Shown here: piece after piece, positions 1-64,000 of the stretch | Layout: every line of letters begins with the position of its first letter | How positions within the stretch are numbered: the first letter of the stretch is position 1 | Assembly: GCA_029432815.1 (NCBI GenBank) | Contig: JAROBA010000013.1 | Coordinates: 1 to 64,000, forward strand | Length of the DNA: 64,000 bases | Reading direction: 5' to 3' | DNA from: Pontiellaceae bacterium B1224 | GTDB lineage: Bacteria; Verrucomicrobiota; Kiritimatiellia; Kiritimatiellales; Pontiellaceae | Notes under the pieces: generated by a model | The model's database searches: none | The model's input: only the letters and a program-made list of their open reading frames with translations | Told to the model about the DNA's origin: nothing | Program-made: the position numbers and the translations under genes

Positions 1-1
1 T

Positions 2-67
2 ACCTATGACGATTATTGGGAATGGAGGAAAGCCCGTCAGGCTCAAGCATTGAAGGTCGCCGCATAA
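2..67 (+). CDS. possible 3' end of a truncated gene
   Basis: Frame 2 is open from the window edge to a TAA at 65-67 and reads as a charged tail ending in KVAA. It could be the last 21 residues of a plus-strand gene that begins outside the window. The piece is too short to identify, and chance openness is possible. Confidence 0.3.
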   Translation, partial: TYDDYWEWRKARQAQALKVAA

Positions 68-301
68 AGTATCCATAGATCTCAACTGCACCCTCTTATG
101 GTTTCAGCAAACTTAATCACTCGCAATCCAGGATTATAAATTACATAACAGCAAAGCCCAGAAGCCTGATGCTTTGATCTTCCCCGCCGCCAGACACTCC
201 TGCGTAGCAGATATGCCCTACGAGACTCACAATACTATATCGGAGGGAAACAGATTGTGAAAAAAACACAAGGCAAGCCACTCGTTCACGGGATTTCATC
301 C
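68..301. other. non-coding stretch at left edge
   Basis: No reading frame, clear hairpin or promoter could be supported here. The sequence is AT-rich and lies downstream of the minus-strand methyltransferase remnant. Confidence 0.4.
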
Positions 302-592
302 TTAAAAAATTAGATGGGAAGAATTTCTGATTGAAGTCCCATTTCCCGCACGTATTTCGTAATTTACGCTACATAGGTGGGGTACCAGAATGACATCAGG
401 AATATTGTTATCGAGGAACTCCTGATCAACGATTTTCTGCCCCATTCCTGCGAAATAGGTGCCCTGCAGATTTGGATTTATATCAACGATACAGGAGATC
501 AGCTTCCGGGAAACATATTCATGAAAAAACCCACACGTCCTCCAGCGAATTAAACAGCTGATCCAATGGCATGGCATTTTTCCTCTTGCCAA
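302..592 (-). pseudogene. remnant of a sugar C-methyltransferase C-terminal domain
   Basis: The frame encodes 96 residues. Its middle part (IVDINPNLQGTYFAGMGQ, then a PDVILV strand) resembles the C-terminal nucleotide-fold domain that follows the SAM domain in sugar C-methyltransferases (PF08484 type), where a VD.NP..QG..PGT motif precedes a PDxVI strand. The N-terminal zinc-binding and SAM-binding domains are missing, and the first ~35 residues do not look like the family. It lies directly downstream of ugd, on the same strand. I infer a decayed gene fragment left by rearrangement at the end of the locus. A small intact protein is less likely. A full-length C-methyltransferase is present at 3.1-4.3 kb. 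Confidence 0.45.
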
Positions 593-657
593 ATTGAAAT
601 ACTGACTTCCATGATGAGTTAGCTCATCACATATCCAATAAGGATCATATAGCTTAC

Positions 658-1995
658 TTATAAACCAATCGCTTCGTAGATCTCAACCGTATCAGCTCCC
701 AACAGCCGTCGACCATCCACAACCAGAGGTGAGTGCCCTATCCGCTTCAGAACGTCTGGAAGTTTTTTAAATTCCGACCAGCGTGTCAACAACAGAACCG
801 CCTGGACGTCGGCGACCGTCTCTTCGATCGAGTTCAGGTAGGTGATATCACCATTCCTAAATATTTTCTGCGCCTCTTCTTTTGCGCAGGGATCGTATGC
901 TGAAATTCTGGCACCCTGTCCAAGCAACTCCTGAATAATCGGAATCGCAGGCGATTCCCGCATATCATCCGTCCCCGGCTTAAAGGCCAGGCCAAGAACA
1001 GCAACCTTCAGGTTTCCAAGGTTTGGAAAATGTTTGCGAAGGCGATCCATCACCTGTTGCGGCTGATGTTTGTTAATTTCAATCACCGACTTCAGCAAAC
1101 TCATCGGCTCGCCCGCATTCACACCATGCGAAATCAGCGCTTTCACATCTTTCGGGAAACAGCTCCCGCCGAAACCGCAACCCGCTTCTAAATAGGTCGT
1201 CATCCCCGGTTTAATCCGCTCCCCGTTTTCAAGGATTGGAGAAAATCGTTTATCCAAATGCACGCCGTTCATCACGTCCAACGCATCAATCCCACCAATG
1301 GATGAACAGAGGTTGCCGATTTCATTGGAGAACGAGATCAGCGTGGCCAACAATGAGTTGGACGTATATTTGATCATCTCCGCCGTGCGGTTATTCGTCA
1401 TCACTTTGTCTGTCGAAGGAAACGGGGCATAAACTTCGCCTAGTTTTGCTCGCGTAGCATCATCAATTCCACCAAGTACAATGCGGTCGGGATTCATGAA
1501 ATCAGAAATTGCTTCGCCCTCGCGCAAAAACTCCGGATTCATCCCGACCCCAAAATCCGGCCCGGCTTTTTTACCCGAGGCCTTTTCAAGGATGGGGAGC
1601 ACCACATCATCGGTTGTTCCCGGCACCACGGTGCTTTTGACCACCACAACGTGGTAGCCGTCTTTACGATTCAGCGCTTCGCCGATTTCCTTCGAAACCT
1701 GTTTCACATATTGCAGGTCAATCAGATCCCCATCAAAAGGCGTTCCAACAGCAATCAGCGTGAGGTCCGATTCAACCACGGCTTTCTGTAAATCCGTTGC
1801 GGCGTTTAAACGGGTGCCGATATGCTTTTGAAGCAAATCATCCAGCCCCTTTTCATAGATCGGACTCTTTCCTTGATTGATGTCGGCTACTTTCGCGGCA
1901 TTGTTATCAATGCACACCACTTCGTGCCCGACTTCCGAAAGGCAGACGCCGGAAACCAAACCGACATAGCCGGTTCCAACCACAGAAATCTTCAC
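658..1995 (-). CDS. ugd: UDP-glucose 6-dehydrogenase
   Basis: This 445-aa cytosolic enzyme oxidises UDP-glucose to UDP-glucuronate with two NAD+. The N-terminus carries the Rossmann motif GTGYVGLVSG and a VVCID strand end. The GCGFGGSCFPKD motif holds the catalytic cysteine, and length and C-terminal domain (AFKPGTDDMRESPAIPII) are normal. I start it at the GTG at 1995 because GGAGG lies just upstream and the GTG overlaps the TAG stop of the preceding gene by one base; a longer in-frame start at 2031 would add 12 atypical residues. It feeds the neighbouring UXS-like SDR and the 4-epimerase at 12-13 kb. One exact TTCCAA palindrome (1014-1028) lies in the frame as FPNLGN. Confidence 0.95.
   Translation of the reverse strand: MKISVVGTGYVGLVSGVCLSEVGHEVVCIDNNAAKVADINQGKSPIYEKGLDDLLQKHIGTRLNAATDLQKAVVESDLTLIAVGTPFDGDLIDLQYVKQVSKEIGEALNRKDGYHVVVVKSTVVPGTTDDVVLPILEKASGKKAGPDFGVGMNPEFLREGEAISDFMNPDRIVLGGIDDATRAKLGEVYAPFPSTDKVMTNNRTAEMIKYTSNSLLATLISFSNEIGNLCSSIGGIDALDVMNGVHLDKRFSPILENGERIKPGMTTYLEAGCGFGGSCFPKDVKALISHGVNAGEPMSLLKSVIEINKHQPQQVMDRLRKHFPNLGNLKVAVLGLAFKPGTDDMRESPAIPIIQELLGQGARISAYDPCAKEEAQKIFRNGDITYLNSIEETVADVQAVLLLTRWSEFKKLPDVLKRIGHSPLVVDGRRLLGADTVEIYEAIGL
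1014..1028. repeat. TTCCAA-N3-TTGGAA palindrome
   Basis: Exact copy (spacer GGT) inside ugd. Confidence 0.85.
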
Positions 1996-3107
1996 TACAA
2001 ATCCTCCGCTTCGCGATTGTCGGCATACCACAGCAAACTGCGGCGCAGCCCCTCTTCCAGCTGTATCGTCGGATCGTAGGCCAGTTCGGATTGGGCTTTA
2101 TCGATGATCGGGCAGCGCCGATTCGGATTATCCGTCAGATAGTCTTTGTCCTCGCTCTCTTTGCAAACCAGTTTACCTTCATAATCGAACAACTCTTTTG
2201 ACATCGCAATCACATGCTCCGCCAATTGACGGATCGAAATCTCCGGTTCGGCCAGCCCAATGTTGTAGGGCTCACCATTCCGGCCACGCAGCATGATTTT
2301 GTAATAGCCAACCACGGCATCGGCCACATAGCAGAACGTACGGGTCGGAGCGCCATCGGACAGCAGAACAATGTCTTCTCCGTTCAAGACGTTCCGCGCG
2401 AAATCTGGCAACGCCCGGCGATCGGTAATCTTCAGGCCGGGACCATAGTTATTAAATGGCCGTGCTGTCCGGACATTCAGTCCGTGCTGCTGCGCAAAAT
2501 TCACCACCAGCGTTTCCCCGTACCGCTTCGCTTCATCGTAGCACGCACGTGGGCCGGTGCAGGAAACATTACCCCGATACGTCTCCGGCGTGGGAATGTC
2601 TTCCGGTGTCGGGTCACCATAGATCTCGCTGGTTGAATAGTAGAGGAAGCCCTCCACCGGCGAATCCTTTTCCTTCTGCGCCATCGTATAATCGAGCAGA
2701 TTCCGCAGCCCGGTAATATTCGCATCCATGGTTTCAATCGGATGCAGGCGGTAATAGATCGGCGAAGCGATGGTGGCCGCGTGAATGATGAAATCAAAGT
2801 TGCCCATATCGGCCGGCAGCGGATCGATCACATCGTATTTACGTGTCGAAAGATGGGGATCCGATTCGAGCGCCGTCAGCCATTGCGGCACGCCGCGCAT
2901 GAAATTATCCCACACCACCACCTCAATCGGCGCTTCGTCCGGATGAATCGTATTCCAGTGCAGCGGCGCCTGAACCAGATAATAGCCCAGAAAGCCGGCG
3001 CCGCCCGTAATCAACAATCGTTTACCCGACAGACGATCCAGATCGCCGGTCAATTTTTCGCAGATATAATTTAAATCCGCCTGAACCACTTCTTTTGCAT
3101 TCGTCAT
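1995..3107 (-). CDS. NAD-dependent SDR, UDP-glucuronate decarboxylase-like
   Basis: This 370-aa extended short-chain dehydrogenase acts on a nucleotide sugar. An N-terminal helix of ~30 residues precedes GGAGFLGYYL (the NAD-binding GxxGxxG). STSEIYG supplies the catalytic Ser/Thr, and GPRACYDEAKRYGET holds the YxxxK pair. The CYDE.KR signature is typical of UDP-glucuronate decarboxylase (UDP-xylose synthase), which fits the adjacent ugd. A different 4,6-dehydratase or epimerase specificity cannot be excluded, since the N-terminal extension and overall length exceed classical UXS. The start at 3107 has AAGGAG nine bases upstream. It lies 3 bp after the methyltransferase gene and is coupled to ugd. 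Confidence 0.8.
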   Translation of the reverse strand: MTNAKEVVQADLNYICEKLTGDLDRLSGKRLLITGGAGFLGYYLVQAPLHWNTIHPDEAPIEVVVWDNFMRGVPQWLTALESDPHLSTRKYDVIDPLPADMGNFDFIIHAATIASPIYYRLHPIETMDANITGLRNLLDYTMAQKEKDSPVEGFLYYSTSEIYGDPTPEDIPTPETYRGNVSCTGPRACYDEAKRYGETLVVNFAQQHGLNVRTARPFNNYGPGLKITDRRALPDFARNVLNGEDIVLLSDGAPTRTFCYVADAVVGYYKIMLRGRNGEPYNIGLAEPEISIRQLAEHVIAMSKELFDYEGKLVCKESEDKDYLTDNPNRRCPIIDKAQSELAYDPTIQLEEGLRRSLLWYADNREAEDL

Positions 3108-3110
3108 AAC

Positions 3111-4334
3111 TTAAAGCTCCTTGAGTTCCGGGATAAATACGATAAACCGTCCGCCCCATTCCTTGACGTGGCTTTGCGACTCCATGATTTCCTTCGCAAT
3201 GTTCCAGGCGAAAACGACCACCCAGTCCGGTTTAAAATCGTTTAAGGCAGAAGGCGGCAGCACCGGCACATGGCATCCCGGCAAAAATTTATTCTGTTTC
3301 GACGGCGCGGCATCCGAAATGAAGGCCAACAGATCCGGGCGAACCCCCGCGAAATTGAGCAGCGTGCTCGCCTTGGCCGCGGCACCATAGCCCGCCACCT
3401 TTTTGCCCGCGCGCTTCTGTTCAATCAGGAAGGCCACCATATCGTCTTTGATCTTCTCCACCTGTGCCTGATAGGCGAGATAGGTGGGCATGTCGGTAAG
3501 GCCCGCATCGGTTTCCTTCTTCAAAATGGCGCCGACATTTTCGCCGGTCGCCTTTGCGCTTTCCGCATGACAGCCATAAACTCGTAAACTTCCGCCGTGC
3601 GTTGAGATTTCCTCCACGTCGTAAACGCGAAGGCCAGCCGCTTCAAAAATCATCGAAACCGTGTTCAGCGAAAGATACGAATAGTGTTCGTGATACACCG
3701 TATCGAACTGATTAAAGGTCATCGTCGAAAGCAAATGCGGAAATTCCAGCGTAACCGTACCTTCCGGCTTGAGCGCCTGCTTAAAGCCGCGCGTGAAATC
3801 ATTAATATCCGGCACGTGCGCATACACATTATTACCGATCATCAGATCGGCCTGCTTTCCTTCCGCCGCCAACTGTTTCCCAAGCGCTTCACCGAAGAAC
3901 TCGCCCAACTGCGGAATACCCAGCCCCGCCGCCACTTCCGCCGTGCCCGCCGTCGGTTCAACACCCAAACACGGAACGCCCGATTCCACAAAATTGCGCA
4001 GCAGATAACCATCGTTCGAGGCCACTTCAATCACATAGCAGTCTTTCGTGAGCGACAGCCGATCCGTAATCATCTCGCAATAATCCGCGGCGTGCTTCAG
4101 CAGCATTTTTGAAACCGACGAAAAATAAGCATAGTCATCCTGAAACAGCTCCTCCCCGCTCTCATTATCCTCGGTCTGCACGAGCCAGCACTGATCGCAC
4201 ACATAGAGTTTCAGGGGATAGTTTTTTTCGGATTGATGCAATTGCGCTTCCGACAAATACGAATTCGATGGCGGGGCGAACCCGAGATCAAGAAACACAT
4301 GTTTCAGTTCGGTCTGGCAGTGATGACATTTCAT
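3111..4334 (-). CDS. sugar C-methyltransferase, SAM-dependent
   Basis: The 407 residues show the three-part build of TylCIII/NovU-type deoxysugar C-methyltransferases. First comes a putative zinc-binding N-terminus (CHHC at 3-6, CDQC near 45). A class I SAM domain follows (VIEVASNDGYLLRNF, then LGVEPT), with FDTVYHEHYSYLS holding the conserved YHEH. The C-terminal nucleotide-fold domain contains GYGAAAKASTLLNF. It would add a methyl branch to a 4-keto nucleotide sugar, probably a CDP- or dTDP-linked one given rfbF three genes upstream. No dedicated 4,6-dehydratase was found nearby, so the exact substrate is open. It is packed between its neighbours by gaps of 13 and 3 bp. Confidence 0.88.
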   Translation of the reverse strand: MKCHHCQTELKHVFLDLGFAPPSNSYLSEAQLHQSEKNYPLKLYVCDQCWLVQTEDNESGEELFQDDYAYFSSVSKMLLKHAADYCEMITDRLSLTKDCYVIEVASNDGYLLRNFVESGVPCLGVEPTAGTAEVAAGLGIPQLGEFFGEALGKQLAAEGKQADLMIGNNVYAHVPDINDFTRGFKQALKPEGTVTLEFPHLLSTMTFNQFDTVYHEHYSYLSLNTVSMIFEAAGLRVYDVEEISTHGGSLRVYGCHAESAKATGENVGAILKKETDAGLTDMPTYLAYQAQVEKIKDDMVAFLIEQKRAGKKVAGYGAAAKASTLLNFAGVRPDLLAFISDAAPSKQNKFLPGCHVPVLPPSALNDFKPDWVVVFAWNIAKEIMESQSHVKEWGGRFIVFIPELKEL

Positions 4335-4347
4335 TCCGTTTCTCCTG

Positions 4348-5604
4348 CTAAAGTTCTGCTAATAAATCTGTTTTTAAAAGTTCAGTAACCGCCGTCCGAA
4401 GGCTCTCCATTTCCAATCCCGATGCCTCGGTAATATCTTCCAGGGAGTGGAACCCGTCCGATTGATTCAGCACCCAAAGCAACGCCATCTGAAAATCTTT
4501 GGTTTCGCTCTGCCCGCCGATCGCCTTGAAAAGGCCGCGCCGGCCGAGCTGCGGTTCGCACTCGGGTTTTAAATTGATGTAAACATCCGCCCGTTCAACC
4601 GCGTCAACGAACCGCTCCATCACCGCGAGCGAAGCTTCCAGCGCATCTTCTTTCACAAAATCCAGATTGTCGGCCGAGGAATGATATTCCGGGAATTCGC
4701 CGTGAACCGCCCGGCTCAACCGGCCGATCGGTAAATTAAATGCCGGCGAACAAAATTGCCGTTCGTCATAGCCATACGGCGAAAATTCCAAGGATTGGAA
4801 CGCCTGCCCGCTGGCCTTCAAAACGCGTTGCATCACGCGGTCAATTTGCGAATTTCCCTGTCGGCTTTTTTTGTAGCGTAAAGGCCCGGCATCGCCCAAC
4901 AGACAAAGCACCAATCCCAATTGGATTCGGCCCAGCTTTTCCTGATTCCGACTCAGCCACGTAATTGCGCCAATCGTGGCGGGGAGAAAGAGAATGCGAT
5001 ACGAATACTTCAGGTCTCGTTCCGCCAACTGCTGAATCAGCTTTGCGGCAATGGCTATGCCGGACAAATTATCATTACAAAGCGACGGATGGCAGACATG
5101 CGTTACTAAGAGCACTTCTTTTTCTGATCGACCGGGAATCAACACTTCGCCATAGGTCAACGCGCCCGGTTCCAGATCGGAATCAATGAAGACTTCGTAG
5201 TCGCCCTCTTCCAAGGTTTGGAACTGGCGGTCCGCCATGCAAAAGCCCCAGTTCCGATTGTGGTACGACGTTCGATACGGCACCCAATCCGGCTGATCCG
5301 GCAGCGTGAAAAGATGCTTTTTCAGTTCGTCCAGCGAAACCGTTTTATGCACCGGCTCGCTGTAGTTCAGCACATGCAGATTCAAGGTTTTGAAATCGAC
5401 GATCTTTTCGCCGGCCGGATTTTTGATCCAGCCCTCGCGGATATTCCACTCGTCCGGCACCTTCCAGTCGAACACCGGCGTGCCCGTTGGCACCTCGTGA
5501 ATCTCCAACGGAATATGCTCCCGCAGAATGCCCAGGGTTTCGCGCACGCCGTTACCGGTGATGCTTCGGCAAATCGGATAAAGCCGTTCGATTAAGCGCT
5601 TCAT
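4348..5604 (-). CDS. DUF4910 aminopeptidase-like protein
   Basis: This 418-aa protein belongs to the DUF2172/DUF4910 group found in polysaccharide loci. An M28-peptidase-like core has LLVTHVCHPSLCNDNLSG as a metal-binding stretch (His and Asp), then PEYHSSADN near residue 310 for a further His/Asp pair. A C-terminal winged-helix-like part (DGFHSLEDITEASGLEMESL) follows. Its substrate in sugar biosynthesis is unknown; deacylation or amide hydrolysis on an amino sugar is a guess. Between C-methyltransferase and aminotransferase, it may act in the same branched-sugar pathway. Two exact TTCCAA palindromes are read here as FQSLE and FQTLE. Confidence 0.8.
   Translation of the reverse strand: MKRLIERLYPICRSITGNGVRETLGILREHIPLEIHEVPTGTPVFDWKVPDEWNIREGWIKNPAGEKIVDFKTLNLHVLNYSEPVHKTVSLDELKKHLFTLPDQPDWVPYRTSYHNRNWGFCMADRQFQTLEEGDYEVFIDSDLEPGALTYGEVLIPGRSEKEVLLVTHVCHPSLCNDNLSGIAIAAKLIQQLAERDLKYSYRILFLPATIGAITWLSRNQEKLGRIQLGLVLCLLGDAGPLRYKKSRQGNSQIDRVMQRVLKASGQAFQSLEFSPYGYDERQFCSPAFNLPIGRLSRAVHGEFPEYHSSADNLDFVKEDALEASLAVMERFVDAVERADVYINLKPECEPQLGRRGLFKAIGGQSETKDFQMALLWVLNQSDGFHSLEDITEASGLEMESLRTAVTELLKTDLLAEL
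4786..4800. repeat. TTCCAA-N3-TTGGAA palindrome
   Basis: Exact copy (spacer GGA) inside the DUF4910 gene, read as FQSLE. Confidence 0.85.
5209..5223. repeat. TTCCAA-N3-TTGGAA palindrome
   Basis: Exact copy (spacer GGT) inside the DUF4910 gene, read as FQTLE. Confidence 0.85.
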
Positions 5605-5636
5605 CTGGACTGGAGTTTTTTTTCAGCCATTGGAAA

Positions 5637-6569
5637 TTAGTTGATGTTCCGCATTTTTTCTTTCGGCACAAATGAAAACTCAGCATCCAGATCTGTATTT
5701 TTGCCGCGCACAACATCAAAGAAGGTCTTCCGAACCTTGGAAAGGATTTTGCCGTCGGGATTAATTTTAAAACCGTCAACTTCTTCCACCGGCACCAATT
5801 CAGCCAACGAGCCCACCAATGCCAGTTCATCGGCAATCAACAGCTCGGTGCGGTCGATCGGACGAACCACGAATTCATAGCCGAGCGACTTGGAAATCTC
5901 GGAGACAAAATCAAGCGTCACACTTTCAAGCGAACCTTCGGTATGCGGCGGCGTATAAATCACGCCATCGCGAACCATCACCACACACGACGCCGTTGCT
6001 TCCGAAACCCGCCCGTCGGCATTCAACAAAATCATGTCAGAATAACCGCGGCCGGAACCTTCGATGCGGGCCAGTCGCCCCACTTCATAGTTCGCACCGG
6101 TTTTAATGCGATACGGCAGCATATTGTCACCGCTGCGCCGCCACGTGCTGATGCCAATGCGAATCGGAGAAGGCTGTGCCTTTTTCTGGTTGTAGGCTGT
6201 GATCACGAGGTCCGACACGGTTTCCTCGCCCCAGTGCCCTTCCACGCCGAAGAGCGTTACACGCACCCACATGTCCTGCTCTTTCGTAAGCAACGCGCCG
6301 AGCAGATCGTGTACGGCATTTTCATATTCTTCAAAGGTCCACGGACACGGAAGATGAAGTAGTTTGGCCGAACGCAGCAGACGTTCATAGTGGCGGCGCA
6401 TGAAAACGATTCCAAAGCGTTCCTCGCCGTGCCAATAGCCTTTAAGCCCTTCAAACACATTCAAGCTTCTCGTAACGGCTTCCGTTCCGATATGAAGCGT
6501 GGCACCCGCCCACGGCGTGAGCTTGCCATTCATATAAACAAATTCAGGTTCCTGCAATTTAACTGCCAT
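5637..6569 (-). CDS. class IV aminotransferase (branched-chain aminotransferase-like)
   Basis: The 310 residues form a fold-type IV PLP enzyme. FEGLKGYW lies near residue 40. RIKTGANYEVG holds the lysine expected to bind PLP. SDMILLNADGRVSEAT matches the ...NxxGxVxE.. cofactor region of IlvE, and TPPHTEGSLESVTLDF the phosphate-binding loop. IlvE itself is the closest well-known relative, but placement inside a nucleotide-sugar operon, 14 bp after rfbF, suggests a dedicated use, perhaps making an amino acid for the NRPS-like protein or aminating a sugar precursor. It could equally be a general IlvE. A near-match palindrome (5728-5742) lies near its 3' end. Confidence 0.85.
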   Translation of the reverse strand: MAVKLQEPEFVYMNGKLTPWAGATLHIGTEAVTRSLNVFEGLKGYWHGEERFGIVFMRRHYERLLRSAKLLHLPCPWTFEEYENAVHDLLGALLTKEQDMWVRVTLFGVEGHWGEETVSDLVITAYNQKKAQPSPIRIGISTWRRSGDNMLPYRIKTGANYEVGRLARIEGSGRGYSDMILLNADGRVSEATASCVVMVRDGVIYTPPHTEGSLESVTLDFVSEISKSLGYEFVVRPIDRTELLIADELALVGSLAELVPVEEVDGFKINPDGKILSKVRKTFFDVVRGKNTDLDAEFSFVPKEKMRNIN

Positions 6570-6583
6570 TTCCTACTTCTCCC

Positions 6584-7363
6584 TTAATCGTTCCAAATTT
6601 TCCACGGAGCTTCTCCGGATTCCCATAACTCTTCCAGCACATGCTTATCGCGCAACGTATCCATTGGTTGCCAAAAGCCCTTATGCCGGAAGGCACCGAG
6701 CTGTCCGGCTTCGGCCAACCGCTGAAGCGGATCAATTTCCCATGGCGTTTTATCCGTATCAATATAATCCAGCACGCCGGGTTCCAGCACAAAGAAACCG
6801 CCATTGATCCACGAACCATCGCCATCCGGTTTTTCGCAGAATTCATTCACCCTGCATTCACCTGGATGCAATGAAAAGGCACCGAATCGTCCCGGCGGCT
6901 TAACCGAGCCCATCGTCGCCAGCAGACTATTGTTTTTATGAAATTCCAGTTCGGCCGTAATATCGATGTCCGAAACGCCGTCCCCGTAGGTCATGCAGAA
7001 CGTTTCGTCGTCCAGATATTCGCGGACCCGCCGCAGACGTCCACCGGTCATGCTTTCCACCCCGGTATCCACACAGGTGACGCGCCACGGAGGAATGCGG
7101 GAATGGTGAATTTCAATCGAATCATTTTTCAGATCAAAAGTGACATCGGATTCATTCAGATAGAGTTTAGAAAAATACTCCTTAATCATGAATCCTTTAT
7201 AGCCGCAGGCCACCACAAAATCCGTGATGCCATGCGCGGCATAGATTTTCATAATGTGCCAAAGGATCGGCTCCGGGCCAATCTCCACCATCGGCTTTGG
7301 TCGCACCGTACTTTCTTCACTGATCCGTGTCCCGAACCCGCCTGCTAAAATCACCGCTTTCAT
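6584..7363 (-). CDS. rfbF: glucose-1-phosphate cytidylyltransferase
   Basis: This 259-aa enzyme makes CDP-glucose from CTP and glucose-1-phosphate. The N-terminal [13 protein letters not shown] is the nucleotidyltransferase signature, followed by [18 protein letters not shown] supplies the metal-binding Asp, and [17 protein letters not shown] together with [11 protein letters not shown] are characteristic of RfbF. It opens the CDP-sugar branch; the 4,6-dehydratase (RfbG) expected next is not in this window, so either another SDR serves or the gene lies elsewhere. The start ATG at 7363 is supported by the motif position. Confidence 0.95.
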
Positions 7364-7392
7364 CTATATCTCCCCAACTATGTTTATCCAGC

Positions 7393-8400
7393 CTATACCG
7401 GATTACATTTCCTATGGAATCTGAATCCCAGCCATAACAATCCGCAACCGAACAGAGTTCCAAGCATATTGTACGCCAAATCCACCAGACATGGAACGCG
7501 CCCCTCGATTCCTTGTTGTAGCCACTCGAAAGAACAACTGATCAAAAACCCTGCGATCACGGCCTGCCAAAAGACACATTTCCGCAATCCCCGTGCCAGC
7601 CAAAACAATGGAGCCAGTGGAATAAAAGCAACTACATTTGCGATACAATCCCGCAACATGAATTCTGTGTCCGCAAGCACAAACAGGTTTCGGTACCTCA
7701 GCGGGCGCATGGTTCCAGCAGCAGGGAAAGCATACACGGAACCGGGCAAAACTGCTCCCATACTTAACTGTCTGACCTCCTGTTCCTGCAACACTCGGTC
7801 ATAGACCGAAAAATGCTCAATCGTACCACTCCAAGGTCGCCCACCCATCACTTCATCACCCATGATCAGTAAATGATTTTTACCCCAGGCTGAAAAATCA
7901 CCCTGGTCAGCAACCGATGCGGGATGCTGAATGCCGTCAATATACAGGCGAATCTCCGTCCCGTCATAAACAACAACCGCATGTACGAACCGGTTAGTCT
8001 CAAAAATCTGAGGCACCAACAAACTGGGATACATTCCATTGCCATCCGTTTCGGAAGTGCGCAATCGGAACGCCAGTCCGTTCCCTTCCTGCCCAAGCGT
8101 AAAGTTCCGACTCATCGAATCGCGGGAAAATGAAATGATCCGCGCAGGGCCGCCCTGCTTCAGAGAGTCTGTTTTAAGCAGCACCTCCAACGACATTTGG
8201 TTGGAGTCTCTCAACACTTCTCGAAGGTGATCCCCGCCCTTCCGATCCTCCAGAGCAGCTCCCATCTGGAATGCCCCATTGATGGAAGGCTCAACTTTCG
8301 GATATAACCGCCCCGGAATGGGTTTGAACGGACGAAAACCGAAATAGGCAATCGTCAACAAATAGCCGACCAATGCCAAACGAAACAACAACGTTTTCAA
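7393..8400 (-). CDS. LamG-domain VanZ-family membrane protein
   Basis: This 335-aa membrane protein starts with one membrane helix (LVGYLLTIAYFGF). A ~200-aa external region follows that reads as a LamG/concanavalin-like fold (DRKGGDHLREVLRDSNQMSLEV, then VHAVVVYDGTEIRLYIDG and WSGTIEHFSVYDRVL). It ends with VanZ-type helices (NVVAFIPLAPLFWLARGL, then FLISCSFEWLQQGIEGR, where VanZ proteins carry S.E..Q). The start is a TTG at 8400 overlapping the TGA of the NRPS-like gene as TTGA, so translation is probably coupled. The role is unknown; LamG suggests sugar binding outside the cytoplasmic membrane. Confidence 0.8.
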   Translation of the reverse strand: MKTLLFRLALVGYLLTIAYFGFRPFKPIPGRLYPKVEPSINGAFQMGAALEDRKGGDHLREVLRDSNQMSLEVLLKTDSLKQGGPARIISFSRDSMSRNFTLGQEGNGLAFRLRTSETDGNGMYPSLLVPQIFETNRFVHAVVVYDGTEIRLYIDGIQHPASVADQGDFSAWGKNHLLIMGDEVMGGRPWSGTIEHFSVYDRVLQEQEVRQLSMGAVLPGSVYAFPAAGTMRPLRYRNLFVLADTEFMLRDCIANVVAFIPLAPLFWLARGLRKCVFWQAVIAGFLISCSFEWLQQGIEGRVPCLVDLAYNMLGTLFGCGLLWLGFRFHRKCNPV

Positions 8401-11054
8401 CGAGGTACTTCCATAGATTGGAAGGCGGTCATCATCAATTCCACCACTTTAGGATGATCCAGAATCTCACCGTGGCCGCCTCCGATAATGTGCGGATTAA
8501 AGTCTCCAAGGCAGATTTCATCGAAACCCATGTACAGGTTTTCCCACCAGCCCGAGAGCAGCATTTCCCACCCCTGACATTCCGAGCGGAAATAGAGCAC
8601 CGGCATATCCGTGCCCTTCGACTTATGCTTCTTCACGGCGGCTTGCTGCGTTTGCGCGCAATACCAATTGCGTTCATTCACAGGTATTATTTTACCGCCG
8701 AGTGCATCAGCCCCGTATTTGGCCAACCGACGATTTGTTCTCCATACCCGCGCCAAAGCGTAGGGAGGTGTGCGCTTCAACCAGGGCAATGGTGTCGGAA
8801 TCGATTTCTCTGCAACCGTGTCGTCACAAATTTTATTTTCAGCCAACTGATCACACACAGCCGCGTATGCAGGCTCCGAAATCGGATTTTTCGGGTGATA
8901 GCTTTTGGACCGCAGATTCGGAGAGTCGAAAATAATTAACGGATCAAGCACTTTCACACCCGCCGCTTTCAGCAACCGCGCCAGCTCAATCGCAATATAG
9001 CCGCCAATGCAATATCCACCAATGCGCACCGGGGTATCCGGAAAATGTTTCAGCAACTCATCGCAATAAACCTGCGCCATCTCCTCAATGCTGGTTTCGC
9101 CGGGGCCGCCGTCCCACCCCGACCACTGGAATGCGTAGACCGGCTGATCGGCATCGAGCTGCTGCGTCACCTTTGAAAAACAGAGAATATTTCCCGCCCC
9201 GCCATGCACAAAGAACAGCGGCGGAACACCCGGCGCCCCCTTTTTCAGCCGTTTCAGCGAACGGCAGTCCGGAAACTCCTCCGCGCCCCCCGCATCAATA
9301 TGTTTTGCCAGCAACTCAATCGTCGGCGCATGCATCAACGTCGAAAGCGGCAGGTCGCAACCGAACTCCTGTTGAATATTCAGAAAGAGCGTCACCGCGC
9401 GCAACGAATCGCCGCCCAATTCAAAAAAGTCGGCCGTTCGCGGGATCCCATCAAAACCGAGCAAACTTTTCCAAACTCTGGAAAGCGTCTCCTCCGTCGC
9501 CGATTCATAACGAACTTCTTCACCGGCATACTGACTGTTTTCAATCGAAGGTTCCGGCAACGCGTTCAAATCCACCTTGCCGCTTGGCGTGTACGGAATC
9601 TGATCCAGCTGAATCAGAAAAGCGGGCACCATATAATCCGGCAGCTTTGCATCCAGATGGGCGCGCAGTTCCCGATACGAAACCGAAGCGCCCTCTTTCA
9701 GCATGTAATACGTCGCCAGACGCGTCACCCCATCCTCGCTCTTGAACGCATGGGTCAAACAATGTCCAAGGCCTGGAAGTTGCGAAGCCGCATTATTAAT
9801 TTCGCCGGGCTCAATCCGATGCCCCAGCACTTTGATCTGATGATCGCGCCGTCCCCGAAAATCAATCGATCCGTCGGGATTAAACGCCGCCAAATCGCCC
9901 GTGCGATACAGCCGGGAATGCCCGGGCACATCCACAAAAGCCGCTTGAGTCAGCTCATCGCGTCCAACATAGCCATGCGCCAGATTCCGCCCTGCCAGAT
10001 AAAGCTCACCCTCTTCGCCGGTCGGAACCGGTTGCCGGTTTTCATCGAAGATATACGTAGAACAGTTTTTAAGCGGCGTTCCAATGCTTGGAAGATCCGG
10101 CCAGGATTCGGGATCGCCTTCCAGCAGGTGGGCCGTAATCACGTGCGTTTCCGACGGGCCATACTGATTGTCCAGCGTCGCGCCTTCGACCGTGGAGAAA
10201 TAGCGCCGCACCACCTCATCCACACGCAACTGCTCGCCGGCGGTAATGACTTCCTTGAGAGCCTGCGGAAAACGATTTTGCGCCAGCGCCGTTTGAATCA
10301 GACTGCGCATTGCAACGTACGGAAGGAAAAGCCGTTCAATGCCCTGCTCCATCAAAAGATCCAACAGCTTCCGCGGATCCCGCCGGTCGTCGTCCGAAAT
10401 CAGAAAAAGGGTTCCGCCCGAAGCGAACGTCGTTCCAATTTCCTGGAAGGACACATCGAAACTGATGCTCGAATACTGCAACACCTTCGCACCCGTCCGG
10501 AAGGTTTTTCGCTCCAGTTGCCAATCGATCAAATTGGCCAACGCCCGGTGCGGCATTTCAATGCCTTTCGGACGGCCCGTCGATCCGGAGGTGAATATAA
10601 TATACGCCACCGTTTCAGGGTCGATTCCAAGGGTTGGAACCGCATCCGGAGCCGCCTCGATAGCATCCCGACAATGTTCCCAAATCAGCACCTTGCTGCG
10701 AACATCGCCCAACCGTTCTTGATTTGCAGCATGCACCACAACGCATTTAAGCCGGGCATCCTCCGCCATCATGGCCAGGCGTTCGGCAGGATAGGCCGGA
10801 TCGAGCGGAACATAGGCCGCGCCCGCCTTCAGAATCCCCAAAAGAGTGGCCACCAATTCAACTGATCGATTCAAACAGATTCCGACGGCATCGCCCTTTT
10901 CAACCCCTTCCGAAATCAAATAATTCGCAATGCGGCTGCTCAAGGCATCCAGCTCAGAATACGTTAGCGATACACCTCCAAAAATTAACGCCTTTTCATC
11001 ATGGGTTGCGGCAATGCCCTGAGCAACCCACCCCGTGACCGTATTCATTTCCAT
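8397..11054 (-). CDS. single-module NRPS-like protein (A-PCP-thioesterase)
   Basis: This 885-aa protein would activate an amino acid as AMP ester, load it on a carrier arm and release it. The adenylation domain (about 10-510) has IIFTSGSTGRPKG, NQYGPSE, YRTGDLA and TPSGKVDLNALP. The carrier domain has FFELGGDSLR with the phosphopantetheine Ser near 550. An alpha/beta-hydrolase domain (610-885) begins PLFFVHGGAGN and has GGYCIGG, where Cys682 replaces the usual Ser nucleophile; IIFDSPN and GGGHGEIL could supply Asp and His. There is no condensation domain. It is translationally coupled to the LamG-VanZ gene and surrounded by sugar genes, so an aminoacyl decoration of the polysaccharide is my inference. 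The Sfp-type enzyme at 50 kb could activate it. Confidence 0.9.
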   Translation of the reverse strand: MEMNTVTGWVAQGIAATHDEKALIFGGVSLTYSELDALSSRIANYLISEGVEKGDAVGICLNRSVELVATLLGILKAGAAYVPLDPAYPAERLAMMAEDARLKCVVVHAANQERLGDVRSKVLIWEHCRDAIEAAPDAVPTLGIDPETVAYIIFTSGSTGRPKGIEMPHRALANLIDWQLERKTFRTGAKVLQYSSISFDVSFQEIGTTFASGGTLFLISDDDRRDPRKLLDLLMEQGIERLFLPYVAMRSLIQTALAQNRFPQALKEVITAGEQLRVDEVVRRYFSTVEGATLDNQYGPSETHVITAHLLEGDPESWPDLPSIGTPLKNCSTYIFDENRQPVPTGEEGELYLAGRNLAHGYVGRDELTQAAFVDVPGHSRLYRTGDLAAFNPDGSIDFRGRRDHQIKVLGHRIEPGEINNAASQLPGLGHCLTHAFKSEDGVTRLATYYMLKEGASVSYRELRAHLDAKLPDYMVPAFLIQLDQIPYTPSGKVDLNALPEPSIENSQYAGEEVRYESATEETLSRVWKSLLGFDGIPRTADFFELGGDSLRAVTLFLNIQQEFGCDLPLSTLMHAPTIELLAKHIDAGGAEEFPDCRSLKRLKKGAPGVPPLFFVHGGAGNILCFSKVTQQLDADQPVYAFQWSGWDGGPGETSIEEMAQVYCDELLKHFPDTPVRIGGYCIGGYIAIELARLLKAAGVKVLDPLIIFDSPNLRSKSYHPKNPISEPAYAAVCDQLAENKICDDTVAEKSIPTPLPWLKRTPPYALARVWRTNRRLAKYGADALGGKIIPVNERNWYCAQTQQAAVKKHKSKGTDMPVLYFRSECQGWEMLLSGWWENLYMGFDEICLGDFNPHIIGGGHGEILDHPKVVELMMTAFQSMEVPR
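10079..10093. repeat. TTCCAA-N3-TTGGAA palindrome
   Basis: Exact copy (spacer TGC) in the adenylation domain, read as LPSIG. Confidence 0.85.
10625..10639. repeat. TTCCAA-N3-TTGGAA palindrome
   Basis: Exact copy (spacer GGG) in the adenylation domain, read as PTLGI. Near copies lie at 8409, 9469, 9764 and 10433 in the same gene. Confidence 0.85.
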
Positions 11055-11242
11055 TCAGCTCAAACCTCTCTTTTAAAACCGTGCATACGTATGGGCTCAG
11101 GTCAACAGAGCGCTCTCAATCTCGATTATTAACTCTTGATTCGGGAATAGCCAAGATTGCTGCAGCCACAGGATTTAAAAAACGCTGATTCAGTTGCCCG
11201 CCCTTTGCTCAAGGTTTGGTCAGCGACCATCACTGTATTTTT
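11055..11242. other. spacer between GT2 gene and NRPS-like gene
   Basis: No gene is apparent in these 188 bp. The spacer separates the GT2/epimerase group from the NRPS-like gene and may hold a promoter for the latter, but no convincing -35/-10 pair was seen. Confidence 0.35.
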
Positions 11243-12022
11243 TTATCTCGGATGACCGAAAAACTGCTTTAGTTTACCTAGGTTTTTCCAGACCAGCGTA
11301 TGAATCCCCCCGATCCGGTTTTTTCGAATCACCAGCCAATCTTCCTGCGACTTAATAATGATGTGCTTCAGGCTCCGGTTGCTGATACCTCCAACCCTCA
11401 TTTTAACCAATACCCTACGCAGATAGACCGGTTCCACCTCATACTTTCCCAGAATCCGCATCATGAAATCATAGTCGGCAGCACAGGAATACGACGTGTC
11501 AAAAAAATCCCCGTTGTCCAGCTTTGCACGTTCATAGAGTGTGCGCTTCAGATACAGCGAAGGATGCGGGGGCATCCAACCGTGCGATAACTTACGGCGA
11601 CGATAGACGCCGCTCTCCCAATGTCGGACCAGACCGAAGGTTCCATCTTCCGTAAGACGCACATATTGCAAATCGCCATAGAGCGCCTCGGCCCCCGAAT
11701 TCTCGATTTCACAGGAAATACTCGTAAGCACACTACTCGAAGCCAGAAAATCATCGGCGTGAAGGAATCCAACAAAGTCGCCGGTCGCCATTCGAACGCC
11801 TTTATTCAGTGCATCGTAAATACCGTTGTCTTTTTCTGAGACCAGCTTATCGGGCTGAAAATCGCCCGCTTTTATTTTTTCAACGGTGTGATCAGTTGAA
11901 GCACCATCGACCAAAATCCACTCGATCTGATCGCGCGGAAAATCCTGTTCCGCCAGCGAGCGCTGGGTATCAGCAATACTCGCCTCGCAGTTCCAGGTTG
12001 CTGTTATGATTGATATTTTCAT
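11243..12022 (-). CDS. family 2 glycosyltransferase
   Basis: The 259 residues form a GT-A fold enzyme. MKISIITATWNCEASI and ILVDGASTDHTVEKI form the nucleotide-binding half, and FLHADDFL carries the DXD-like metal site. GWMPPHPSLYLKRTLYE is typical of WcaA/PglI-like inverting transferases that act on membrane-bound oligosaccharide. It is cytosolic or peripheral at the inner membrane. The ATG overlaps the stop of the epimerase gene by 4 bp. The acceptor and donor sugars cannot be read from sequence. Confidence 0.88.
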   Translation of the reverse strand: MKISIITATWNCEASIADTQRSLAEQDFPRDQIEWILVDGASTDHTVEKIKAGDFQPDKLVSEKDNGIYDALNKGVRMATGDFVGFLHADDFLASSSVLTSISCEIENSGAEALYGDLQYVRLTEDGTFGLVRHWESGVYRRRKLSHGWMPPHPSLYLKRTLYERAKLDNGDFFDTSYSCAADYDFMMRILGKYEVEPVYLRRVLVKMRVGGISNRSLKHIIIKSQEDWLVIRKNRIGGIHTLVWKNLGKLKQFFGHPR

Positions 12023-12981
12023 AGTGAAGCTTCATAATTCTTGAACCATTCTACGAATTTCGTCAACCCTTCCTGTAAACTCGTTGTCGGCTGATAATCC
12101 AGTTTCAACTGAGCCTTGGAAATGTCTGCAAAGGTAACCGGAACGTCCCCCGGCTGCATGGACAACATTTCCATCTCGGGTTTAACTCCGAGCGCATCAC
12201 CCAGATGTTGAATCATATCCATTAACCGTTCCGGTTGGTTGTTCCCCAGATTAAAGATTTCGTATGGCTCCAGCCCATCAACAAACAAAGAAACCATCAC
12301 CCCCTGCACGACATCATCAATATAGGTGAAGTCACGTTTCATGTCGCCGTGATTAAATACCTTGATCGGCTTGCCCTGCAGCATTGCTTCTGTAAAAAGC
12401 CAATACGCCATGTCCGGCCGTCCCTCGGGACCGTAGACCGTGAAAAACCGCAAGCCGATAGCCTGAAATCCATAGAGGTGCGTATAGGCATGCGCCATCA
12501 GCTCGTTGGCCTTTTTGGTGGCAGCGTAGAGACTTACCGGATGATCCACCGCATCGTCTTCCGAGAAGGGCACCTTTTTATTGCCGCCATACACACTGGA
12601 GCTGGAGGCATAAACTAACCGATCTATTTCAAAGTTCCGGCAGCACTCCAGCATGTTGAGATGCCCAGCCAGATTCGACTGCTCATACGCGTGCGGATTT
12701 TCGAGTGAATAGCGCACCCCCGCCTGGGCGGCGAGGTGGCAGACACGATCGGGTTTGTGAAACTTGAAACCTGAAACCAGAAACTTGAAATCGGATATAT
12801 CGCCTCGGAGCCCCACATAGCCCGACCGTGCTTCCAGCTTCGCATGGCGCGCTTCTTTCAGCGCAACCGAATAATAGTCGTTAAAATTATCAACGCCAAC
12901 CACCTCATGCCCCGCATCCAACAATGCATGCGCCACATTCGACCCAATAAACCCCGCCGTACCTGTTACTAAAATTTTCAA
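12019..12981 (-). CDS. NAD-dependent epimerase, UDP-glucuronate 4-epimerase-like
   Basis: This 320-aa extended SDR is close to CapI/LspL-type enzymes that convert UDP-glucuronate to UDP-galacturonate, which fits ugd in the same locus. GTAGFIGSNVAHALL binds NAD, SSSSVYGG and LYAATKKANE give Ser/Tyr/Lys, and HLAAQAGVRYSLENP and RFFTVYGPEGRPDMA are hallmarks of this subgroup. Residues ~67-80, normally a variable helix before PDRV, are instead encoded by five degenerate heptamers (12758-12792), giving the odd DFKFLVSGFKFHK while keeping the protein length normal. It overlaps both neighbours by 4 bp. Confidence 0.88.
   Translation of the reverse strand: MKILVTGTAGFIGSNVAHALLDAGHEVVGVDNFNDYYSVALKEARHAKLEARSGYVGLRGDISDFKFLVSGFKFHKPDRVCHLAAQAGVRYSLENPHAYEQSNLAGHLNMLECCRNFEIDRLVYASSSSVYGGNKKVPFSEDDAVDHPVSLYAATKKANELMAHAYTHLYGFQAIGLRFFTVYGPEGRPDMAYWLFTEAMLQGKPIKVFNHGDMKRDFTYIDDVVQGVMVSLFVDGLEPYEIFNLGNNQPERLMDMIQHLGDALGVKPEMEMLSMQPGDVPVTFADISKAQLKLDYQPTTSLQEGLTKFVEWFKNYEASL
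12758..12792. repeat. five degenerate heptamers inside the epimerase gene
   Basis: Five 7-bp units follow one another on the plus strand: TGAAACT, TGAAACC, TGAAACC, AGAAACT, TGAAATC. The 35 bp lie in frame inside the epimerase gene and replace, rather than lengthen, the usual segment. Confidence 0.8.
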
Positions 12982-13817
12982 AGCTGTTTTCCTTTGGAGT
13001 TTTTTTTATTATAGCGAAGCTCCGCCACTTTCAGATCGATCATATATTCATACATCGAGCGCATAATGGAATATCGGAGCCCCGGCAGGCCATCAAGCAA
13101 ACCCAAACGGAAAAAATAGAGATAGCCAAACATCAAAAACGGCCGGCCCGGCATTTTATAGGCCAGCGTTTTCAGCGCCCGGCGTTTAACGGCGGCGTCG
13201 CTTGAAAAAAGTTCCATTGGATGGAACGTTGACGCCACTTCGCCAATCAAATCCTGCGCTTCCATTTGAGAATATTTATTATGGCGATCAAACCAATGCC
13301 CCACCCCATGAGAAAACGGATAATGAATAATATGCCCTTCCAGCTTTCCTGTTGGGCCATCGACCACTGCCACCGGATTCACCAATCGTTCATAGCGTAT
13401 TTTTTCAGGCCGGAACACGCGGGTAATCCACGTGGGATAAAGCTGCGACCGTTTCAACCAGCGACCCATAAAATAATCTTTACGTCGCACCTGAAAGGCC
13501 GCGTGATTCCCACAGCTTTCAGGCAGGGTTTCCAATTCCGCCCGCAATGTATCATCGCACGTTTCATCCGCATCGGTGTAGTAGACCCAGTCATGCTTAT
13601 ATTCAATATTTTCCGCACCCCAGTTCTGATGTGCTGACCAATTATCAAATTTACGTTGAATCACCCGCGCGCCCAGCTTTTCAGCCAGCTCCACTGTGCG
13701 GTCATCACTATAGGAATCAAATACAACAATGTCATCCGACCACGAGACGGATTGAATACACCGCTCAATGTTGATCTCTTCGTTCTTGGTAAGGATTAGA
13801 ACAGAAACGCCTGCCAT
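12978..13817 (-). CDS. family 2 glycosyltransferase, WaaE/KdtX-like
   Basis: This 279-aa protein begins VSVLILTKNEEINIERCI and has VVFDSYSDDRTVELA and YYTDADETCDD, the pattern of lipopolysaccharide-core beta-1,4-glucosyltransferases (WaaE/KdtX type). A C-terminal hydrophobic stretch (FLMFGYLYFFRLGLLDG) probably docks it to the membrane. I start it at the ATG at 13817, one base after the TAA of the upstream acyltransferase; a longer frame to 13895 would overlap that gene and adds residues unlike the family. The self-complementary element TTCCAT-TGG-ATGGAA (13212-13226) falls in this gene and is the last member of its family before a long gap. Confidence 0.87.
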   Translation of the reverse strand: MAGVSVLILTKNEEINIERCIQSVSWSDDIVVFDSYSDDRTVELAEKLGARVIQRKFDNWSAHQNWGAENIEYKHDWVYYTDADETCDDTLRAELETLPESCGNHAAFQVRRKDYFMGRWLKRSQLYPTWITRVFRPEKIRYERLVNPVAVVDGPTGKLEGHIIHYPFSHGVGHWFDRHNKYSQMEAQDLIGEVASTFHPMELFSSDAAVKRRALKTLAYKMPGRPFLMFGYLYFFRLGLLDGLPGLRYSIMRSMYEYMIDLKVAELRYNKKNSKGKQL

Positions 13818-13818
13818 T

Positions 13819-14373
13819 TTATTCCATCTCCCTAAACACACGCTTTTTGATAAATCGCGCCGGATTCCCTGCAACAATACTCCCCGACTCAACATTCTTT
13901 GATACTACAGCAGAACATCCTACCACTGAAAAATCGCCAATCTCCACGCCGGGGAGAATTTTTGCACCTGCAGCAAGCCAACATCCTGTTCCAATACGAA
14001 TAGGTTTCGTCAATAAATCAAAATAGGGAGAACTAATATCGTGGTTACCGGTAACCAACCACGCATGTTGACTAATGCAACTTTGTGCCCCGATGCTGAT
14101 CCGGTCTAGCGAATAGACCCAGCACCCTTCACCCAAAGAAGCATATTCATCCATTTCCAATTTCCAGGGACAATGGATTTTTACTTTATTATGGACGGAT
14201 ACACTTTTCGCCAACTTGGCACCAAAGGAAACTAAAAGAAATCGGCGCCACCCTCTCATTCGGCGGGGCGACCATCTGAAAAGCGTGCTTTGCACGATTC
14301 CCCATGTACCAATCCGTATTTTTTCTTTTAGAGGTAACCCTGAGGTTTGAATGGGTCGAAATTGAGGAGGCAT
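13819..14373 (-). CDS. WcaF-like hexapeptide acetyltransferase (copy 1)
   Basis: This 184-aa left-handed beta-helix protein acetylates a sugar, probably on a lipid-linked intermediate. WKLEMDEYASLGEGCWVYSL, ISIGAQSCISQHAWL, GNHDISSPYFDL and a run of hexapeptides to VVSKNVESGSIVAGNPAR match the WcaF group of colanic-acid acetyltransferases. The His of GNHD is the likely catalytic base. It lies 3 bp after a paralogue of similar length and motif order, so the two probably arose by tandem duplication and modify different residues. Confidence 0.87.
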   Translation of the reverse strand: MPPQFRPIQTSGLPLKEKIRIGTWGIVQSTLFRWSPRRMRGWRRFLLVSFGAKLAKSVSVHNKVKIHCPWKLEMDEYASLGEGCWVYSLDRISIGAQSCISQHAWLVTGNHDISSPYFDLLTKPIRIGTGCWLAAGAKILPGVEIGDFSVVGCSAVVSKNVESGSIVAGNPARFIKKRVFREME

Positions 14374-14376
14374 AAA

Positions 14377-14928
14377 CTACAACCTTTTGTTAATTTTTCT
14401 CGGTTTAATGAATTTAGCTGGATTTCCTGCGACAATGCTCCATTCGTTAACATCCCGAACAACAACGGAACGCGCTCCAACTACAGCGCCATTACCAACC
14501 GTTACTCCTGGAGCAATAAAACTATCCGCACATACCCATGCCTGTTTCTTTATTACGACCGGCCGCCGCACCAATGGTGCACGGAAATCCTCATAATCAT
14601 GCGTAAGGGTACAAATATGAGAGAATTGAGAAACCGTTACAAAATCTTCCAAACAGAGTCCGCCGCCGCAGTAGCAATTCACTCCCTCTCCGATGCAGAC
14701 ATATTGTCCCACTTCCAATTTCCAGGGTTCGGAAATAATCACAGAAGGTAATACTTGTGCTCCCACCCCAACCTTTGCACCAAACATGCGCAAAATCATC
14801 CGGCGCCATGCATAAAACAGCTTTGGCGTAGGTCGAAATAAAAGTATCCACCCCAGTTTCCAAAGAACCCGCATTATCTTATTCGAGAAGGTATTGGGAC
14901 TGCTTGCAAATGGATTATCATCCGACAT
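14377..14928 (-). CDS. WcaF-like hexapeptide acetyltransferase (copy 2)
   Basis: The 183 residues resemble the downstream neighbour: an N-terminal amphipathic part (VLWKLGWILLFRPTPKLFY), then WKLEVGQYVCIGEGVNCY, SQFSHICTLTHDYEDF with the His-Asp of the family, and the hexapeptide coil ending in WSIVAGNPAKFIKPR. The acetyl-CoA donor is expected from the family. It forms a tandem pair with the gene at 13.8 kb, and its own upstream gap is 44 bp to the next glycosyltransferase. Confidence 0.87.
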   Translation of the reverse strand: MSDDNPFASSPNTFSNKIMRVLWKLGWILLFRPTPKLFYAWRRMILRMFGAKVGVGAQVLPSVIISEPWKLEVGQYVCIGEGVNCYCGGGLCLEDFVTVSQFSHICTLTHDYEDFRAPLVRRPVVIKKQAWVCADSFIAPGVTVGNGAVVGARSVVVRDVNEWSIVAGNPAKFIKPRKINKRL

Positions 14929-14972
14929 TTGTAATCACCTTAGTTCAACCGATTCATATCGGAGAGTATCCT

Positions 14973-16223
14973 TTAGTCAAACTTAATAACAGAAGGAACC
15001 GGACCACCCAGACACCATTGGTAAACTGCCTTCATATCCTGAGCAATCTGTGTCCAGGTAAAACTTCGCTCAACTAATTTTCGGCCATTTCTACCCAACT
15101 GCCATCGCTCCTCGTTGGAAAATGAAAATAATTCGTTCAACCCCTCGGCGACCGATGAAAAGTCCGGCTCTACTCGAATGGCTGCTTTCGCTGAGAATCC
15201 CTCGGGTATGTTGCAAAACTCTGTCATGACGACCGGAAGTTCATACGACCATGCCTCTAAAACTGACATGGGTAGTCCTTCCGAAAACGAGGGTAGAATG
15301 AAAGCATCGACACTCCTAAGAAGAGCTTCTTTTTCTGCACCGAATTTTGGACCCAGAAAATAGAGCTCAGAAGACGGCGGATAGATATCAGAGGGAAGAC
15401 TTTTTTCTGACACAGCATCCGACCAGGAAAAGCCCAACTGACTCGCCTGTTCTTTGAGTCCTTCCAAATGGTTTCCATCATCCCAGCCGGCGATAAGCAG
15501 TTGCCAGCCGGAAAAAGCTTTGGGGTTCTTACTTTGGACCATCGACCACGCTTCTAACAATTCCTTTAGTCCCTTCTTCGGGTGAATGCGGCCAAGGAAG
15601 AGTAGCTGCTTCTTGCGGTTGATGGTTTGGGGTTTGGGGTTTGAGAAATCGATCTCCGTCCTCTGATCTCCACCTCCTGCATTCCGACCTCCAATCTCCG
15701 GCAACTCAATCCCATTTGGAATAATGGCGATCGGATTCTTCAATCCATAAGCCCGAATGGACGCTGCCTCAGACTGGCAAAGCGCATGAAGGCAAGTTGC
15801 TTCTCTCAACGAGCGGTCAGCGAATAAATTCCCCACTACCTTTTTTTTCAAGGTAGAATTCTGTAGTGCCCACGGATCCAACATACCATGAGGACTTATG
15901 ATAACAGGCCTCTTAGTTGCAGACTGCCACTGGAGTGCTGCCCATTGGTCATCTAACCATATTCCATGCTGATGAATCAGGTCGGGCGAATTCTGTTTTA
16001 AAAGCCGTCTTAGTTGAAAAGAGGTTTGCAATGGACCATATGATTGATACTGAACTGTTGATACATTTCCCCACTGAGCACGATCAGAGTCGGTATGAGG
16101 ATCCGCGCGACCATAGACACTCACACCAACACCCTGATCATGCATTGCCTTGCAGAGGGAACTCATTGCGTAAAACAATCCTCCGGCACTTCGACTAAGC
16201 CCACAAAGTTCAATAGCATCCAT
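14973..16223 (-). CDS. family 4 glycosyltransferase
   Basis: This 416-aa GT-B enzyme has HQHGIWLDDQW and ISPHGMLDPWAL in the acceptor half. LLFLGRIHPKKGLKELLEAW and FILPSFSEGLPMSVLEAW (the EX7E-type motif) form the donor half. This GMLDPWAL subgroup is common in exopolysaccharide loci. The linker near residues 180-205, between IIPNGIELPE and QLLFLGRI, is built from degenerate 7-bp repeats in the DNA (15624-15700) and is poor in structure. Its ATG overlaps the TAA of the upstream gene by one base. Confidence 0.88.
   Translation of the reverse strand: MDAIELCGLSRSAGGLFYAMSSLCKAMHDQGVGVSVYGRADPHTDSDRAQWGNVSTVQYQSYGPLQTSFQLRRLLKQNSPDLIHQHGIWLDDQWAALQWQSATKRPVIISPHGMLDPWALQNSTLKKKVVGNLFADRSLREATCLHALCQSEAASIRAYGLKNPIAIIPNGIELPEIGGRNAGGGDQRTEIDFSNPKPQTINRKKQLLFLGRIHPKKGLKELLEAWSMVQSKNPKAFSGWQLLIAGWDDGNHLEGLKEQASQLGFSWSDAVSEKSLPSDIYPPSSELYFLGPKFGAEKEALLRSVDAFILPSFSEGLPMSVLEAWSYELPVVMTEFCNIPEGFSAKAAIRVEPDFSSVAEGLNELFSFSNEERWQLGRNGRKLVERSFTWTQIAQDMKAVYQWCLGGPVPSVIKFD
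15624..15700. repeat. degenerate heptamer repeats inside a GT4 gene
   Basis: There are three units of GGTTTGR (15624-15644), seven spacer bases, then seven contiguous 7-bp units at 15652-15700 related to ATCTCCG (ATCTCCG, TCCTCTG, ATCTCCA, CCTCCTG, CATTCCG, ACCTCCA, ATCTCCG). They encode the linker between the two halves of the glycosyltransferase on the minus strand. Confidence 0.8.
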
Positions 16224-17416
16224 TATCTGCCTAATACCCGAAGTACAAACCGGGCAGGAACCGGATTCCTTACAGGCCCAACTTTAATTGCATGATTAAC
16301 CGCCTTTGCGAGATTATCCGCAAAGCGCTCTGCTCCCCAATCTTTAATACGGCTCTGACTAAACTGGCCAAATGCAGCACGTTCTTCAGCGTCAAGCTGA
16401 GTGAAGCGAAATAGAGCATTACTTATGGACTCCTCACTCGAAGGATCAAAACTAAAGCCATTCTGATTTTCCTCGAGCAAGTTCGGTGCACAACCGCAAC
16501 GTTTAGACAGCAGCAAAGGTGCTCCGGCGGCCATCGCTTCATTCACAACAAGCCCCCACTGTTCCGTTGTACTGGCATGAATGAACGCGGAACAGTTTTG
16601 ATAAAACCAAGGCAACGCATTATATTGAATCGATCCCAACAAATAAACCTGCGCTTCTATACCGCATCTTGAAATCTCTGATTCTATATCAGCCCGAGTT
16701 TCTCCATCACCGCCGATTATCAGACGGATAGGAGTCAGTCCCCTCTCTTTGCAATGGGTCACATATTTTGCATAGGCTCGAACCAGCCGCGGTAGATTTT
16801 TCTTCTGCCCAAACCGGGTACACACCGCAAAATAAGCTTCCGAACGAAGCCAGGAGGGGAACTCTTCCGGCATATTATCCGCCAAAATTGAAAAATGATT
16901 GCTGTCCACCACATTATGCCCGTCAAAGATGCATTCTTCAGGCATGCCAAGCTGATGAATGTATTCGCGATGAGGTGTCCCACCGACAAGAGCCGCAGAT
17001 GCACATCGAACCAGAAGGCCCTTTATCCATTCTTTATGGGGAACCCGCTTTTCATCATAGGCCGTACTCTCCGAAAACATTACAACAGGAACGTTATTTC
17101 GTAGCGCCCAGAAAAGCATCTTTTGCCCGATTTCCATCCCCCATCCGCTTGCGCAGACGCAGTCGGGCTTAATGGTCCAAAGCACTTCCTCCAGTCGAAA
17201 ATCGATCTCCTCGCCCTTGATTCCTGACCTTATACGACCAGGGAAAAGAGTGTGTATCCTGTAATTTTGGATGTCCGGGTTGAACTCAAGGACTTCAAAA
17301 GAATCCTTATCAGTCACCTGTATAAGGTGGGCTATTCCTTCGAAAACCGAGGAAAATGCATCGAAACGGGCATGGTGATATGGCACCAAATTTTGAATCA
17401 ACCAAACAACATTCAT
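16223..17416 (-). CDS. family 4 glycosyltransferase
   Basis: The 397 residues form a GT-B transferase. MNVVWLIQNLVPYHHARFDAF opens the N-terminal half, FAVCTRFGQKKNLPRLVRAY opens the donor domain, and FIHASTTEQWGLVVNEAMAAG carries the E...E pair that contacts the nucleotide sugar. It acts at the cytosolic face of the membrane on a growing lipid-linked repeat unit, by family analogy. It overlaps the next gene by one base and the previous one by four (ATGA), so it is certainly cotranscribed. Confidence 0.87.
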   Translation of the reverse strand: MNVVWLIQNLVPYHHARFDAFSSVFEGIAHLIQVTDKDSFEVLEFNPDIQNYRIHTLFPGRIRSGIKGEEIDFRLEEVLWTIKPDCVCASGWGMEIGQKMLFWALRNNVPVVMFSESTAYDEKRVPHKEWIKGLLVRCASAALVGGTPHREYIHQLGMPEECIFDGHNVVDSNHFSILADNMPEEFPSWLRSEAYFAVCTRFGQKKNLPRLVRAYAKYVTHCKERGLTPIRLIIGGDGETRADIESEISRCGIEAQVYLLGSIQYNALPWFYQNCSAFIHASTTEQWGLVVNEAMAAGAPLLLSKRCGCAPNLLEENQNGFSFDPSSEESISNALFRFTQLDAEERAAFGQFSQSRIKDWGAERFADNLAKAVNHAIKVGPVRNPVPARFVLRVLGR

Positions 17417-18495
17417 ATCAAATCCAAAAACTGTATTAACGCTTTAACATGTTGCGAGGGAGATCCTAATTCCAGCACTCTGCATCTACCTGACTCGGCA
17501 ACTGCTGAACAGGCTGCTGTATCTCGACTTAACCTGACAATTTCGTTAGCCAGTGCCTTTACATCATGGGAATCAATAAGATAACCATCCGTACCATGTC
17601 GTACAAACTCATCTAGTCCACCACATTCAACGGATGCCACAACTGGTACACTATGAATCAAAGCCTCAACCGGAGTTCGACCCAGGGCATCAAAGCGAGA
17701 ATTAAAGAGCAATACATTGAGAGCCGCATAGAAATGGGATAGATCCTTCTGCCATCCGATAAATCGAACTTTTTCAGAAATACCTAAATCATGCGCAAGC
17801 TTCTCCAAAGCTCCCCGCTCTTCACCATCCCCTGCAATCAAAAAAAATGCTTTCGGTTGATCCTTCACAACAAATGCGGCCACGTTTAAAAACACATCGA
17901 ATGCTTTACGTGGTATTAACCAACCCGCATTGCCAACGATGTACGCATCTTCAGGGAGATTCAGTCTCTGACGCGCCTTCAAAATATCTACATATGTTTC
18001 TGGTTCACGGAAAATATTGGGAAAACACGCCACATTCCGATAATCAGCAAATAGGCTCTCAACTTCCTTAAATATAAAGCTACTAATGAACCGGATTCCC
18101 AAGCACCCCCTTTTGGCCAAAGCATAGTAACCCCTCCACAACCAGATTGAACGATCGCCGTGGTGGAAATGAATGCTAAGGTAGGTTTTTCGCTTGGAGA
18201 GCATTGCTGCAACAAGACTCCCAAAGTTGTGTCCCGTTAACAAAATTCGTTCCGGGTTGAACTGCCTAATATTTCTGAGCAACCATGGTATCGTACCCAT
18301 TCCTCCCAAGCAGTATCTTGGCGCCCCAACGAGCGGAATGCCACGATCCGTTGCTATACTCTTTAATTTGCCGGCAGGATGCAGTGAGAGCATTTTAACT
18401 TCATGCCCAATTGCCTTAAGTTCTACGAGGCTTTCCAAAGTAGATTGCTCCATACCTCCCAAATTCGAGCACTGAATGATGTTCAATATTCTCAT
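17413..18495 (-). CDS. family 4 glycosyltransferase
   Basis: This 360-aa GT-B enzyme starts MRILNIIQCSNLGGMEQSTL, a classic GT4 opening with the GG acceptor loop. VGNAGWLIPRKAFDVFLNVA and LLFNSRFDALGRTPVEALIHSVP supply the donor-site motifs. The ATG at 18495 overlaps the TGA of the upstream gene as ATGA; a longer frame to 18540 would only read through that gene. No substrate can be inferred. Confidence 0.87.
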   Translation of the reverse strand: MRILNIIQCSNLGGMEQSTLESLVELKAIGHEVKMLSLHPAGKLKSIATDRGIPLVGAPRYCLGGMGTIPWLLRNIRQFNPERILLTGHNFGSLVAAMLSKRKTYLSIHFHHGDRSIWLWRGYYALAKRGCLGIRFISSFIFKEVESLFADYRNVACFPNIFREPETYVDILKARQRLNLPEDAYIVGNAGWLIPRKAFDVFLNVAAFVVKDQPKAFFLIAGDGEERGALEKLAHDLGISEKVRFIGWQKDLSHFYAALNVLLFNSRFDALGRTPVEALIHSVPVVASVECGGLDEFVRHGTDGYLIDSHDVKALANEIVRLSRDTAACSAVAESGRCRVLELGSPSQHVKALIQFLDLI

Positions 18496-19601
18496 ATTAT
18501 GCCATCCTCCGATCTGTTTTCCCGAGTTGCGGAAAGGCAATCAACCAACTTGCAGAAACTCAATGCTCTTGAATCCCACCCAATTCCGTTTAAGGGCTGC
18601 ACTTTCGCTCTATTACTTCTCAGGATTTTATCAATCATCTCCAAGAACTCCTGTGGAGTAGAACATACATTCAGGTTTTTATGGAAAGCATGCACCTGAT
18701 CGCACGCATCTGTGCATACAAGAGGCAAACCAGTAGCTAAATGGTCAAAAAGCCGCATTGGAGAACAATATCTATTAAAGACGGACATAGCATATGGAAT
18801 AATCCCTATATCCAAGCACTTAAACCATTCATGTATGCGATCATGTGGTTGGGCACCAACAGCAATACATTTTGGATTTTCCAGTAATTTAGCCAGTGCA
18901 TTCGGCAGCGGATCAGGCAATGGTCCAACAAGTAGCAAGGTTCCCAGCGGTTGAATCTCAGAGCACGCCTTCAACAGTTCGAAATCGAGCCGATCATTAA
19001 TACCGCCGACTACCCCTACAATGGGTCTAGGTAGACTACCGATCGGAGGAGGCAACGGTAAACGTTCTCCAGGAGTTGGATAGAATCGTTGTTCTGTTCC
19101 ATTCATACTCACAGAAACTTTTGCGACATCGACACCATACTCAGATATCGCACGAGCTGCTAACGCAGCGGATACAAATACGCTGTGATCGGCGATTTCA
19201 ACTATCTGCCCCTCCAATCTCGCCATGTTTCCCCAGCGGTTATAGCTTCGATAGTCGTCCGACGCATAGTATATCTTCGCGACATGAGTTGGGAGCAATC
19301 GTAATAAGGTTGCATAGTGTGGACTCGTTGCGATAACGCATTCGATACGCTTTCCCTTCTTCCGAGCTTCGGCCTCCATCTTACGCCACAACAAGCGCTG
19401 ACCCACCAGCGCTGTGCGTGATGCCCATCCCAAGGGAAGCGCAACAGACAAAATCTGTAGCTTCCCCTCTGCTTCGGGACAAACACGACGGCGGATGGCC
19501 AACCAATCTGCTGGCATCACTCCAAGAACATCAACTCTTTCAGCTAATGCAGAAAAAGGCTTACGACGCCAGATTTCATTAACGTCACATACCGCAATCA
19601 T
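18492..19601 (-). CDS. glycosyltransferase, TuaH-like
   Basis: This 369-aa protein looks like the GT-B group that includes teichuronic-acid TuaH. IYYASDDYRSYNRWGNMARLE (acceptor half) and ADHSVFVSAALAARA are the features of that group. PIVGVVGGINDRLDFELL is the domain junction, and GIIPYAMSVFNRYCSPMRLFDHLATGLP is the donor site. The N-terminus is short: it lacks the usual first beta strand and begins MIAVCDVNEIW, so a start further upstream within the neighbouring gene, or N-terminal trimming, is possible. Confidence 0.75.
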   Translation of the reverse strand: MIAVCDVNEIWRRKPFSALAERVDVLGVMPADWLAIRRRVCPEAEGKLQILSVALPLGWASRTALVGQRLLWRKMEAEARKKGKRIECVIATSPHYATLLRLLPTHVAKIYYASDDYRSYNRWGNMARLEGQIVEIADHSVFVSAALAARAISEYGVDVAKVSVSMNGTEQRFYPTPGERLPLPPPIGSLPRPIVGVVGGINDRLDFELLKACSEIQPLGTLLLVGPLPDPLPNALAKLLENPKCIAVGAQPHDRIHEWFKCLDIGIIPYAMSVFNRYCSPMRLFDHLATGLPLVCTDACDQVHAFHKNLNVCSTPQEFLEMIDKILRSNRAKVQPLNGIGWDSRALSFCKLVDCLSATRENRSEDGII

Positions 19602-20731
19602 ACAAAAAAGCTCTCAAATAATTCATTAAGTTTTCTAGCCGAAGCTTCCCATGTAAAACGGGCAGACCTCTGTTTTCCCAAATCACGCAATTCCCGTCGC
19701 TTGCCCGAATTTTCCAGCAACATCTGAATAGCTTCCACATGCTCCTCGGCGGCATTAACTCCACACAAAACAGCCGCATCTCCGGCAACCTCCGGAATTG
19801 ATGCCGTATTACTTGCCACCACTGGAGTTCCCGCCGCCATGGCCTCTACAACCGGCATTCCGAACCCTTCATATCTAGACGGAAACCACACCACCTCGGC
19901 CTGTTGATACAACGCGTTTAGCAAGTGGTCTGAAACATACCCTGCCAGAACAATAGAATTGTTCTGAACTTTTTTCAGTCGTTCGGTGTAGTTAGAATTA
20001 TTTCTTCCCGTTATAATAATCCTAATATTCGGACAGGCTTTTGCAAGAGGTCTCAAGGCCTGCAAAACAAGTTCTGCATTCTTCCGCAGTGATAATCCTC
20101 CGGGAACGAGAATAAAAGGTGCCCCTCCGGTTATCTCAATAGCCTGAGCAGCATCTGCTTCCGACACCGTCGCGCCAAATACGCGATGAGGCGCATTGTG
20201 AATGACATGCAGTTTGCTGCGCAATCCCGGGAAAAAATGGCCGATGCGCTCTGCGGAAAAATCAGAAACCGTAACAACGGCATCAGCGTGGAGTTCAATC
20301 TTCTGAAAAAGCAACCGCCATTTTCTGCAGTGCCATGTTCGGGCCCAGCTATTTGGATACAGCTCCTTTTCGTATCCAGCCACATCATGAATCGTGCATA
20401 CCAGTTTGGCCTTCCCGGTCGGCACATAGGACTCTGCAGGACAATATACAATATCCACATCATCCCAGTACTTTTCTGCCTTCGGCGCATTCCGCCAAAC
20501 CCAGCGCGCCTGCTGAAGTAACTGGGAAGAGGTATACGGAATAAACGACTCCATCTTCCAGAAATCGGAAAGGTTTTTATAAGCCCCGTCATAAAGTCTT
20601 CCCGAAACCAGAATCTTATGATTGACCGAATGAAACAGTTCAGCATGAGAGACCAGCATCTGGTCGATCACCCGGCCCACTCCCGAAGGATTGGGTATCC
20701 GGTGAATATGGATATGCGAAAGTATATTCAA
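19598..20731 (-). CDS. family 4 glycosyltransferase
   Basis: The 377 residues match mannosyltransferase-like GT4 enzymes. IPNPSGVGRVIDQML lies at the N-terminus, and CTIHDVAGYEKELYPNSW, VSDFSAERIGHFF and ILVPGGLSLRKNAELVLQAL follow. FPSRYEGFGMPVVEAMAAGTPV is the nucleotide-sugar loop. I take the TTG at 20731 as the start: it overlaps the upstream TGA as TTGA and GGGGG sits five bases before it. A TTG at 20743 is a second option. Confidence 0.87.
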   Translation of the reverse strand: MNILSHIHIHRIPNPSGVGRVIDQMLVSHAELFHSVNHKILVSGRLYDGAYKNLSDFWKMESFIPYTSSQLLQQARWVWRNAPKAEKYWDDVDIVYCPAESYVPTGKAKLVCTIHDVAGYEKELYPNSWARTWHCRKWRLLFQKIELHADAVVTVSDFSAERIGHFFPGLRSKLHVIHNAPHRVFGATVSEADAAQAIEITGGAPFILVPGGLSLRKNAELVLQALRPLAKACPNIRIIITGRNNSNYTERLKKVQNNSIVLAGYVSDHLLNALYQQAEVVWFPSRYEGFGMPVVEAMAAGTPVVASNTASIPEVAGDAAVLCGVNAAEEHVEAIQMLLENSGKRRELRDLGKQRSARFTWEASARKLNELFESFFV

Positions 20732-21837
20732 CGTTTCCCCCAATGCTTTTGCATGAGGGCGATTTTGTAAACATCAACGACCTTGTCGGAAACGGCGGCC
20801 CAGGTATATTTTTCCCGAGCACGCTCTCGATTCTTCCCCGCAACATCATATCGCAGGGCATCATAGGTCAGCAGATGCTGTATCCGCTCATTCGACTCAT
20901 CTTTAATGATGCAAGCTCCGACCTCTTCCAACAATTTTTCAGCCCCCCCGCCGCGGCTGACCGAAAATGCCAGAATAGGTAGTCCGGAAGCAACCGCCTC
21001 AAGAATAACCAGGCCAAACGGTTCATGGTACGAAGTGAACAAAAACTCATCTGCAGCCCGGTAATATTGTTCCGGCGTGTTTGTTGACCCCACTAGGATC
21101 AACTTTCCGTCCGTAATCGGGTCCACACAGTTTTCCTTCATTGCCACATAGTCAGGGCCGTTCCCGACAACAACCAGCACCAGGTCGTCCGGCAACAAAG
21201 AGGCAATTCGTTCAACCCGGTCAGAACCTTTCATTTCACGATGAATCCGGCCAACCCAAAGCATCATCCGCTTATCCCGGGGTATTCCTAAGCGATCCCG
21301 CAGTTTATTCTTTTCATCTTTCGGCAGACTGCAAAAACGTTCAAAATCCACACCGTTCGGTATGTAATGAATCTTAGAGGGCCGATATCCGTTATCCACC
21401 CAGCTTTCAATAGTGTGAAGCGATATACCGATCAGTTTATAGGTCGTCAGGAGGACCAGCTTTTTACCGACGGACTCTTTTAATCCCATCACATTAGTCA
21501 TCGGAAGATGCGAGTGGGTTATTACAGGGGTCCGCATCATCAGAAAAAGCAACCGAGGCCACAGAATACCGTCGTGAGAATGAATAACATCCGGAGCGAG
21601 ACGCAGAATCTCCTTTTTTAACCGAGGGATTCCGCGGTAAGCCTCGGCGGATGACTCCAAGCCCAAACAAGCCGTATTCCGGGAGAAGGCCTTCGCAACC
21701 TTAGCCGGCGGACCGTAAAGAAACAACAACCACGCATCGACACCGGATTGTCGTTGTTCACGTACTAGTGCTTCAGCAACACGCAATGATCCACCCGTAT
21801 CCGGGTCGTCGCGTTGGCAGATATGAAGTACTCTCAT
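20728..21837 (-). CDS. family 4 glycosyltransferase
   Basis: This 369-aa GT-B enzyme opens MRVLHICQRDDPDTGGSLRV. VIHSHDGILWPRLLF and IPNGVDFERFCSL precede MLWVGRIHREMKGSDRVERIA, and FLFTSYHEPFGLVILEAVASGLP forms the donor site with its E...E pair. Length is normal for GT4. It is followed directly by the TTG-started transferase and preceded by a 54-bp gap to a GT2 gene. Confidence 0.88.
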   Translation of the reverse strand: MRVLHICQRDDPDTGGSLRVAEALVREQRQSGVDAWLLFLYGPPAKVAKAFSRNTACLGLESSAEAYRGIPRLKKEILRLAPDVIHSHDGILWPRLLFLMMRTPVITHSHLPMTNVMGLKESVGKKLVLLTTYKLIGISLHTIESWVDNGYRPSKIHYIPNGVDFERFCSLPKDEKNKLRDRLGIPRDKRMMLWVGRIHREMKGSDRVERIASLLPDDLVLVVVGNGPDYVAMKENCVDPITDGKLILVGSTNTPEQYYRAADEFLFTSYHEPFGLVILEAVASGLPILAFSVSRGGGAEKLLEEVGACIIKDESNERIQHLLTYDALRYDVAGKNRERAREKYTWAAVSDKVVDVYKIALMQKHWGKR

Positions 21838-21891
21838 AAAAAAATCCGTGGTTATACCTAATTGGAAAAGGCCGAAGCATAGCTTCTACGC

Positions 21892-22803
21892 TTAGTGGCG
21901 CGGTAGTAGTTTTTTCAGTATACAGGCCCGATATTCAGTATAGCCAGTCCTATATTCAGGAACGTTCAGATACTTTAATGCCCGAAGGGAATTAATAAAA
22001 AATCCTTTGCAAATAACCATGCCGCAATGCATCTTCTGATACCATTTCATCGATTCATCCCGCATGATTTTAAAGTAGGTATGCAATCCAGCTTTCGGAA
22101 AATAATACGGTTCCTCTTTCAGCATTTTTTCCGTTAAGCTAAAATCCCAAACCCCCTGATAACACAAAATACTTTTTACATTCACAATACGTTTACGCAG
22201 CCGGCAACGTACTGCAAAATCCCAGTCATCCACTTCGGATAACAGGTCATATCCACCCAGCTCGTTGAACAGGTTTTTCGTACACAGCGTATCGCCGGGA
22301 AGGGCATCATATTTAATACGCCAGAAATCAGATCGATACCCCGCACTTCGCTCAACCACTCTGGGGTTTACCTTAGCCTTCACACCAAGCCCCTCCGGAG
22401 CCGTTCCGATGGTAAACTTCTGCATGTCATTAATAACCAGAGTATCATCATCAACCAAGGGCACACACCGCGCCAGTGAGTCGGGATGTAGAAGATCATC
22501 ATCGCAATTGAGCTTCAGGATGTCATACCTGCACCGCTCGACACAGCGGTTCATATTACCGGCCATTCCCAGATTTTTTTTATTCCGGAAAATCTTCAGC
22601 CGCTCATCGTTGATCGAAGCAAGAGCATCTTCAGCGGGTATCTCGCCCGCATTGTCCGAAACCACCACCTCAAACTGCGGATATCGCTGCATCAAGGCCA
22701 CACGACAGGTTTCCAGCAACACCTTACAGCGCTCCTCTGAATCAAGGTAGGTAATGATATAGATTGAAACTCCCGGCAGTTTCTCTGTGGTGTTTCCTTC
22801 CAT
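21892..22803 (-). CDS. family 2 glycosyltransferase
   Basis: The 303 residues form a GT-A transferase: VSIYIITYLDSEERC and FEVVVSDNAGEIPAE in the nucleotide-binding half, MAGNMNRCVERCRYDILKLNCDDDLLHPD with the DDD metal site, and GGYDLLSEVDDWDFAVRC as the acceptor motif. I start at the ATG at 22803, which overlaps the upstream TAA by one base; a TTG at 22809 would add two residues. Confidence 0.87.
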   Translation of the reverse strand: MEGNTTEKLPGVSIYIITYLDSEERCKVLLETCRVALMQRYPQFEVVVSDNAGEIPAEDALASINDERLKIFRNKKNLGMAGNMNRCVERCRYDILKLNCDDDLLHPDSLARCVPLVDDDTLVINDMQKFTIGTAPEGLGVKAKVNPRVVERSAGYRSDFWRIKYDALPGDTLCTKNLFNELGGYDLLSEVDDWDFAVRCRLRKRIVNVKSILCYQGVWDFSLTEKMLKEEPYYFPKAGLHTYFKIMRDESMKWYQKMHCGMVICKGFFINSLRALKYLNVPEYRTGYTEYRACILKKLLPRH

Positions 22804-23957
22804 TACCAAGGCTCTCCTTCACCAATGTTCTCAGAATCAATCGCATGGTGCAGAAAAGCTAACGATGCCTTCCGTTCCGCACTCAGTTTTCCCCCGACCA
22901 TTTTCCAATCGATTTTTCGGGATAATAGTTCTCTCCAGGTGTCGTCATCCGACCGCAGTGTCAATTGTTCATCAAGCCCGAGCTTTTCTGCCAGATCTGT
23001 TAAACGGGTATTCCGATTTTCAACCCCCTTTGATTCGGCGAGCAGACTGACAAACGGATGTTGAAATAGAATTGAAAATACCGTGCCATGAAATGAGTTG
23101 GTCACTACGGCCTCTGCCCCTTTCATGGCTCCGACCCAATCTGCAGGAGAATGGCATTCAACCAATTTGATTCCTTCAAAACGCGGAAGCCGCTCATCCC
23201 AAATTAGCGAAGGCTCCACCGATAATTTTTTCGCCGTTTCCCGTAACGTGGCGATCTCCTCCTGCGTTGGATCAAAGAGATAGGCGAGCAACGTTCCTTC
23301 TGTCCCCATGGACTTAGCAATCGGCGCGTAGTCCTCCAGCAATAGCGTTGGATCCAGCACCGAGATAATATCTGTTGAATTCCCCATGAGATCTTCCGCG
23401 ATTTTCACACCCGATTTCTCACGCACAGAAACGGCTGAAAAACATCTAAGCAGCGCGCCCATTTGATCTTTGTGCTCTACGTCGGGTTCCTGTGTACCAA
23501 AGCTGCTTGCATAGGATACGCGACGTTTATTTTCCGGACCGAAATCTAAGAAGAACGCAGGATATAAGGTACCGTGGAAAATTCGCGTGTTCCAAACCTG
23601 ATCACTGCCAACCATATATACTTCAGAACGCGGGGGTTCGTCGCGTAACGCCTGAAGACTCCGATATTGCTTCTCCCCCAAATGACAATTATTTTTTAGA
23701 AATGCTTTAAACCCCTCTCGCTTAGCTCGAGGAAGCTTATATGAAATTGCCGATCTAAATAGTTTTCGATATACCGTTTTGGGCAAGGACCCCGCATGAA
23801 TCACCTCGGGAACATAGTCAATCAGCTCAACCGAATGCCCCATTCCCTCAACGGCTTTGCACAATGCATAGGCCTGCAAAGTCGCGCCATAATTCAAATT
23901 TCCGTTAATCCACGAATGAAAAGTGATAATGGCAACGGTTTTTCTAGCTTCATTCAT
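22803..23957 (-). CDS. polysaccharide pyruvyl transferase family protein
   Basis: This 384-aa protein would add a pyruvate ketal from phosphoenolpyruvate to a sugar of the repeat unit, giving it negative charge. The N-terminus has NYGATLQAYALCKAVEGMGH. The middle has MVGSDQVWNTRIFHG with RVSYASSFG, and near the C-terminus AEAVVTNSFHGTVFSILF has the SFHG motif; all three are diagnostic for the PS_pyruv_trans family. It is cytosolic. It lies 10 bp from its upstream neighbour. Confidence 0.92.
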   Translation of the reverse strand: MNEARKTVAIITFHSWINGNLNYGATLQAYALCKAVEGMGHSVELIDYVPEVIHAGSLPKTVYRKLFRSAISYKLPRAKREGFKAFLKNNCHLGEKQYRSLQALRDEPPRSEVYMVGSDQVWNTRIFHGTLYPAFFLDFGPENKRRVSYASSFGTQEPDVEHKDQMGALLRCFSAVSVREKSGVKIAEDLMGNSTDIISVLDPTLLLEDYAPIAKSMGTEGTLLAYLFDPTQEEIATLRETAKKLSVEPSLIWDERLPRFEGIKLVECHSPADWVGAMKGAEAVVTNSFHGTVFSILFQHPFVSLLAESKGVENRNTRLTDLAEKLGLDEQLTLRSDDDTWRELLSRKIDWKMVGGKLSAERKASLAFLHHAIDSENIGEGEPW

Positions 23958-23967
23958 ACAAAAACCT

Positions 23968-25146
23968 TTAATCCTGAAGATCCTGAACTATATCCATCAG
24001 GCGCTTTCTCCACATATCCATGGAAAAGTTGAGTGAGAAAAACTCTTTCCCACATACCGATAACTTTTCCCTCAACGACCGGTCCAGCACCACTTTCTCT
24101 ACAGCATTTGCAAGTTCAGCAGCGGAGCGGGCGGGAATAATTATCCCATTCTCGAAGCTGGTCAGATCCACTCCGGACTCTTCCGTAGCGATGACGGGAC
24201 ACCCATAGGACAGCGCTTCAAGCACTACGCCAGCCTGCCCTTCAGAAAGGGAGGGTAAAACAAATGCATCAGCCTTTTCATATTCGTCCCCCATGCGCTC
24301 CATCCCCACAACCCCAAGATAGTTTAATTCCTCATAGTGCGGAAACCATTTACATTCTCCCTTTTCAAGTCCTGCAACTCTGGCATCCAGTTTGATACCA
24401 GATTTTCTAAGAGAGTAAACCGCTTCTGCAAAGTAAGGAAGACCTTTACGTAACGGGTCACGGCCCGCGAACAGAAGGCGGCCCGCGTCAACCCCATCCT
24501 GATCCCTCGGAAAAATGCTGGATCCATAGGGTACAATCCTAATTTTATGCTTATGCTCGGGAACGAATGCTTCGACACCTTTCGCGACCCACTTTGATGG
24601 ACAGAGAAGGATGTCTGCATGAGGGGCAATAGCGCCAATTCCACGGATCAACGAAGGTGTACAGCTTATTTCGGAGACCCTCAGACGTTCCGGGGCATTG
24701 AAGCGTGTCTGTTCCTCGAAAACCATTTGGTTGGATAACGGACTGATAAACACATCAACAATCGTTTTCATACCCTGTTCTTTGGCCCAGGACAGGAAGC
24801 CCAGATCCTCGCCATACATATTATAGATAATCTCTGCCGCGCCTAAGCCCCAATGTTTATAGCATGCACTTAAATCATCCGATATCAGTCCCCGCGACAA
24901 CGCTGCCACCAAGGATCGGTCTGAAGAGAATATTTTATCTCTAGCGATATCTCGTGGAACTCTGGATACGAGGGCTCCTATGCCCCCCCCCTGAACCCCT
25001 GACTTTGATAAAAGAGAGGCGACTCTACCCGCAAAGCTAAATGCCGTAGAGTCTGTATACAGGGCAGATAACAACCCACCCTCTTCTAATAGTCGGGGTA
25101 TGGCATACCGGTGCCGAGCCCCTCTTTGCATAACGATTACTTTCAT
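23968..25146 (-). CDS. family 4 glycosyltransferase
   Basis: This 392-aa GT-B protein opens with MKVIVMQRGARHRYAIPRLL. LLCPSKWVAKGVEAF and RIVPYGSSIFP lead to the donor half RLLFAGRDPLRKGLPYFAEAV. FVLPSLSEGQAGVVLEALSYGCPVIA carries the E...E motif. The family around this start is used in capsule and O-antigen loci, but donor and acceptor are not readable. One base separates it from the next gene upstream. Confidence 0.87.
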   Translation of the reverse strand: MKVIVMQRGARHRYAIPRLLEEGGLLSALYTDSTAFSFAGRVASLLSKSGVQGGGIGALVSRVPRDIARDKIFSSDRSLVAALSRGLISDDLSACYKHWGLGAAEIIYNMYGEDLGFLSWAKEQGMKTIVDVFISPLSNQMVFEEQTRFNAPERLRVSEISCTPSLIRGIGAIAPHADILLCPSKWVAKGVEAFVPEHKHKIRIVPYGSSIFPRDQDGVDAGRLLFAGRDPLRKGLPYFAEAVYSLRKSGIKLDARVAGLEKGECKWFPHYEELNYLGVVGMERMGDEYEKADAFVLPSLSEGQAGVVLEALSYGCPVIATEESGVDLTSFENGIIIPARSAAELANAVEKVVLDRSLREKLSVCGKEFFSLNFSMDMWRKRLMDIVQDLQD

Positions 25147-25147
25147 C

Positions 25148-26311
25148 CTATGTAACTACAGACGGAGTGATGGATTGATAGGTTCCTGAAAAAACAGCAT
25201 CAAGAATATCGGCATGCCGCTCATATACAAATTCATCTTCTGCCACCTTTTGAATTGTAGCACGCTGAGACTTGGCAGAGTTACCCACACTAAGAATCGC
25301 TTCCTTGATGGATGAAGCATCCTCCGCATCACAAACGGCTCCTAATTTATATTTTAGAATTAATAATTCGAGGCCTGGGAAATCGCTGGAAATTAATGAG
25401 AGTCCACATCGTATATATTCTGAAAATCTCCCGGGACATTGATAATAATGACCAACCCCATCGTTGGGATAAAGCAACACTCCCATCTCACCGATGGAAT
25501 ATAAGGTCAGTAACTCCTCAAAGCTTAGACCACCAAGAAATACGACCCGCGAGCAAAGTCCGAGCTTTTTCATGTGTTGCTCGCAATCCAACCGGCAGTG
25601 CTTTCCCTTTGCCATCGGAGGACCGTTAAAAACAATAACATAATTCTCGGGAAGTTCCGCAAAGGCTTCAAGCAACTGAGGAGACATTCGATCATGACGA
25701 TATATTCCGCCTGCAACAATAATCACTGCGCTTTCAGGATCCTGAACTCCACTCCTGGAAAGAATATCCTTACGGAACGCCGACTTCCGCTCCGGAATGT
25801 TCCACCATGCGGGCAATGCGGTTCGAACAATGGCTGGCATATTGGCAAGCCCATAATAACTTTTCATGAACCTACCCCGGTTCACTTCATTACAAATCAC
25901 GTAATCTGAGTGGCGAGTAAACCAGCGTTCGAAACGTTCATAAAAACGGTGCCTCCTCGGCTCCAGAAAATCCTGAGTATGGTAGATTATGCGTTTTTTC
26001 CCTTTGAACATCGGCAGCCAAAACAGGAATGGGGTTTGCTGAGCACCTTGAACATAAATGACATCATAGCCTGACGTGTTAAGGCCCATTTTTATGAACA
26101 GTTTTGATATCAGTAAAAAAGCAGAAATCAATCCAGTCTTTTTTTGTGGCATATAGTTAATGTCGTAGCCCTGCATATAAGAAGGAAGTGCGTCTCCTCC
26201 CCAACACATATAATCTATGCTGCCATACTTCTGGGTTGCATATACAACGCCCATCGCTTGATGCGGTGCCCCAAAAGTACTTACCGGATAACCATAATAT
26301 AAAATTTTCAC
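25148..26311 (-). CDS. glycosyltransferase (GT4-like)
   Basis: This 387-aa GT-B protein starts MKILYYGYPVSTFGAPHQAM and has IIYHTQDFLEPRRHRFYERFE in the acceptor domain, then VIIVAGGIYRHDRMSP and VVFLGGLSFEELLTLYS in the donor domain. GVLLYPNDGVGHYYQCPGRFSEYIRCGL replaces the usual EGFG...E motif, so the donor site is less typical than in its neighbours. It is part of the same minus-strand transcription unit, with a 1-bp gap downstream. Confidence 0.82.
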   Translation of the reverse strand: MKILYYGYPVSTFGAPHQAMGVVYATQKYGSIDYMCWGGDALPSYMQGYDINYMPQKKTGLISAFLLISKLFIKMGLNTSGYDVIYVQGAQQTPFLFWLPMFKGKKRIIYHTQDFLEPRRHRFYERFERWFTRHSDYVICNEVNRGRFMKSYYGLANMPAIVRTALPAWWNIPERKSAFRKDILSRSGVQDPESAVIIVAGGIYRHDRMSPQLLEAFAELPENYVIVFNGPPMAKGKHCRLDCEQHMKKLGLCSRVVFLGGLSFEELLTLYSIGEMGVLLYPNDGVGHYYQCPGRFSEYIRCGLSLISSDFPGLELLILKYKLGAVCDAEDASSIKEAILSVGNSAKSQRATIQKVAEDEFVYERHADILDAVFSGTYQSITPSVVT

Positions 26312-26330
26312 AAAACTCCTCGCATACTAA

Positions 26331-27629
26331 TTAAAGGGGTCTGAGTTCAGACTCATCGTCCCTTTTTGCAAAAACAAGAATCGGGCCAAGAAAAATCAGC
26401 CAAAATACCAGTCCGCTTAAGAGCAGCCAAATGCCCCCCCCACCGAAACGCAAATAAACAGGAGCTAATGCAAAGTGACATATCTGAGCAATTAAATTTC
26501 CTGTGATGGCCTGGTCCCAAATGGATCGCGCCATTTTTCCTAAAAAATACATAAAAAAACAGCCCAGGAAACCAAATGATGCAAACACCTCGGCATACCC
26601 GGGAACACAACTTCCTCTGGCCAATCGATAGCCATATTCCTCAGAGACCACTGTTCCCGGAGAATCGACATCCACCTTCAATGCTCTTTTCAATCCGTGC
26701 CCCACAATCTGTCCTGGCACCCAGTTATGAACCAAGGCATTCCAGACAATGAATCCATAATCATAACGTGAAGATGAGAGAACTGCACTTGTTGCAATAA
26801 TTCCATTCCGGGCATCAATTGCCCCCTCTTCCTCGGAATTATCGCTGGAACCACCGAATCGCTTTAAGGTTTTTTTAATATCAAATACTTCACTTACAAT
26901 CTGGCTAACTTCCACCTTTTCATCAGAGCGAAGCATAGCCCGATAGATCCCCACGTTCATTACAAACATGAAAAACACAACCCCCCCTCCGATAATCAGC
27001 GGCAAAGGAATCTTCATACGACGACCGAACCAGAGACCGGTAAGAATCATTAATCCGGTAAATGCCGCCGGAGTTCGCCGACCACTTAAAACCACCATCG
27101 AAAAAATGCTGACTAATTCAGAGATCATCGGAATCAGTATAAACTTATTATTATATTTAAAGTACAAAACAATACCAAACGGGAGGCAAAGTTTACCCAC
27201 GGATGCGAAGAACAGATATCGAACCGGCAATCCCGACCATTGCGTCATGTTCAGTAATTCATCCGGCAATGCGGAAAGCTTTATTCGACCATAAAGAGAA
27301 ATGAGACTTAAAAAATAAAGTCCGATGATAAGAATTTTACCATCAAAGCTCCACGAAGGAATCTTCGATTGAACCGCCGGTCTGCGATACCCCATTAGTG
27401 CGCAGCTATAAAAAAGGATACAAAGTACAACAAACAAAGAATAGGAGACGCCATCCATCTTTGCTAAATGCTTGTCACCAATCAATGAATACAATTGGGG
27501 GCCTAGAAAGAAAAAAAGGTCACAAGTAATCAGAAAGGGAAACTGCAGAATCGCATCATACTTCATGAACGATTTCACAAAGACAACTACGCAAATTACA
27601 ACTAATAAACTGAAGAGCAGGCCTTCCAT
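26331..27629 (-). CDS. wzy: oligosaccharide repeat-unit polymerase (Wzy-like)
   Basis: This 432-aa integral membrane protein has about ten hydrophobic segments spread over its length (for example LLFSLLVVICVVVFV, ILIIGLYFLSLISLYG, LPLIIGGGVVFFMFVMNVGIY). A hydrophilic periplasmic loop (about 240-320) contains YRLARGSCVPGYAEVFASFG, typical of O-antigen/exopolysaccharide polymerases. Such proteins join lipid-linked repeat units in the periplasm. Sequence conservation in the family is low, so the call rests on topology, length and its place beside a flippase and glycosyltransferases. The gene is visibly AT-rich. Confidence 0.8.
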   Translation of the reverse strand: MEGLLFSLLVVICVVVFVKSFMKYDAILQFPFLITCDLFFFLGPQLYSLIGDKHLAKMDGVSYSLFVVLCILFYSCALMGYRRPAVQSKIPSWSFDGKILIIGLYFLSLISLYGRIKLSALPDELLNMTQWSGLPVRYLFFASVGKLCLPFGIVLYFKYNNKFILIPMISELVSIFSMVVLSGRRTPAAFTGLMILTGLWFGRRMKIPLPLIIGGGVVFFMFVMNVGIYRAMLRSDEKVEVSQIVSEVFDIKKTLKRFGGSSDNSEEEGAIDARNGIIATSAVLSSSRYDYGFIVWNALVHNWVPGQIVGHGLKRALKVDVDSPGTVVSEEYGYRLARGSCVPGYAEVFASFGFLGCFFMYFLGKMARSIWDQAITGNLIAQICHFALAPVYLRFGGGGIWLLLSGLVFWLIFLGPILVFAKRDDESELRPL

Positions 27630-27721
27630 CTCAAATAGAGCTCAGTAAATAAACAGTAAACCGAAGTTCCATCCCAAGAGGTATTTTCCGCGAGATCAAT
27701 TGCACGCGTTGCTTATCGTAA

Positions 27722-28315
27722 TCAATCATTCGGACTTCCACATTCAGCGACATTACGAGAACGCATACCGGAAAGCGTCCAAACATCATCATCAAGAACG
27801 AGCTTCTTTATTTCTCGAGCAGGCGCGCCGGCAACAAGCGTATCCGCAGGAACATCTTTCGTCACAATGCTACCCGCACCAACGACGCTATTTTTCCCTA
27901 AATTAACTCCAGAGAGAATAATTGCACGCGACCCGATAAAACAGTTTTCTCCAATTGTTACAGACTTGGACTTAGGTGTAAGATTAGCTAGTTCATGGTC
28001 ACCGGTCGTGATCAATACACCAGGACTCACAAGGCAATTCCTTCCAATATAAACCTTGTCCCGTGCCTCAATCATAACCCCGTACATAAGGCTAACATTT
28101 TCACCTAAGTGAATCTTACGGGGGTTAATGAAGCGAACTCCGCTATGTATGAAACAGGCACCATCAATATTGCATCCAAGCAAATGTTTATACGCTGCAG
28201 ATTTCAATTTAGAAACAGGATACACTCTGAACAAGGGGAGATCATACAGAGCGTAAAGAACTGCATGATATGTCAGTAAGAGTATTTGTTTAAACACTTG
28301 GATAGTATACGTCAT
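27722..28315 (-). CDS. hexapeptide acyltransferase
   Basis: This left-handed beta-helix sugar O-acetyltransferase has KIHLGENVSLMYGVMIE, KVYIGRNCLVSPGVLI, TGDHELANL with the catalytic His, and ILSGVNLGKNSVVGAGSIVTKDVPADTLVAGAPAREI. An N-terminal hydrophobic helix (VFKQILLLTYHAVLYALY) suggests membrane association. I use the ATG at 28315 (197 aa). The frame also opens with a TTG at 28348 overlapping the upstream TGA as TTGA, the same arrangement as at 8400 and 20731, which would give 208 aa. Confidence 0.87.
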   Translation of the reverse strand: MTYTIQVFKQILLLTYHAVLYALYDLPLFRVYPVSKLKSAAYKHLLGCNIDGACFIHSGVRFINPRKIHLGENVSLMYGVMIEARDKVYIGRNCLVSPGVLITTGDHELANLTPKSKSVTIGENCFIGSRAIILSGVNLGKNSVVGAGSIVTKDVPADTLVAGAPAREIKKLVLDDDVWTLSGMRSRNVAECGSPND

Positions 28316-28344
28316 AAAATAACAATCCAGCCTTAATTCACGCC

Positions 28345-29325
28345 TCAACTGCCCCAGATTTCCGAACGTTTATAACCCCGGACTTGCTGTTCCCATACAT
28401 CAAACATTATACCTCTAAAGCGACTATTAAGACGCCCATACCATGAATGTTGTAACCACTGATGAAAGGCAGGGTCGATGACCTCTGTTATAATATTTGC
28501 CCAAGCTTTTGTTATTGAATCGGGAGTAAACGACTCGCTGGCTTTTTTACCGGCATCAACCATTGAGCTGTAATACTGCTCATCTTCTTTAAGTTTTGTA
28601 ATCTCAGCGAGCAATTCATCATACGATGAGATCCGGATATAGTTTTCACCCACTTGTCCACTTTGCAGAAAGGCCGAGTCATAACCACCGATAAAGGGGA
28701 TATTTGAGAGCCATGCATTAAACATCTTTGTTGGCGGTTTGGTATGATGAGGATTTTTACCAAATGAGCGGATACCCAATAATACATCGACATCGCGCAT
28801 ATCATTCCAAGAACCCAGTTCCTTATAAACAAATCTACAACCAATTCGCTGCAAATCATTCTCCAGTTGTATTGCCGGAACCCCCAAATTCTCAAGTTGC
28901 CCACTAAAACAAATATTTTCAACCTGTATACGATCCGCATCCCTGCTTAGCAAACCCGGCTGAGGCAAATGCGGCATATATACCGCCCGGGCCCCTTCGC
29001 TTTGTTCATTCTGGACAACTTCAAGATTAGCATACGGCTGCGCATGAAAATCAGCCCTTAAACCAACAATAAAGTACGAGGCGAAATCCTTGCCTTTTAA
29101 TTGATAGCGCGCAACTTCTCCGTGAATAAAATTGATCGCATCCCTTTTTAACTCATAACTATATGAGACAGGGTGCCCCAGATCTCTCAGACGACAATAA
29201 ACAGGCCATGTCCATGCATGATGAACACAAGCTTTGGAGCCTTCGTCCCAAGGCAGCACCCGAAGCTTCTCCAAATCATCTCCGGAAGCAATATTCCCTA
29301 CAAAGTGATATTTATATTTTGTCAT
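28345..29325 (-). CDS. glycosyltransferase-like protein
   Basis: This 326-aa protein shows GT-B-like features in its second half: VENICFSGQLENLGVPAIQLE, MRDVDVLLGIRSFGKNPHHTKPPTKMFNAWLSN and a final DSITKAWANIITEVIDP. The first half lacks the usual acceptor motifs. In the KPPTKMFNAW stretch, the lysine-rich motif typical of family-1-like enzymes precedes a serine/asparagine. I infer a sugar transferase of unknown specificity. It is 87 bp from the DUF6625 gene and coupled to the acyltransferase downstream. Confidence 0.65.
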   Translation of the reverse strand: MTKYKYHFVGNIASGDDLEKLRVLPWDEGSKACVHHAWTWPVYCRLRDLGHPVSYSYELKRDAINFIHGEVARYQLKGKDFASYFIVGLRADFHAQPYANLEVVQNEQSEGARAVYMPHLPQPGLLSRDADRIQVENICFSGQLENLGVPAIQLENDLQRIGCRFVYKELGSWNDMRDVDVLLGIRSFGKNPHHTKPPTKMFNAWLSNIPFIGGYDSAFLQSGQVGENYIRISSYDELLAEITKLKEDEQYYSSMVDAGKKASESFTPDSITKAWANIITEVIDPAFHQWLQHSWYGRLNSRFRGIMFDVWEQQVRGYKRSEIWGS

Positions 29326-29412
29326 AACTGTCGGAGATTCGAGTAATTAAAACGTACATTGTTCAAAAATGAACGCAAGGAAACTGATTACGCAATAGAA
29401 CTCACACGAGAC

Positions 29413-30369
29413 CTATGTAATTTTTGTTTCGTTCCCATCTCCTGAAGTCCCTCGTTTCATGAGACGCTTTTTGAGCCGACGCTCCCACTTCTGTAAAAAT
29501 TGAGACAGACGGTAGGTAACATCCTGCAAGCCAATTCCGGAATATACACCAAACTTATTAATGTAGTATTCATTCGGAACCTTCCGCCAACCCCAACTCG
29601 GAAACGTATAAATAGAGCGGCCTTTATTATGCAAATGATGGTAGTGGATATAATTATTTTCATTCATAAGTACTTTCCCGTTTACAATCATTACCTTTCC
29701 GCTGAATGAACGTTCAGGTTCTAAAGATAAAGTAGAAAAGTGAGCTGTTATATTGCCCGCTTGTTCGCTCTTAATAATTACTTCCGTCATACTTTCAATT
29801 TCAGTATCAATTTCAAGCAGGCTCTTCCCGGAGAAAAGCGCCCCCCAAGCCAATGCACACTCGGTAAAACTAAAATGCCGGTCTGATGCCAGAACCAATT
29901 CGTAATCCTTACTTTTGCGGTATAATTCATTAATTTTTTCCGTATTGCGCATAAAAAACAAAGGCCCGCTCAGATACTCCTTGCTGGTACTAAATACATC
30001 ATACTTATTCAAATCAGGGATAAATGCGCTGATATCACCCAAAATAATATCGATGTCACAAAAACCCCAATAATCATACCCCTCAAGCATGTCCTGGAAT
30101 ATTTCTCCTAACGCCGGCTTGTAGTCGCATATCTTATAAGGAGAAGAAAAAGCGGGCTTTATCCCGGTGTATTTTTCTGATAGTGCCTTGAACTCTTCCA
30201 GATCTATGTCACGGACATGACAATTCTCCGGCACATCATTTTCAAGCCCGTGCCAGGCGTCTCCAACCAATAGGAAATCTATCTCTCTATTCTTATCGCA
30301 TGATGCGAGGAAAAGCTGGGCAAAACGTGGCAGGTTTCCGAAATATAGAGCTAATACTGCAATTCTCAT
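29413..30369 (-). CDS. DUF6625 family glycosyltransferase-like protein
   Basis: This 318-aa protein begins MRIAVLALYFGNLPRFAQLF and has CDYKPALGEIFQDMLEGYDYWGFCDIDIILGD with a DID motif that looks like the DXD site of GT-A enzymes. TSKEYLSGPLFFMRNTEKI and NYIHYHHLHNKGRS complete the DUF6625 pattern. I infer a glycosyltransferase because the family occurs in capsule loci and carries the DXD. Its ATG overlaps the flippase stop by 4 bp. Confidence 0.78.
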   Translation of the reverse strand: MRIAVLALYFGNLPRFAQLFLASCDKNREIDFLLVGDAWHGLENDVPENCHVRDIDLEEFKALSEKYTGIKPAFSSPYKICDYKPALGEIFQDMLEGYDYWGFCDIDIILGDISAFIPDLNKYDVFSTSKEYLSGPLFFMRNTEKINELYRKSKDYELVLASDRHFSFTECALAWGALFSGKSLLEIDTEIESMTEVIIKSEQAGNITAHFSTLSLEPERSFSGKVMIVNGKVLMNENNYIHYHHLHNKGRSIYTFPSWGWRKVPNEYYINKFGVYSGIGLQDVTYRLSQFLQKWERRLKKRLMKRGTSGDGNETKIT

Positions 30370-31913
30370 GATGCCATCTTCCTTTTAAATAGTTTTTTTT
30401 TAATAAATTGAATTAGCAGAACCCTATCGGTGTAATTCGTTATTATGAAAATCAATACCAGTGCAGCCCCGAAAGTCAGCACAGCCATTACTGCGAGTCC
30501 AGCAAATGAAAACCTTGCCAAATATGAATTTGTAGCATATCCGATCATTAGCACTAAACCAAAAACAAGCCCGCTCTTAAGATAGATGGAAACAAATTTT
30601 CGATAGGGGATACCCGTTTCCTTAGAAACCCAGATTGGAAAGAGAACGTTTTCCTTGAGGCAAACAGCCACGATCGTTCCCCATAATACGCCCAAGGCTC
30701 CATAGCCTAGATGAATCAACAGTAAAGAGAGTAATATATTTATAGATCCGGGAATCAGATTACCAATCCCCATATACTTGGTTTTTCCAATTGCGACAAA
30801 AATCGTCCATACGATGGAACCGCTGATCGTAAACGCAAGTTGTCCCACCATCAGCTGCACCCAGAGGGTATATTCAACAAATGCATCACCCAGCCACAGC
30901 TGAATCAAGATAGGTGCTGCCAATACAAAGACACCACACGCGTAGGCGGTTATATAAGAAAGAATCTGGCTGCTGACCAAGCAGGTTTGACGCATGCGCT
31001 CAAGATTCCCCTTGGCAAAATCGATGGTAAACACCGGGCCTACCAAACTGCCGAACAGCCCACCCACCTGCTTGATCAAATTAGGCCATACCAGCAAGGC
31101 CGCATATACGCCTGCCATGTCTTTATTGACAAATCGGTTAATCATCCATATGTCGGTCTTAACAAAAAGAGCAAACCCCAACATCGAAACGAGCGACCAA
31201 CCGGCCATTTCCAAAACCGGCCTGATCCATTTTCGGGTTAGTGATGAGAATTTAAAGACTAATTGCTGAGCCAGTTTCCGATAGATCAAGAAACCAACTA
31301 TGCTTGATACAAGGGTCAATCCCAGATCAACCACACCGATAACCCACAACTTTGCACCGAATACCAGGATCAATCCGACAAGAAGAATAACTCGTAATAA
31401 TTGGCGGACGACATCGACCATCGCGCTTATATCTAAGCGATTGGCCGCTCCAATGGGCGCAAACAGGATTCCGGAAACGGTCGTAAAAATGAAGATTAAA
31501 ATATTACAGCCGACCAAAATCCGGAAATCACCCGCCACTTCAGGCGGGAAATCGATCAGCCAGTCCAGTTTCCATACACCCAAAACATAAAGCGGCAACT
31601 GCACAATTGTCAGGCCAACATTGGCAATCAATGCCGTGCTGAAAATTTCATTCGCCTGCTTCCAGTCATTCTGATTCAGCGCAACGTTGAGATAACGAGC
31701 AACAGCCCCTCCTATGCTGCCGGATATCATCCCAACATACTGGGTCAGGAAGCCAGCCAGTGCTATTAAACCATATTGCCCTGACCCATAATGCCTAATC
31801 AGAAACGGTATAAAAAAAATACCCGCCAACATATAGACGCCAAAACGGAGCACGGTATACACCCCATTTTTCATTATGCGTTTTACACTGTTGTCTGACT
31901 TAAAAGTGGCCAT
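30366..31913 (-). CDS. wzx: polysaccharide flippase (Wzx/MOP family)
   Basis: This 515-aa polytopic membrane protein has about twelve to fourteen membrane segments (for example YMLAGIFFIPFLIRHYGSG, IPGSINILLSLLLIHLGYGALGVLWGTIVAV). The N-terminal motif RFGVYMLAGIFFIPFLIRHYG is followed by QYGLIALAGFLTQY, as in MOP-type exporters. It would move lipid-linked repeat units across the inner membrane to Wzy. It is the first gene of the assembly block, and 356 bp with no gene lie upstream. No strong ribosome-binding site precedes the ATG (CAAACCTCC). Confidence 0.9.
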   Translation of the reverse strand: MATFKSDNSVKRIMKNGVYTVLRFGVYMLAGIFFIPFLIRHYGSGQYGLIALAGFLTQYVGMISGSIGGAVARYLNVALNQNDWKQANEIFSTALIANVGLTIVQLPLYVLGVWKLDWLIDFPPEVAGDFRILVGCNILIFIFTTVSGILFAPIGAANRLDISAMVDVVRQLLRVILLVGLILVFGAKLWVIGVVDLGLTLVSSIVGFLIYRKLAQQLVFKFSSLTRKWIRPVLEMAGWSLVSMLGFALFVKTDIWMINRFVNKDMAGVYAALLVWPNLIKQVGGLFGSLVGPVFTIDFAKGNLERMRQTCLVSSQILSYITAYACGVFVLAAPILIQLWLGDAFVEYTLWVQLMVGQLAFTISGSIVWTIFVAIGKTKYMGIGNLIPGSINILLSLLLIHLGYGALGVLWGTIVAVCLKENVLFPIWVSKETGIPYRKFVSIYLKSGLVFGLVLMIGYATNSYLARFSFAGLAVMAVLTFGAALVLIFIITNYTDRVLLIQFIKKKLFKRKMAS

Positions 31914-32269
31914 GGAGGTTTGTAAAATTTAGGGAAATATCCAATTGCGACGAGTTATCACGAGAGGGATCTGATTAATTCATCAACACAAATGAAGTCA
32001 TTCAATTTAGATAATATAAATGCAATGTACTCTTCCAGTTATCTACGTATGGGAAAGCGACAAAAGCGACGCCCTATCTATCATGACGAACCGATTCGCA
32101 ATCCACTGAGAGAAATGGCATTGCGTGCAACGACCCCATCGGATCTGAATAAAGTAGAAGAGCGTCCCGCTCGTTTAAAGCAAGCGGGACGCTTACTCTA
32201 CATTGCGATCAAAATGGAATAATTTAATTTTCCGTTGCGCCAAATTAATATTGCCCGAGATAAACTTCT
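31914..32269. other. intergenic region upstream of the flippase
   Basis: No convincing gene is seen. It holds an inverted pair of REP-like hairpins (32154-32201) and presumably the promoter of the flippase-led operon; no clear -35/-10 was identified. Confidence 0.5.
32154..32201. repeat. REP-like inverted pair
   Basis: On the plus strand GTAG (32154-32157) precedes GAGCG-TCC-CGCTC. After nine bases AAGCG-GGA-CGCTT is followed by CTAC (32198-32201). The two units are inverted copies and can also pair with each other into one long hairpin. Confidence 0.7.
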
Positions 32270-35200
32270 CTATTCCTTAATGGGAAGAATAGGGTCCTGT
32301 CCTGCGGGATACCCGGGAAACGCAACACGATTCCAACCGCTTCCACTGTCTTCATAAAGCCTTATCAAATATTCACCAACGGTTAAGCCCTCATGACTGA
32401 CCGTTAAAATGAAGGGAACCGCTCCCGCTTCAAGATAGAGGGTCTGCACAACCGTGTCATTTGAAACGCGGACCAACTCGGCTTTCAGCGACTTACCCTC
32501 CAATCCGGTCAAGGCATATTCTGAAATGTTATATAGAGAAATTTGTCCTTCCCCTTCGTACACAACCGTAACCTTTTTCGTCGCACCGCCTCCAGTTACG
32601 GTAACGACTGCCTTGCTACCCGCCGCGGGTGCTGGAGATTTCATACTGAAGGAGAGCAAGCCCTCGCCAGCTTCGCCGACCACGGTACCGTTTGGTGTCA
32701 AGATTTCGAGCCACTCATTGGTACAGGTCGCCTCCCAATTGAGCAGATCCGTGCCGCTATTGAATATTAAGAACACGTCCTGATTCTTGCCCGCGGTTAT
32801 AGACATCACTCGCTTAGGCATCTCTAAAACTCCTTCAGGTAACTCCCCTGTATACGGTTGCGAAAAACCAATCCATCGATTTTGCCGGAGCGCAGGTGTT
32901 CGCCCGGCAAAGAACTTAAGTCCCAGGTCATCCCCGCTGCCTGAAAACTCATTCCCAATCCAGATTTCATTATTTCTCGAATAGTCCGAATCCATGAGTC
33001 TTTCAAAATTCACACCACTATTCCCGTCGAAAATGGTCATATCGCCCGTATCCAAGTGGTTTCTATTCGAATTATAGAACACTGTATTGCGCGTTCCCTC
33101 AAAATAGTTTTTTCGAAAGATGTGACCAAGAAATCCGACTTCCCCCTCATAGCTTTGGTCTGTGCCTTCGAAGACTACCGCCTTGTGTTGAACTCCAATA
33201 AAATTATCAATCATTCGGTTGTTTAGAAAAGTTCCAAAATAGGAGGGAGTCCATGAATTGTAATCTGGGTTCACGTAATTTTTCGAAGGGTGGTCTAGAT
33301 AAATAGCCACCTCCACTTCGTGGAATGTATTCCCATCAATAATGGTCGAATGCGATCCGCCGGCACTGAATTGAACACCCGCACTGGCGTGGAAGTCGTA
33401 ATCCCTTCGAATGGCGTCAAAAATATTGTTATAGACAGCAAACCGATAAGAAAATTGACCTACCACAATAATACTTGAGGAATCAGGCAACACACGCCAT
33501 GGTTTGATTACTGTCATCGTGTTACCATCAATTCCGGCTAATTGCCGCGCCTGACCGATCCCTTTACCTCCTATAATAATTGCAAAATCAAACCGATCGC
33601 ATGAGGTCAAGTGGTCCGAAAGATCTGAAAATGTCACAGTCAAAGGGCTTGCAGTATACGGAACTCCCCGGTACTGAGCAAAGCCCCCTTCCCGTAGGAT
33701 TTGCTCTCCCGCATTTCCATCAGGATTGTCTCTGAATCCAAATGTCCAAGCTAAACTAGCATCGGTCAACCCGTACTGTTTTACTGTCGTCCAACTTGGA
33801 ACCACAACTGTTACCGTTTTAGCAACAACATCTATTTCCTGAATATCGTAGTCAAAATGGGCTCCCTCTTCATATTCAGCAACAAGTTTGGCGCCATGTA
33901 CATCGTTTGGTAGACTAGAAAACGTTAAGGTTTGAAGACCTTTTCCATTTCCCATGTCCTCATACGATGTAATCGCAACAGTTTTCCCTGAGTAGTTATA
34001 GCTAGCCACGCGCGGCATCATATCTATGGTTTCATTATCACCAAAGTACCAATTGTAAGCCCCCCGACCATCGCCAGCGATCCACCTTCCTTGGGCCCAA
34101 CCACGTGATTCAGAAGTATCGCTTCTATCGTAGTGAGTCACCGTACAACCAAAAGCACTCAATCCACCAACATAACCTATACCAAATCCACCTAAAGTAT
34201 ACATGCCTCTAAAATTGCACCGCTCGAAAACGAATTTTTCACCTTTTTCGAAAAACATAGGTTTTGAAAGGATCAAATCACAGTCTCTGAAATGCAGACG
34301 GGAAACTGAGTGCCCAGTAATCGTATATTTGGCATCAGTTACGTCATCCGAAGCGAGACGGACATCCCGGAACTGTACGTTATTGCAGGTCGAAATATAG
34401 TACGCTGGTCTTTGGTAGCCGGTATCCGCAGTATTCATTTCCAATCGGCTGAAGACCGTGTTGTCTTTCGATACCTTCATACTGTATGTATTTCCGACGG
34501 TTTTCCCTACAATTTTAGAGACCCTGCCTGGTTCACCGAGAAAACGAACCCCCTCCGATTCCCCCCCTGATATTGTTACCGCAGTATCTCCCCCTATGAT
34601 AAAGATTCCTTCTGGGAAGAAAATGGTTGGCCACTCATCGTCCTTGACTTGATCCCACAAGGAGGCCAAAGCGTCCCTGTTATCAGTTTTACCATCGCCG
34701 ACAAGTCCATAGCTCTCAACATTGTACCAATCATTAGGGTTATCACTAAAATTACACCCGTCCCATATTTCTAGGTTGAGAGGCTCAGACCAGCCATATT
34801 GCATTCCATGCCCATTGTGGGCGAATACATCATGAATTCCGTTTTTCAGATCCGGAGGGATGATGAAATCAGCTTTATAGGGATTAGAATTCGTACTGGC
34901 AATCCATCCATATCCATCAATATACAAATGGCATTGGCCATCAGCCAACGTGAGATTTCTGCCGTATACAGAAAATCCCTCACCTTGCGTGACCTTATCC
35001 ATTCCAATCCACCAAAGTTCAGCCCGATTGATTGCGATCGGTTCGCCAAAACCAGTATCGTTGTGCGGCCATAGGAGGTACATGTCATTCTCGGGGAGAT
35101 TTTTCGGCAATGTAATCGCACATTGGCGACCGTCCAACCGCTGGATCAGGCCATCGGCTTGCACGCCTTCGCCATAAAAGACAAAACGCGTATCGCGTCC

Positions 35201-35494
35201 TTCATCCTGCCCGGTAAAGCTGGACAGGGCCTCGCCCGTCAGCGCCATGGTGTCGCCGGGATTGTTCTGCCGCGTCCATTCGGCAATTTGCGGTACTCCG
35301 CTGTTCGTCGGTGCCGTGGTTACGATGGCCGACACGTTAAACGGAGCGAAGTTCGTCGGGTAATCGGTCGTCGGCTCATGAACCGGCATATCCGGATACA
35401 GTACGGCCTGGACACTCGAAACCGCTCCGCCCATAAAAATCATTATGGCTGCAAGCAATGCGTGTATATTGAATTTAAATTGAATTGTTTTCAT
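32270..35494 (-). CDS. secreted right-handed beta-helix protein (pectate-lyase-3-like)
   Basis: The 1074-aa protein starts at the ATG at 35494 (AGGAAAATACAG upstream) with a signal peptide ending SSVQA. An N-terminal IPT-like region (30-250) leads to VESYGLVGDGKTDNRDALASL, the pectate-lyase-3/GH28-type opening, and then ~500 residues of short beta-coil repeats (FRDVRLASDD, IIDGNTFHEVEVAIYLD). The end (YALTGLEGKSLKAEL..., then EYLIRLYEDSGSGW) resembles the C-terminus of the Ig-repeat protein at 41-43 kb. Enzyme activity is likely a lyase, hydrolase or epimerase on the exported polysaccharide (inference); catalytic residues could not be named. It sits between the flippase and Wzc genes. Confidence 0.85.
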   Translation of the reverse strand: MKTIQFKFNIHALLAAIMIFMGGAVSSVQAVLYPDMPVHEPTTDYPTNFAPFNVSAIVTTAPTNSGVPQIAEWTRQNNPGDTMALTGEALSSFTGQDEGRDTRFVFYGEGVQADGLIQRLDGRQCAITLPKNLPENDMYLLWPHNDTGFGEPIAINRAELWWIGMDKVTQGEGFSVYGRNLTLADGQCHLYIDGYGWIASTNSNPYKADFIIPPDLKNGIHDVFAHNGHGMQYGWSEPLNLEIWDGCNFSDNPNDWYNVESYGLVGDGKTDNRDALASLWDQVKDDEWPTIFFPEGIFIIGGDTAVTISGGESEGVRFLGEPGRVSKIVGKTVGNTYSMKVSKDNTVFSRLEMNTADTGYQRPAYYISTCNNVQFRDVRLASDDVTDAKYTITGHSVSRLHFRDCDLILSKPMFFEKGEKFVFERCNFRGMYTLGGFGIGYVGGLSAFGCTVTHYDRSDTSESRGWAQGRWIAGDGRGAYNWYFGDNETIDMMPRVASYNYSGKTVAITSYEDMGNGKGLQTLTFSSLPNDVHGAKLVAEYEEGAHFDYDIQEIDVVAKTVTVVVPSWTTVKQYGLTDASLAWTFGFRDNPDGNAGEQILREGGFAQYRGVPYTASPLTVTFSDLSDHLTSCDRFDFAIIIGGKGIGQARQLAGIDGNTMTVIKPWRVLPDSSSIIVVGQFSYRFAVYNNIFDAIRRDYDFHASAGVQFSAGGSHSTIIDGNTFHEVEVAIYLDHPSKNYVNPDYNSWTPSYFGTFLNNRMIDNFIGVQHKAVVFEGTDQSYEGEVGFLGHIFRKNYFEGTRNTVFYNSNRNHLDTGDMTIFDGNSGVNFERLMDSDYSRNNEIWIGNEFSGSGDDLGLKFFAGRTPALRQNRWIGFSQPYTGELPEGVLEMPKRVMSITAGKNQDVFLIFNSGTDLLNWEATCTNEWLEILTPNGTVVGEAGEGLLSFSMKSPAPAAGSKAVVTVTGGGATKKVTVVYEGEGQISLYNISEYALTGLEGKSLKAELVRVSNDTVVQTLYLEAGAVPFILTVSHEGLTVGEYLIRLYEDSGSGWNRVAFPGYPAGQDPILPIKE

Positions 35495-35855
35495 CTGTAT
35501 TTTCCTGATTGAGAGCTTTTGGAACACCCCACGAGCCAGCCGGTCACCGGCAATGCTTCACTTCGTGTCCTCACTATTTACGCATTCAATATGCCAACTC
35601 TCAACCCTGAGCCCAACTTAGACCGATTCCAGCTATACAACATTCAATTTCAGCAGCGTTTATTTTTAAATTAAGGCGAACGATATCGCTTTTATCGTTC
35701 AGAGTCAGGCCGAATGGAGCTGGTGCAAACAGATCGCGAAAAGGAACAGCCATTCATTTTTTCTCATTAACGATAATATTAGTGCTCGACCTTTAGCTGC
35801 TCAAAACGTGGTCTCACCTGACCGGGAGCAGATTAATAAAAGCTATATCAGAAAA

Positions 35856-35929
35856 GTAGAACGGGCATCTTGCCCGTTACAGCAGTGCGGCGTATCATTC
35901 AGGGATCATGGGCAGGATGCCCATGCTAC
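35856..35929. repeat. REP-like inverted pair
   Basis: The left unit is GTAG then AACGGGCA-TCT-TGCCCGTT (35856-35878). The right unit is CATGGGCA-GGA-TGCCCATG then CTAC (35907-35929). The arms differ between units but loop length and flanking tetranucleotides are kept, and orientation is inverted. Confidence 0.75.
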
Positions 35930-36095
35930 AATAAACGGACCTTATCTGCAAAACAGCAACCATGGCCCCGCTGCCTACGGACGATGAGGACATCCGTCCC
36001 TCCACCCCGAGAGTCTCAACATTCAGCCGCCGCATCTATACTATGCTAAAATAATACTGTTAAATTTGACGACCTCTACAGCTCGCTTTACTAAA

Positions 36096-36115
36096 GTAGA
36101 ATAAGTGTCTCGCTT
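36096..36115. repeat. degenerate REP-like element
   Basis: GTAG at 36096-36099 is followed by AAGTG-TCT-CGCTT with one mismatched pair in the stem. It is weaker than the others and accepted only because of its tetranucleotide and spacing. Confidence 0.4.
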
Positions 36116-36319
36116 GTTTTCCTTATGCGGGGAAACACGCTTCCGCCCTTGGTCGATCGGAGTTTACCCCCGAAACCTTTCCTCCCACTCTCTGTATTTC
36201 GTTATTCGCATGGCTCCTTTCTGGAGATGCGGCACACCGCTCAGCGCGCCACGCGAATGTTTCCGAACCTTGCCGAAACATCTATTTCTAAACCGCCGAT
36301 TTTAAAAGGCGGTTATATG

Positions 36320-38509
36320 TCAGGCCTCGTCGCGACCATAGGATTTGTAGCCGTATCCATAGCCGTAGCCTTCGGCCCCGCGGAACATACCTGCAATGGA
36401 ATGGGGCACATCGTTGGCAATACAGCCGAATACGGGAGCATCGATTTCCTCGAACTTGGCCAGAGAAAACCGCAGTGCGCGCCGGCGTGTTTTTCCGATA
36501 CGGGATACCACCACAACGGCATCCGCAAGATCGGCCAGCACCTGAGCATCGCCTACCACTCCCAATGGCGGGGAATCAATAATGATCCGGTCATAGTGTT
36601 CCCTCGCCCACTCGATCAACTCGGCCAGACAGCCGCGCCCCAGCAGTTCAGCCGGATTGATTTCCTTGATCGGGCGGCTCGTTATGACATCCAGGTTTTC
36701 TATAATATTGCAGGATACCAACTCGCGATGACTTAGATGCTTCTCCCCATCGACGAGCCATTCGAGCAACGAGGGATGCTCTTCACCAATCTCGAAAACC
36801 TTCGCCAGCTGCGGGCGACGCAAGTCGCAATCAATTAATAACGTTTTGGAACCGTTTACGGAGGAGCTGATCGCCAGATTACAGGCCGACACGGTTTTTC
36901 CCTCCCCCGGCATGGCGCTGCTCATTAATAATACCTTGGTGTTCCCTGCATACTTTTCAGATGAAATCAGCGAGTTGACCCCCGCGAATATTTCGATCAT
37001 CGGATTGAATTTATCGCGCAACCCCAACGTGGCCAGCTCTTCGCGCGAGTTTTCTTTCCGGTATGAAGGAATCGTTCCTAAAATATATAATCCCAGATCT
37101 TTTAAATCCGTTACCGATTCTATTTTATCGAGCATGAATGAAAGCAGAATAACCAGCACACAACCAGCGGCTCCCCCCATAAACAAGCCTGTAAGCAGCG
37201 TTTTTGATGTACTTAAATTTACTGCAAAGCGCGGAACCTGCGCACCACGTATGATTTTTGTGAATGCCATGTTTTCATCGGCCGAGAGACGCGCTTCCTC
37301 CATGCGCCGCAACAACGATTGGTAGGCAGTATCGGCCGCATCCCTTTTCCGCTCCAGGCGCTGCTGACGCTGACTGCCGCTGACCAGCTGCTGTTCCAAA
37401 TCAAGGGCTTCCCCTTTTAACTTGAAGATACGCTTATCCTTTTCCTCCAACTGCTGGCCTAAGAGGGTGATTTCGTGCCGCACCTTCTCCTCGGCCCCTT
37501 CTATGAAGTGCGCGAGCTGCTCTTTGGCTCTCGCTTCCTTTTCTGCAGCGGCCTTGTATTCCGGGTGTTTATCGGTATAGCGTGAGGCTATCAGCAATAA
37601 CTCATCACGCGCGTTTCGCGAGTTTGCGATCAACTCGTTAAGTTCTGCTTCCTTGGGCAGGCCTGTTGGAAGGTTTTCCAGATCGGGATCGGTACCTTTC
37701 AGCTCCAGCACGTAATTTAAAACGATCTTACGCTCAGAGATCCTGCTGAACAGGGCTTCCCGCTCTGCCGAAACCGCGATTAAAGCCTGGCCGACCGATA
37801 CCTTGTGCTGCTCTAAAGAATCGAGATTAAGTTCATCCCGCAGGCTGGCCAGCTGCGCTTCCACCAGTTCGAGCTCGCCCCGCTGATCATCTAACTGGGT
37901 GACCAACCATTTTACGGCCTCTTCGGAGACCGCTTGATTTTCCTGCATCATTAACAGTCCGGCGCAATGGGAAAGCACATTCACCATTTTGGCCGCGAAC
38001 TCCGGGTTTTCGTTATAGTACGAAACGTATACAATATTTGCAGTCCCGTCTTTACGCCACCCCACATCCCGAATCATGCCGGCAAGCATGTATCTTCCAA
38101 TGAACCCCCCTTGGGAAGAATCATCTTCGGGATAGCGCTTAAAATATTCCTCGGTGGCCAGCCGCTCCATGGCCGGCGATTTAAATTTCTTAAACCGGGT
38201 GTTGAAAATCACATCCTCATTGCTGGCCGACCCATCATCGAAGACCGCTTCGTTGTTTATTACCTTGGGACGGCGGACATTCATTTCCAACTCAGCTTCT
38301 GCCTTGTAGATTGGCACCACCATGCGCGAATGAATAAAGCCGGCGGCCCCGCCTATTCCCGTGAGCACCAACACTACAAACCACCGCCGCAACACGACCC
38401 CGATCAGGTTCATGGGAGAGAAAAAGCCGGAGCTGGGCGCACGGCCCGCCGAAGGCAGCGCCTGACGCGCATTGCCGGAATCTGCATTTGCCTGTTGTTC
38501 ACCGATCAT
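36320..38509 (-). CDS. wzc: polysaccharide biosynthesis tyrosine autokinase (Wzc/BY-kinase)
   Basis: This 729-aa inner-membrane protein controls chain length and export. It has a Wzz-type N-terminal part with a membrane helix (WFVVLVLTGIGGAAGF), a long periplasmic coiled coil (about 200-430, rich in E, K, L, Q), a second helix (LFMGGAAGCVLVILLSF), then the cytosolic kinase: SSAMPGEGKTVSACNLA (Walker A), LLIDCDLRRPQL (A'), RIIIDSPPLGVVGDA (Walker B). The C-terminal tail EGYGYGYGYKSYG is the tyrosine cluster that is autophosphorylated in this family. It pairs with the Wza-like gene at 40 kb and the barrel between them. Confidence 0.95.
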   Translation of the reverse strand: MIGEQQANADSGNARQALPSAGRAPSSGFFSPMNLIGVVLRRWFVVLVLTGIGGAAGFIHSRMVVPIYKAEAELEMNVRRPKVINNEAVFDDGSASNEDVIFNTRFKKFKSPAMERLATEEYFKRYPEDDSSQGGFIGRYMLAGMIRDVGWRKDGTANIVYVSYYNENPEFAAKMVNVLSHCAGLLMMQENQAVSEEAVKWLVTQLDDQRGELELVEAQLASLRDELNLDSLEQHKVSVGQALIAVSAEREALFSRISERKIVLNYVLELKGTDPDLENLPTGLPKEAELNELIANSRNARDELLLIASRYTDKHPEYKAAAEKEARAKEQLAHFIEGAEEKVRHEITLLGQQLEEKDKRIFKLKGEALDLEQQLVSGSQRQQRLERKRDAADTAYQSLLRRMEEARLSADENMAFTKIIRGAQVPRFAVNLSTSKTLLTGLFMGGAAGCVLVILLSFMLDKIESVTDLKDLGLYILGTIPSYRKENSREELATLGLRDKFNPMIEIFAGVNSLISSEKYAGNTKVLLMSSAMPGEGKTVSACNLAISSSVNGSKTLLIDCDLRRPQLAKVFEIGEEHPSLLEWLVDGEKHLSHRELVSCNIIENLDVITSRPIKEINPAELLGRGCLAELIEWAREHYDRIIIDSPPLGVVGDAQVLADLADAVVVVSRIGKTRRRALRFSLAKFEEIDAPVFGCIANDVPHSIAGMFRGAEGYGYGYGYKSYGRDEA

Positions 38510-38848
38510 AGTTTAAAAACTCTTATTCTTTTCATGAGACAAAGCATATAGCAAATACCGTGCCGGAAAAACAACACCAATCCTTCTGCGTTCTAAAGTG
38601 GCGGATCTTATAAGAAGGACAATCGATGATCCAAACACTAAAAGTGTGTTTTTTATTCGACCGCAATCTTACTGATTGCGAATGGATTGATGGATCTTTG
38701 GATGGCTGGAAGACTGCAAACATAACGTGGACACCAATTTCAACCCATGTCACCCAGAGGGTGAAATCTCTCAGCGACCGAATCCCATTCTTTTCCAACA
38801 ATCCTCTATCCCAACAATCCGGCTATCCAAGTCGTAAGGCTGCGGTTA
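38510..38848. other. spacer between outer-membrane barrel and Wzc genes
   Basis: This 339-bp region has no gene. It contains a perfect dyad CGCAATC-ttact-GATTGCG at 38662-38680 and a near-tandem CCAACAATCC/CCCAACAATCC at about 38797-38820. Either could be a regulatory site for wzc; neither is followed by a T tract. Confidence 0.45.
38662..38680. promoter_or_regulatory. 7-bp dyad upstream of wzc
   Basis: The arms CGCAATC and GATTGCG are perfectly complementary around a 5-bp spacer, about 155 bp upstream of the wzc start. It has no T tract, so an operator is likelier than a terminator. The assignment is by structure only. Confidence 0.3.
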
Positions 38849-40024
38849 TCAGAAGACATAGCTGACGGACAGTGAAACGATCTGCTGATCCTCCGGCTCT
38901 TCATCATTCACATACTGACCCCGCAGCGAGGTCGATAGGTGGCGCGTTGGATTATAGGTTAACTGCGTAGAAAAAAAGTGGCTCACTCCACCATACGGGT
39001 CCGGCGCGGAACCGCTGTTTATTTCGTCAGAATAATCGTGCAGCACCTCTCCGCCAAGCGACCAGCGTTCCGCTAAAGCCCAGCCGGCGCCGTAGCCCCC
39101 CCGATAAGCCATGCGTGCACCATCGCCGTCATAGCCCGGTTCGTACCCGTTTCCATAGAAAACGTAAGCGGAAAGCTTGTCGGTCGCCTGCCAATTGACC
39201 CGTAGATCAACGATGCCTCCCTTACCGGTCCCTGACACTTCATAGTCCGCATATGCCATTCCTCCCAGAATTGTCCATGAGGTTTTATCGCTCAACTTCC
39301 CCTGCGCCCCCCCGCCAACCGTGACAATGGAGCCATCTTCTTCACTGTTGGTCTGCAGCGTATAAAATCCGCCGGCCAAAAGGGTGATGCGCTCCGACAG
39401 AACATAATTCATCATCAGGCTGACATCGTGGGTCTGCCAATCTGCCGGATCACCGCTCTCGAATTCCTCATAGTAGTAGGTCATGGAATATTCAGGCACT
39501 AGGAACGTTGTATCTGACAGAGGAATTGCATAGCCCACATTGCCTGCAGCTGTCCACCGGGTACTGGTCTGATCGGTAAGAATAGCGGGCGGCCCCTCCC
39601 CGGTCTCCGGGTCGTAGGCGGTATCGTAGCTCAGCGTTTTCGCTGTTTCGCCCGCTAACTGCCACCGGAGCCCCGTTTCCCCTTCCGAACGGATCGAAGC
39701 GCCGGCGTTGTAAAAATCGCCATCATTTTCAGTGAGATCCACATAATCACGCCGCCCATACGATGCATCGGCAGAAAACGCAAAAAGGGCCGGCAGGTTT
39801 TTCACGGAGATTCCGACGGATGCCTCTCCATAACAGTCGCCTTCACTATCGCCGGTGGCGTCATCGATCTCCACCCGGCTATCATACGCCCCCAGCACAT
39901 CAACCCGGGGACGCAGCACAAAATTTCCTAAGGTGATCCCTTCATGTGCAATATCCTGCGCAAATAAAGGGCCTGATAAAAATATCGTCGCAGCGAATAA
40001 AAGAGCGGGGATCCGTATCTGCAT
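38849..40024 (-). CDS. outer-membrane beta-barrel protein of the export system
   Basis: This 391-aa protein has a signal peptide (LLFAATIFLSGPLFA, cleaved before QDIA), alternating-polarity strands throughout, and ends SLSVSYVF with the C-terminal Phe of outer-membrane barrels. It resembles the EpsL/BBP2-type barrels that accompany Wza and Wzc in exopolysaccharide loci and may form or support the exit pore. Its ATG overlaps the TGA of the Wza-like gene by one base (TGATG). Confidence 0.82.
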   Translation of the reverse strand: MQIRIPALLFAATIFLSGPLFAQDIAHEGITLGNFVLRPRVDVLGAYDSRVEIDDATGDSEGDCYGEASVGISVKNLPALFAFSADASYGRRDYVDLTENDGDFYNAGASIRSEGETGLRWQLAGETAKTLSYDTAYDPETGEGPPAILTDQTSTRWTAAGNVGYAIPLSDTTFLVPEYSMTYYYEEFESGDPADWQTHDVSLMMNYVLSERITLLAGGFYTLQTNSEEDGSIVTVGGGAQGKLSDKTSWTILGGMAYADYEVSGTGKGGIVDLRVNWQATDKLSAYVFYGNGYEPGYDGDGARMAYRGGYGAGWALAERWSLGGEVLHDYSDEINSGSAPDPYGGVSHFFSTQLTYNPTRHLSTSLRGQYVNDEEPEDQQIVSLSVSYVF

Positions 40025-40683
40025 CAGAAAATCCGCTGGGGCACGTAAACAATATCACCATCGAACAGGCTCACGTCCGCCTGATCATTCCCATCCTGGC
40101 CGATATCGTTGTAATTGATTGAAACGCGGATTTTTCGTCCGTCCTCTTCTGCACGGGTCACCTGAATATCACTCGTCTTCGCGCTGGGACCAAACCCGCC
40201 GGATTCATTTATAGCCGTAGTCAGCCGAATCCCTTTGGCGGATGGTATCTTTATCCGTCCCGGCTGACCGACTCGCCCGGTCACCGTTACAAAGCCCCAC
40301 TCGCCAACAGCGGAATCCGACATGCGGCTGACCATGATGACGGGCGGATTGACAAAATAGGCCCCGTAGGTTTGGGCCAGCACAGCCCGGGCCCCCTCAA
40401 CCGTCATGCCCCCCACCTTTACATCACCCACCAGCGGCAACGTGATCATTCCCAAATGATTAATTCCGGCCTGATACGAAGCCACCTCCATGCGACCATC
40501 GACCTCTACCGATACCTCAACGGAATCACCAGGAACTAATGCTGCGACTTTGGTTTCTCCTTCAACCTGAATTCCCTTGGAAAAATCTTCCGCTGTCACA
40601 GTGGTGGTCGCGGTCGTTGTGCACCCCTGGACCATCACAAGAAACCCCAGAATAAACGCTGTTTGAATCGCCATTTTATACAT
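40024..40683 (-). CDS. Wza-like polysaccharide export lipoprotein
   Basis: This 219-aa protein starts at 40683 (GGGGAT eight bases upstream). A lipoprotein signal ends LVMVQGC, giving lipidated Cys. GDSVEVSVEV...INHLGMITLPLVGDVKVGGMTVEGARAVLAQTY is the Poly_export (PES) domain, followed by VTGRVGQPGRIKIPSAKGIRLTTAINESGG, an SLBB domain. The protein is shorter than E. coli Wza (~380 aa) and has no C-terminal membrane helix, so the pore through the outer membrane probably needs the neighbouring barrel. A hairpin with T tract lies just upstream of its ribosome-binding site. Confidence 0.9.
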   Translation of the reverse strand: MYKMAIQTAFILGFLVMVQGCTTTATTTVTAEDFSKGIQVEGETKVAALVPGDSVEVSVEVDGRMEVASYQAGINHLGMITLPLVGDVKVGGMTVEGARAVLAQTYGAYFVNPPVIMVSRMSDSAVGEWGFVTVTGRVGQPGRIKIPSAKGIRLTTAINESGGFGPSAKTSDIQVTRAEEDGRKIRVSINYNDIGQDGNDQADVSLFDGDIVYVPQRIF

Positions 40684-40689
40684 AAATTT

Positions 40690-40695
40690 AATCCC
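40690..40695 (-). promoter_or_regulatory. ribosome-binding site of the Wza-like gene
   Basis: GGGGAT on the minus strand, spaced seven bases from the ATG at 40683, decides that start over the ATGs at 40674 and 40701. It lies directly after the T run of the leader hairpin. Confidence 0.55.
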
Positions 40696-40699
40696 CAAC

Positions 40700-40734
40700 A
40701 AAAAAGAACAACCTCCATGTGGAAGGTCGTTCTT
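40700..40734 (-). terminator. hairpin with T tract in the leader of the Wza-like gene
   Basis: On the minus strand AAGAACGACCTTCC and GGAGGTTGTTCTT pair around ACAT with one G-U pair and one bulge, then run into six T's. It has Rho-independent terminator form. Because it ends five bases before the ribosome-binding site it would act as an attenuator of the export operon; alternatively it ends transcripts from the 41-43 kb genes, whose last stop is about 285 bp upstream. Confidence 0.65.
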
Positions 40735-41020
40735 TAGTCAATTTCATGGAACCAAAGCAAGCAATTACGCCTTCTGTTAAAGAGAGAGGTGCGGTCAGGC
40801 TATTGAATACAAATGGATTGTGACAGAAATATTGTACGACCAAAAAATCCTGATTATACGCAATTTTTATTCTAATTCAGCAGAGTCGGAACTATTTTTC
40901 AGGGTAAAAAATATCCACCCACTTCCATTTTATTTTCGACCCTTTAATTTTGTATCTGCCCTATTACCCCAACCCGTTGAGCGAATAGCTATCGTATAGT
41001 TCGCGTATTTCGGGATTCAA
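40735..41020. other. non-coding leader region of the export operon
   Basis: No gene is seen between the small secreted protein and the leader hairpin. The stretch is AT-rich and may hold the operon promoter, but no pair of boxes was convincing. Confidence 0.4.
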
Positions 41021-41317
41021 TTAATCGGTCAGAAAATGACCAATCCACTTGCCGTAGATGTACTCGCCATTCGCCTCATCCCAAACACCGATCCAATACC
41101 ATTTCCCCAGGGAGGGTACTTGAAAGCTGATTTTTCCACTATGGTCGTAACTGCTGAAATCCGAATACCAATTCCCCGCAGATTCGTCCCAGATGCAGAC
41201 TAGATGATTGCCCTGCACCACTGGAATCGCGAGGTGTTCAGTTGGCAAACCAACCTGTCCTGAAAAAGCGGCCGTACAACTTACGAGCACCAGTATTGTC
41301 ATTATAATTTTCTTCAT
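41021..41317 (-). CDS. small secreted protein, stand-alone copy of a C-terminal domain
   Basis: This 98-aa protein starts at 41317 (AGGATGGG upstream). A signal peptide (IIMTILVLVSCTAAFS) leads to ~78 mature residues. The end, KWYWIGVWDEANGEYIYGKW, parallels the end of the neighbour just upstream, QWYWISVQESNTTSNVWNEV. The small protein therefore looks like that C-terminal domain without the repeats before it. It is unrecognised otherwise. The two genes are 20 bp apart and probably cotranscribed. A role in anchoring or binding the exported polymer is only a guess. Confidence 0.7.
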   Translation of the reverse strand: MKKIIMTILVLVSCTAAFSGQVGLPTEHLAIPVVQGNHLVCIWDESAGNWYSDFSSYDHSGKISFQVPSLGKWYWIGVWDEANGEYIYGKWIGHFLTD

Positions 41318-41337
41318 GATAATTTTCCCATCCTGTT

Positions 41338-43248
41338 CTACATATTCAGCCATTCGGCATGCACTTCATTCCAGACATTGCTGGTTGTGTTCGATTCCTG
41401 AACCGAAATCCAATACCACTGATCGGGTACCACATCCTGAATGACCAATTCTTCAGGACTGTCCAGTTGTCCCAGATCATGCCATTCATCCGCATTCAAA
41501 TCATAGAGCTCGGCCTTAACTGTTTTTCCTTCAAATCCGCTGAGCGGGTAAACAACCCGCGTTCCGACCATCCATATCTCAATCTCGCGACTGGTGGATG
41601 CACCGCCAAACGAAGCTGTCACGGTAACCGCGTCATCTGCATCGACATTACCGGCCGCCAACATTCCTGCAGAATCAATCGAAGCCTGCGGCGAATCTTC
41701 CGTCCAAACCGGGGAAACCGTCGCGACGCTTCCATCGGAATAAGAAGCCTGACAGGTGAGCGTAACAGATCCCAGCTCCTCGACTTCACCTGGCCCCACT
41801 ATGGCAAGCCCTGTCAAAACAACCTGTTGCAGTTCATACTTCACGGTCACCGCCATCGATTCGGTCAGTCCGCCGAAGCTGGCCGAGACGGTGACAGGTT
41901 CATCCTTCACGACATCCAGACCGGTCAGCGTGCCCGCCGCATTGATTTGAGCGAACGAGGAATTAACCGTCCATACAGGATTAACATCAACAGTGGTGCC
42001 ATCTGAATAGGTTGCCTGGCAGACATAATCGGCGGAGTATCCCTCCAGAACTTCAGTCGCGCCTGAAACAGCGATGGAAAACAGGACCGGTTCCTGATAC
42101 AGGATCGTCACCGGCATCGAGTCGGATTTCCCCTGATAGGATGCGGATACCGTGAGAGACTGATCCGAAGTCACATCGCCTGCACTTAACAGACCGGCCG
42201 AACTGAAGGAGGCATATGAGGAGTTTTCAGACCACGACGGACTGATCGGCTTGCTTGTACCGTCTGAGTAGGTCGCAACGCAGCTGTATTGCCCCGCCCC
42301 CCCCTCTTCCAGAGAAGAAGGTCCGGATATCTCGATGCTTTCCAGAATGCCTGGAATATCTCTAATCAACACAACATGCGTATCCGAAAAGCCCTGGAAA
42401 CTAGCGGTGACAGTAATGCTCTTGTCGGCGTTAACGCCGCCTGCACTTAGTAATCCGCTACTTGAAATGGAGGACGCAGTTGAACCTTCGCTCCAGGCGG
42501 GCGTCACGAGGGCCGTTGAATCGTCGGAATATTGACCCACGCAATTCAGTTGAACGGAAGTTCCTTCATCCATGGCAATCGTGCCCTCGATCGTGATTCC
42601 TGTGAGAACAATCGCTGCCACCTGTTTAATCGAAACAGTATACTCGCTGCTGATCCCGCCAAAACTGGCGGTCACAGTTACATTTTGGTCCGCATTGATG
42701 TCTCCAGCCGTCAAAAGTCCCGCGGTATTGATCGATGCAATTGTTGATGAAACACTCCAGGCTGGCAATACTGATAAAATCGATCCATCAGAATAGCGGG
42801 CGATACAGGAATACTGATGCCCAGAGGTCTCTTCATCAAGGGTCGCGGGACCGCTGATTTCAAGACTGCTCAGTACAGGAGCAATATAGGTTACGGTCAC
42901 ATCCATCGAAACTGTATAAGCCCCATAGGTTGCAGTAATCACCGCCACTTCTTCGGACGAAACATTGCCGGCAGTAAACAGACCCGAAGTATCGATGGAG
43001 GAATTGGAAGAACTAACACTCCAGGAGGCGCTGATGGCTGCCGTCGTTCCGTCTGAATATTTTCCGCTGCACTCATATTGCGCCGAGGTTTCTTCGTCCA
43101 CGGTCGCAGAACCGCTGATAAAGATGCCTGTAAGGATCGGCGCCGGAGGGCCTCCGGGAGGGGGCGGGCTGGCAGCAGCGGATTCACGCGGGGATACTAA
43201 TGCCAGTAGCATGACTGTAAAAATGGATATTCTTTTGTAAAACTGCAT
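41338..43248 (-). CDS. secreted protein with six bacterial Ig-like (BIG2-type) repeats
   Basis: This 636-aa protein starts at the ATG at 43248, preceded by AGGAAGAAG; longer frames to 43389 add no recognisable sequence. A signal peptide ends ESAAA, then PPPPGGPPAP. Six repeats of ~85 aa follow, each with ISGxATxxE, a CxAxYSDGT strand, SWSVSSS and GLLTAGDV, as in BIG2 domains. The last ~70 residues (YPLSGFEGKTVKAELYDL, QWYWISV) are the tail shared with the beta-helix protein and the small protein. It is likely exposed on the cell surface; function is unknown. Confidence 0.82.
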   Translation of the reverse strand: MQFYKRISIFTVMLLALVSPRESAAASPPPPGGPPAPILTGIFISGSATVDEETSAQYECSGKYSDGTTAAISASWSVSSSNSSIDTSGLFTAGNVSSEEVAVITATYGAYTVSMDVTVTYIAPVLSSLEISGPATLDEETSGHQYSCIARYSDGSILSVLPAWSVSSTIASINTAGLLTAGDINADQNVTVTASFGGISSEYTVSIKQVAAIVLTGITIEGTIAMDEGTSVQLNCVGQYSDDSTALVTPAWSEGSTASSISSSGLLSAGGVNADKSITVTASFQGFSDTHVVLIRDIPGILESIEISGPSSLEEGGAGQYSCVATYSDGTSKPISPSWSENSSYASFSSAGLLSAGDVTSDQSLTVSASYQGKSDSMPVTILYQEPVLFSIAVSGATEVLEGYSADYVCQATYSDGTTVDVNPVWTVNSSFAQINAAGTLTGLDVVKDEPVTVSASFGGLTESMAVTVKYELQQVVLTGLAIVGPGEVEELGSVTLTCQASYSDGSVATVSPVWTEDSPQASIDSAGMLAAGNVDADDAVTVTASFGGASTSREIEIWMVGTRVVYPLSGFEGKTVKAELYDLNADEWHDLGQLDSPEELVIQDVVPDQWYWISVQESNTTSNVWNEVHAEWLNM

Positions 43249-43955
43249 CGACTTCTTCCTATAGATTAACCTAGTTCGAACACGCTCCTCTTCCCCAAGA
43301 GCTGAACCCGACTCGATCACCGAAATCCGGAACATGAACATGTGCGTTGGCAGGTAGCAACTGCTATGCCAATAGGTAGAAGTAATCAATCAATACAAAA
43401 ATAGTACCTCTTCATAATCAACAAAATATAAGAATATTATTAACGTTTCCGCAAAACGCATCTCGACACGTTTGCGTTCGTTTAAAAGATATTAACCACA
43501 ACTTATTAAACACTGAAAAAATGATCCCAAATTACTGCGAAGGGTCTTTTCTCAATTTTGCTAAATTCCGATTTTCATCAAATCATGTATGAGCGGTCAG
43601 CTCGGCCAATATCGATCAAAAAACACCATTGCTCTACAGTCTTTTAAGCAATGAAAAATAATTATTCTTATGCTTCATCAATAAGCACTTATGCATCAAC
43701 AGACATACCCCTGCCTGTATGAAAAGCGTTGTGTCTATAGACAGAATCGACGGGGGTCAATGCTATTTAACCGACAATTAAATGACCTAAAAACGGATGA
43801 GGAATTGCTGAAAAGGGGGATCAGTCGCTAAACCGGTGAAAATGCAGAGAAAACTGTAATAAACAGGTTTAAAGGGACTCAAAAAGATTTTAAAATAAAT
43901 AATGAAAACGTATGAGCAAAAACTATAAGCGGGAAGTCATCAGGATGCGACCGGA
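43249..43955. other. AT-rich intergenic region with a 12-bp palindrome
   Basis: No gene is apparent in these 707 bp. It divides the polysaccharide half from the household half. TGTCTATAGACA at 43732-43743 is a perfect palindrome, and a looser dyad pairs CGCAAAACG and CGTTTGCG near 43451-43477. The promoter of the Ig-repeat gene is expected near 43.3-43.4 kb. Confidence 0.5.
43732..43743. promoter_or_regulatory. 12-bp perfect palindrome, possible operator
   Basis: TGTCTATAGACA is self-complementary over its whole length and lies about 480 bp upstream of the Ig-repeat gene and 210 bp downstream of the hypothetical gene's stop. One match of this kind could be chance in AT-rich DNA. Confidence 0.25.
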
Positions 43956-44477
43956 TTACACCAGCTCCTGCAGAATCCGCTCAATGTGCCGCTTTAGTTT
44001 GACCGGCGGCTTATCCATCAGAACGTATTCCCCATCAGAATTCAATTGCGCATAGGTTTTCCAACCATTGGAAGCTCGCCAGGGAATCGCAACATTATCC
44101 AGGGCCGTTAATGCCGTACCCTCATCCAAACCGAGCTGCCCGCAGGTCCAGATCGCCCGCTCAACCGTCATCCCGTTTCGCTGCACCGCCTCAAATGCAT
44201 AATATTCCGAACACTGCTCCTCAATACCCTTGTCTTTATCCAGATAGGCATTCGGCGGAGGCGGCAGACCGACCGGTTTCATATTTTCATGGCCATACTT
44301 GTAAAAGCCGCTCATCAGCTGAATCGCCCGATCCAGGGTTTCCGAAAAGGCCGGCAATTCCTGTGCCTCAATACCTCCACGTTCCGCAATTTCCGCGTAC
44401 GACTCAACGCCATCCACGATGGCCTTAACAACTCGATCTGCCTGCAATTCATTCATAAGGCCGCGGATTGTAATCAT
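43956..44477 (-). CDS. hypothetical protein, 173 aa
   Basis: I do not recognise this protein. It is acidic-to-neutral, without signal peptide or membrane helix. Visible motifs are GLPPPPNAYLDKDKGIEEQ near the middle, an Ala-rich helix around TALTALDNVAIPW, and a basic C-terminal helix (KLKRHIERILQEL). GGATGG precedes the ATG. The frame shows normal codon use and is closed by nothing else on either strand. The palindrome at 44059-44073 is read here as ASNGWK. Confidence 0.6.
   Translation of the reverse strand: MITIRGLMNELQADRVVKAIVDGVESYAEIAERGGIEAQELPAFSETLDRAIQLMSGFYKYGHENMKPVGLPPPPNAYLDKDKGIEEQCSEYYAFEAVQRNGMTVERAIWTCGQLGLDEGTALTALDNVAIPWRASNGWKTYAQLNSDGEYVLMDKPPVKLKRHIERILQELV
44059..44073. 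repeat. TTCCAA-N3-TTGGAA palindrome
   Basis: Exact copy (spacer CCA) in the 173-aa hypothetical gene; the first copy after the 31-kb gap. Confidence 0.85.
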
Positions 44478-44944
44478 CTGTGAACCATCCGCAATATTTT
44501 CCTTTAGGTTCTTTTTTGGCTCTACGCCGTTTTTTATGGAGATAATGGGGATGACGTGCGGAAAAGGGGCTTTGAATGCCTGCTACAATGCGCTGAAAGC
44601 GCAATACAATTCAGCCTTGGGCAATGCCCAAGGATTCGGTGGAGATAAGTAAAGTTTGTCCTGTAGGGACAAATTCAGGGGCAGACGATCAAGAACCTCT
44701 TTTTTGGCTCTGCTACTGCATTACAAAACAGTTGCCCTGCCGAACAGGATCCCGAAAACTTTTTGACCACTTAAGACATGATGACACAATGGGATAGTTT
44801 CAGGTTCTATTTTTAGGTCTCGAATATTTCTGTCGTTTATTTTTCTCCCTACAATCCAGGCACACACGATGTAAAAGATCCTTTGGACAGCATCCTGAAA
44901 AGCACACACTTGCTCTATTTGTAAGAATTCATTATTCTGTAGCG
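44478..44944. other. intergenic region with three hairpins
   Basis: This 467-bp region between divergent genes has no gene on either strand. Its notable content is the hairpin cluster at 44589-44673. The remaining part to 44944 is AT-rich and should contain the DUF2851 promoter. Confidence 0.5.
44589..44673. repeat. cluster of three short hairpins
   Basis: They are TGCGCT-GAA-AGCGCA followed by TACA, then CCTTGGGC-AAT-GCCCAAGG, then TTTGTCC-TGTAG-GGACAAA. The first fits the REP-like family (GAA loop, TACA flank); the others share the short-loop build but not the flanks. No T tract follows in either direction, so they are not obvious terminators. Confidence 0.6.
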
Positions 44945-46300
44945 ATGAATTTAACATTCCAATCCTTGGAAGCCTGCTTCCCCCGATCCGGCAACTACCG
45001 GCACGGGACCGAAGAAACGGCTTTTCACGAAACCACCCCGGCCTTCAATCACTTTCCTTATAGAGAGCGGCATATTCAATGCCTTTGGGCTGATTCCCGC
45101 AACCGCCCTGCCGAACTCAGCACCTCCGAAGGCGAACGCGTCATCGTGGAGCACCCCGGCGACTGGAACCTCGAAGCCGGCCCCGATTTTCTCAACGCCG
45201 CCCTTATAATTGGAAAAGAAAAGCGGCGTGTTACCGGCGACCTCGAAATTCACATTCATCCCAACGGGTGGAAACAGCACGGACACGCCAACGATCCCAG
45301 CTTTTCCAATACCCGGTTCCATGTCGTCTACTTCCAGGGTTTGGAAATTCCCGGCCTCATCCAGATTCCCCTGCAGGAAACCCTCGCCACCGATCCCCGA
45401 TTCTCTTTCGACAACATCGACCTCACCGCCTTCCCCTACTCCATTCCCTCCGGCGATTTTCCCATGCTTGGACTCGATCCCGACCAAAAGATCCAATGGC
45501 TGGAAGCCGCCGGCGAAGAGCGCTTGCGCCTCAAGGCCGAGCGCCTCGCTCTCGCCCTGCAAAACAAGGAGCCGGAACAGGTACTCTGGGAAGAATTAAT
45601 GGCCGCCCTCGGTTATAAAAACAATAAAGCCCCGTTTCGCAATCTGGCAACCACCCTTCCAGCAGCCCGCTTGCAATCGGTGGCAACCACACCCGCCAAA
45701 GCCTACGCCCTGCTGCTCGGCCTTTCCGGTCTGCTCCCTCAAAACCCCGATCCCAAATGGACCGACGAAACCAAAACCTTCATCCGCACCGTTTGGGATT
45801 TCTGGTGGAAACAATCGGAAGAACTGAAAGAACGGGCGTTGAACAAAACCGACTGGACCCTCGCCGGAATCCGGCCCGCCAACCATCCTGTCCGTCGTTT
45901 AATGGCCGCCGCCCACTATGCCTTCCAAACGCTGGAACTCTTAAACCGCTTCAACCTTCTAACCCGATTTCCTTCCAACCATTGGAACACCCACATCAGC
46001 TGGAAAACCAAATGCGAACCGACCGCCCTCGTTGGTCAGGCCCGCGCCAACGCCATCATCACCAATATTCTGATACCTTTTAAAGCCGCCACCGGCTCAA
46101 CCAACCTGAATCTGGAAAAGCTGCCCGTTGAACCAAGCAACAGCATTATCCGCCAAACCGCCTTTACCCTCTTCGGCCCCGACCACACCGCCAAAGTCTA
46201 CAAATCCGCCCTCGCCCGCCAGGGCCTCATCCAGATCTTCCATGACTATCTGATCACACATCGACTGAAAGAGCTCGTAGTTCCGCCTTCAGGCGGCTAA
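44945..46300 (+). CDS. DUF2851 family protein
   Basis: The 451 residues match the DUF2851 family of unknown function: ERHIQCLWAD, EGERVIVEHPGDWNLEAGPDF, VTGDLEIHIHPNGWKQHGHANDP and VVYFQGLEIPG lie in the family's order in the first third, with conserved His and Asp that could bind metal. The rest is helical. Four palindromes of the TTCCAA family lie in it, three of them read as FQSLE, FQGLE and FQTLE, the highest density of any gene here. The last residues, VVPPSGG, and the TAA are part of or next to a REP-like hairpin (46277-46296). Confidence 0.88.
   Translation: MNLTFQSLEACFPRSGNYRHGTEETAFHETTPAFNHFPYRERHIQCLWADSRNRPAELSTSEGERVIVEHPGDWNLEAGPDFLNAALIIGKEKRRVTGDLEIHIHPNGWKQHGHANDPSFSNTRFHVVYFQGLEIPGLIQIPLQETLATDPRFSFDNIDLTAFPYSIPSGDFPMLGLDPDQKIQWLEAAGEERLRLKAERLALALQNKEPEQVLWEELMAALGYKNNKAPFRNLATTLPAARLQSVATTPAKAYALLLGLSGLLPQNPDPKWTDETKTFIRTVWDFWWKQSEELKERALNKTDWTLAGIRPANHPVRRLMAAAHYAFQTLELLNRFNLLTRFPSNHWNTHISWKTKCEPTALVGQARANAIITNILIPFKAATGSTNLNLEKLPVEPSNSIIRQTAFTLFGPDHTAKVYKSALARQGLIQIFHDYLITHRLKELVVPPSGG
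44957..44971. repeat. TTCCAA-N3-TTGGAA palindrome
   Basis: Exact copy (spacer TCC) at codons 5-9 of the DUF2851 gene, read as FQSLE. Confidence 0.85.
45973..45987. repeat. TTCCAA-N3-TTGGAA palindrome
   Basis: Exact copy (spacer CCA) in the DUF2851 gene, read in a different frame as SNHWN. Confidence 0.85.
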
Positions 46301-46330
46301 TCCACAGAGGCCGCCTGAAGGCGGGACTAC
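46277..46330. repeat. perfect REP-like inverted pair at a convergent gene junction
   Basis: GTAG-tt-CCGCCT-TC-AGGCGG (46277-46296), then fourteen bases, then CCGCCT-GA-AGGCGG-ga-CTAC (46311-46330). The left unit encodes the last residues VVPPSGG of the DUF2851 protein, and its stop follows within two bases. The complement of the right-hand CTAC provides the TAG stop of the U32 gene. Confidence 0.85.
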
Positions 46331-47580
46331 AAACTTATGGGCTGTAAAAGAAAAACCTTATCCTGCCGGCGGGCTTTTTCGGGGATGGCGAAGGTGACCA
46401 TATCGTTTTTGACGGCGCGGTCGGCGGGTTTTCCATCGACGCGCAGTTCTTCTAATTGCAGTTGCAGCGCGCCGGTGGTGGGGCCTTCGATCAGGATTTC
46501 ACTGCCCGGCAATAATTCCTGCTGCCAGAGTTTAAATTCGACGACGCCGATTTTGGCAAAGTAGTTCGAGACGTGCCCGAGTTCAACGCGCTTAACGGTC
46601 GCCTGCGAATGGCCGCTGGCGGCCCATTCGCCCATTTTTTCGCCGCAGTAGTAACCGCCATCCCAGAACCCGCGATTGAACACTTCCGCCAATCCAGCTT
46701 CCAAGGGCTGGAAGTGTTCGGCTTTGAAGGATCCATCTTCCACCGCGTCGAGTCCGGCGCGATAGGCTTTGGTGACCGTACTGACATACTGCGCGGTGCG
46801 GGCGCGGCCTTCGAGCTTGTAAACGGAAACGCCCGCTTCGGCGAGTTTATCGAGATGCGGCAGCGTGCAGAGATCCTTCGGCGACATAATATATCGGTTC
46901 TGAACTTCAAGCTCATCGCCCGTCTCAACATCGGTCAGACGATAGGCACGGCGGCAGTTTTGAAAGCAGGAGCCGCGGTTGGCCGATTTATCGTAGCATC
47001 CGAGGCTCATGTAGCACTTGCCGGAGATCGCCACACAGAGCGCGCCGTGCGCGAAGAGTTCAATCTGCACCAGCTCGCCCTTCGGCCCGCGGATGTCCTG
47101 TTCCTTAATCGCGTTTCCAATGGTTGTAATTTGTTCGAGCGTCAATTCGCGGGCCAGCACCATCACATCGGCGTAGCGGGCAAAAAATTTCACACTTCCC
47201 ATGTTTGAAACATTCGCCTGCACGGAGATATGCACTTCGAGGCCGATGGAATGCGCATATTCAATAGCCGAAATGTCGGCGGCAATAATCGCATCGATGT
47301 TGGCGGCTTTGGCGGCATCGCAAATCTCCTGCATAATTTCCAGCTCATCGTCATAAACAATCACGTTGAGTGCGAGATATGACTTTACGCCGCACCAGCG
47401 GCAGATCCGTGCGATTCGCTTCAGATCGTTCAGCGAAAACGGACTGGCGGCGCGGGAACGCATGTTGAGCTTATCGACGCCGAAGTAGACCGAGTCCGCC
47501 CCGCCACGGATGGCCGCCGAAAGCGAGGCATAGGAACCGGCCGGCGCCATCAGTTCAAATTTTGTATTCTTTTTAGTCAT
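46327..47580 (-). CDS. U32 family peptidase / tRNA or rRNA hydroxylation protein
   Basis: The 417 residues form a U32 protein: LMAPAGSYASLSAAIRGGAD and SVYFGVDKLNMR at the start, DAIIAADISAIEYAH, and the family signature ELFAHGALCVAISGKC with YDKSANRGSCFQNCRRAY giving the conserved cysteines. Characterised relatives (TrhP, RlhA) act in prephenate-dependent hydroxylation of tRNA or 23S rRNA, so peptidase activity should not be assumed. I use the ATG at 47580; an extension to 47634 is possible and no clear ribosome-binding site decides. It ends on a TAG given by a REP-like element. Confidence 0.9.
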   Translation of the reverse strand: MTKKNTKFELMAPAGSYASLSAAIRGGADSVYFGVDKLNMRSRAASPFSLNDLKRIARICRWCGVKSYLALNVIVYDDELEIMQEICDAAKAANIDAIIAADISAIEYAHSIGLEVHISVQANVSNMGSVKFFARYADVMVLARELTLEQITTIGNAIKEQDIRGPKGELVQIELFAHGALCVAISGKCYMSLGCYDKSANRGSCFQNCRRAYRLTDVETGDELEVQNRYIMSPKDLCTLPHLDKLAEAGVSVYKLEGRARTAQYVSTVTKAYRAGLDAVEDGSFKAEHFQPLEAGLAEVFNRGFWDGGYYCGEKMGEWAASGHSQATVKRVELGHVSNYFAKIGVVEFKLWQQELLPGSEILIEGPTTGALQLQLEELRVDGKPADRAVKNDMVTFAIPEKARRQDKVFLLQPISL

Positions 47581-47761
47581 GGGCTCGGAACAATGAATAA
47601 AGGCCGGTGGTTTGACAAAATAATTACGGACCAAATGTAGTTGTCAGGGGAAAATGATTGAAAACCCTATCGATGGAAGGTATTTTTTGAAGCTTCCCGC
47701 TTCTATGCCGGATGTGCGGCGGCGGGGTGAGTGTTACAACCGAATAACCCGGAGAGGAAAT

Positions 47762-49795
47762 ATGAAAAACATTCCCATTGATAATGTCCGCAACTTCGCT
47801 CTAATGGGCCACACTGGTAGCGGGAAAACATCATTAATCGACAGCATCCTGTTTAAGTTGGGTCAGGTTGATCGGGTGGGTTCTCCGGAAAACGGTACCA
47901 GTGTGGCTGATTGGACTGACGAAGAAAAAGCACACCAAATTTCCATCTGGGCCAAACCCTTCGACGGCGTTTATACCGCCGCCTCCCGCAAGATCCGCCG
48001 CCTTGTTATGATTGATACGCCCGGCTTCGCCGATTTTATAGGCCAGATGATCGCAGCGGCAGAAGTCACCGACGCCGCCCTCATCACCGTTGATGCCTCT
48101 TCCGGCATACAGGTCGGAACCCAGCGCGCCTGGAAGGCCTGCGAAAAGCGCAACCTGCCCCGCGGCATTGCCATTACCTGCCTGGATAAAGATGACACTA
48201 ATTTCGACAACACTCTGCTGGATATCAAGGAACGCTGGGGCGACGACCGCTGCGTGGCCATGGTTCTGCCAACCTCCGATGGCAAAGCGATCGATATTCT
48301 CAACACCCCGATGGCCGATGTTCCGGACGACCTTAAAGACCGCGTTAAAGGCATTAAGGATCATCTCATTGAACTCGCGGCGGAAACCGATGACTCGCTC
48401 ATGGAAAAATATTTCGAAGGCCAGGAACTCACCGCCGACGAATTTTCCGAAGGGCTCCGCAAATCGGTTCACGATGCGCACCTGATTCCCGTTTTTGCCA
48501 CCTCGGTCAAATCCGATCTGGGCGTGAAGGAAACCATGGATTCCATCAGCCGCCTATTCCCCTCTCCGCACGACTATCCCGTCAGCTGCGCCGAGGGAAA
48601 TCAAATTTCCGCTGAAGAGGACCAACCCTTCTCCGGCCAGGTATGGCGCTGCTACAACGATGCGTTTATTGGCCAGCTGACCTTTGTCCGCATCTATTCC
48701 GGCGTACTGAAACCCGGTATGGAAATATTTAATCCGACCAAAAACCAGAAAGAAAAGGTCGGCACCATTCTTTATGTGGACGGCAAAAAGACCCACGAAG
48801 CGCAGGAAGCCAAAGCGGGCGACATTGTTGCACTCACCAAGTTGAAACATACCTACCTCAACGATTCTCTCTGCGAGATCGGCACTGAAATCCAGTTTGA
48901 GCCAATTGTATTCCCCTCGCCCGTCACAGCCTATGCCGTCGAGCCGAAAAACAAATCCGATGCCGATAAGATCGGCATGGCGTTGCATCGCGCCACCGAG
49001 GAAGATCCTTCCACCAAACTCGATCACAACACCGAAACCCACGAGCTCGTCCTCTGGGGCATGGGCGATATGCATCTCGATGTGACCCTCGAGCACATTA
49101 AAAACCGCTCCAATGTTGAGATGACACACCACACGCCAAAGGTTGCCTATAAAGAAACCATCACCGGTTCCGGCGAAGGCCACTACAAACATAAAAAACA
49201 GTCCGGCGGGCGCGGCCAGTATGGTGAAACCTATATCCGCATCCGGCCCAAAGATCCTTCCGAAGAAGAGTGGTTTGCCAACAAGCTGGTCGGCGGATCC
49301 ATTCCGGGTAACTTTGTTCCGGCCTGCGAAAAAGGATTTGTGGAAGGCCTCACCAACGGACCGCTCGTCGGCTCGGAAGTGATCAACGTGTATGTCGAAC
49401 TTTACGACGGCTCCTACCACGACGTCGATTCGTCTGAAGTGGCCTTTAAAATTGCCAGCGTCCGCTCATTGCATGACGCCATCGAAAAATCCCGCCCCGT
49501 CCTGCTCGAGCCCATTATGTCCGTCAAGGTGATCGTGCCCGACCAATTCATGGGCGATATCTCCGGCCTGCTGAACACCAAACGCGGACGCATTCTCGGA
49601 ATGGGCCCCGAAGACGGCCTTCAGGTAATCGACGCAGATGTGCCGCAAGCCGAAATGTTCAAGTTCTGTTCCGAGCTCCGCTCCATCACCAGCGGCCAGG
49701 GGTCGTTCGAAATGGACTTCAGCCGCTACGAGCAGGTGCCGCCCCAATTAGCCTCGAAAGTAATCGAGGCCGCGAAAAAAGGTAAAGAGGAATAA
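47762..49795 (+). CDS. elongation factor G-like GTPase
   Basis: The 677 residues have the EF-G domain order. GHTGSGKTSLIDSI is the P-loop, followed by DTPGFADFIGQMI (G3). Domain II contains GQVWRCYNDAFIGQLTFVRIYSG, and domain IV KQSGGRGQYGETYIRIRP. The P-loop TGSGKT differs from GHIDAGKT of housekeeping EF-G, and the G4 NKxD is TCLD (in AITCLDKDDTNFD), so it belongs to the divergent EF-G-like group. I start at 47762, preceded by GGAGAGGAA; an upstream extension to 47654 is unlike the family. It could function in translation or as a ribosome-linked factor; the usual fusA may lie elsewhere. A strong terminator follows. Confidence 0.9.
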   Translation: MKNIPIDNVRNFALMGHTGSGKTSLIDSILFKLGQVDRVGSPENGTSVADWTDEEKAHQISIWAKPFDGVYTAASRKIRRLVMIDTPGFADFIGQMIAAAEVTDAALITVDASSGIQVGTQRAWKACEKRNLPRGIAITCLDKDDTNFDNTLLDIKERWGDDRCVAMVLPTSDGKAIDILNTPMADVPDDLKDRVKGIKDHLIELAAETDDSLMEKYFEGQELTADEFSEGLRKSVHDAHLIPVFATSVKSDLGVKETMDSISRLFPSPHDYPVSCAEGNQISAEEDQPFSGQVWRCYNDAFIGQLTFVRIYSGVLKPGMEIFNPTKNQKEKVGTILYVDGKKTHEAQEAKAGDIVALTKLKHTYLNDSLCEIGTEIQFEPIVFPSPVTAYAVEPKNKSDADKIGMALHRATEEDPSTKLDHNTETHELVLWGMGDMHLDVTLEHIKNRSNVEMTHHTPKVAYKETITGSGEGHYKHKKQSGGRGQYGETYIRIRPKDPSEEEWFANKLVGGSIPGNFVPACEKGFVEGLTNGPLVGSEVINVYVELYDGSYHDVDSSEVAFKIASVRSLHDAIEKSRPVLLEPIMSVKVIVPDQFMGDISGLLNTKRGRILGMGPEDGLQVIDADVPQAEMFKFCSELRSITSGQGSFEMDFSRYEQVPPQLASKVIEAAKKGKEE

Positions 49796-49835
49796 GAAAA
49801 AGGGAAAATAAAAGAGGGAAACACAGAAACAAAAC

Positions 49836-49880
49836 GTTCCTTCGGGAACAACGGGCGGGCCCTCGGGTCCGCCCGTATTT
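49836..49880 (+). terminator. Rho-independent terminator of the EF-G-like gene
   Basis: A small GTTCC-TTCG-GGAAC hairpin is followed by ACGGGCGG pairing with CCGCCCGT across a GCCCTCGGGT core that can itself pair, then ATTTTTT. Position 40 bp after the stop and strand both fit. Confidence 0.8.
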
Positions 49881-49881
49881 T

Positions 49882-49896
49882 TTCCAACGATTGGAA
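49882..49896. repeat. TTCCAA-N3-TTGGAA palindrome
   Basis: Exact copy (spacer CGA), intergenic, directly after the T tract of the EF-G-like terminator. Confidence 0.85.
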
Positions 49897-49954
49897 CTCC
49901 CGGCAGAAGGAAGCGCTGTCCTACTTTCAATCCACCGTACCATTATATTTCATT

Positions 49955-50659
49955 TCAACCCCGACAGGAATTCCAGCTCAGTGCAGCAAAGTCGTAACAC
50001 GGCAGAATGTTGATCGGTCTATCGGAAACAACAGCGGCGGCATATTTTGAACCGGCTTCCAACCGTTGGAAATACCAGCCGTCTTTTTCACCATCCTCGT
50101 TCGGCACCGAAAACGAGGACAGCTCACGAAAGAGCCCCGAACCGATGGCTTTGACATAGGCCTCTTTCCGGGACCAGTGATGAAAAAAGAGCGCGTGAAT
50201 GTCTTCGGAAGATTCAATCAGCAGCGCTTCTTCGGGGGTGAAGTAGCGTGAAGCAATCTCCATTACATCCATATCCCATCGGATTTTTTCCACATCGACG
50301 CCGACATTTCGGTTCCGGCCGATCGCCAGCACCACCCACTCGCCCGAGTGGGAAATATTAAATGCAACATCGCAATCCGGCACGTACGGCTTTCCTGTTT
50401 CCAAATAGTGGAACTTTATTTCAGCAGCAGGTATCCCGGTATAGCCTGAGAGCAGAACCCGCAACGCACCGCGCGCCACGATCGACGCAGCCCGATCCGC
50501 AGGCCGATGAAACCGCTCCGCCTTCGCCGCCTCTTCCGCGCAAAGCAAAGTCTGCATTTCGGCCAGTCGGTCTTCCAATTCCGGCACGCGCGCACCCCAG
50601 ATATGAATGGTATCGTTTCCAAGCATTGGAAGATTGCTGATGTGTTCGATGATTTCCAT
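49955..50659 (-). CDS. 4'-phosphopantetheinyl transferase (Sfp-type)
   Basis: This 234-aa enzyme would transfer phosphopantetheine from CoA to the serine of carrier proteins. Motifs are AFNISHSGEWVVLAIG, VGVDVEKIRWDMD with the Mg-binding Asp-x-Glu, and HHWSRKEAYVKAIGSGL with the WxxKEA signature. Sfp-type enzymes act on NRPS/PKS carriers, so the NRPS-like gene at 8.4-11.1 kb is its natural target within this window (inference). Three TTCCAA palindromes lie in it (read FQRLE, HYLETG, LPMLGN). No strong ribosome-binding site precedes the ATG. Confidence 0.9.
   Translation of the reverse strand: MEIIEHISNLPMLGNDTIHIWGARVPELEDRLAEMQTLLCAEEAAKAERFHRPADRAASIVARGALRVLLSGYTGIPAAEIKFHYLETGKPYVPDCDVAFNISHSGEWVVLAIGRNRNVGVDVEKIRWDMDVMEIASRYFTPEEALLIESSEDIHALFFHHWSRKEAYVKAIGSGLFRELSSFSVPNEDGEKDGWYFQRLEAGSKYAAAVVSDRPINILPCYDFAALSWNSCRG
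50057..50071. repeat. TTCCAA-N3-TTGGAA palindrome
   Basis: Exact copy (spacer CCG) in the phosphopantetheinyl transferase gene, read as FQRLE. Confidence 0.85.
50617..50631. repeat. TTCCAA-N3-TTGGAA palindrome
   Basis: Exact copy (spacer GCA) near the start of the same gene, read as LPMLG. Confidence 0.85.
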
Positions 50660-50772
50660 GATGCATCATTGTTATGCAGAACCCGATTGGTGTTAACCAC
50701 AAACTGATACAAAACCGGCCGACTTCAGCGCACATGCACATCGTGCCGCGAAGAGAGCCTGATGCTGCAGGA

Positions 50773-50795
50773 AACGGCCCGGAGGACCGTTCTAC
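50773..50795. repeat. single REP-like element
   Basis: AACGGCCC-GGA-GGACCGTT followed directly by CTAC. The arms have one mismatched position. It lies between the LRR gene's stop (50811) and the start of the transferase gene. Confidence 0.6.
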
Positions 50796-50810
50796 GTCGC
50801 ACGATCTTTT

Positions 50811-53540
50811 CTATTCAACCTCGGCCGAAAGGCGCAGGTAGCCCTGATCGTTTTCGGTGGGCAGGACTGCGCGCCAGATGTTCCGCCCAGCGGCATCTCT
50901 GCTTCCGGTGTCGATGGTCGTGATGCCGTCCTCCGACCACGCGGCAGGCGCGTTGGTGAGGGTGCCGGAGGCGATAGGATAGAGCGACACGCCGAAGGCC
51001 GCTGGATCCTGATAATAGGTCACGGCAAACACGGCGTTGCCCGGGGTGTCCGCCGCCGCACAGGTAAACAGGTCCGCCGAAGAGTACGCGGTTCCGGGTT
51101 CCAGCCCCGTTGCGTATTTCATCAGGTTGGGAATGCCATCGCCGTCCGGCGTATCGGCGGGATTTCGTTGCCCATCCGGATAGGCCATCGCCCAGGTTCC
51201 GAAACTCGGCAGCATTTCACAGGGATAGCCTTCCCATTCCGGTGTCGCGAAGCCGCCGGCCCCTTCATAAAACTGAAGCGTAAAATCCGAGGAGATATAA
51301 TAGAAGGAGCTTACACCTAAATAGAAGGCGCCACCGCCTAACGTTTCGGGAGCGTCCCCCTCGAAGAGGGCCGTTTGCAGGCTGAAGCTGCCCCGGAAGG
51401 CACCCTCTCCGATGTATGTAACGCTGGAGGGGATCGTCACATTTGCCACGCCGGTGTGGCCGAATGCGTTACGGCCGATGAAGGTGACGCCGTCGGGAAT
51501 CGTAATATCCGTCAGGCTTCCACAAGAATAGAAAGCGCCTTCTTCGATATAGGTAACGCTCTCCGGAATCGTCAGGCTCGTCAGGCCACGACAAAAGACA
51601 AAGGCCAGATAGCCGATGGAAGTGACGCTGTCGGGAATCGTCACGCTCGTGAGGCTGTAGCAACCGAAGAAGGCGTGGTCTGCGATGATACGGACAGGGA
51701 GCCCGTCAACTTCATTCGGAAGAACGAGATTCCCAACCGGATCCCCCCCATCTATCAGCACGGCGCAGGTGCTCGTAAGCAAATAGCTTACCCCGTTACT
51801 TGAAATCGTTGGGATTGAAGTGCCGTCGAAAGAGCCTGTGCCAATGCGCATGACGCCATCGCCGAGCGCCACGCTCGTCAGGCCGGAGCAATCCTTAAAG
51901 GCACTGGAGCCAATGGTTGCGACGCTGTCGGGAATGGTCACGCCTGTCAGGCCGGAGCAGCTGTCGAAGGCCGCTACGCCGATGGAGATTACCCCATCGG
52001 GTATCGTCACGCTCGTAAGATCGGAGCAGCCCGCGAAGGCATCCTCGCCTATGAAGCGGACAGGGAGCCCGCTGATTTCATCCGGGATGGTAACGTTTCC
52101 TGCCACACCACTCCCATCTGTCAGCACGGCGCAGGTCGTTGTAAGGACATAACTCATATCGTTACTTGTAATCGTGGGGATTGAGGTGCCGGTGAAAACG
52201 TCCTCTCCGATGTACGTGACGCCATCGGGAATCGTCAGGCTCGTCAGCCCGGAGCAACCTTCGAATGCTCTGGACTCAATGGTTGCAACGCCGTCGGGTA
52301 TCGTCACGCTCGTCAGGGCGGAACAGCCGGCGAATGTATACCCGCCGATAAGAGTGGCATCGTCGGGAATCGTCACGTTCGTCAAGCTGGAGCAGCCTTC
52401 GTAGGTACCGTCCTCAAGAACTCCGACGCCGTCGGGAATCGTCACGTTCGTTAATTTGGAGCAGCCCCAAAAAGCAGACCATTCGATGCATGTGACGCTG
52501 TCGGGAATGGTCACGCTCGTCAAACCGGAGCAACCATAGAAAAGCCCACCACTGATGACTGCGACGCCGTCGGGAATCGTCATATTTATAAGGCCGGAGC
52601 ATTTTCGAAAGGTGTGAGAGCCGATGAATACGACACCGTCCGGTATGGTTGCGTTCGTCAGGGAATAGCAATTTTCGAAGGCGAAATCTCCGATGGAGAT
52701 AACCTCGTCCGGTATCGTTAAGCCCGTCAGGCCGGTGCAATCCTTAAATGCGCTTTCGCCAATGAAGCGTACCGGGAGCCCGTTGATTTCATCCGGAATG
52801 ACACTATGACCCGCCACCCCGCTTCCATCGGTCAGTACGGCACAGGTCGCTGTGAGTAAATAACTTATACTGTTACTTGTAATCGTAGGCAGTGAGGTGC
52901 CTTTGAAAACATCCCTTCCGAAATGCGTGACGGCGTCGGGAATCGTGATGCTCGTCAACCCGGAGCACCCCTCAAAGGCAGAATCCCCGATTTCTGTGAC
53001 GTCGGTGCCAATCGTCACGTTCGTCAGGGAATGGCACTCTTCAAAGACGGAACCATAAATGGATATCGCGCTGTCCGGAATCGTCACGCTCGTTAAGCCG
53101 GTGCAGCCTTTAAACATTCCAGGTGGAATGATTGCGACGCCGTCGGAAATCGTTACCCCCGTCAACCCCGAACACCCCTCGAAGACGAAACGGCCGATGG
53201 TTCTGATATCGGCGGGAATCGTTACGCCCGTCAACCCGGAGCAACCCACGAAGGCGGAGTCGCCGATGGTTCTGATGCCGGCGGGAATCGCAACGCTCGT
53301 TAAATTGGAACAGCCGGCGAAGGCGTCCGCGCCGATGGCTCTGACCGGGAACCCCTCTATCGTACCAGGAATGGCCAGCTCGCCGATGGCCGAGGTGTCG
53401 CAATCGGTGATGTTGATCTGGTTGCCGGAAATTTCGTAGGTTAAATCACCCCATGTTCCGGCGTGTGCCGTAACCGCAGCCGCCAGCCAGAGCACCACGC
53501 AGGTTGAAAACATTCCATGGCCCATCTTTTTCCCGTTCAT
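50811..53540 (-). CDS. secreted BspA-like leucine-rich-repeat protein
   Basis: The 909 residues start at the ATG at 53540 (GGAGG seven bases upstream) with a signal peptide ending VTAHA. More than twenty LRR_5 repeats of ~23 aa follow (IGDSAFxGCSGLTSVTIPDGV). They are grouped into four super-blocks, three opening with TI.SN..SYLLT.TCAVL and each with GLPVR.I...AF. The C-terminal part has ADTPDGDGIPNLMKYATGLEP and ends GYLRLSAEVE, a tail seen in secreted Verrucomicrobia-type proteins. It is probably attached to or released from the surface, and is likely to bind proteins or host or matrix polymers. Confidence 0.9.
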   Translation of the reverse strand: MNGKKMGHGMFSTCVVLWLAAAVTAHAGTWGDLTYEISGNQINITDCDTSAIGELAIPGTIEGFPVRAIGADAFAGCSNLTSVAIPAGIRTIGDSAFVGCSGLTGVTIPADIRTIGRFVFEGCSGLTGVTISDGVAIIPPGMFKGCTGLTSVTIPDSAISIYGSVFEECHSLTNVTIGTDVTEIGDSAFEGCSGLTSITIPDAVTHFGRDVFKGTSLPTITSNSISYLLTATCAVLTDGSGVAGHSVIPDEINGLPVRFIGESAFKDCTGLTGLTIPDEVISIGDFAFENCYSLTNATIPDGVVFIGSHTFRKCSGLINMTIPDGVAVISGGLFYGCSGLTSVTIPDSVTCIEWSAFWGCSKLTNVTIPDGVGVLEDGTYEGCSSLTNVTIPDDATLIGGYTFAGCSALTSVTIPDGVATIESRAFEGCSGLTSLTIPDGVTYIGEDVFTGTSIPTITSNDMSYVLTTTCAVLTDGSGVAGNVTIPDEISGLPVRFIGEDAFAGCSDLTSVTIPDGVISIGVAAFDSCSGLTGVTIPDSVATIGSSAFKDCSGLTSVALGDGVMRIGTGSFDGTSIPTISSNGVSYLLTSTCAVLIDGGDPVGNLVLPNEVDGLPVRIIADHAFFGCYSLTSVTIPDSVTSIGYLAFVFCRGLTSLTIPESVTYIEEGAFYSCGSLTDITIPDGVTFIGRNAFGHTGVANVTIPSSVTYIGEGAFRGSFSLQTALFEGDAPETLGGGAFYLGVSSFYYISSDFTLQFYEGAGGFATPEWEGYPCEMLPSFGTWAMAYPDGQRNPADTPDGDGIPNLMKYATGLEPGTAYSSADLFTCAAADTPGNAVFAVTYYQDPAAFGVSLYPIASGTLTNAPAAWSEDGITTIDTGSRDAAGRNIWRAVLPTENDQGYLRLSAEVE

Positions 53541-53719
53541 CTTCTGCCTCCGTAGACCCCGCAAGTAAAATGACTGATGCGATAAAATATTTCAGAGCAT
53601 CCCACAGCCTGCTCAAAAAGATCAAAGGAATTATTTTTATAAGCCATTATGCACAAGAGTATAATATCGTCCACAAAAACATCGAGGCATTAGGGAACTG
53701 TGGTGATTCTGCTCGCTGG

Positions 53720-53782
53720 GCAGGCGGACCGCCTGCGGTACAGTACCCGAGCTCTCTAAGGTATCGCAGGCGACCCGCCTGC
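53720..53782. repeat. paired palindromes GCAGGCG-N3-CGCCTGC
   Basis: Two copies, GCAGGCG-GAC-CGCCTGC (53720-53736) and GCAGGCG-ACC-CGCCTGC (53766-53782), are 29 bp apart. The arms are identical; flanks GGTAC and GGTAT are only distantly like CTAC/GTAG, so membership of the REP-like family is tentative. Confidence 0.6.
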
Positions 53783-53895
53783 TCCACGCCGGGAATGCGG
53801 TTTTTACCTGAAATGGTAAGACTCTGCCGGACGCCGTGTGGCCGGCACGGGCACAGACCTTTCTATACTGCAGTCGTTTTGACGGGAGTGCCGCA

Positions 53896-53934
53896 GCAAA
53901 AACCCCTCCCCGGATGAGAAATCCGGGGAGGGGT
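53896..53934 (-). terminator. Rho-independent terminator of adhE
   Basis: ACCCCTCCCCGGAT pairs perfectly with ATCCGGGGAGGGGT around GAGAA. On the minus strand it is followed by TTTTTGC. It lies about 135 bp after the adhE stop. Confidence 0.85.
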
Positions 53935-54069
53935 CAGGAACCGCTTGAATTATGGGAGTATTCAAGCGGCTGGGTGAGAAACCACGAAACAACGCACGAA
54001 GCGCGAAATATGGAATATCAAAGTTAAATCTTTCTGCATTCGATATTCCTTGTTCACTATTCCGGAGTT

Positions 54070-56646
54070 CTACTTTCCTTTGTAGGCTTTGAGGTAAATT
54101 TCCTTGAGTTCGCTGATCAGCGGGTAGCGCGGGTTGGCGCCGGTACACTGGTCGTCGAATGCATCCTCAGAGAGCTGATCAAGGTTGGCCATGAATTCTT
54201 TTTCATCCACGCCCGCGTCTTTAATGCTCATCGGAATGTTCAGTTTCATTTTGAGCTCATCGATCGCCTTGATCAGCAGCTTCACCTTGGAATCATCCGT
54301 GGTTCCGCCGAGCTGGAGGTAATCAGCCACCCGGGCATACCGTTCTTTGGCGGTCGGCCAGCTATATTGCGAGAAGGCCGCCTGCTTAATCGGATTATCC
54401 GTGGCATTGAACTTGATCGTTTCATTAATCATCAATGCATTGGCCATTCCGTGCGGCAGGTGATAGGCCGCGCCCAGCTTATGAGCCAGCGAGTGGCAGA
54501 CGCCCAGGAAGGCATTCGCAAAACTCATCCCGGCGAGCGTGGCGGCATAGTGCACTTTTTCGCGCGCTTTGCGATCGCCCGTTGCATAGGACTCCGGCAG
54601 ATATTTGAAGAGCAGACGCAGTGCTTCCAATGCCTGCGGGTTCGTGAACTCGGAGCTGACAATACTGACCATTGCTTCGAGGGCGTGGGTCACAGCATCA
54701 ATACCGCCGAAGGCCGTCAGCGATTTCGGCATGCCCATCACCAGCTCCGGGTCGCAGATCGCCATATCCGGTGTCAGCGCATAGTCCGCAATCGGATATT
54801 TTGCGCCGGTCTCATCGTCGGTCACCACCGCAAACGGCGTCACTTCAGAACCGGTGCCGGACGTGGTCGGAATGCAAACCATCTTCGCTTTCTTTCCAAG
54901 CTCCGGAAACGTGCAGATCCGTTTCTTGATGTCCATAAAGCGCATCGCCAGATCTTCGAACTTGGTTTCCGGGCTTTCATACATCAGCCACATAATCTTC
55001 GCGGCATCCATCGGCGATCCGCCGCCCAGCGCAATAATGACGTCGGGCTTGTAGCCATTCATCATTTTCAGACCGGCTTTTACGGTGCTCAGATCCGGGT
55101 CCGGCTTCACATCGTAGAAGATTTCATAATCCATGTTGATGGCGTCGAGACCATCGGTGACTTTTTCCACCAAACCGAGATCCATCAGGGCCTTATCCGT
55201 CACGATCATCGCGCGCTTGCTTCCGCACAGATCTTTCAAGGCCAGCGGCAGGCAGCCGTATTTGAAGTAAATGTTCTTCGGCACATTGAACCAAAGGGTG
55301 TTTTCGCGGCGTTCCGCAACCGTTTTGACATTCATCAGGTGTTTCACTCCCACATTTTCGCTGACCGAGTTTCCGCCCCAGCTACCGCAGCCGAGCGTCA
55401 AAGAAGGTTCGAGTTTAAAGTTATACAAATCGCCGATGGCACCCTGGGAACTCGGGGTATTCACCAGAATACGACCCGTTTTCATCATGGCCCCGAAATC
55501 GCGAATACGATCCTGGTTCAGCGGATCCGTATAGAGAACCGATGTATGCCCAATACCGCCGGCCGCTACCAGCGCATCGGCTTTAGTCAGCGCGTCTGCA
55601 AAATCGGAAGCTTTGTACAGCCCCAGCACCGGACTCAGCTTTTCATAAGAGAAGGCTTCTTCCGGACCAATCTTCGTCGCTTCGCCGATCAGCACTTTCG
55701 TGTCTTCATTCACTTTAACGCCAGCCAGTTCAGCAATGGCCGCAGCGGGCTGACCAACAATTTTTGCATTCAGATGGCCGTCGACCATGATGGTTGCGCC
55801 GACTTTTTTCTTTTGGGGAGCCGTCAGAATCGTCGCTCCGCGTTTTTTGAATTCGTCCTTAACATCTTCATAGATCTCGTCCACCACGATTACGCTCTGC
55901 TCGGAAGCGCAGATCACACCGTTATCGAAGGTTTTGGAAATCAGGATGCTGTTGACGGCCGTCCGGATGCAGGAGGTTTCATCGATGATTGCCGGCGTAT
56001 TCCCCGCCCCGACCCCCAGCGCCGGTTTACCGGAACTGTAGGCCGCTTTCACCATGCCCGGTCCGCCGGTTGCAAGAATCAACGCGATGTCCGGATGGCT
56101 CATCAGCGCATTACTCAATGCAACGGACGGCGTTTCGATGCAGTCGATCAACCCCGCCGGAGCGCCCGCTTCTTCCGCCGCCTTACGGATGAGGTGCGCG
56201 GCTTCGGCCGTGCAGCCTTTTGCCCGGGGATGCGGGGAGAAAATGATTCCGTTTCGAGTTTTCAGCGAGATCAGTGCTTTAAAAATGGCCGTCGATGTCG
56301 GGTTTGTGGTTGGAACAACCCCGGCAATGATACCGATCGGTTCAGCAATTTTGGTGATCCCGTAGGTTTCGTCATGCTCCAGCACGCCGCAGGTTTTCAT
56401 GTCTTTGTATTTATTGTAGATGAATTCGGATGCGAAGTGGTTCTTCGTTACCTTGTCCTCCACGATGCCCATGCCGGTTTCAGCAACCGCTTTCTTCGCA
56501 AGGTCAATACGCGCCACGTTGGCCGCGATTGCCGCTTTACGGAAAATGGCATCCACCTTTTCCTGCGGGAAATCCGCATATTTAATCTGCGCCTGCTTAA
56601 CGCGGGCTACCATTTCTTCCAACTGTTTCAACTCTGCAGTTGTCAT
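54070..56646 (-). CDS. adhE: bifunctional acetaldehyde-CoA/alcohol dehydrogenase
   Basis: This 858-aa fusion reduces acetyl-CoA to acetaldehyde and then to ethanol, reoxidising two NADH. The N-terminal half is the aldehyde dehydrogenase, with VPTTNPTSTAIFKAL, a GGPGMVKAAYSSGKPALGVG cofactor part and the catalytic Cys in NGVICASEQS. The C-terminal half is an iron alcohol dehydrogenase with ALGGGSPMDAAKIMW, PTTSGTGSEVTPFAV and CHSLAHKLGAAYHLPHG with the metal-binding histidines. Length and domain order are those of E. coli AdhE. AGGAG precedes the ATG. It is divergent from the hydrogenase operon and shares a control region with it. Confidence 0.97.
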   Translation of the reverse strand: MTTAELKQLEEMVARVKQAQIKYADFPQEKVDAIFRKAAIAANVARIDLAKKAVAETGMGIVEDKVTKNHFASEFIYNKYKDMKTCGVLEHDETYGITKIAEPIGIIAGVVPTTNPTSTAIFKALISLKTRNGIIFSPHPRAKGCTAEAAHLIRKAAEEAGAPAGLIDCIETPSVALSNALMSHPDIALILATGGPGMVKAAYSSGKPALGVGAGNTPAIIDETSCIRTAVNSILISKTFDNGVICASEQSVIVVDEIYEDVKDEFKKRGATILTAPQKKKVGATIMVDGHLNAKIVGQPAAAIAELAGVKVNEDTKVLIGEATKIGPEEAFSYEKLSPVLGLYKASDFADALTKADALVAAGGIGHTSVLYTDPLNQDRIRDFGAMMKTGRILVNTPSSQGAIGDLYNFKLEPSLTLGCGSWGGNSVSENVGVKHLMNVKTVAERRENTLWFNVPKNIYFKYGCLPLALKDLCGSKRAMIVTDKALMDLGLVEKVTDGLDAINMDYEIFYDVKPDPDLSTVKAGLKMMNGYKPDVIIALGGGSPMDAAKIMWLMYESPETKFEDLAMRFMDIKKRICTFPELGKKAKMVCIPTTSGTGSEVTPFAVVTDDETGAKYPIADYALTPDMAICDPELVMGMPKSLTAFGGIDAVTHALEAMVSIVSSEFTNPQALEALRLLFKYLPESYATGDRKAREKVHYAATLAGMSFANAFLGVCHSLAHKLGAAYHLPHGMANALMINETIKFNATDNPIKQAAFSQYSWPTAKERYARVADYLQLGGTTDDSKVKLLIKAIDELKMKLNIPMSIKDAGVDEKEFMANLDQLSEDAFDDQCTGANPRYPLISELKEIYLKAYKGK

Positions 56647-56714
56647 TTTCGTTCTAGCTCCTGGTTGGTTTTATTGACCCGTAGTTTCCGGGATTTATTT
56701 TAAAATCAGCGCTC

Positions 56715-56736
56715 ATTCGATACTTGAATATCGAAT
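56715..56736. promoter_or_regulatory. 8-6-8 inverted repeat, candidate operator of adhE
   Basis: ATTCGATA-CTTGAA-TATCGAAT has perfect 8-bp arms. It lies just downstream of a candidate minus-strand -10 box and about 70 bp upstream of the adhE start, where a repressor would block transcription. Confidence 0.5.
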
Positions 56737-56746
56737 TGAGCCGCCA

Positions 56747-56775
56747 TCTATACGCCCCTCAAAAAAACAGCGCAA
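56747..56775 (-). promoter_or_regulatory. candidate promoter of adhE
   Basis: On the minus strand TTGCGC (56770-56775) and TATAGA (56747-56752) are 17 bp apart. The match is moderate (3 of 6 and 4 of 6 to the sigma70 consensus). Confidence 0.35.
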
Positions 56776-56801
56776 CCCCTTTTTAGATATTTTTTTATCG
56801 A

Positions 56802-56829
56802 TTGACATCTATCGATCTAAAGTTATCTT
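56802..56829 (+). promoter_or_regulatory. candidate promoter of the hydrogenase operon
   Basis: TTGACA (56802-56807) and TATCTT (56824-56829) are 16 bp apart, 25 bp before the first ATG. Two TATCGAT copies overlap or follow the -35 box (56796-56802 and 56810-56816), sharing TATCGA with the adhE dyad. Confidence 0.5.
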
Positions 56830-56854
56830 ATTGTGTTTTCACCGGAGAACAGAC

Positions 56855-57112
56855 ATGAAAAATTCGATTGTGATCTGCATGGGAAGCTCCTGCTTTGCCC
56901 GCGGCAATAGAGATCACTTAGAACTGATAGAGAACTACTTAGACGGGAACGGCATCACCGCCGAGATCCAGTTTTCAGGCTGTCGATGCCGCGGCGAATG
57001 CGGACGCGGGCCAAACATTGAAATCAACGGCACCCTGCACCACGAAGTCGATACCGGCACGCTGCTCGACCTCATGGAATATTATTTTTCGGCAGTAAGG
57101 GCCGAAGTTTAA
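56855..57112 (+). CDS. thioredoxin-like [2Fe-2S] ferredoxin (first copy)
   Basis: This 85-aa protein is the isolated thioredoxin-fold [2Fe-2S] domain found in NuoE/HndA C-termini. The four ligand cysteines are seen as VICMGSSCF and GCRCRGECGRGP. It would carry electrons to or from a hydrogenase partner. I start at the ATG at 56855 (GGAGA seven bases upstream). It opens the five-gene operon; a second protein of the same length is fourth. No NuoF-like flavoprotein is present, so electron bifurcation cannot be assumed. Confidence 0.88.
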   Translation: MKNSIVICMGSSCFARGNRDHLELIENYLDGNGITAEIQFSGCRCRGECGRGPNIEINGTLHHEVDTGTLLDLMEYYFSAVRAEV

Positions 57113-57165
57113 AGTTTCAGGGTTGCAGAGTTTAAGAGTCGGAACACCGCCGAACCCTTTCTCCC

Positions 57166-57205
57166 CTTGAACCCTTAAACTCTTCAACCTTTCAACTCTT
57201 CAACC
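57166..57205. repeat. five degenerate octamers before the sensory hydrogenase gene
   Basis: CTTGAACC, CTTAAACT, CTTCAACC, TTTCAACT, CTTCAACC follow in one phase of 8 bp. A looser reverse-complement run lies at about 57112-57140, so the spacer could fold back on itself. Confidence 0.8.
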
Positions 57206-57217
57206 AAGAAAACCTCC

Positions 57218-58918
57218 ATGGACCGAAAATATCCCATCTACACCGAAAAGACCGACTGCCGCGATTGCTACAAATGCGTGCGCCGCTGTCCGGTTAAAGC
57301 CATCAAAATTGAAAACAGCCGCGCCACAGTGATTGCCGAACGCTGCATTGCCTGCGGCATCTGCGTTCATGTCTGCCCAGCCGGGGCCAAAAAGGTGCGA
57401 AACGATCTGACCAGAGCAAAAAGCCTTATGAAGCGGAATCCGAGAGTCATCGCTTCGCTCGCTCCGTCATTTGCCAGCGAATGGCCGGAAGTGGCTCCAT
57501 CGGCCATGGCCGGAGCGCTTAAACAACTCGGTTTCCATGCCGTTAGCGAAACCGCACTGGGAGCCGAAGCCGTCACCCGTTCGATTGCCGATTCCATGCA
57601 AACGGCGCGCCCCGGACTTCATATCTCCACCGCCTGCCCGGTAGTGGTGGATCATATTCGAAAATACCGCCCTGAGTTTACCGAAAACCTAACGCCATTC
57701 CTCAGCCCCATGCAGGCGCATGCCAAACTGTTGAAGCAACATTACGGCAATGACTGCCCTGTGGTATTCATTGGCCCCTGCATTGCTAAAAAATGCGAGT
57801 GCGATGAATTTTCCGGTCTGACCGACATTGCCCTCACCTTCAAAGATCTCTTCCAATGGTTGGAAGAAAGAGGGATCGATCCCGCTACTGCCGATCCAGC
57901 GACCTTTGAACCGACCGATGCCGAGCACGGAGCAGTCTATCCAGTAGTCGGTGGCATGAATAAAACGCTGGAAGACTATCATATTCCAAACCTTGAACTT
58001 GTTTCCACCAGTGGAATGGAAGCGATCTTCCAGACCTTGGAAAATCTGGATACCGAAACGCTGACCGACCCCATCTTCCTTGAAGCCCTCGCCTGTCCCG
58101 GAGGATGTATTGGAGGACCGCAGACCAATTCACGCACGCCACAACTGAACGGTGAGCTGGCGATCCGGCGCAACACGCGCAAACACAAGGCTCCCGCCAA
58201 ACCGGCCGGGGCAGTCGAGTTCACCTTTAAACCAACACCTCCCGCAGAAGGTAAGCGGGAGGAATCCGATATTCGCGATGCCCTGCATCGCGTTGGTAAA
58301 TATAAGAATGAGGATGAACTGAACTGCGGCGGTTGCGGCTATGAAACCTGTCGTAATTTTGCCGAGGCCCTGCTCACCCATCAGGCCGAACCGGATATGT
58401 GCCTTTCCTATCTTCGGAAACTGGCCCAGAAAAAAGCCAATGCTTTACTGCGCTGCATGCCTTCCGGCGTGGTCATTGTCGACAGCTCGCTGCACGTGAT
58501 TGAGTGCAACGAAAACTTTGCACGGATGGCCGGACGAGACACCCTGCTGGGCTATGAAGCAAAACCGGGACTCGAAGGGGCTGACCTGCGAAAAATTCTC
58601 CCGTTTGCCGAGCAATTCGAACAGGTAAACCAAACCGGCAGAGAATTTCATACCGAGGCCTATCGCGAAGACGAGCGGCTGCTGAATATCACCATTTTCC
58701 CGATCGATAGCGGAAAGACAGTCGGCGGTATTGTTCTCGATGTCACCCAAACGGAAAACCGACGCGAACTGATTGCTCAGAAAGCCAAACAGGTGATCGA
58801 AAAGAACATGTCCACCGTGCAGGACATCGCCTGCATGCTTGGCGAACACATGGCCGACACCGAAATCCTTCTGCGCTCCATCGCCGAGGACTACGCCGAC
58901 ACAACCGAACCAAAATAA
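57218..58918 (+). CDS. sensory [FeFe]-hydrogenase (HydS-like) with PAS domain
   Basis: The 566 residues comprise: two [4Fe-4S] motifs (CRDCYKCVRRCP at 14-25 and CIACGICVHVCP at 43-54), the H-cluster domain (about 75-310), a single [4Fe-4S]-type region (NCGGCGYETCRNFA with a later Cys), a PAS domain (SGVVIVDSSLHVIECNENFARM), and a short C-terminal helix. H-cluster ligands are Cys140 (STACP), Cys188 (GPCIAKK), and Cys293/Cys297 (ALACPGGCIGG). Position 139, the proton-relay Cys in catalytic enzymes, is Ala, as in known HydS sensors. There is no kinase domain; the next gene is a phosphatase. It therefore probably senses H2 or redox state and signals through that phosphatase. FQWLE and FQTLE mark two TTCCAA palindromes. 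Confidence 0.9.
   Translation: MDRKYPIYTEKTDCRDCYKCVRRCPVKAIKIENSRATVIAERCIACGICVHVCPAGAKKVRNDLTRAKSLMKRNPRVIASLAPSFASEWPEVAPSAMAGALKQLGFHAVSETALGAEAVTRSIADSMQTARPGLHISTACPVVVDHIRKYRPEFTENLTPFLSPMQAHAKLLKQHYGNDCPVVFIGPCIAKKCECDEFSGLTDIALTFKDLFQWLEERGIDPATADPATFEPTDAEHGAVYPVVGGMNKTLEDYHIPNLELVSTSGMEAIFQTLENLDTETLTDPIFLEALACPGGCIGGPQTNSRTPQLNGELAIRRNTRKHKAPAKPAGAVEFTFKPTPPAEGKREESDIRDALHRVGKYKNEDELNCGGCGYETCRNFAEALLTHQAEPDMCLSYLRKLAQKKANALLRCMPSGVVIVDSSLHVIECNENFARMAGRDTLLGYEAKPGLEGADLRKILPFAEQFEQVNQTGREFHTEAYREDERLLNITIFPIDSGKTVGGIVLDVTQTENRRELIAQKAKQVIEKNMSTVQDIACMLGEHMADTEILLRSIAEDYADTTEPK
57851..57865. repeat. TTCCAA-N3-TTGGAA palindrome
   Basis: Exact copy (spacer TGG) in the sensory hydrogenase gene, read as FQWLE; a one-mismatch copy follows at 58028. 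Confidence 0.85.
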
Positions 58919-58991
58919 ATAAACACCAAGACACTAAGAACACGAAGGAGCAGCGACATATCCAAACTTAGAAATCTTCGTGTTTAAAACT

Positions 58992-60167
58992 ATGAAAAGT
59001 CTATTTACAGAGCTGGAATTTTATCAGGTGCGAAAGCACTCGCAGCATACGGCGGGCGATGCCTTTATGGTGCACAAAGACTCGAAAAACAACCGTCTGC
59101 TGACGGTGCTGTCCGATGGTCTGGGCAGCGGCGTGAAAGCCAACATTCTGGCAAACATGACTGCTCGCATGGCAATCAAGTTTGCCGAAACCGACACCGA
59201 CTTTCTTCATTATGCCAAGGTCATTATGAACTCCCTGCCGATTTGCCAGGTGCGCAAAATTGCCTATTCCACATTCACCGTCGTGGATTGCCGCCCCGAC
59301 GGAAGTGTTCATATTGTTGAACAGGGCAACCCGCCTTTTATTCTGCTGCGGCATGGCGAGCCGGTTTATATTCCCTTTAAGGAATACGTCAGCGAACAGG
59401 GCGATTCCCGTAAGCTGCTGGCATATCGTTTCGTAGCACAACCGGAAGACCGAATTATTTTTTTCAGCGATGGGGTAACCGAGTCGGGCATGGGATCGCC
59501 CGGCTATCCGCTGGGCTGGCGCAACAAAGGCTGCGCCGAGTTTTCGCATGGGCTCGTGAAACATGATCCGCAGATCTCCGCCCGGTTGCTGGCCAAACAG
59601 GTGGTACAAGGCGCCCTCCAGCGCGAGCCGGATCGAAAAGCCTATGACGACATTACCTGCGGTGTGCTCTATTTCCGAACCCCGCGCAAAACCCTGCTCG
59701 CTTCCGGGCCACCCTTTTCAGATAAGAAAGACCGTGACTACGCCGATGTAATTCGTAACTTCGACGGATGTAAAATCGTCAGCGGCGGGACCTCTGCCGA
59801 CATCGTCGCCCGCGAATTCGGCGAGGAAATCACAACCGATCTCTTTCGGTTTAAGCGTTCCAACCTTCCACCGGTTTCAAAAATGAACGGCGTTGATCTA
59901 GTGACGGAAGGCATTCTAACCCTGACCGAAACGCTAAACCTGCTCGATGGGAAAAGCCGACCGAATCAGGAAAATGCCGCGGTCTTGCTGTTCGATCAGC
60001 TCGTCAACTCGGATGTGATACACATTCTGGTCGGCACAAAAATCAACCAGGCTCATCAGGACCCGAACCTGCCGATGGAACTGGAAATCCGGCGCAGCCT
60101 GATGCGCCGGATCGCCACCACCCTCGAAGAAACCTATTTAAAAGAAGTCAAACTGGAGTTCATATAA
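58992..60167 (+). CDS. SpoIIE-type PP2C phosphatase
   Basis: This 391-aa protein has a PP2C/SpoIIE phosphatase domain in its first ~220 residues. VLSDGLGSGVKANILANMTA, IIFFSDGVTESGMGS and DDITCGVLYF supply the metal-binding acidic residues. The last ~160 residues, containing DGCKIVSGGTSADIVAREFG, resemble no domain I recognise. I choose the ATG at 58992 over the GTG at 58980 on family grounds; neither has a strong ribosome-binding site. It lies between the sensory hydrogenase and the second ferredoxin, and overlaps the latter's ATG by one base. It is the likely output of the sensor; its phosphoprotein substrate is not in the window. Confidence 0.88.
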   Translation: MKSLFTELEFYQVRKHSQHTAGDAFMVHKDSKNNRLLTVLSDGLGSGVKANILANMTARMAIKFAETDTDFLHYAKVIMNSLPICQVRKIAYSTFTVVDCRPDGSVHIVEQGNPPFILLRHGEPVYIPFKEYVSEQGDSRKLLAYRFVAQPEDRIIFFSDGVTESGMGSPGYPLGWRNKGCAEFSHGLVKHDPQISARLLAKQVVQGALQREPDRKAYDDITCGVLYFRTPRKTLLASGPPFSDKKDRDYADVIRNFDGCKIVSGGTSADIVAREFGEEITTDLFRFKRSNLPPVSKMNGVDLVTEGILTLTETLNLLDGKSRPNQENAAVLLFDQLVNSDVIHILVGTKINQAHQDPNLPMELEIRRSLMRRIATTLEETYLKEVKLEFI

Positions 60168-60424
60168 TGCGTGTAAAAGTATCTATCTGCACCGGCACCA
60201 CCTGCTATCTGATGGGCGGTGCCCATCTATTAACCTTCGATGAAATGCTGGATCCCTGCACCGCTCAGGATGTCGAAATCGTCGGATCGCACTGCCTAGG
60301 CCTCTGCAACAACGAGGAAAACGGCCGGCCGCCGTTTGTGAAGGTGAACGACCATATTATTGCCGATGCCACCCTCAACAAGGTGCTGGATACAGTCCGC
60401 GCCGAACTCGGACTGGAGGTTTAA
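60167..60424 (+). CDS. thioredoxin-like [2Fe-2S] ferredoxin (second copy)
   Basis: This 85-aa protein has SICTGTTCYLMGGAH and GSHCLGLCNNEENGRPP, the four cysteines of the NuoE-type [2Fe-2S] site, and VKVNDHIIADATLNKVLD at the end. It starts on the ATG overlapping the phosphatase stop (TAATG), two bases before the hydrogenase gene. It is a plausible electron partner of that hydrogenase. It is the same size as the first gene of the operon but differs in sequence. Confidence 0.9.
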   Translation: MRVKVSICTGTTCYLMGGAHLLTFDEMLDPCTAQDVEIVGSHCLGLCNNEENGRPPFVKVNDHIIADATLNKVLDTVRAELGLEV

Positions 60425-60426
60425 AC

Positions 60427-61872
60427 ATGTTTCACGACAACAAAGCCAATCGCCTTCGCAAAGAAGTGCTCGTTCGGGTGGCACGCGCCTTTTTCACCGC
60501 TCAACCGGACGATGCCCTGAACCGTATTCCACTGACCATGCGCCCGAAGTCGACTAAGGACTCCTCGCGCTGCTGCATCTATAAAGACCGCGTCGTATTG
60601 AAATACCGAAGCATGGCGGCCCTGGGTTTCTCTGTGGAAAGCGAAACCGATGAACTCAAACCGGTCAGCGCCTATTTCGACGAAGCCCTGCAACGGGACA
60701 AGCCGGTTGATCCGGTGCTGACCGTCATCGATGAAGCCTGCAGCGCCTGCGTTCAGTCGCAATACACCGCCACCAATGCCTGCCGCGGATGTATTGCACG
60801 TTCCTGCGAAGCGGCCTGTCCCAAAGATGCCATTGAATTCCGCGACGGCAAGGCCTGGCTGAATCCGGACAAATGTGTGAACTGCGGACTCTGCATGAAA
60901 GCCTGCCCCTATCACGCCATTATCCGCATTCCAATCCCGTGCGAAGAAGCCTGCCCCGTCGGCGCCATCAGCAAAGATCCGGAAACCGGCCGCGAAGTGA
61001 TTGACCACACTCAATGCACCTACTGCGGAAAATGTTTGAAAGAATGTCCGTTCGCCGCCATTTCCGACCTATCGCAGATGGTCGATGTGCTCAAACTGCT
61101 GAAAGACGGGAATGCCGTGGCCATGATTGCGCCGTCGATCATCGGTCAGCTTCCCGGCTCACTGCCACAACTGATGGCCGCTTTGAAAAAAGCCGGATTC
61201 AGCGATGTGGTCGAAGTGGCCGAAGGTGCCGACGAAACCACGCGCCACGAAAGTGCGGAGTGGGTGGAAAAAATGGCCGAAGGTGAGCGCTTCATGACCA
61301 CCTCCTGTTGCCCGGCCTATATTGAAACCGTCGAAAAACATCTTCCAGAGATTGGAAAATTTGTGTCCGACACGCCCACTCCCATGGCCTATACGGCTTC
61401 CAAGGTTCGGAAAAATTATCCCGAAGCCACGACGGTCTTCATCGGCCCGTGTATTGCCAAGCGGGTGGAAGCCACGAAGAATGCGGATGTGGATTATGTG
61501 CTCACCTTCGAGGAACTCGGAGCCATGCTCGTGGGCGCAGGCATTGATGTCTTTGAATGCGGAGAAGAAGAGATACTGGACCGTGCTTCGCGCGAAGGCC
61601 GCGGATTTGCAGCCAGTAATGGAGTGACCAACGCCGTAAAAGCATTGGCCCCAGACGATGCTGAATTAAAACCAATGCTCGTAGACGGGCTCGATTCAAA
61701 AACCATCCGGCAGATGAAAATGTGGGCAACAAAATCCTGCCCCGGCAATTTTGTGGAAGTGATGTCCTGCGAAGGCGGCTGCATTGCCGGCCCCGGTACG
61801 CTCGGCAATCCGCGCATTGCCAAGAAGCAGCTTAACACCCTCATGGATCAAAGCCCCGGAATCAGCAGGTAA
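60427..61872 (+). CDS. [FeFe]-hydrogenase, group-B-like
   Basis: This 481-aa enzyme reduces protons to H2 or the reverse. After a ~100-aa N-terminal part with SSRCCIYKDR and IDEACSACVQ, ferredoxin-type motifs follow: CRGCIARSCEAACP (119-132), CVNCGLCMKACPYHA (150-163) and CTYCGKCLKECPFAA (197-210). The catalytic domain has TTSCCPAY (Cys294, Cys295, the latter a ligand or relay residue), GPCIAKR (Cys342) and EVMSCEGGCIAGPG (Cys448, Cys452). All H-cluster cysteines are present, so it should be catalytic, unlike the sensor above. Motif order and N-terminus are those of group B1. Electron donors probably are ferredoxin and the 85-aa protein. HydEFG maturases are not in the window. A palindrome is read here as LPEIGK. 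Confidence 0.93.
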   Translation: MFHDNKANRLRKEVLVRVARAFFTAQPDDALNRIPLTMRPKSTKDSSRCCIYKDRVVLKYRSMAALGFSVESETDELKPVSAYFDEALQRDKPVDPVLTVIDEACSACVQSQYTATNACRGCIARSCEAACPKDAIEFRDGKAWLNPDKCVNCGLCMKACPYHAIIRIPIPCEEACPVGAISKDPETGREVIDHTQCTYCGKCLKECPFAAISDLSQMVDVLKLLKDGNAVAMIAPSIIGQLPGSLPQLMAALKKAGFSDVVEVAEGADETTRHESAEWVEKMAEGERFMTTSCCPAYIETVEKHLPEIGKFVSDTPTPMAYTASKVRKNYPEATTVFIGPCIAKRVEATKNADVDYVLTFEELGAMLVGAGIDVFECGEEEILDRASREGRGFAASNGVTNAVKALAPDDAELKPMLVDGLDSKTIRQMKMWATKSCPGNFVEVMSCEGGCIAGPGTLGNPRIAKKQLNTLMDQSPGISR

Positions 61873-61880
61873 GCGTCCCT

Positions 61881-62010
61881 TTCCAACCCTTGGAAATTTC
61901 CAATGATTGGAAACGAAACCGGCCTGATGGTCAGGCTTAAATTCGGCAGGCTCTGCCGCAAACGGGCGGGACGCCCGTTCCACGTTTCGTGGCATGGGCA
62001 TCCTGCCCAT
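61881..62010. repeat. cluster of six short-loop palindromes
   Basis: In order: TTCCAA-CCC-TTGGAA, TTCCAA-TGA-TTGGAA, GCCTGA-TGG-TCAGGC, GGCAG-GCT-CTGCC, AACGGGCG-GGA-CGCCCGTT, ATGGGCA-TCC-TGCCCAT. The last two form a pair with CCAC and GTGG in place of CTAC and GTAG. All have 3-nt loops. None is followed by a T tract, so it is not an evident terminator of the hydrogenase operon. Confidence 0.85.
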
Positions 62011-62093
62011 GAGCCGCACAGCTCAGCCCCTTGAAGAAGAAAATGGAACACGGCATCATGTATTAAAGTCGGTGTATGTTACCTGAAGGATCA

Positions 62094-62846
62094 CTAGTCA
62101 ACGGTCAGGCCGTATTTCCGGAAAACGTCGGCAAAGTGCTCGACCTCTTCGGGCTCGGGAACGCGGGTTTCGGAGAGGCGGTAAGGCAGATCATATTTTT
62201 TCCACTTCCACTCGCCCATTTTATGGAACGGAAGCAGTTCGACCTTTTGCACATTGCCCATGGCGGCCGCCCATTTGGCAAGCTTCCGCATGCAGTGCAC
62301 GCGGTCGTTCAGTTGCGGCACAATTACATAGCGCAGGTGCACAGGCTTTCCGATCTCCGCCAGGTATTCCGCAAAGGCAACGGTATTTTCATTCGATTCA
62401 CCGGTGATGATCTGATGCATATTGGCGTTCACACTCTTTACATCGAGTAAGAACAGATCGGTTAAATTAATGATCCGTTTCGCCGTATCGGTCAGAAGCG
62501 AAAAGCCGCTGGTATCGACAACCGTGTGGATGCCTTCTTCCTTACAAAGCATCAGCAGCGCTTCCAGAAACCGCGGGCGGCTCATAGGCTCACCCCCGGA
62601 AAAGGTGACACCACCGCCAGAGCTTTTCATGAAGTTTTTATACTTCCGAATCTCGGAAAAAACTTCACCTGCCGTCGTTTCGTCACCTGCTCCGAATTCC
62701 CAGGATTCGGGATTGTGACAATAGAGACAGCGCAACGGACAGCCCTGTAAGAACACCACAAAGCGGAGCCCCGGACCATCCACCGTCCCGCAACTCTCAT
62801 AGGAGTTGATCCGTCCCCGCTCTTCTTTGGCTTCCTGTAATGTCAT
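62094..62846 (-). CDS. pflA: pyruvate formate-lyase activating enzyme
   Basis: This 250-aa radical-SAM enzyme installs the glycyl radical on PflB. INSYESCGTVDGPGLRFV and LQGCPLRCLYCHNPESWEFG hold the CxxxCxxC iron-sulfur ligands, and SGGGVTFSGGEP and VDTSGF are typical. I start at the ATG at 62846 because the motif position then matches PflA (about 246-265 aa); the frame is open further upstream to 62984, across the pflB stop, but those residues are low-complexity and not family-like. It follows pflB by 88 bp. Confidence 0.93.
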   Translation of the reverse strand: MTLQEAKEERGRINSYESCGTVDGPGLRFVVFLQGCPLRCLYCHNPESWEFGAGDETTAGEVFSEIRKYKNFMKSSGGGVTFSGGEPMSRPRFLEALLMLCKEEGIHTVVDTSGFSLLTDTAKRIINLTDLFLLDVKSVNANMHQIITGESNENTVAFAEYLAEIGKPVHLRYVIVPQLNDRVHCMRKLAKWAAAMGNVQKVELLPFHKMGEWKWKKYDLPYRLSETRVPEPEEVEHFADVFRKYGLTVD

Positions 62847-62934
62847 GGACGTGAATGTCGAATATCGGACAAGAAATGTCGAACTCCGAAGGCCTTCATT
62901 ATTCAACATTCCTCGTTCGATATGCTGCGGTTCT
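62847..62934. other. pflB-pflA spacer with degenerate repeats
   Basis: The 88 bp consist largely of imperfect copies of AATGTCGAA/ATTCGACAT-like words (GAATGTCGAATATCGG, AAATGTCGAACTCCG, CGTTCGATATG). There is no hairpin with T tract, so the two genes may be cotranscribed. Confidence 0.5.
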
Positions 62935-64000
62935 TTACATCCGTTCGTGGAAAGTACGATTGATGACGTCGAGTTGCTGTTCACGGGTCAGACGTGTGAA
63001 GTTCACCGCATAGCCCGAAACACGGATCGTGAGTTGCGGATAAAGTTCCGGATGTTCCATGGCATCTTCAAGCATTTCGCGGTCGAATACATTCACATTA
63101 ATGTGCTGACCGCCTTCCATGAAATAGCCGTCGAGCAGGGCCACCAGATTCTGAAAACGCAACGCTGCAGTTTTTCCCAGTGCCTTCGGGACAATGGAAA
63201 ACGTGTAGGAAATCCCATCCTCCGCATCATCATACGGCAGTTTGGCGACAGAAGCCATGGAAGCAATTGAACCTCTCACATCGCGGCCATGCATCGGGTT
63301 TGCTCCGGGAGCAAACGGTTCGCCGGCCTTACGCCCGTCGGGGGTATTGCCGGTTTTTTTGCCGTAGACGACGTTGGAGGTGATGGTGAGAACCGACATA
63401 GTGGCTTCTGCATTGCGATAGGTTTTGTGCTTCCGCAGTTCGGCCATGAAGCCCTGCACCAGCTCGACTGCGATTTGATCGACCCGGTCGTCATTATTTC
63501 CATAGGCTGGAAAATCGCCTTCAATTTCATAATCAACTGCCAAACCGCTTGTTGCATCGCGAATGACTTTCACCTTCGCATATTTCATGGCGGAAAAGGC
63601 ATCGGCCACAACCGACAGGCCGGCAATCCCCCCGGCTAATGTGCGGTGCACTTCGGCATCGTGCAGGGCCATCTGAATACGCTCATAGGCATATTTATCG
63701 TGCATAAAATGAATTACATTGAGCGTATTCACATAGAGCGCAGCCAACCAGGACTGCATCATCTTAAATTTGGCCATCACCCGGTCATAGTCCAGATATT
63801 CAGACGTAATGATTCCTATATCCGGGCCGACCTGCTTGCCGCTCTTGTCGTCGATGCCGCCGTTGATGGCATAAAGGAGCGCCTTCGCCAGATTACAGCG
63901 TGCCCCGAAAAACTGCATCTGCTTCCCGATCGGCATGGCGGACACACAGCAGGCAATGCCATAGTCATCGCCGAACTTCGGACGCATCAGCTCGTCACTT
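62935..64000 (-). CDS. pflB: pyruvate formate-lyase (C-terminal part)
   Basis: The gene enters at the right edge and its last ~354 codons are visible. The enzyme cleaves pyruvate with CoA to acetyl-CoA and formate. [22 protein letters not shown] contains the two active-site cysteines (418-419 in E. coli). [21 protein letters not shown] carries the glycine that bears the radical. [25 protein letters not shown] and [16 protein letters not shown]-like positions agree with PflB. With AdhE and the hydrogenases it gives ethanol, formate and H2 from pyruvate. Confidence 0.96.

Follow-up and report, generated by a model that had tools for sequence, protein, structure and literature searches.

A phosphatase-linked sensory [FeFe]-hydrogenase operon of the hfs type, with a probable Rex operator, in a Pontiellaceae bacterium

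The window, which is the whole 64,000-nucleotide stretch of Pontiellaceae bacterium B1224 analyzed here, contains a group of five genes on one strand (Table 1) in which a sensory [FeFe]-hydrogenase (HydS) and a PP2C phosphatase are joined by two small ferredoxins and a second hydrogenase, with a divergent adhE on the left and the pfl genes on the right. All genes of this set that the initial annotation had described were found by Pfam and NCBIfam searches at the positions it gave. The ferredoxin and the full hydrogenase that it had placed after the phosphatase are both there, and HydA passes the group B model (NCBIfam TIGR04105, cut-off 450 bits) with a full-length match and has the relay cysteine in a TSCCP motif of its translation, but both small ferredoxins turned out to be thioredoxin-like [2Fe-2S] proteins, one of which also precedes HydS. 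Translation of the phosphatase could begin just as well with an ATG at 58992 as at the start used in the table. Among named organisms, the closest are Pontiellaceae bacterium B12227, whose phosphatase is 87% identical, and Pontiella sulfatireligans.

Table 1. Genes and candidate operator sites of the HydS locus (window coordinates)
Feature	Position	Strand	Basis
adhE, bifunctional aldehyde/alcohol dehydrogenase	54070..56646	-	NCBIfam NF010378, 1391 bits
Palindrome TCGATACTTGAATATCGA, probable Rex operator copy 1	56717..56734	.	exact TCGAT-N8-ATCGA match
Palindrome TCGATTGACATCTATCGA, probable Rex operator copy 2	56798..56815	.	exact TCGAT-N8-ATCGA match
Thioredoxin-like [2Fe-2S] ferredoxin, 5' of HydS (HfsA position)	56855..57112	+	PF01257, E=4.9e-08
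HydS, 566 aa	57218..58918	+	Fe_hyd_lg_C (PF02906), E=3.6e-47; PF04060 motif; PAS_9, E=3.2e-7
SpoIIE-type PP2C phosphatase, 395 aa	58980..60167	+	SpoIIE PF07228, E=1.3e-11, residues 37-230
Second thioredoxin-like [2Fe-2S] ferredoxin, 5' of HydA	60167..60424	+	PF01257, E=5.5e-05, just under its cut-off; position conserved
HydA, group B [FeFe]-hydrogenase (HfsD / R. albus HydA2 counterpart)	60427..61872	+	TIGR04105, 534 bits
pflA, pyruvate formate-lyase activating enzyme	62094..62984	-	TIGR02493, 295 bits
pflB, after pflA, runs off the window	62935-63999	-	

HydS consists of a 2x[4Fe-4S] ferredoxin domain, the H-cluster domain (residues 76-304), a C-terminal [4Fe-4S] motif (370-395), a PAS domain (about 409-512), and a conserved helix (about 515-555), and the order of H-cluster domain, [4Fe-4S] motif, and PAS is that of its PF02906, PF04060, and PAS_9 matches. 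As had been noticed from the sequence at the outset, it keeps the H-cluster cysteines, which lie in the motifs STACP (L1), GPCIAKK (L2), and LACPGGCIGGP (L3), and because L1 reads STACP, the proton-relay position equivalent to C299 of CpI is indeed occupied by alanine. We dropped this alanine as a special feature, as it is the commonest residue at that position among the aligned HydS proteins (59 of 79, with Asn in 13 and Cys in 2, one of the latter being R. albus). Published work finds alanine there in ~43% of sensory enzymes, and the T. maritima HydS, which also has it, is active, though slower than catalytic enzymes (PMC10055695); the residue therefore marks the family and not, by itself, inactivity. 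A PDB sequence search with HydS brought up no sensory hydrogenase, its matches all being catalytic hydrogenases, ferredoxins, or further Fe-S proteins. A point against signaling of the kind proposed below is that H2 leaves the C-terminal cluster of TamHydS, a relative from group D, in its redox state (PMC13104023).

The protein had been thought to end in its PAS domain with no kinase; there is no kinase domain, but a strongly conserved helix of ~40 residues comes after the PAS domain. In an alignment of 79 HydS proteins, the mean conservation of this helix (3.02 bits) exceeds that of the H-domain (2.36) and of PAS (2.26), a comparison that comes from one alignment and concerns conservation only, saying nothing direct on binding. 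Between Bacteroidales-type HydS and the window protein, the helix is 44% identical and the other regions are 29 to 39% identical, so that the helix is only modestly higher.

The gene after HydS encodes the PP2C phosphatase, for which an unrecognized C-terminal domain of ~160 residues had been described; this description holds, as PF07228 matches the catalytic part and the remainder (residues ~233-395) is without a Pfam match. Absence of metal-site residues, which had been named as a possible refutation, was not found: Asp residues D27, D46, D164, D223, and D224 line up with the metal-site residues of SpoIIE, and none of them varies among 59 homologues. The AlphaFold2 model of the protein (pLDDT 88) has SpoIIE and other PP2C structures as its Foldseek matches, and its first strand begins at residue 9, leaving the catalytic domain without any preceding region. 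Modeled alone, the tail forms an alpha/beta domain (pLDDT 90). The best nine rows in VIA-align are all NuoG, FwdB, or FhcB (Z 8.4 to 10.8; next row, 6.9), and Foldseek gave no match to the tail alone at E <= 0.001; the resemblance of the modeled tail to an alpha/beta domain of the NuoG or formylmethanofuran dehydrogenase B type is therefore an unproven lead. We also considered that the tail might be peculiar to this genome and dropped the idea, since the tail is family-specific and common to every HydS-linked phosphatase examined. No match was found in the viral contigs scanned with the phosphatase.

HydS and the phosphatase are almost inseparable. Every one of 80 phosphatase loci retrieved from public genomes has HydS upstream, and a [2Fe-2S] gene precedes HydS in nearly all of these where the contig reaches. 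Across a phylum set of 289 genomes, the phosphatase is present in 76 of 76 genomes with a full HydS, and HydS lies directly upstream of it on the same strand in 93 of 98 phosphatase loci; 13 further genomes have only shorter HydS-like matches, and none of them has the phosphatase (one, G016, is cut by a contig end). In Acetoanaerobium noterae, however, the two genes are unlinked, ~880 kb apart. Some lineages carry two HydS-phosphatase loci. Gene linkage thus strongly supports the reading that an H2 or redox sensor is coupled to a protein phosphatase.

The exceptions to this pairing in the phylum set led to three genomes of the same phylum as the window host (G182, G326, and G004) in which a [2Fe-2S] protein, a PAS protein of ~165 residues, and the tailed phosphatase are encoded close together on one strand without a hydrogenase domain. 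In G004, the gene next to this cassette is rex. G182, which is 99% complete, lacks any [FeFe]-hydrogenase, and G326 and G004 encode one and three, respectively, elsewhere in the genome, so the phosphatase partner can exist without a hydrogenase. The PAS proteins of these cassettes share the end motif of HydS, V-x-K/H-x-M-x-x-V/A-Q-E/D-I-A-x-L-L-G-E-x-x-A-E/D-T. The helix is the best candidate for a contact because it has the highest conservation in HydS, recurs in these hydrogenase-free PAS proteins, and is paired with a phosphatase that has no region before its catalytic domain. We infer from these comparisons that the C-terminal helix likely contacts the phosphatase and that the hydrogenase is likely a swappable input.

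Two exact copies of the palindromic pattern TCGAT-N8-ATCGA lie between adhE and the operon, and the second overlaps a -35-like TTGACA (56802-56807, read by eye). When the stretch between adhE and the first [2Fe-2S] gene was aligned with its counterparts in seven relatives, a common ATCGATTGAC-N4-ATCGAT block emerged that contains the pattern. The pattern is thus conserved in the set of eight relatives compared at genus and order level, the window counted among them. The whole genome has 8 copies of the pattern and none of a reversed control pattern: two are those between adhE and the operon, one precedes a hydC-hydB-hydA operon, one lies 54 bp before rex, one precedes serC (named from its translation, not by family search), and three are inside genes and look like chance matches. 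Among six close rex genes, four are preceded by the pattern, including those of G035, G050, and G438; no copy turned up near the rex genes of G081 and G087, the latter a genome without HydS and phosphatase. The rex gene adjoins the operon in G050 and L040 and lies across pflBA from it in L039 and G035. An 18-bp palindrome upstream both of rex itself and of redox genes, as would be expected of a Rex operator, is what was found here. In a wider comparison, 4 of 71 upstream regions taken across many phyla have the exact site, with 0.07 expected, and the probable operator is therefore lineage-specific; these regions gave none in Bacteroidales or alphaproteobacterial loci and little beyond Kiritimatiellae and Lentisphaeria-type loci. 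Judging from these sites, adhE and the sensor operon are probably both targets of repression by Rex.

The locus is of a kind already known. The HydDB classification includes a group C3 labeled "phosphatase-linked (putative)" (PMC5037454), and coupling of the sensor to a phosphatase is a published hypothesis for group C3/HydS (PMC5037454, PMC6776011); compared by class description, a PAS-bearing sensory hydrogenase with a Ser/Thr phosphatase, our locus fits, and no excluding difference was found. The hfsABCD operon of Thermoanaerobacterium, with a HydS-like HfsB, the serine phosphatase HfsC, and HfsD (PMC5707799, PMC11837493), the last called group B (PMC8924675), matches in content and order, namely, [2Fe-2S] protein, HydS, phosphatase, and group B hydrogenase. 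Unlike hfsABCD, the Pontiellaceae locus has adhE divergent and adjacent, and its HydA is preceded by another [2Fe-2S] gene. For T. saccharolyticum, a Rex site that likewise has a 5-8-5 layout has been predicted in front of hfsABCD and adhE (PMC5886521), with the half-site TTGTT in place of the TCGAT seen here.

The eight-gene cluster of R. albus, which comprises a group C hydrogenase with PAS, a Ser/Thr phosphatase, a hydrogenase, and an alcohol dehydrogenase, is 111-fold down in coculture with an H2 user, and direct H2 sensing has been proposed for it (PMC6776011). In Ruminococcus albus 7 (L119, pRUMAL01), we read it as rex-adhE-2Fe2S-2Fe2S-HydS-SpoIIE-HydA2, the same gene set, with identities to the window proteins of 33% for HydS, 30% for the phosphatase, which aligns over nearly its full length, tail included, and, over the aligned region, 38% for HydA2, which also passes TIGR04105 and yet is called group A1 in PMC6776011. 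It differs in that its HydS has a relay Cys (SSCCH) where the window protein has Ala, that both ferredoxins come ahead of HydS, and that a phosphotransferase gene is added. What is new here, then, is the near-obligate pairing, the conserved helix behind PAS together with the hydrogenase-free cassettes, and the probable Rex operator.

Our results lead us to a reading that we hold to be fairly probable, in which the Pontiellaceae HydS operon (group C3, hfs type) passes an H2 or ferredoxin signal through PAS and its helix to the PP2C phosphatase while its transcription is repressed by Rex. The H-cluster and Fe-S clusters of HydS would respond to H2, reduced ferredoxin, or both, and the change would pass to the PAS domain and the helix behind it, which would dock on the phosphatase and may raise or lower its activity toward a phosphorylated target protein. 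The phosphatase shares the PP2C fold and metal residues with Bacillus SpoIIE, RsbP, and RsbU, which are switched through helices beside the PP2C domain. By analogy with RsbP and RsbU, where PAS or other sensory parts act via a helix on PP2C, the working may be similar and split over two proteins; unlike the Bacillus proteins, the Pontiellaceae system has its sensory parts and helix on a separate protein and a phosphatase with a C-terminal alpha/beta domain. The group B hydrogenase of the same operon would evolve H2 from reduced ferredoxin, and Rex would bind at the two TCGAT-N8-ATCGA sites to repress the operon and the divergent adhE, so that the set would be made when NADH/NAD+ is high.

The initial annotation had gone further and let the sensor-phosphatase control the fermentation genes around it. 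Linkage upholds the coupling of sensor and phosphatase but not the control of adhE and pfl, for which the two probable Rex operators offer a more direct common regulator; because both lie in the shared promoter, Rex accounts for the adjoining adhE more directly than the sensor-phosphatase does. This reading, in which transcription of adhE, pfl, and hydA would be under direct control of the HydS-phosphatase pair via dephosphorylation of a dedicated transcription factor or an anti-sigma system, would agree with the finding that deletion of hfsB in T. saccharolyticum raises adhE expression and ethanol yield and that a high yield needs wild-type hfsC and hfsD (PMC5707799), and also with the strong regulation of the R. 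albus cluster with H2 (PMC6776011). We nevertheless consider it improbable, since genes for a regulator, a STAS protein, or an anti-sigma factor are absent from the operon and coregulation is explained by the probable Rex operator. A search for STAS or HPK partners elsewhere had been suggested, and STAS and anti-sigma type domains do occur in the genome, but the STAS and HATPase genes that adjoin SpoIIE genes sit by other SpoIIE genes than this one; no kinase or substrate of the phosphatase was found.

The same lack of a transcription factor in the operon, together with the frequent linkage to adhE and hydA and a large family-specific tail that could select a target, would suit a posttranslational role, in which the phosphatase acts on a fermentation enzyme such as AdhE, Pfl, or the group B hydrogenase to give H2 feedback on flux and leaves transcription to Rex. 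Bacteroidales-type and hydrogenase-free cassettes, however, have neither adhE nor a group B hydA beside the phosphatase, and we regard this role as rather unlikely. It is also doubtful, if a less distant prospect, that what is sensed is not H2 but the redox state of ferredoxin or of the small [2Fe-2S] protein, with HydS as one electron feed into a general redox switch: the [2Fe-2S] gene is kept both with HydS and in the hydrogenase-free cassettes, and G182 has such a cassette with no [FeFe]-hydrogenase, but only three hydrogenase-free examples were found, and in most cassettes the H-cluster domain is complete and its ligands are intact. Quite possible, while falling somewhat short of probable, is that the [2Fe-2S] protein, the PAS-helix protein, and the tailed PP2C phosphatase form a general redox-signaling cassette of their own, onto which the sensory hydrogenase was grafted as one of several inputs and of which hydrogenase-free forms exist in bacteria without [FeFe]-hydrogenase.

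The signal output of sensory [FeFe]-hydrogenases has so far been a hypothesis. The pairing statistics, the conserved helix that HydS has in common with PAS proteins lacking a hydrogenase domain, and the probable operator for Rex make the question of how PAS speaks to the phosphatase concrete, and as hfsB mutations raise the ethanol yield in several thermophiles (PMC5707799), this wiring is also of practical use.

The R. albus HydA2 (L119:13187-14623, on the fetched R. albus 7 locus) scores 577 bits against the group B model TIGR04105, whose cut-off is 450, and was assigned to group A1 in PMC6776011. A phosphotransferase-like gene (L119:9058-9807) lies near the phosphatase of this cluster; its product is a possible kinase partner, with no counterpart in the window. 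In several Bacteroidales loci (L071, L072, L090, L091, and others), the opposite strand near the HydS-phosphatase pairs encodes a further HydS-like protein (~660 aa), which adjoins other hydrogenase-like genes. The [2Fe-2S]-PAS-phosphatase cassette also occurs without a hydrogenase, and no [FeFe]-hydrogenase was found in the 99% complete genome of the L149 host.

Coordinates of cassettes and palindromes
Feature	Location
Hydrogenase-free [2Fe-2S]-PAS-phosphatase cassette	L149:5626-7595
Same	L160:4420-6369
Same	L150:6723-9461
Palindrome TCGAT-N8-ATCGA	window 56717-56734
Same	window 56798-56815
Same, further copies	G000:C119:3835; C132:40257; C175:4974

Elsewhere in the window, a 917-aa protein (50811-53564), which on translation appears to be built of leucine-rich (BspA-like) repeats with a signal-like stretch at its N terminus, is unrelated to the HydS-phosphatase finding.

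Another genome, G081, carries three palindrome copies in tandem, 14 bp apart (L165:701-746). The palindrome is rare and was found at adhE, the HydS operon, hydCBA, serC, and rex, sites that mark these genes as a probable Rex regulon.
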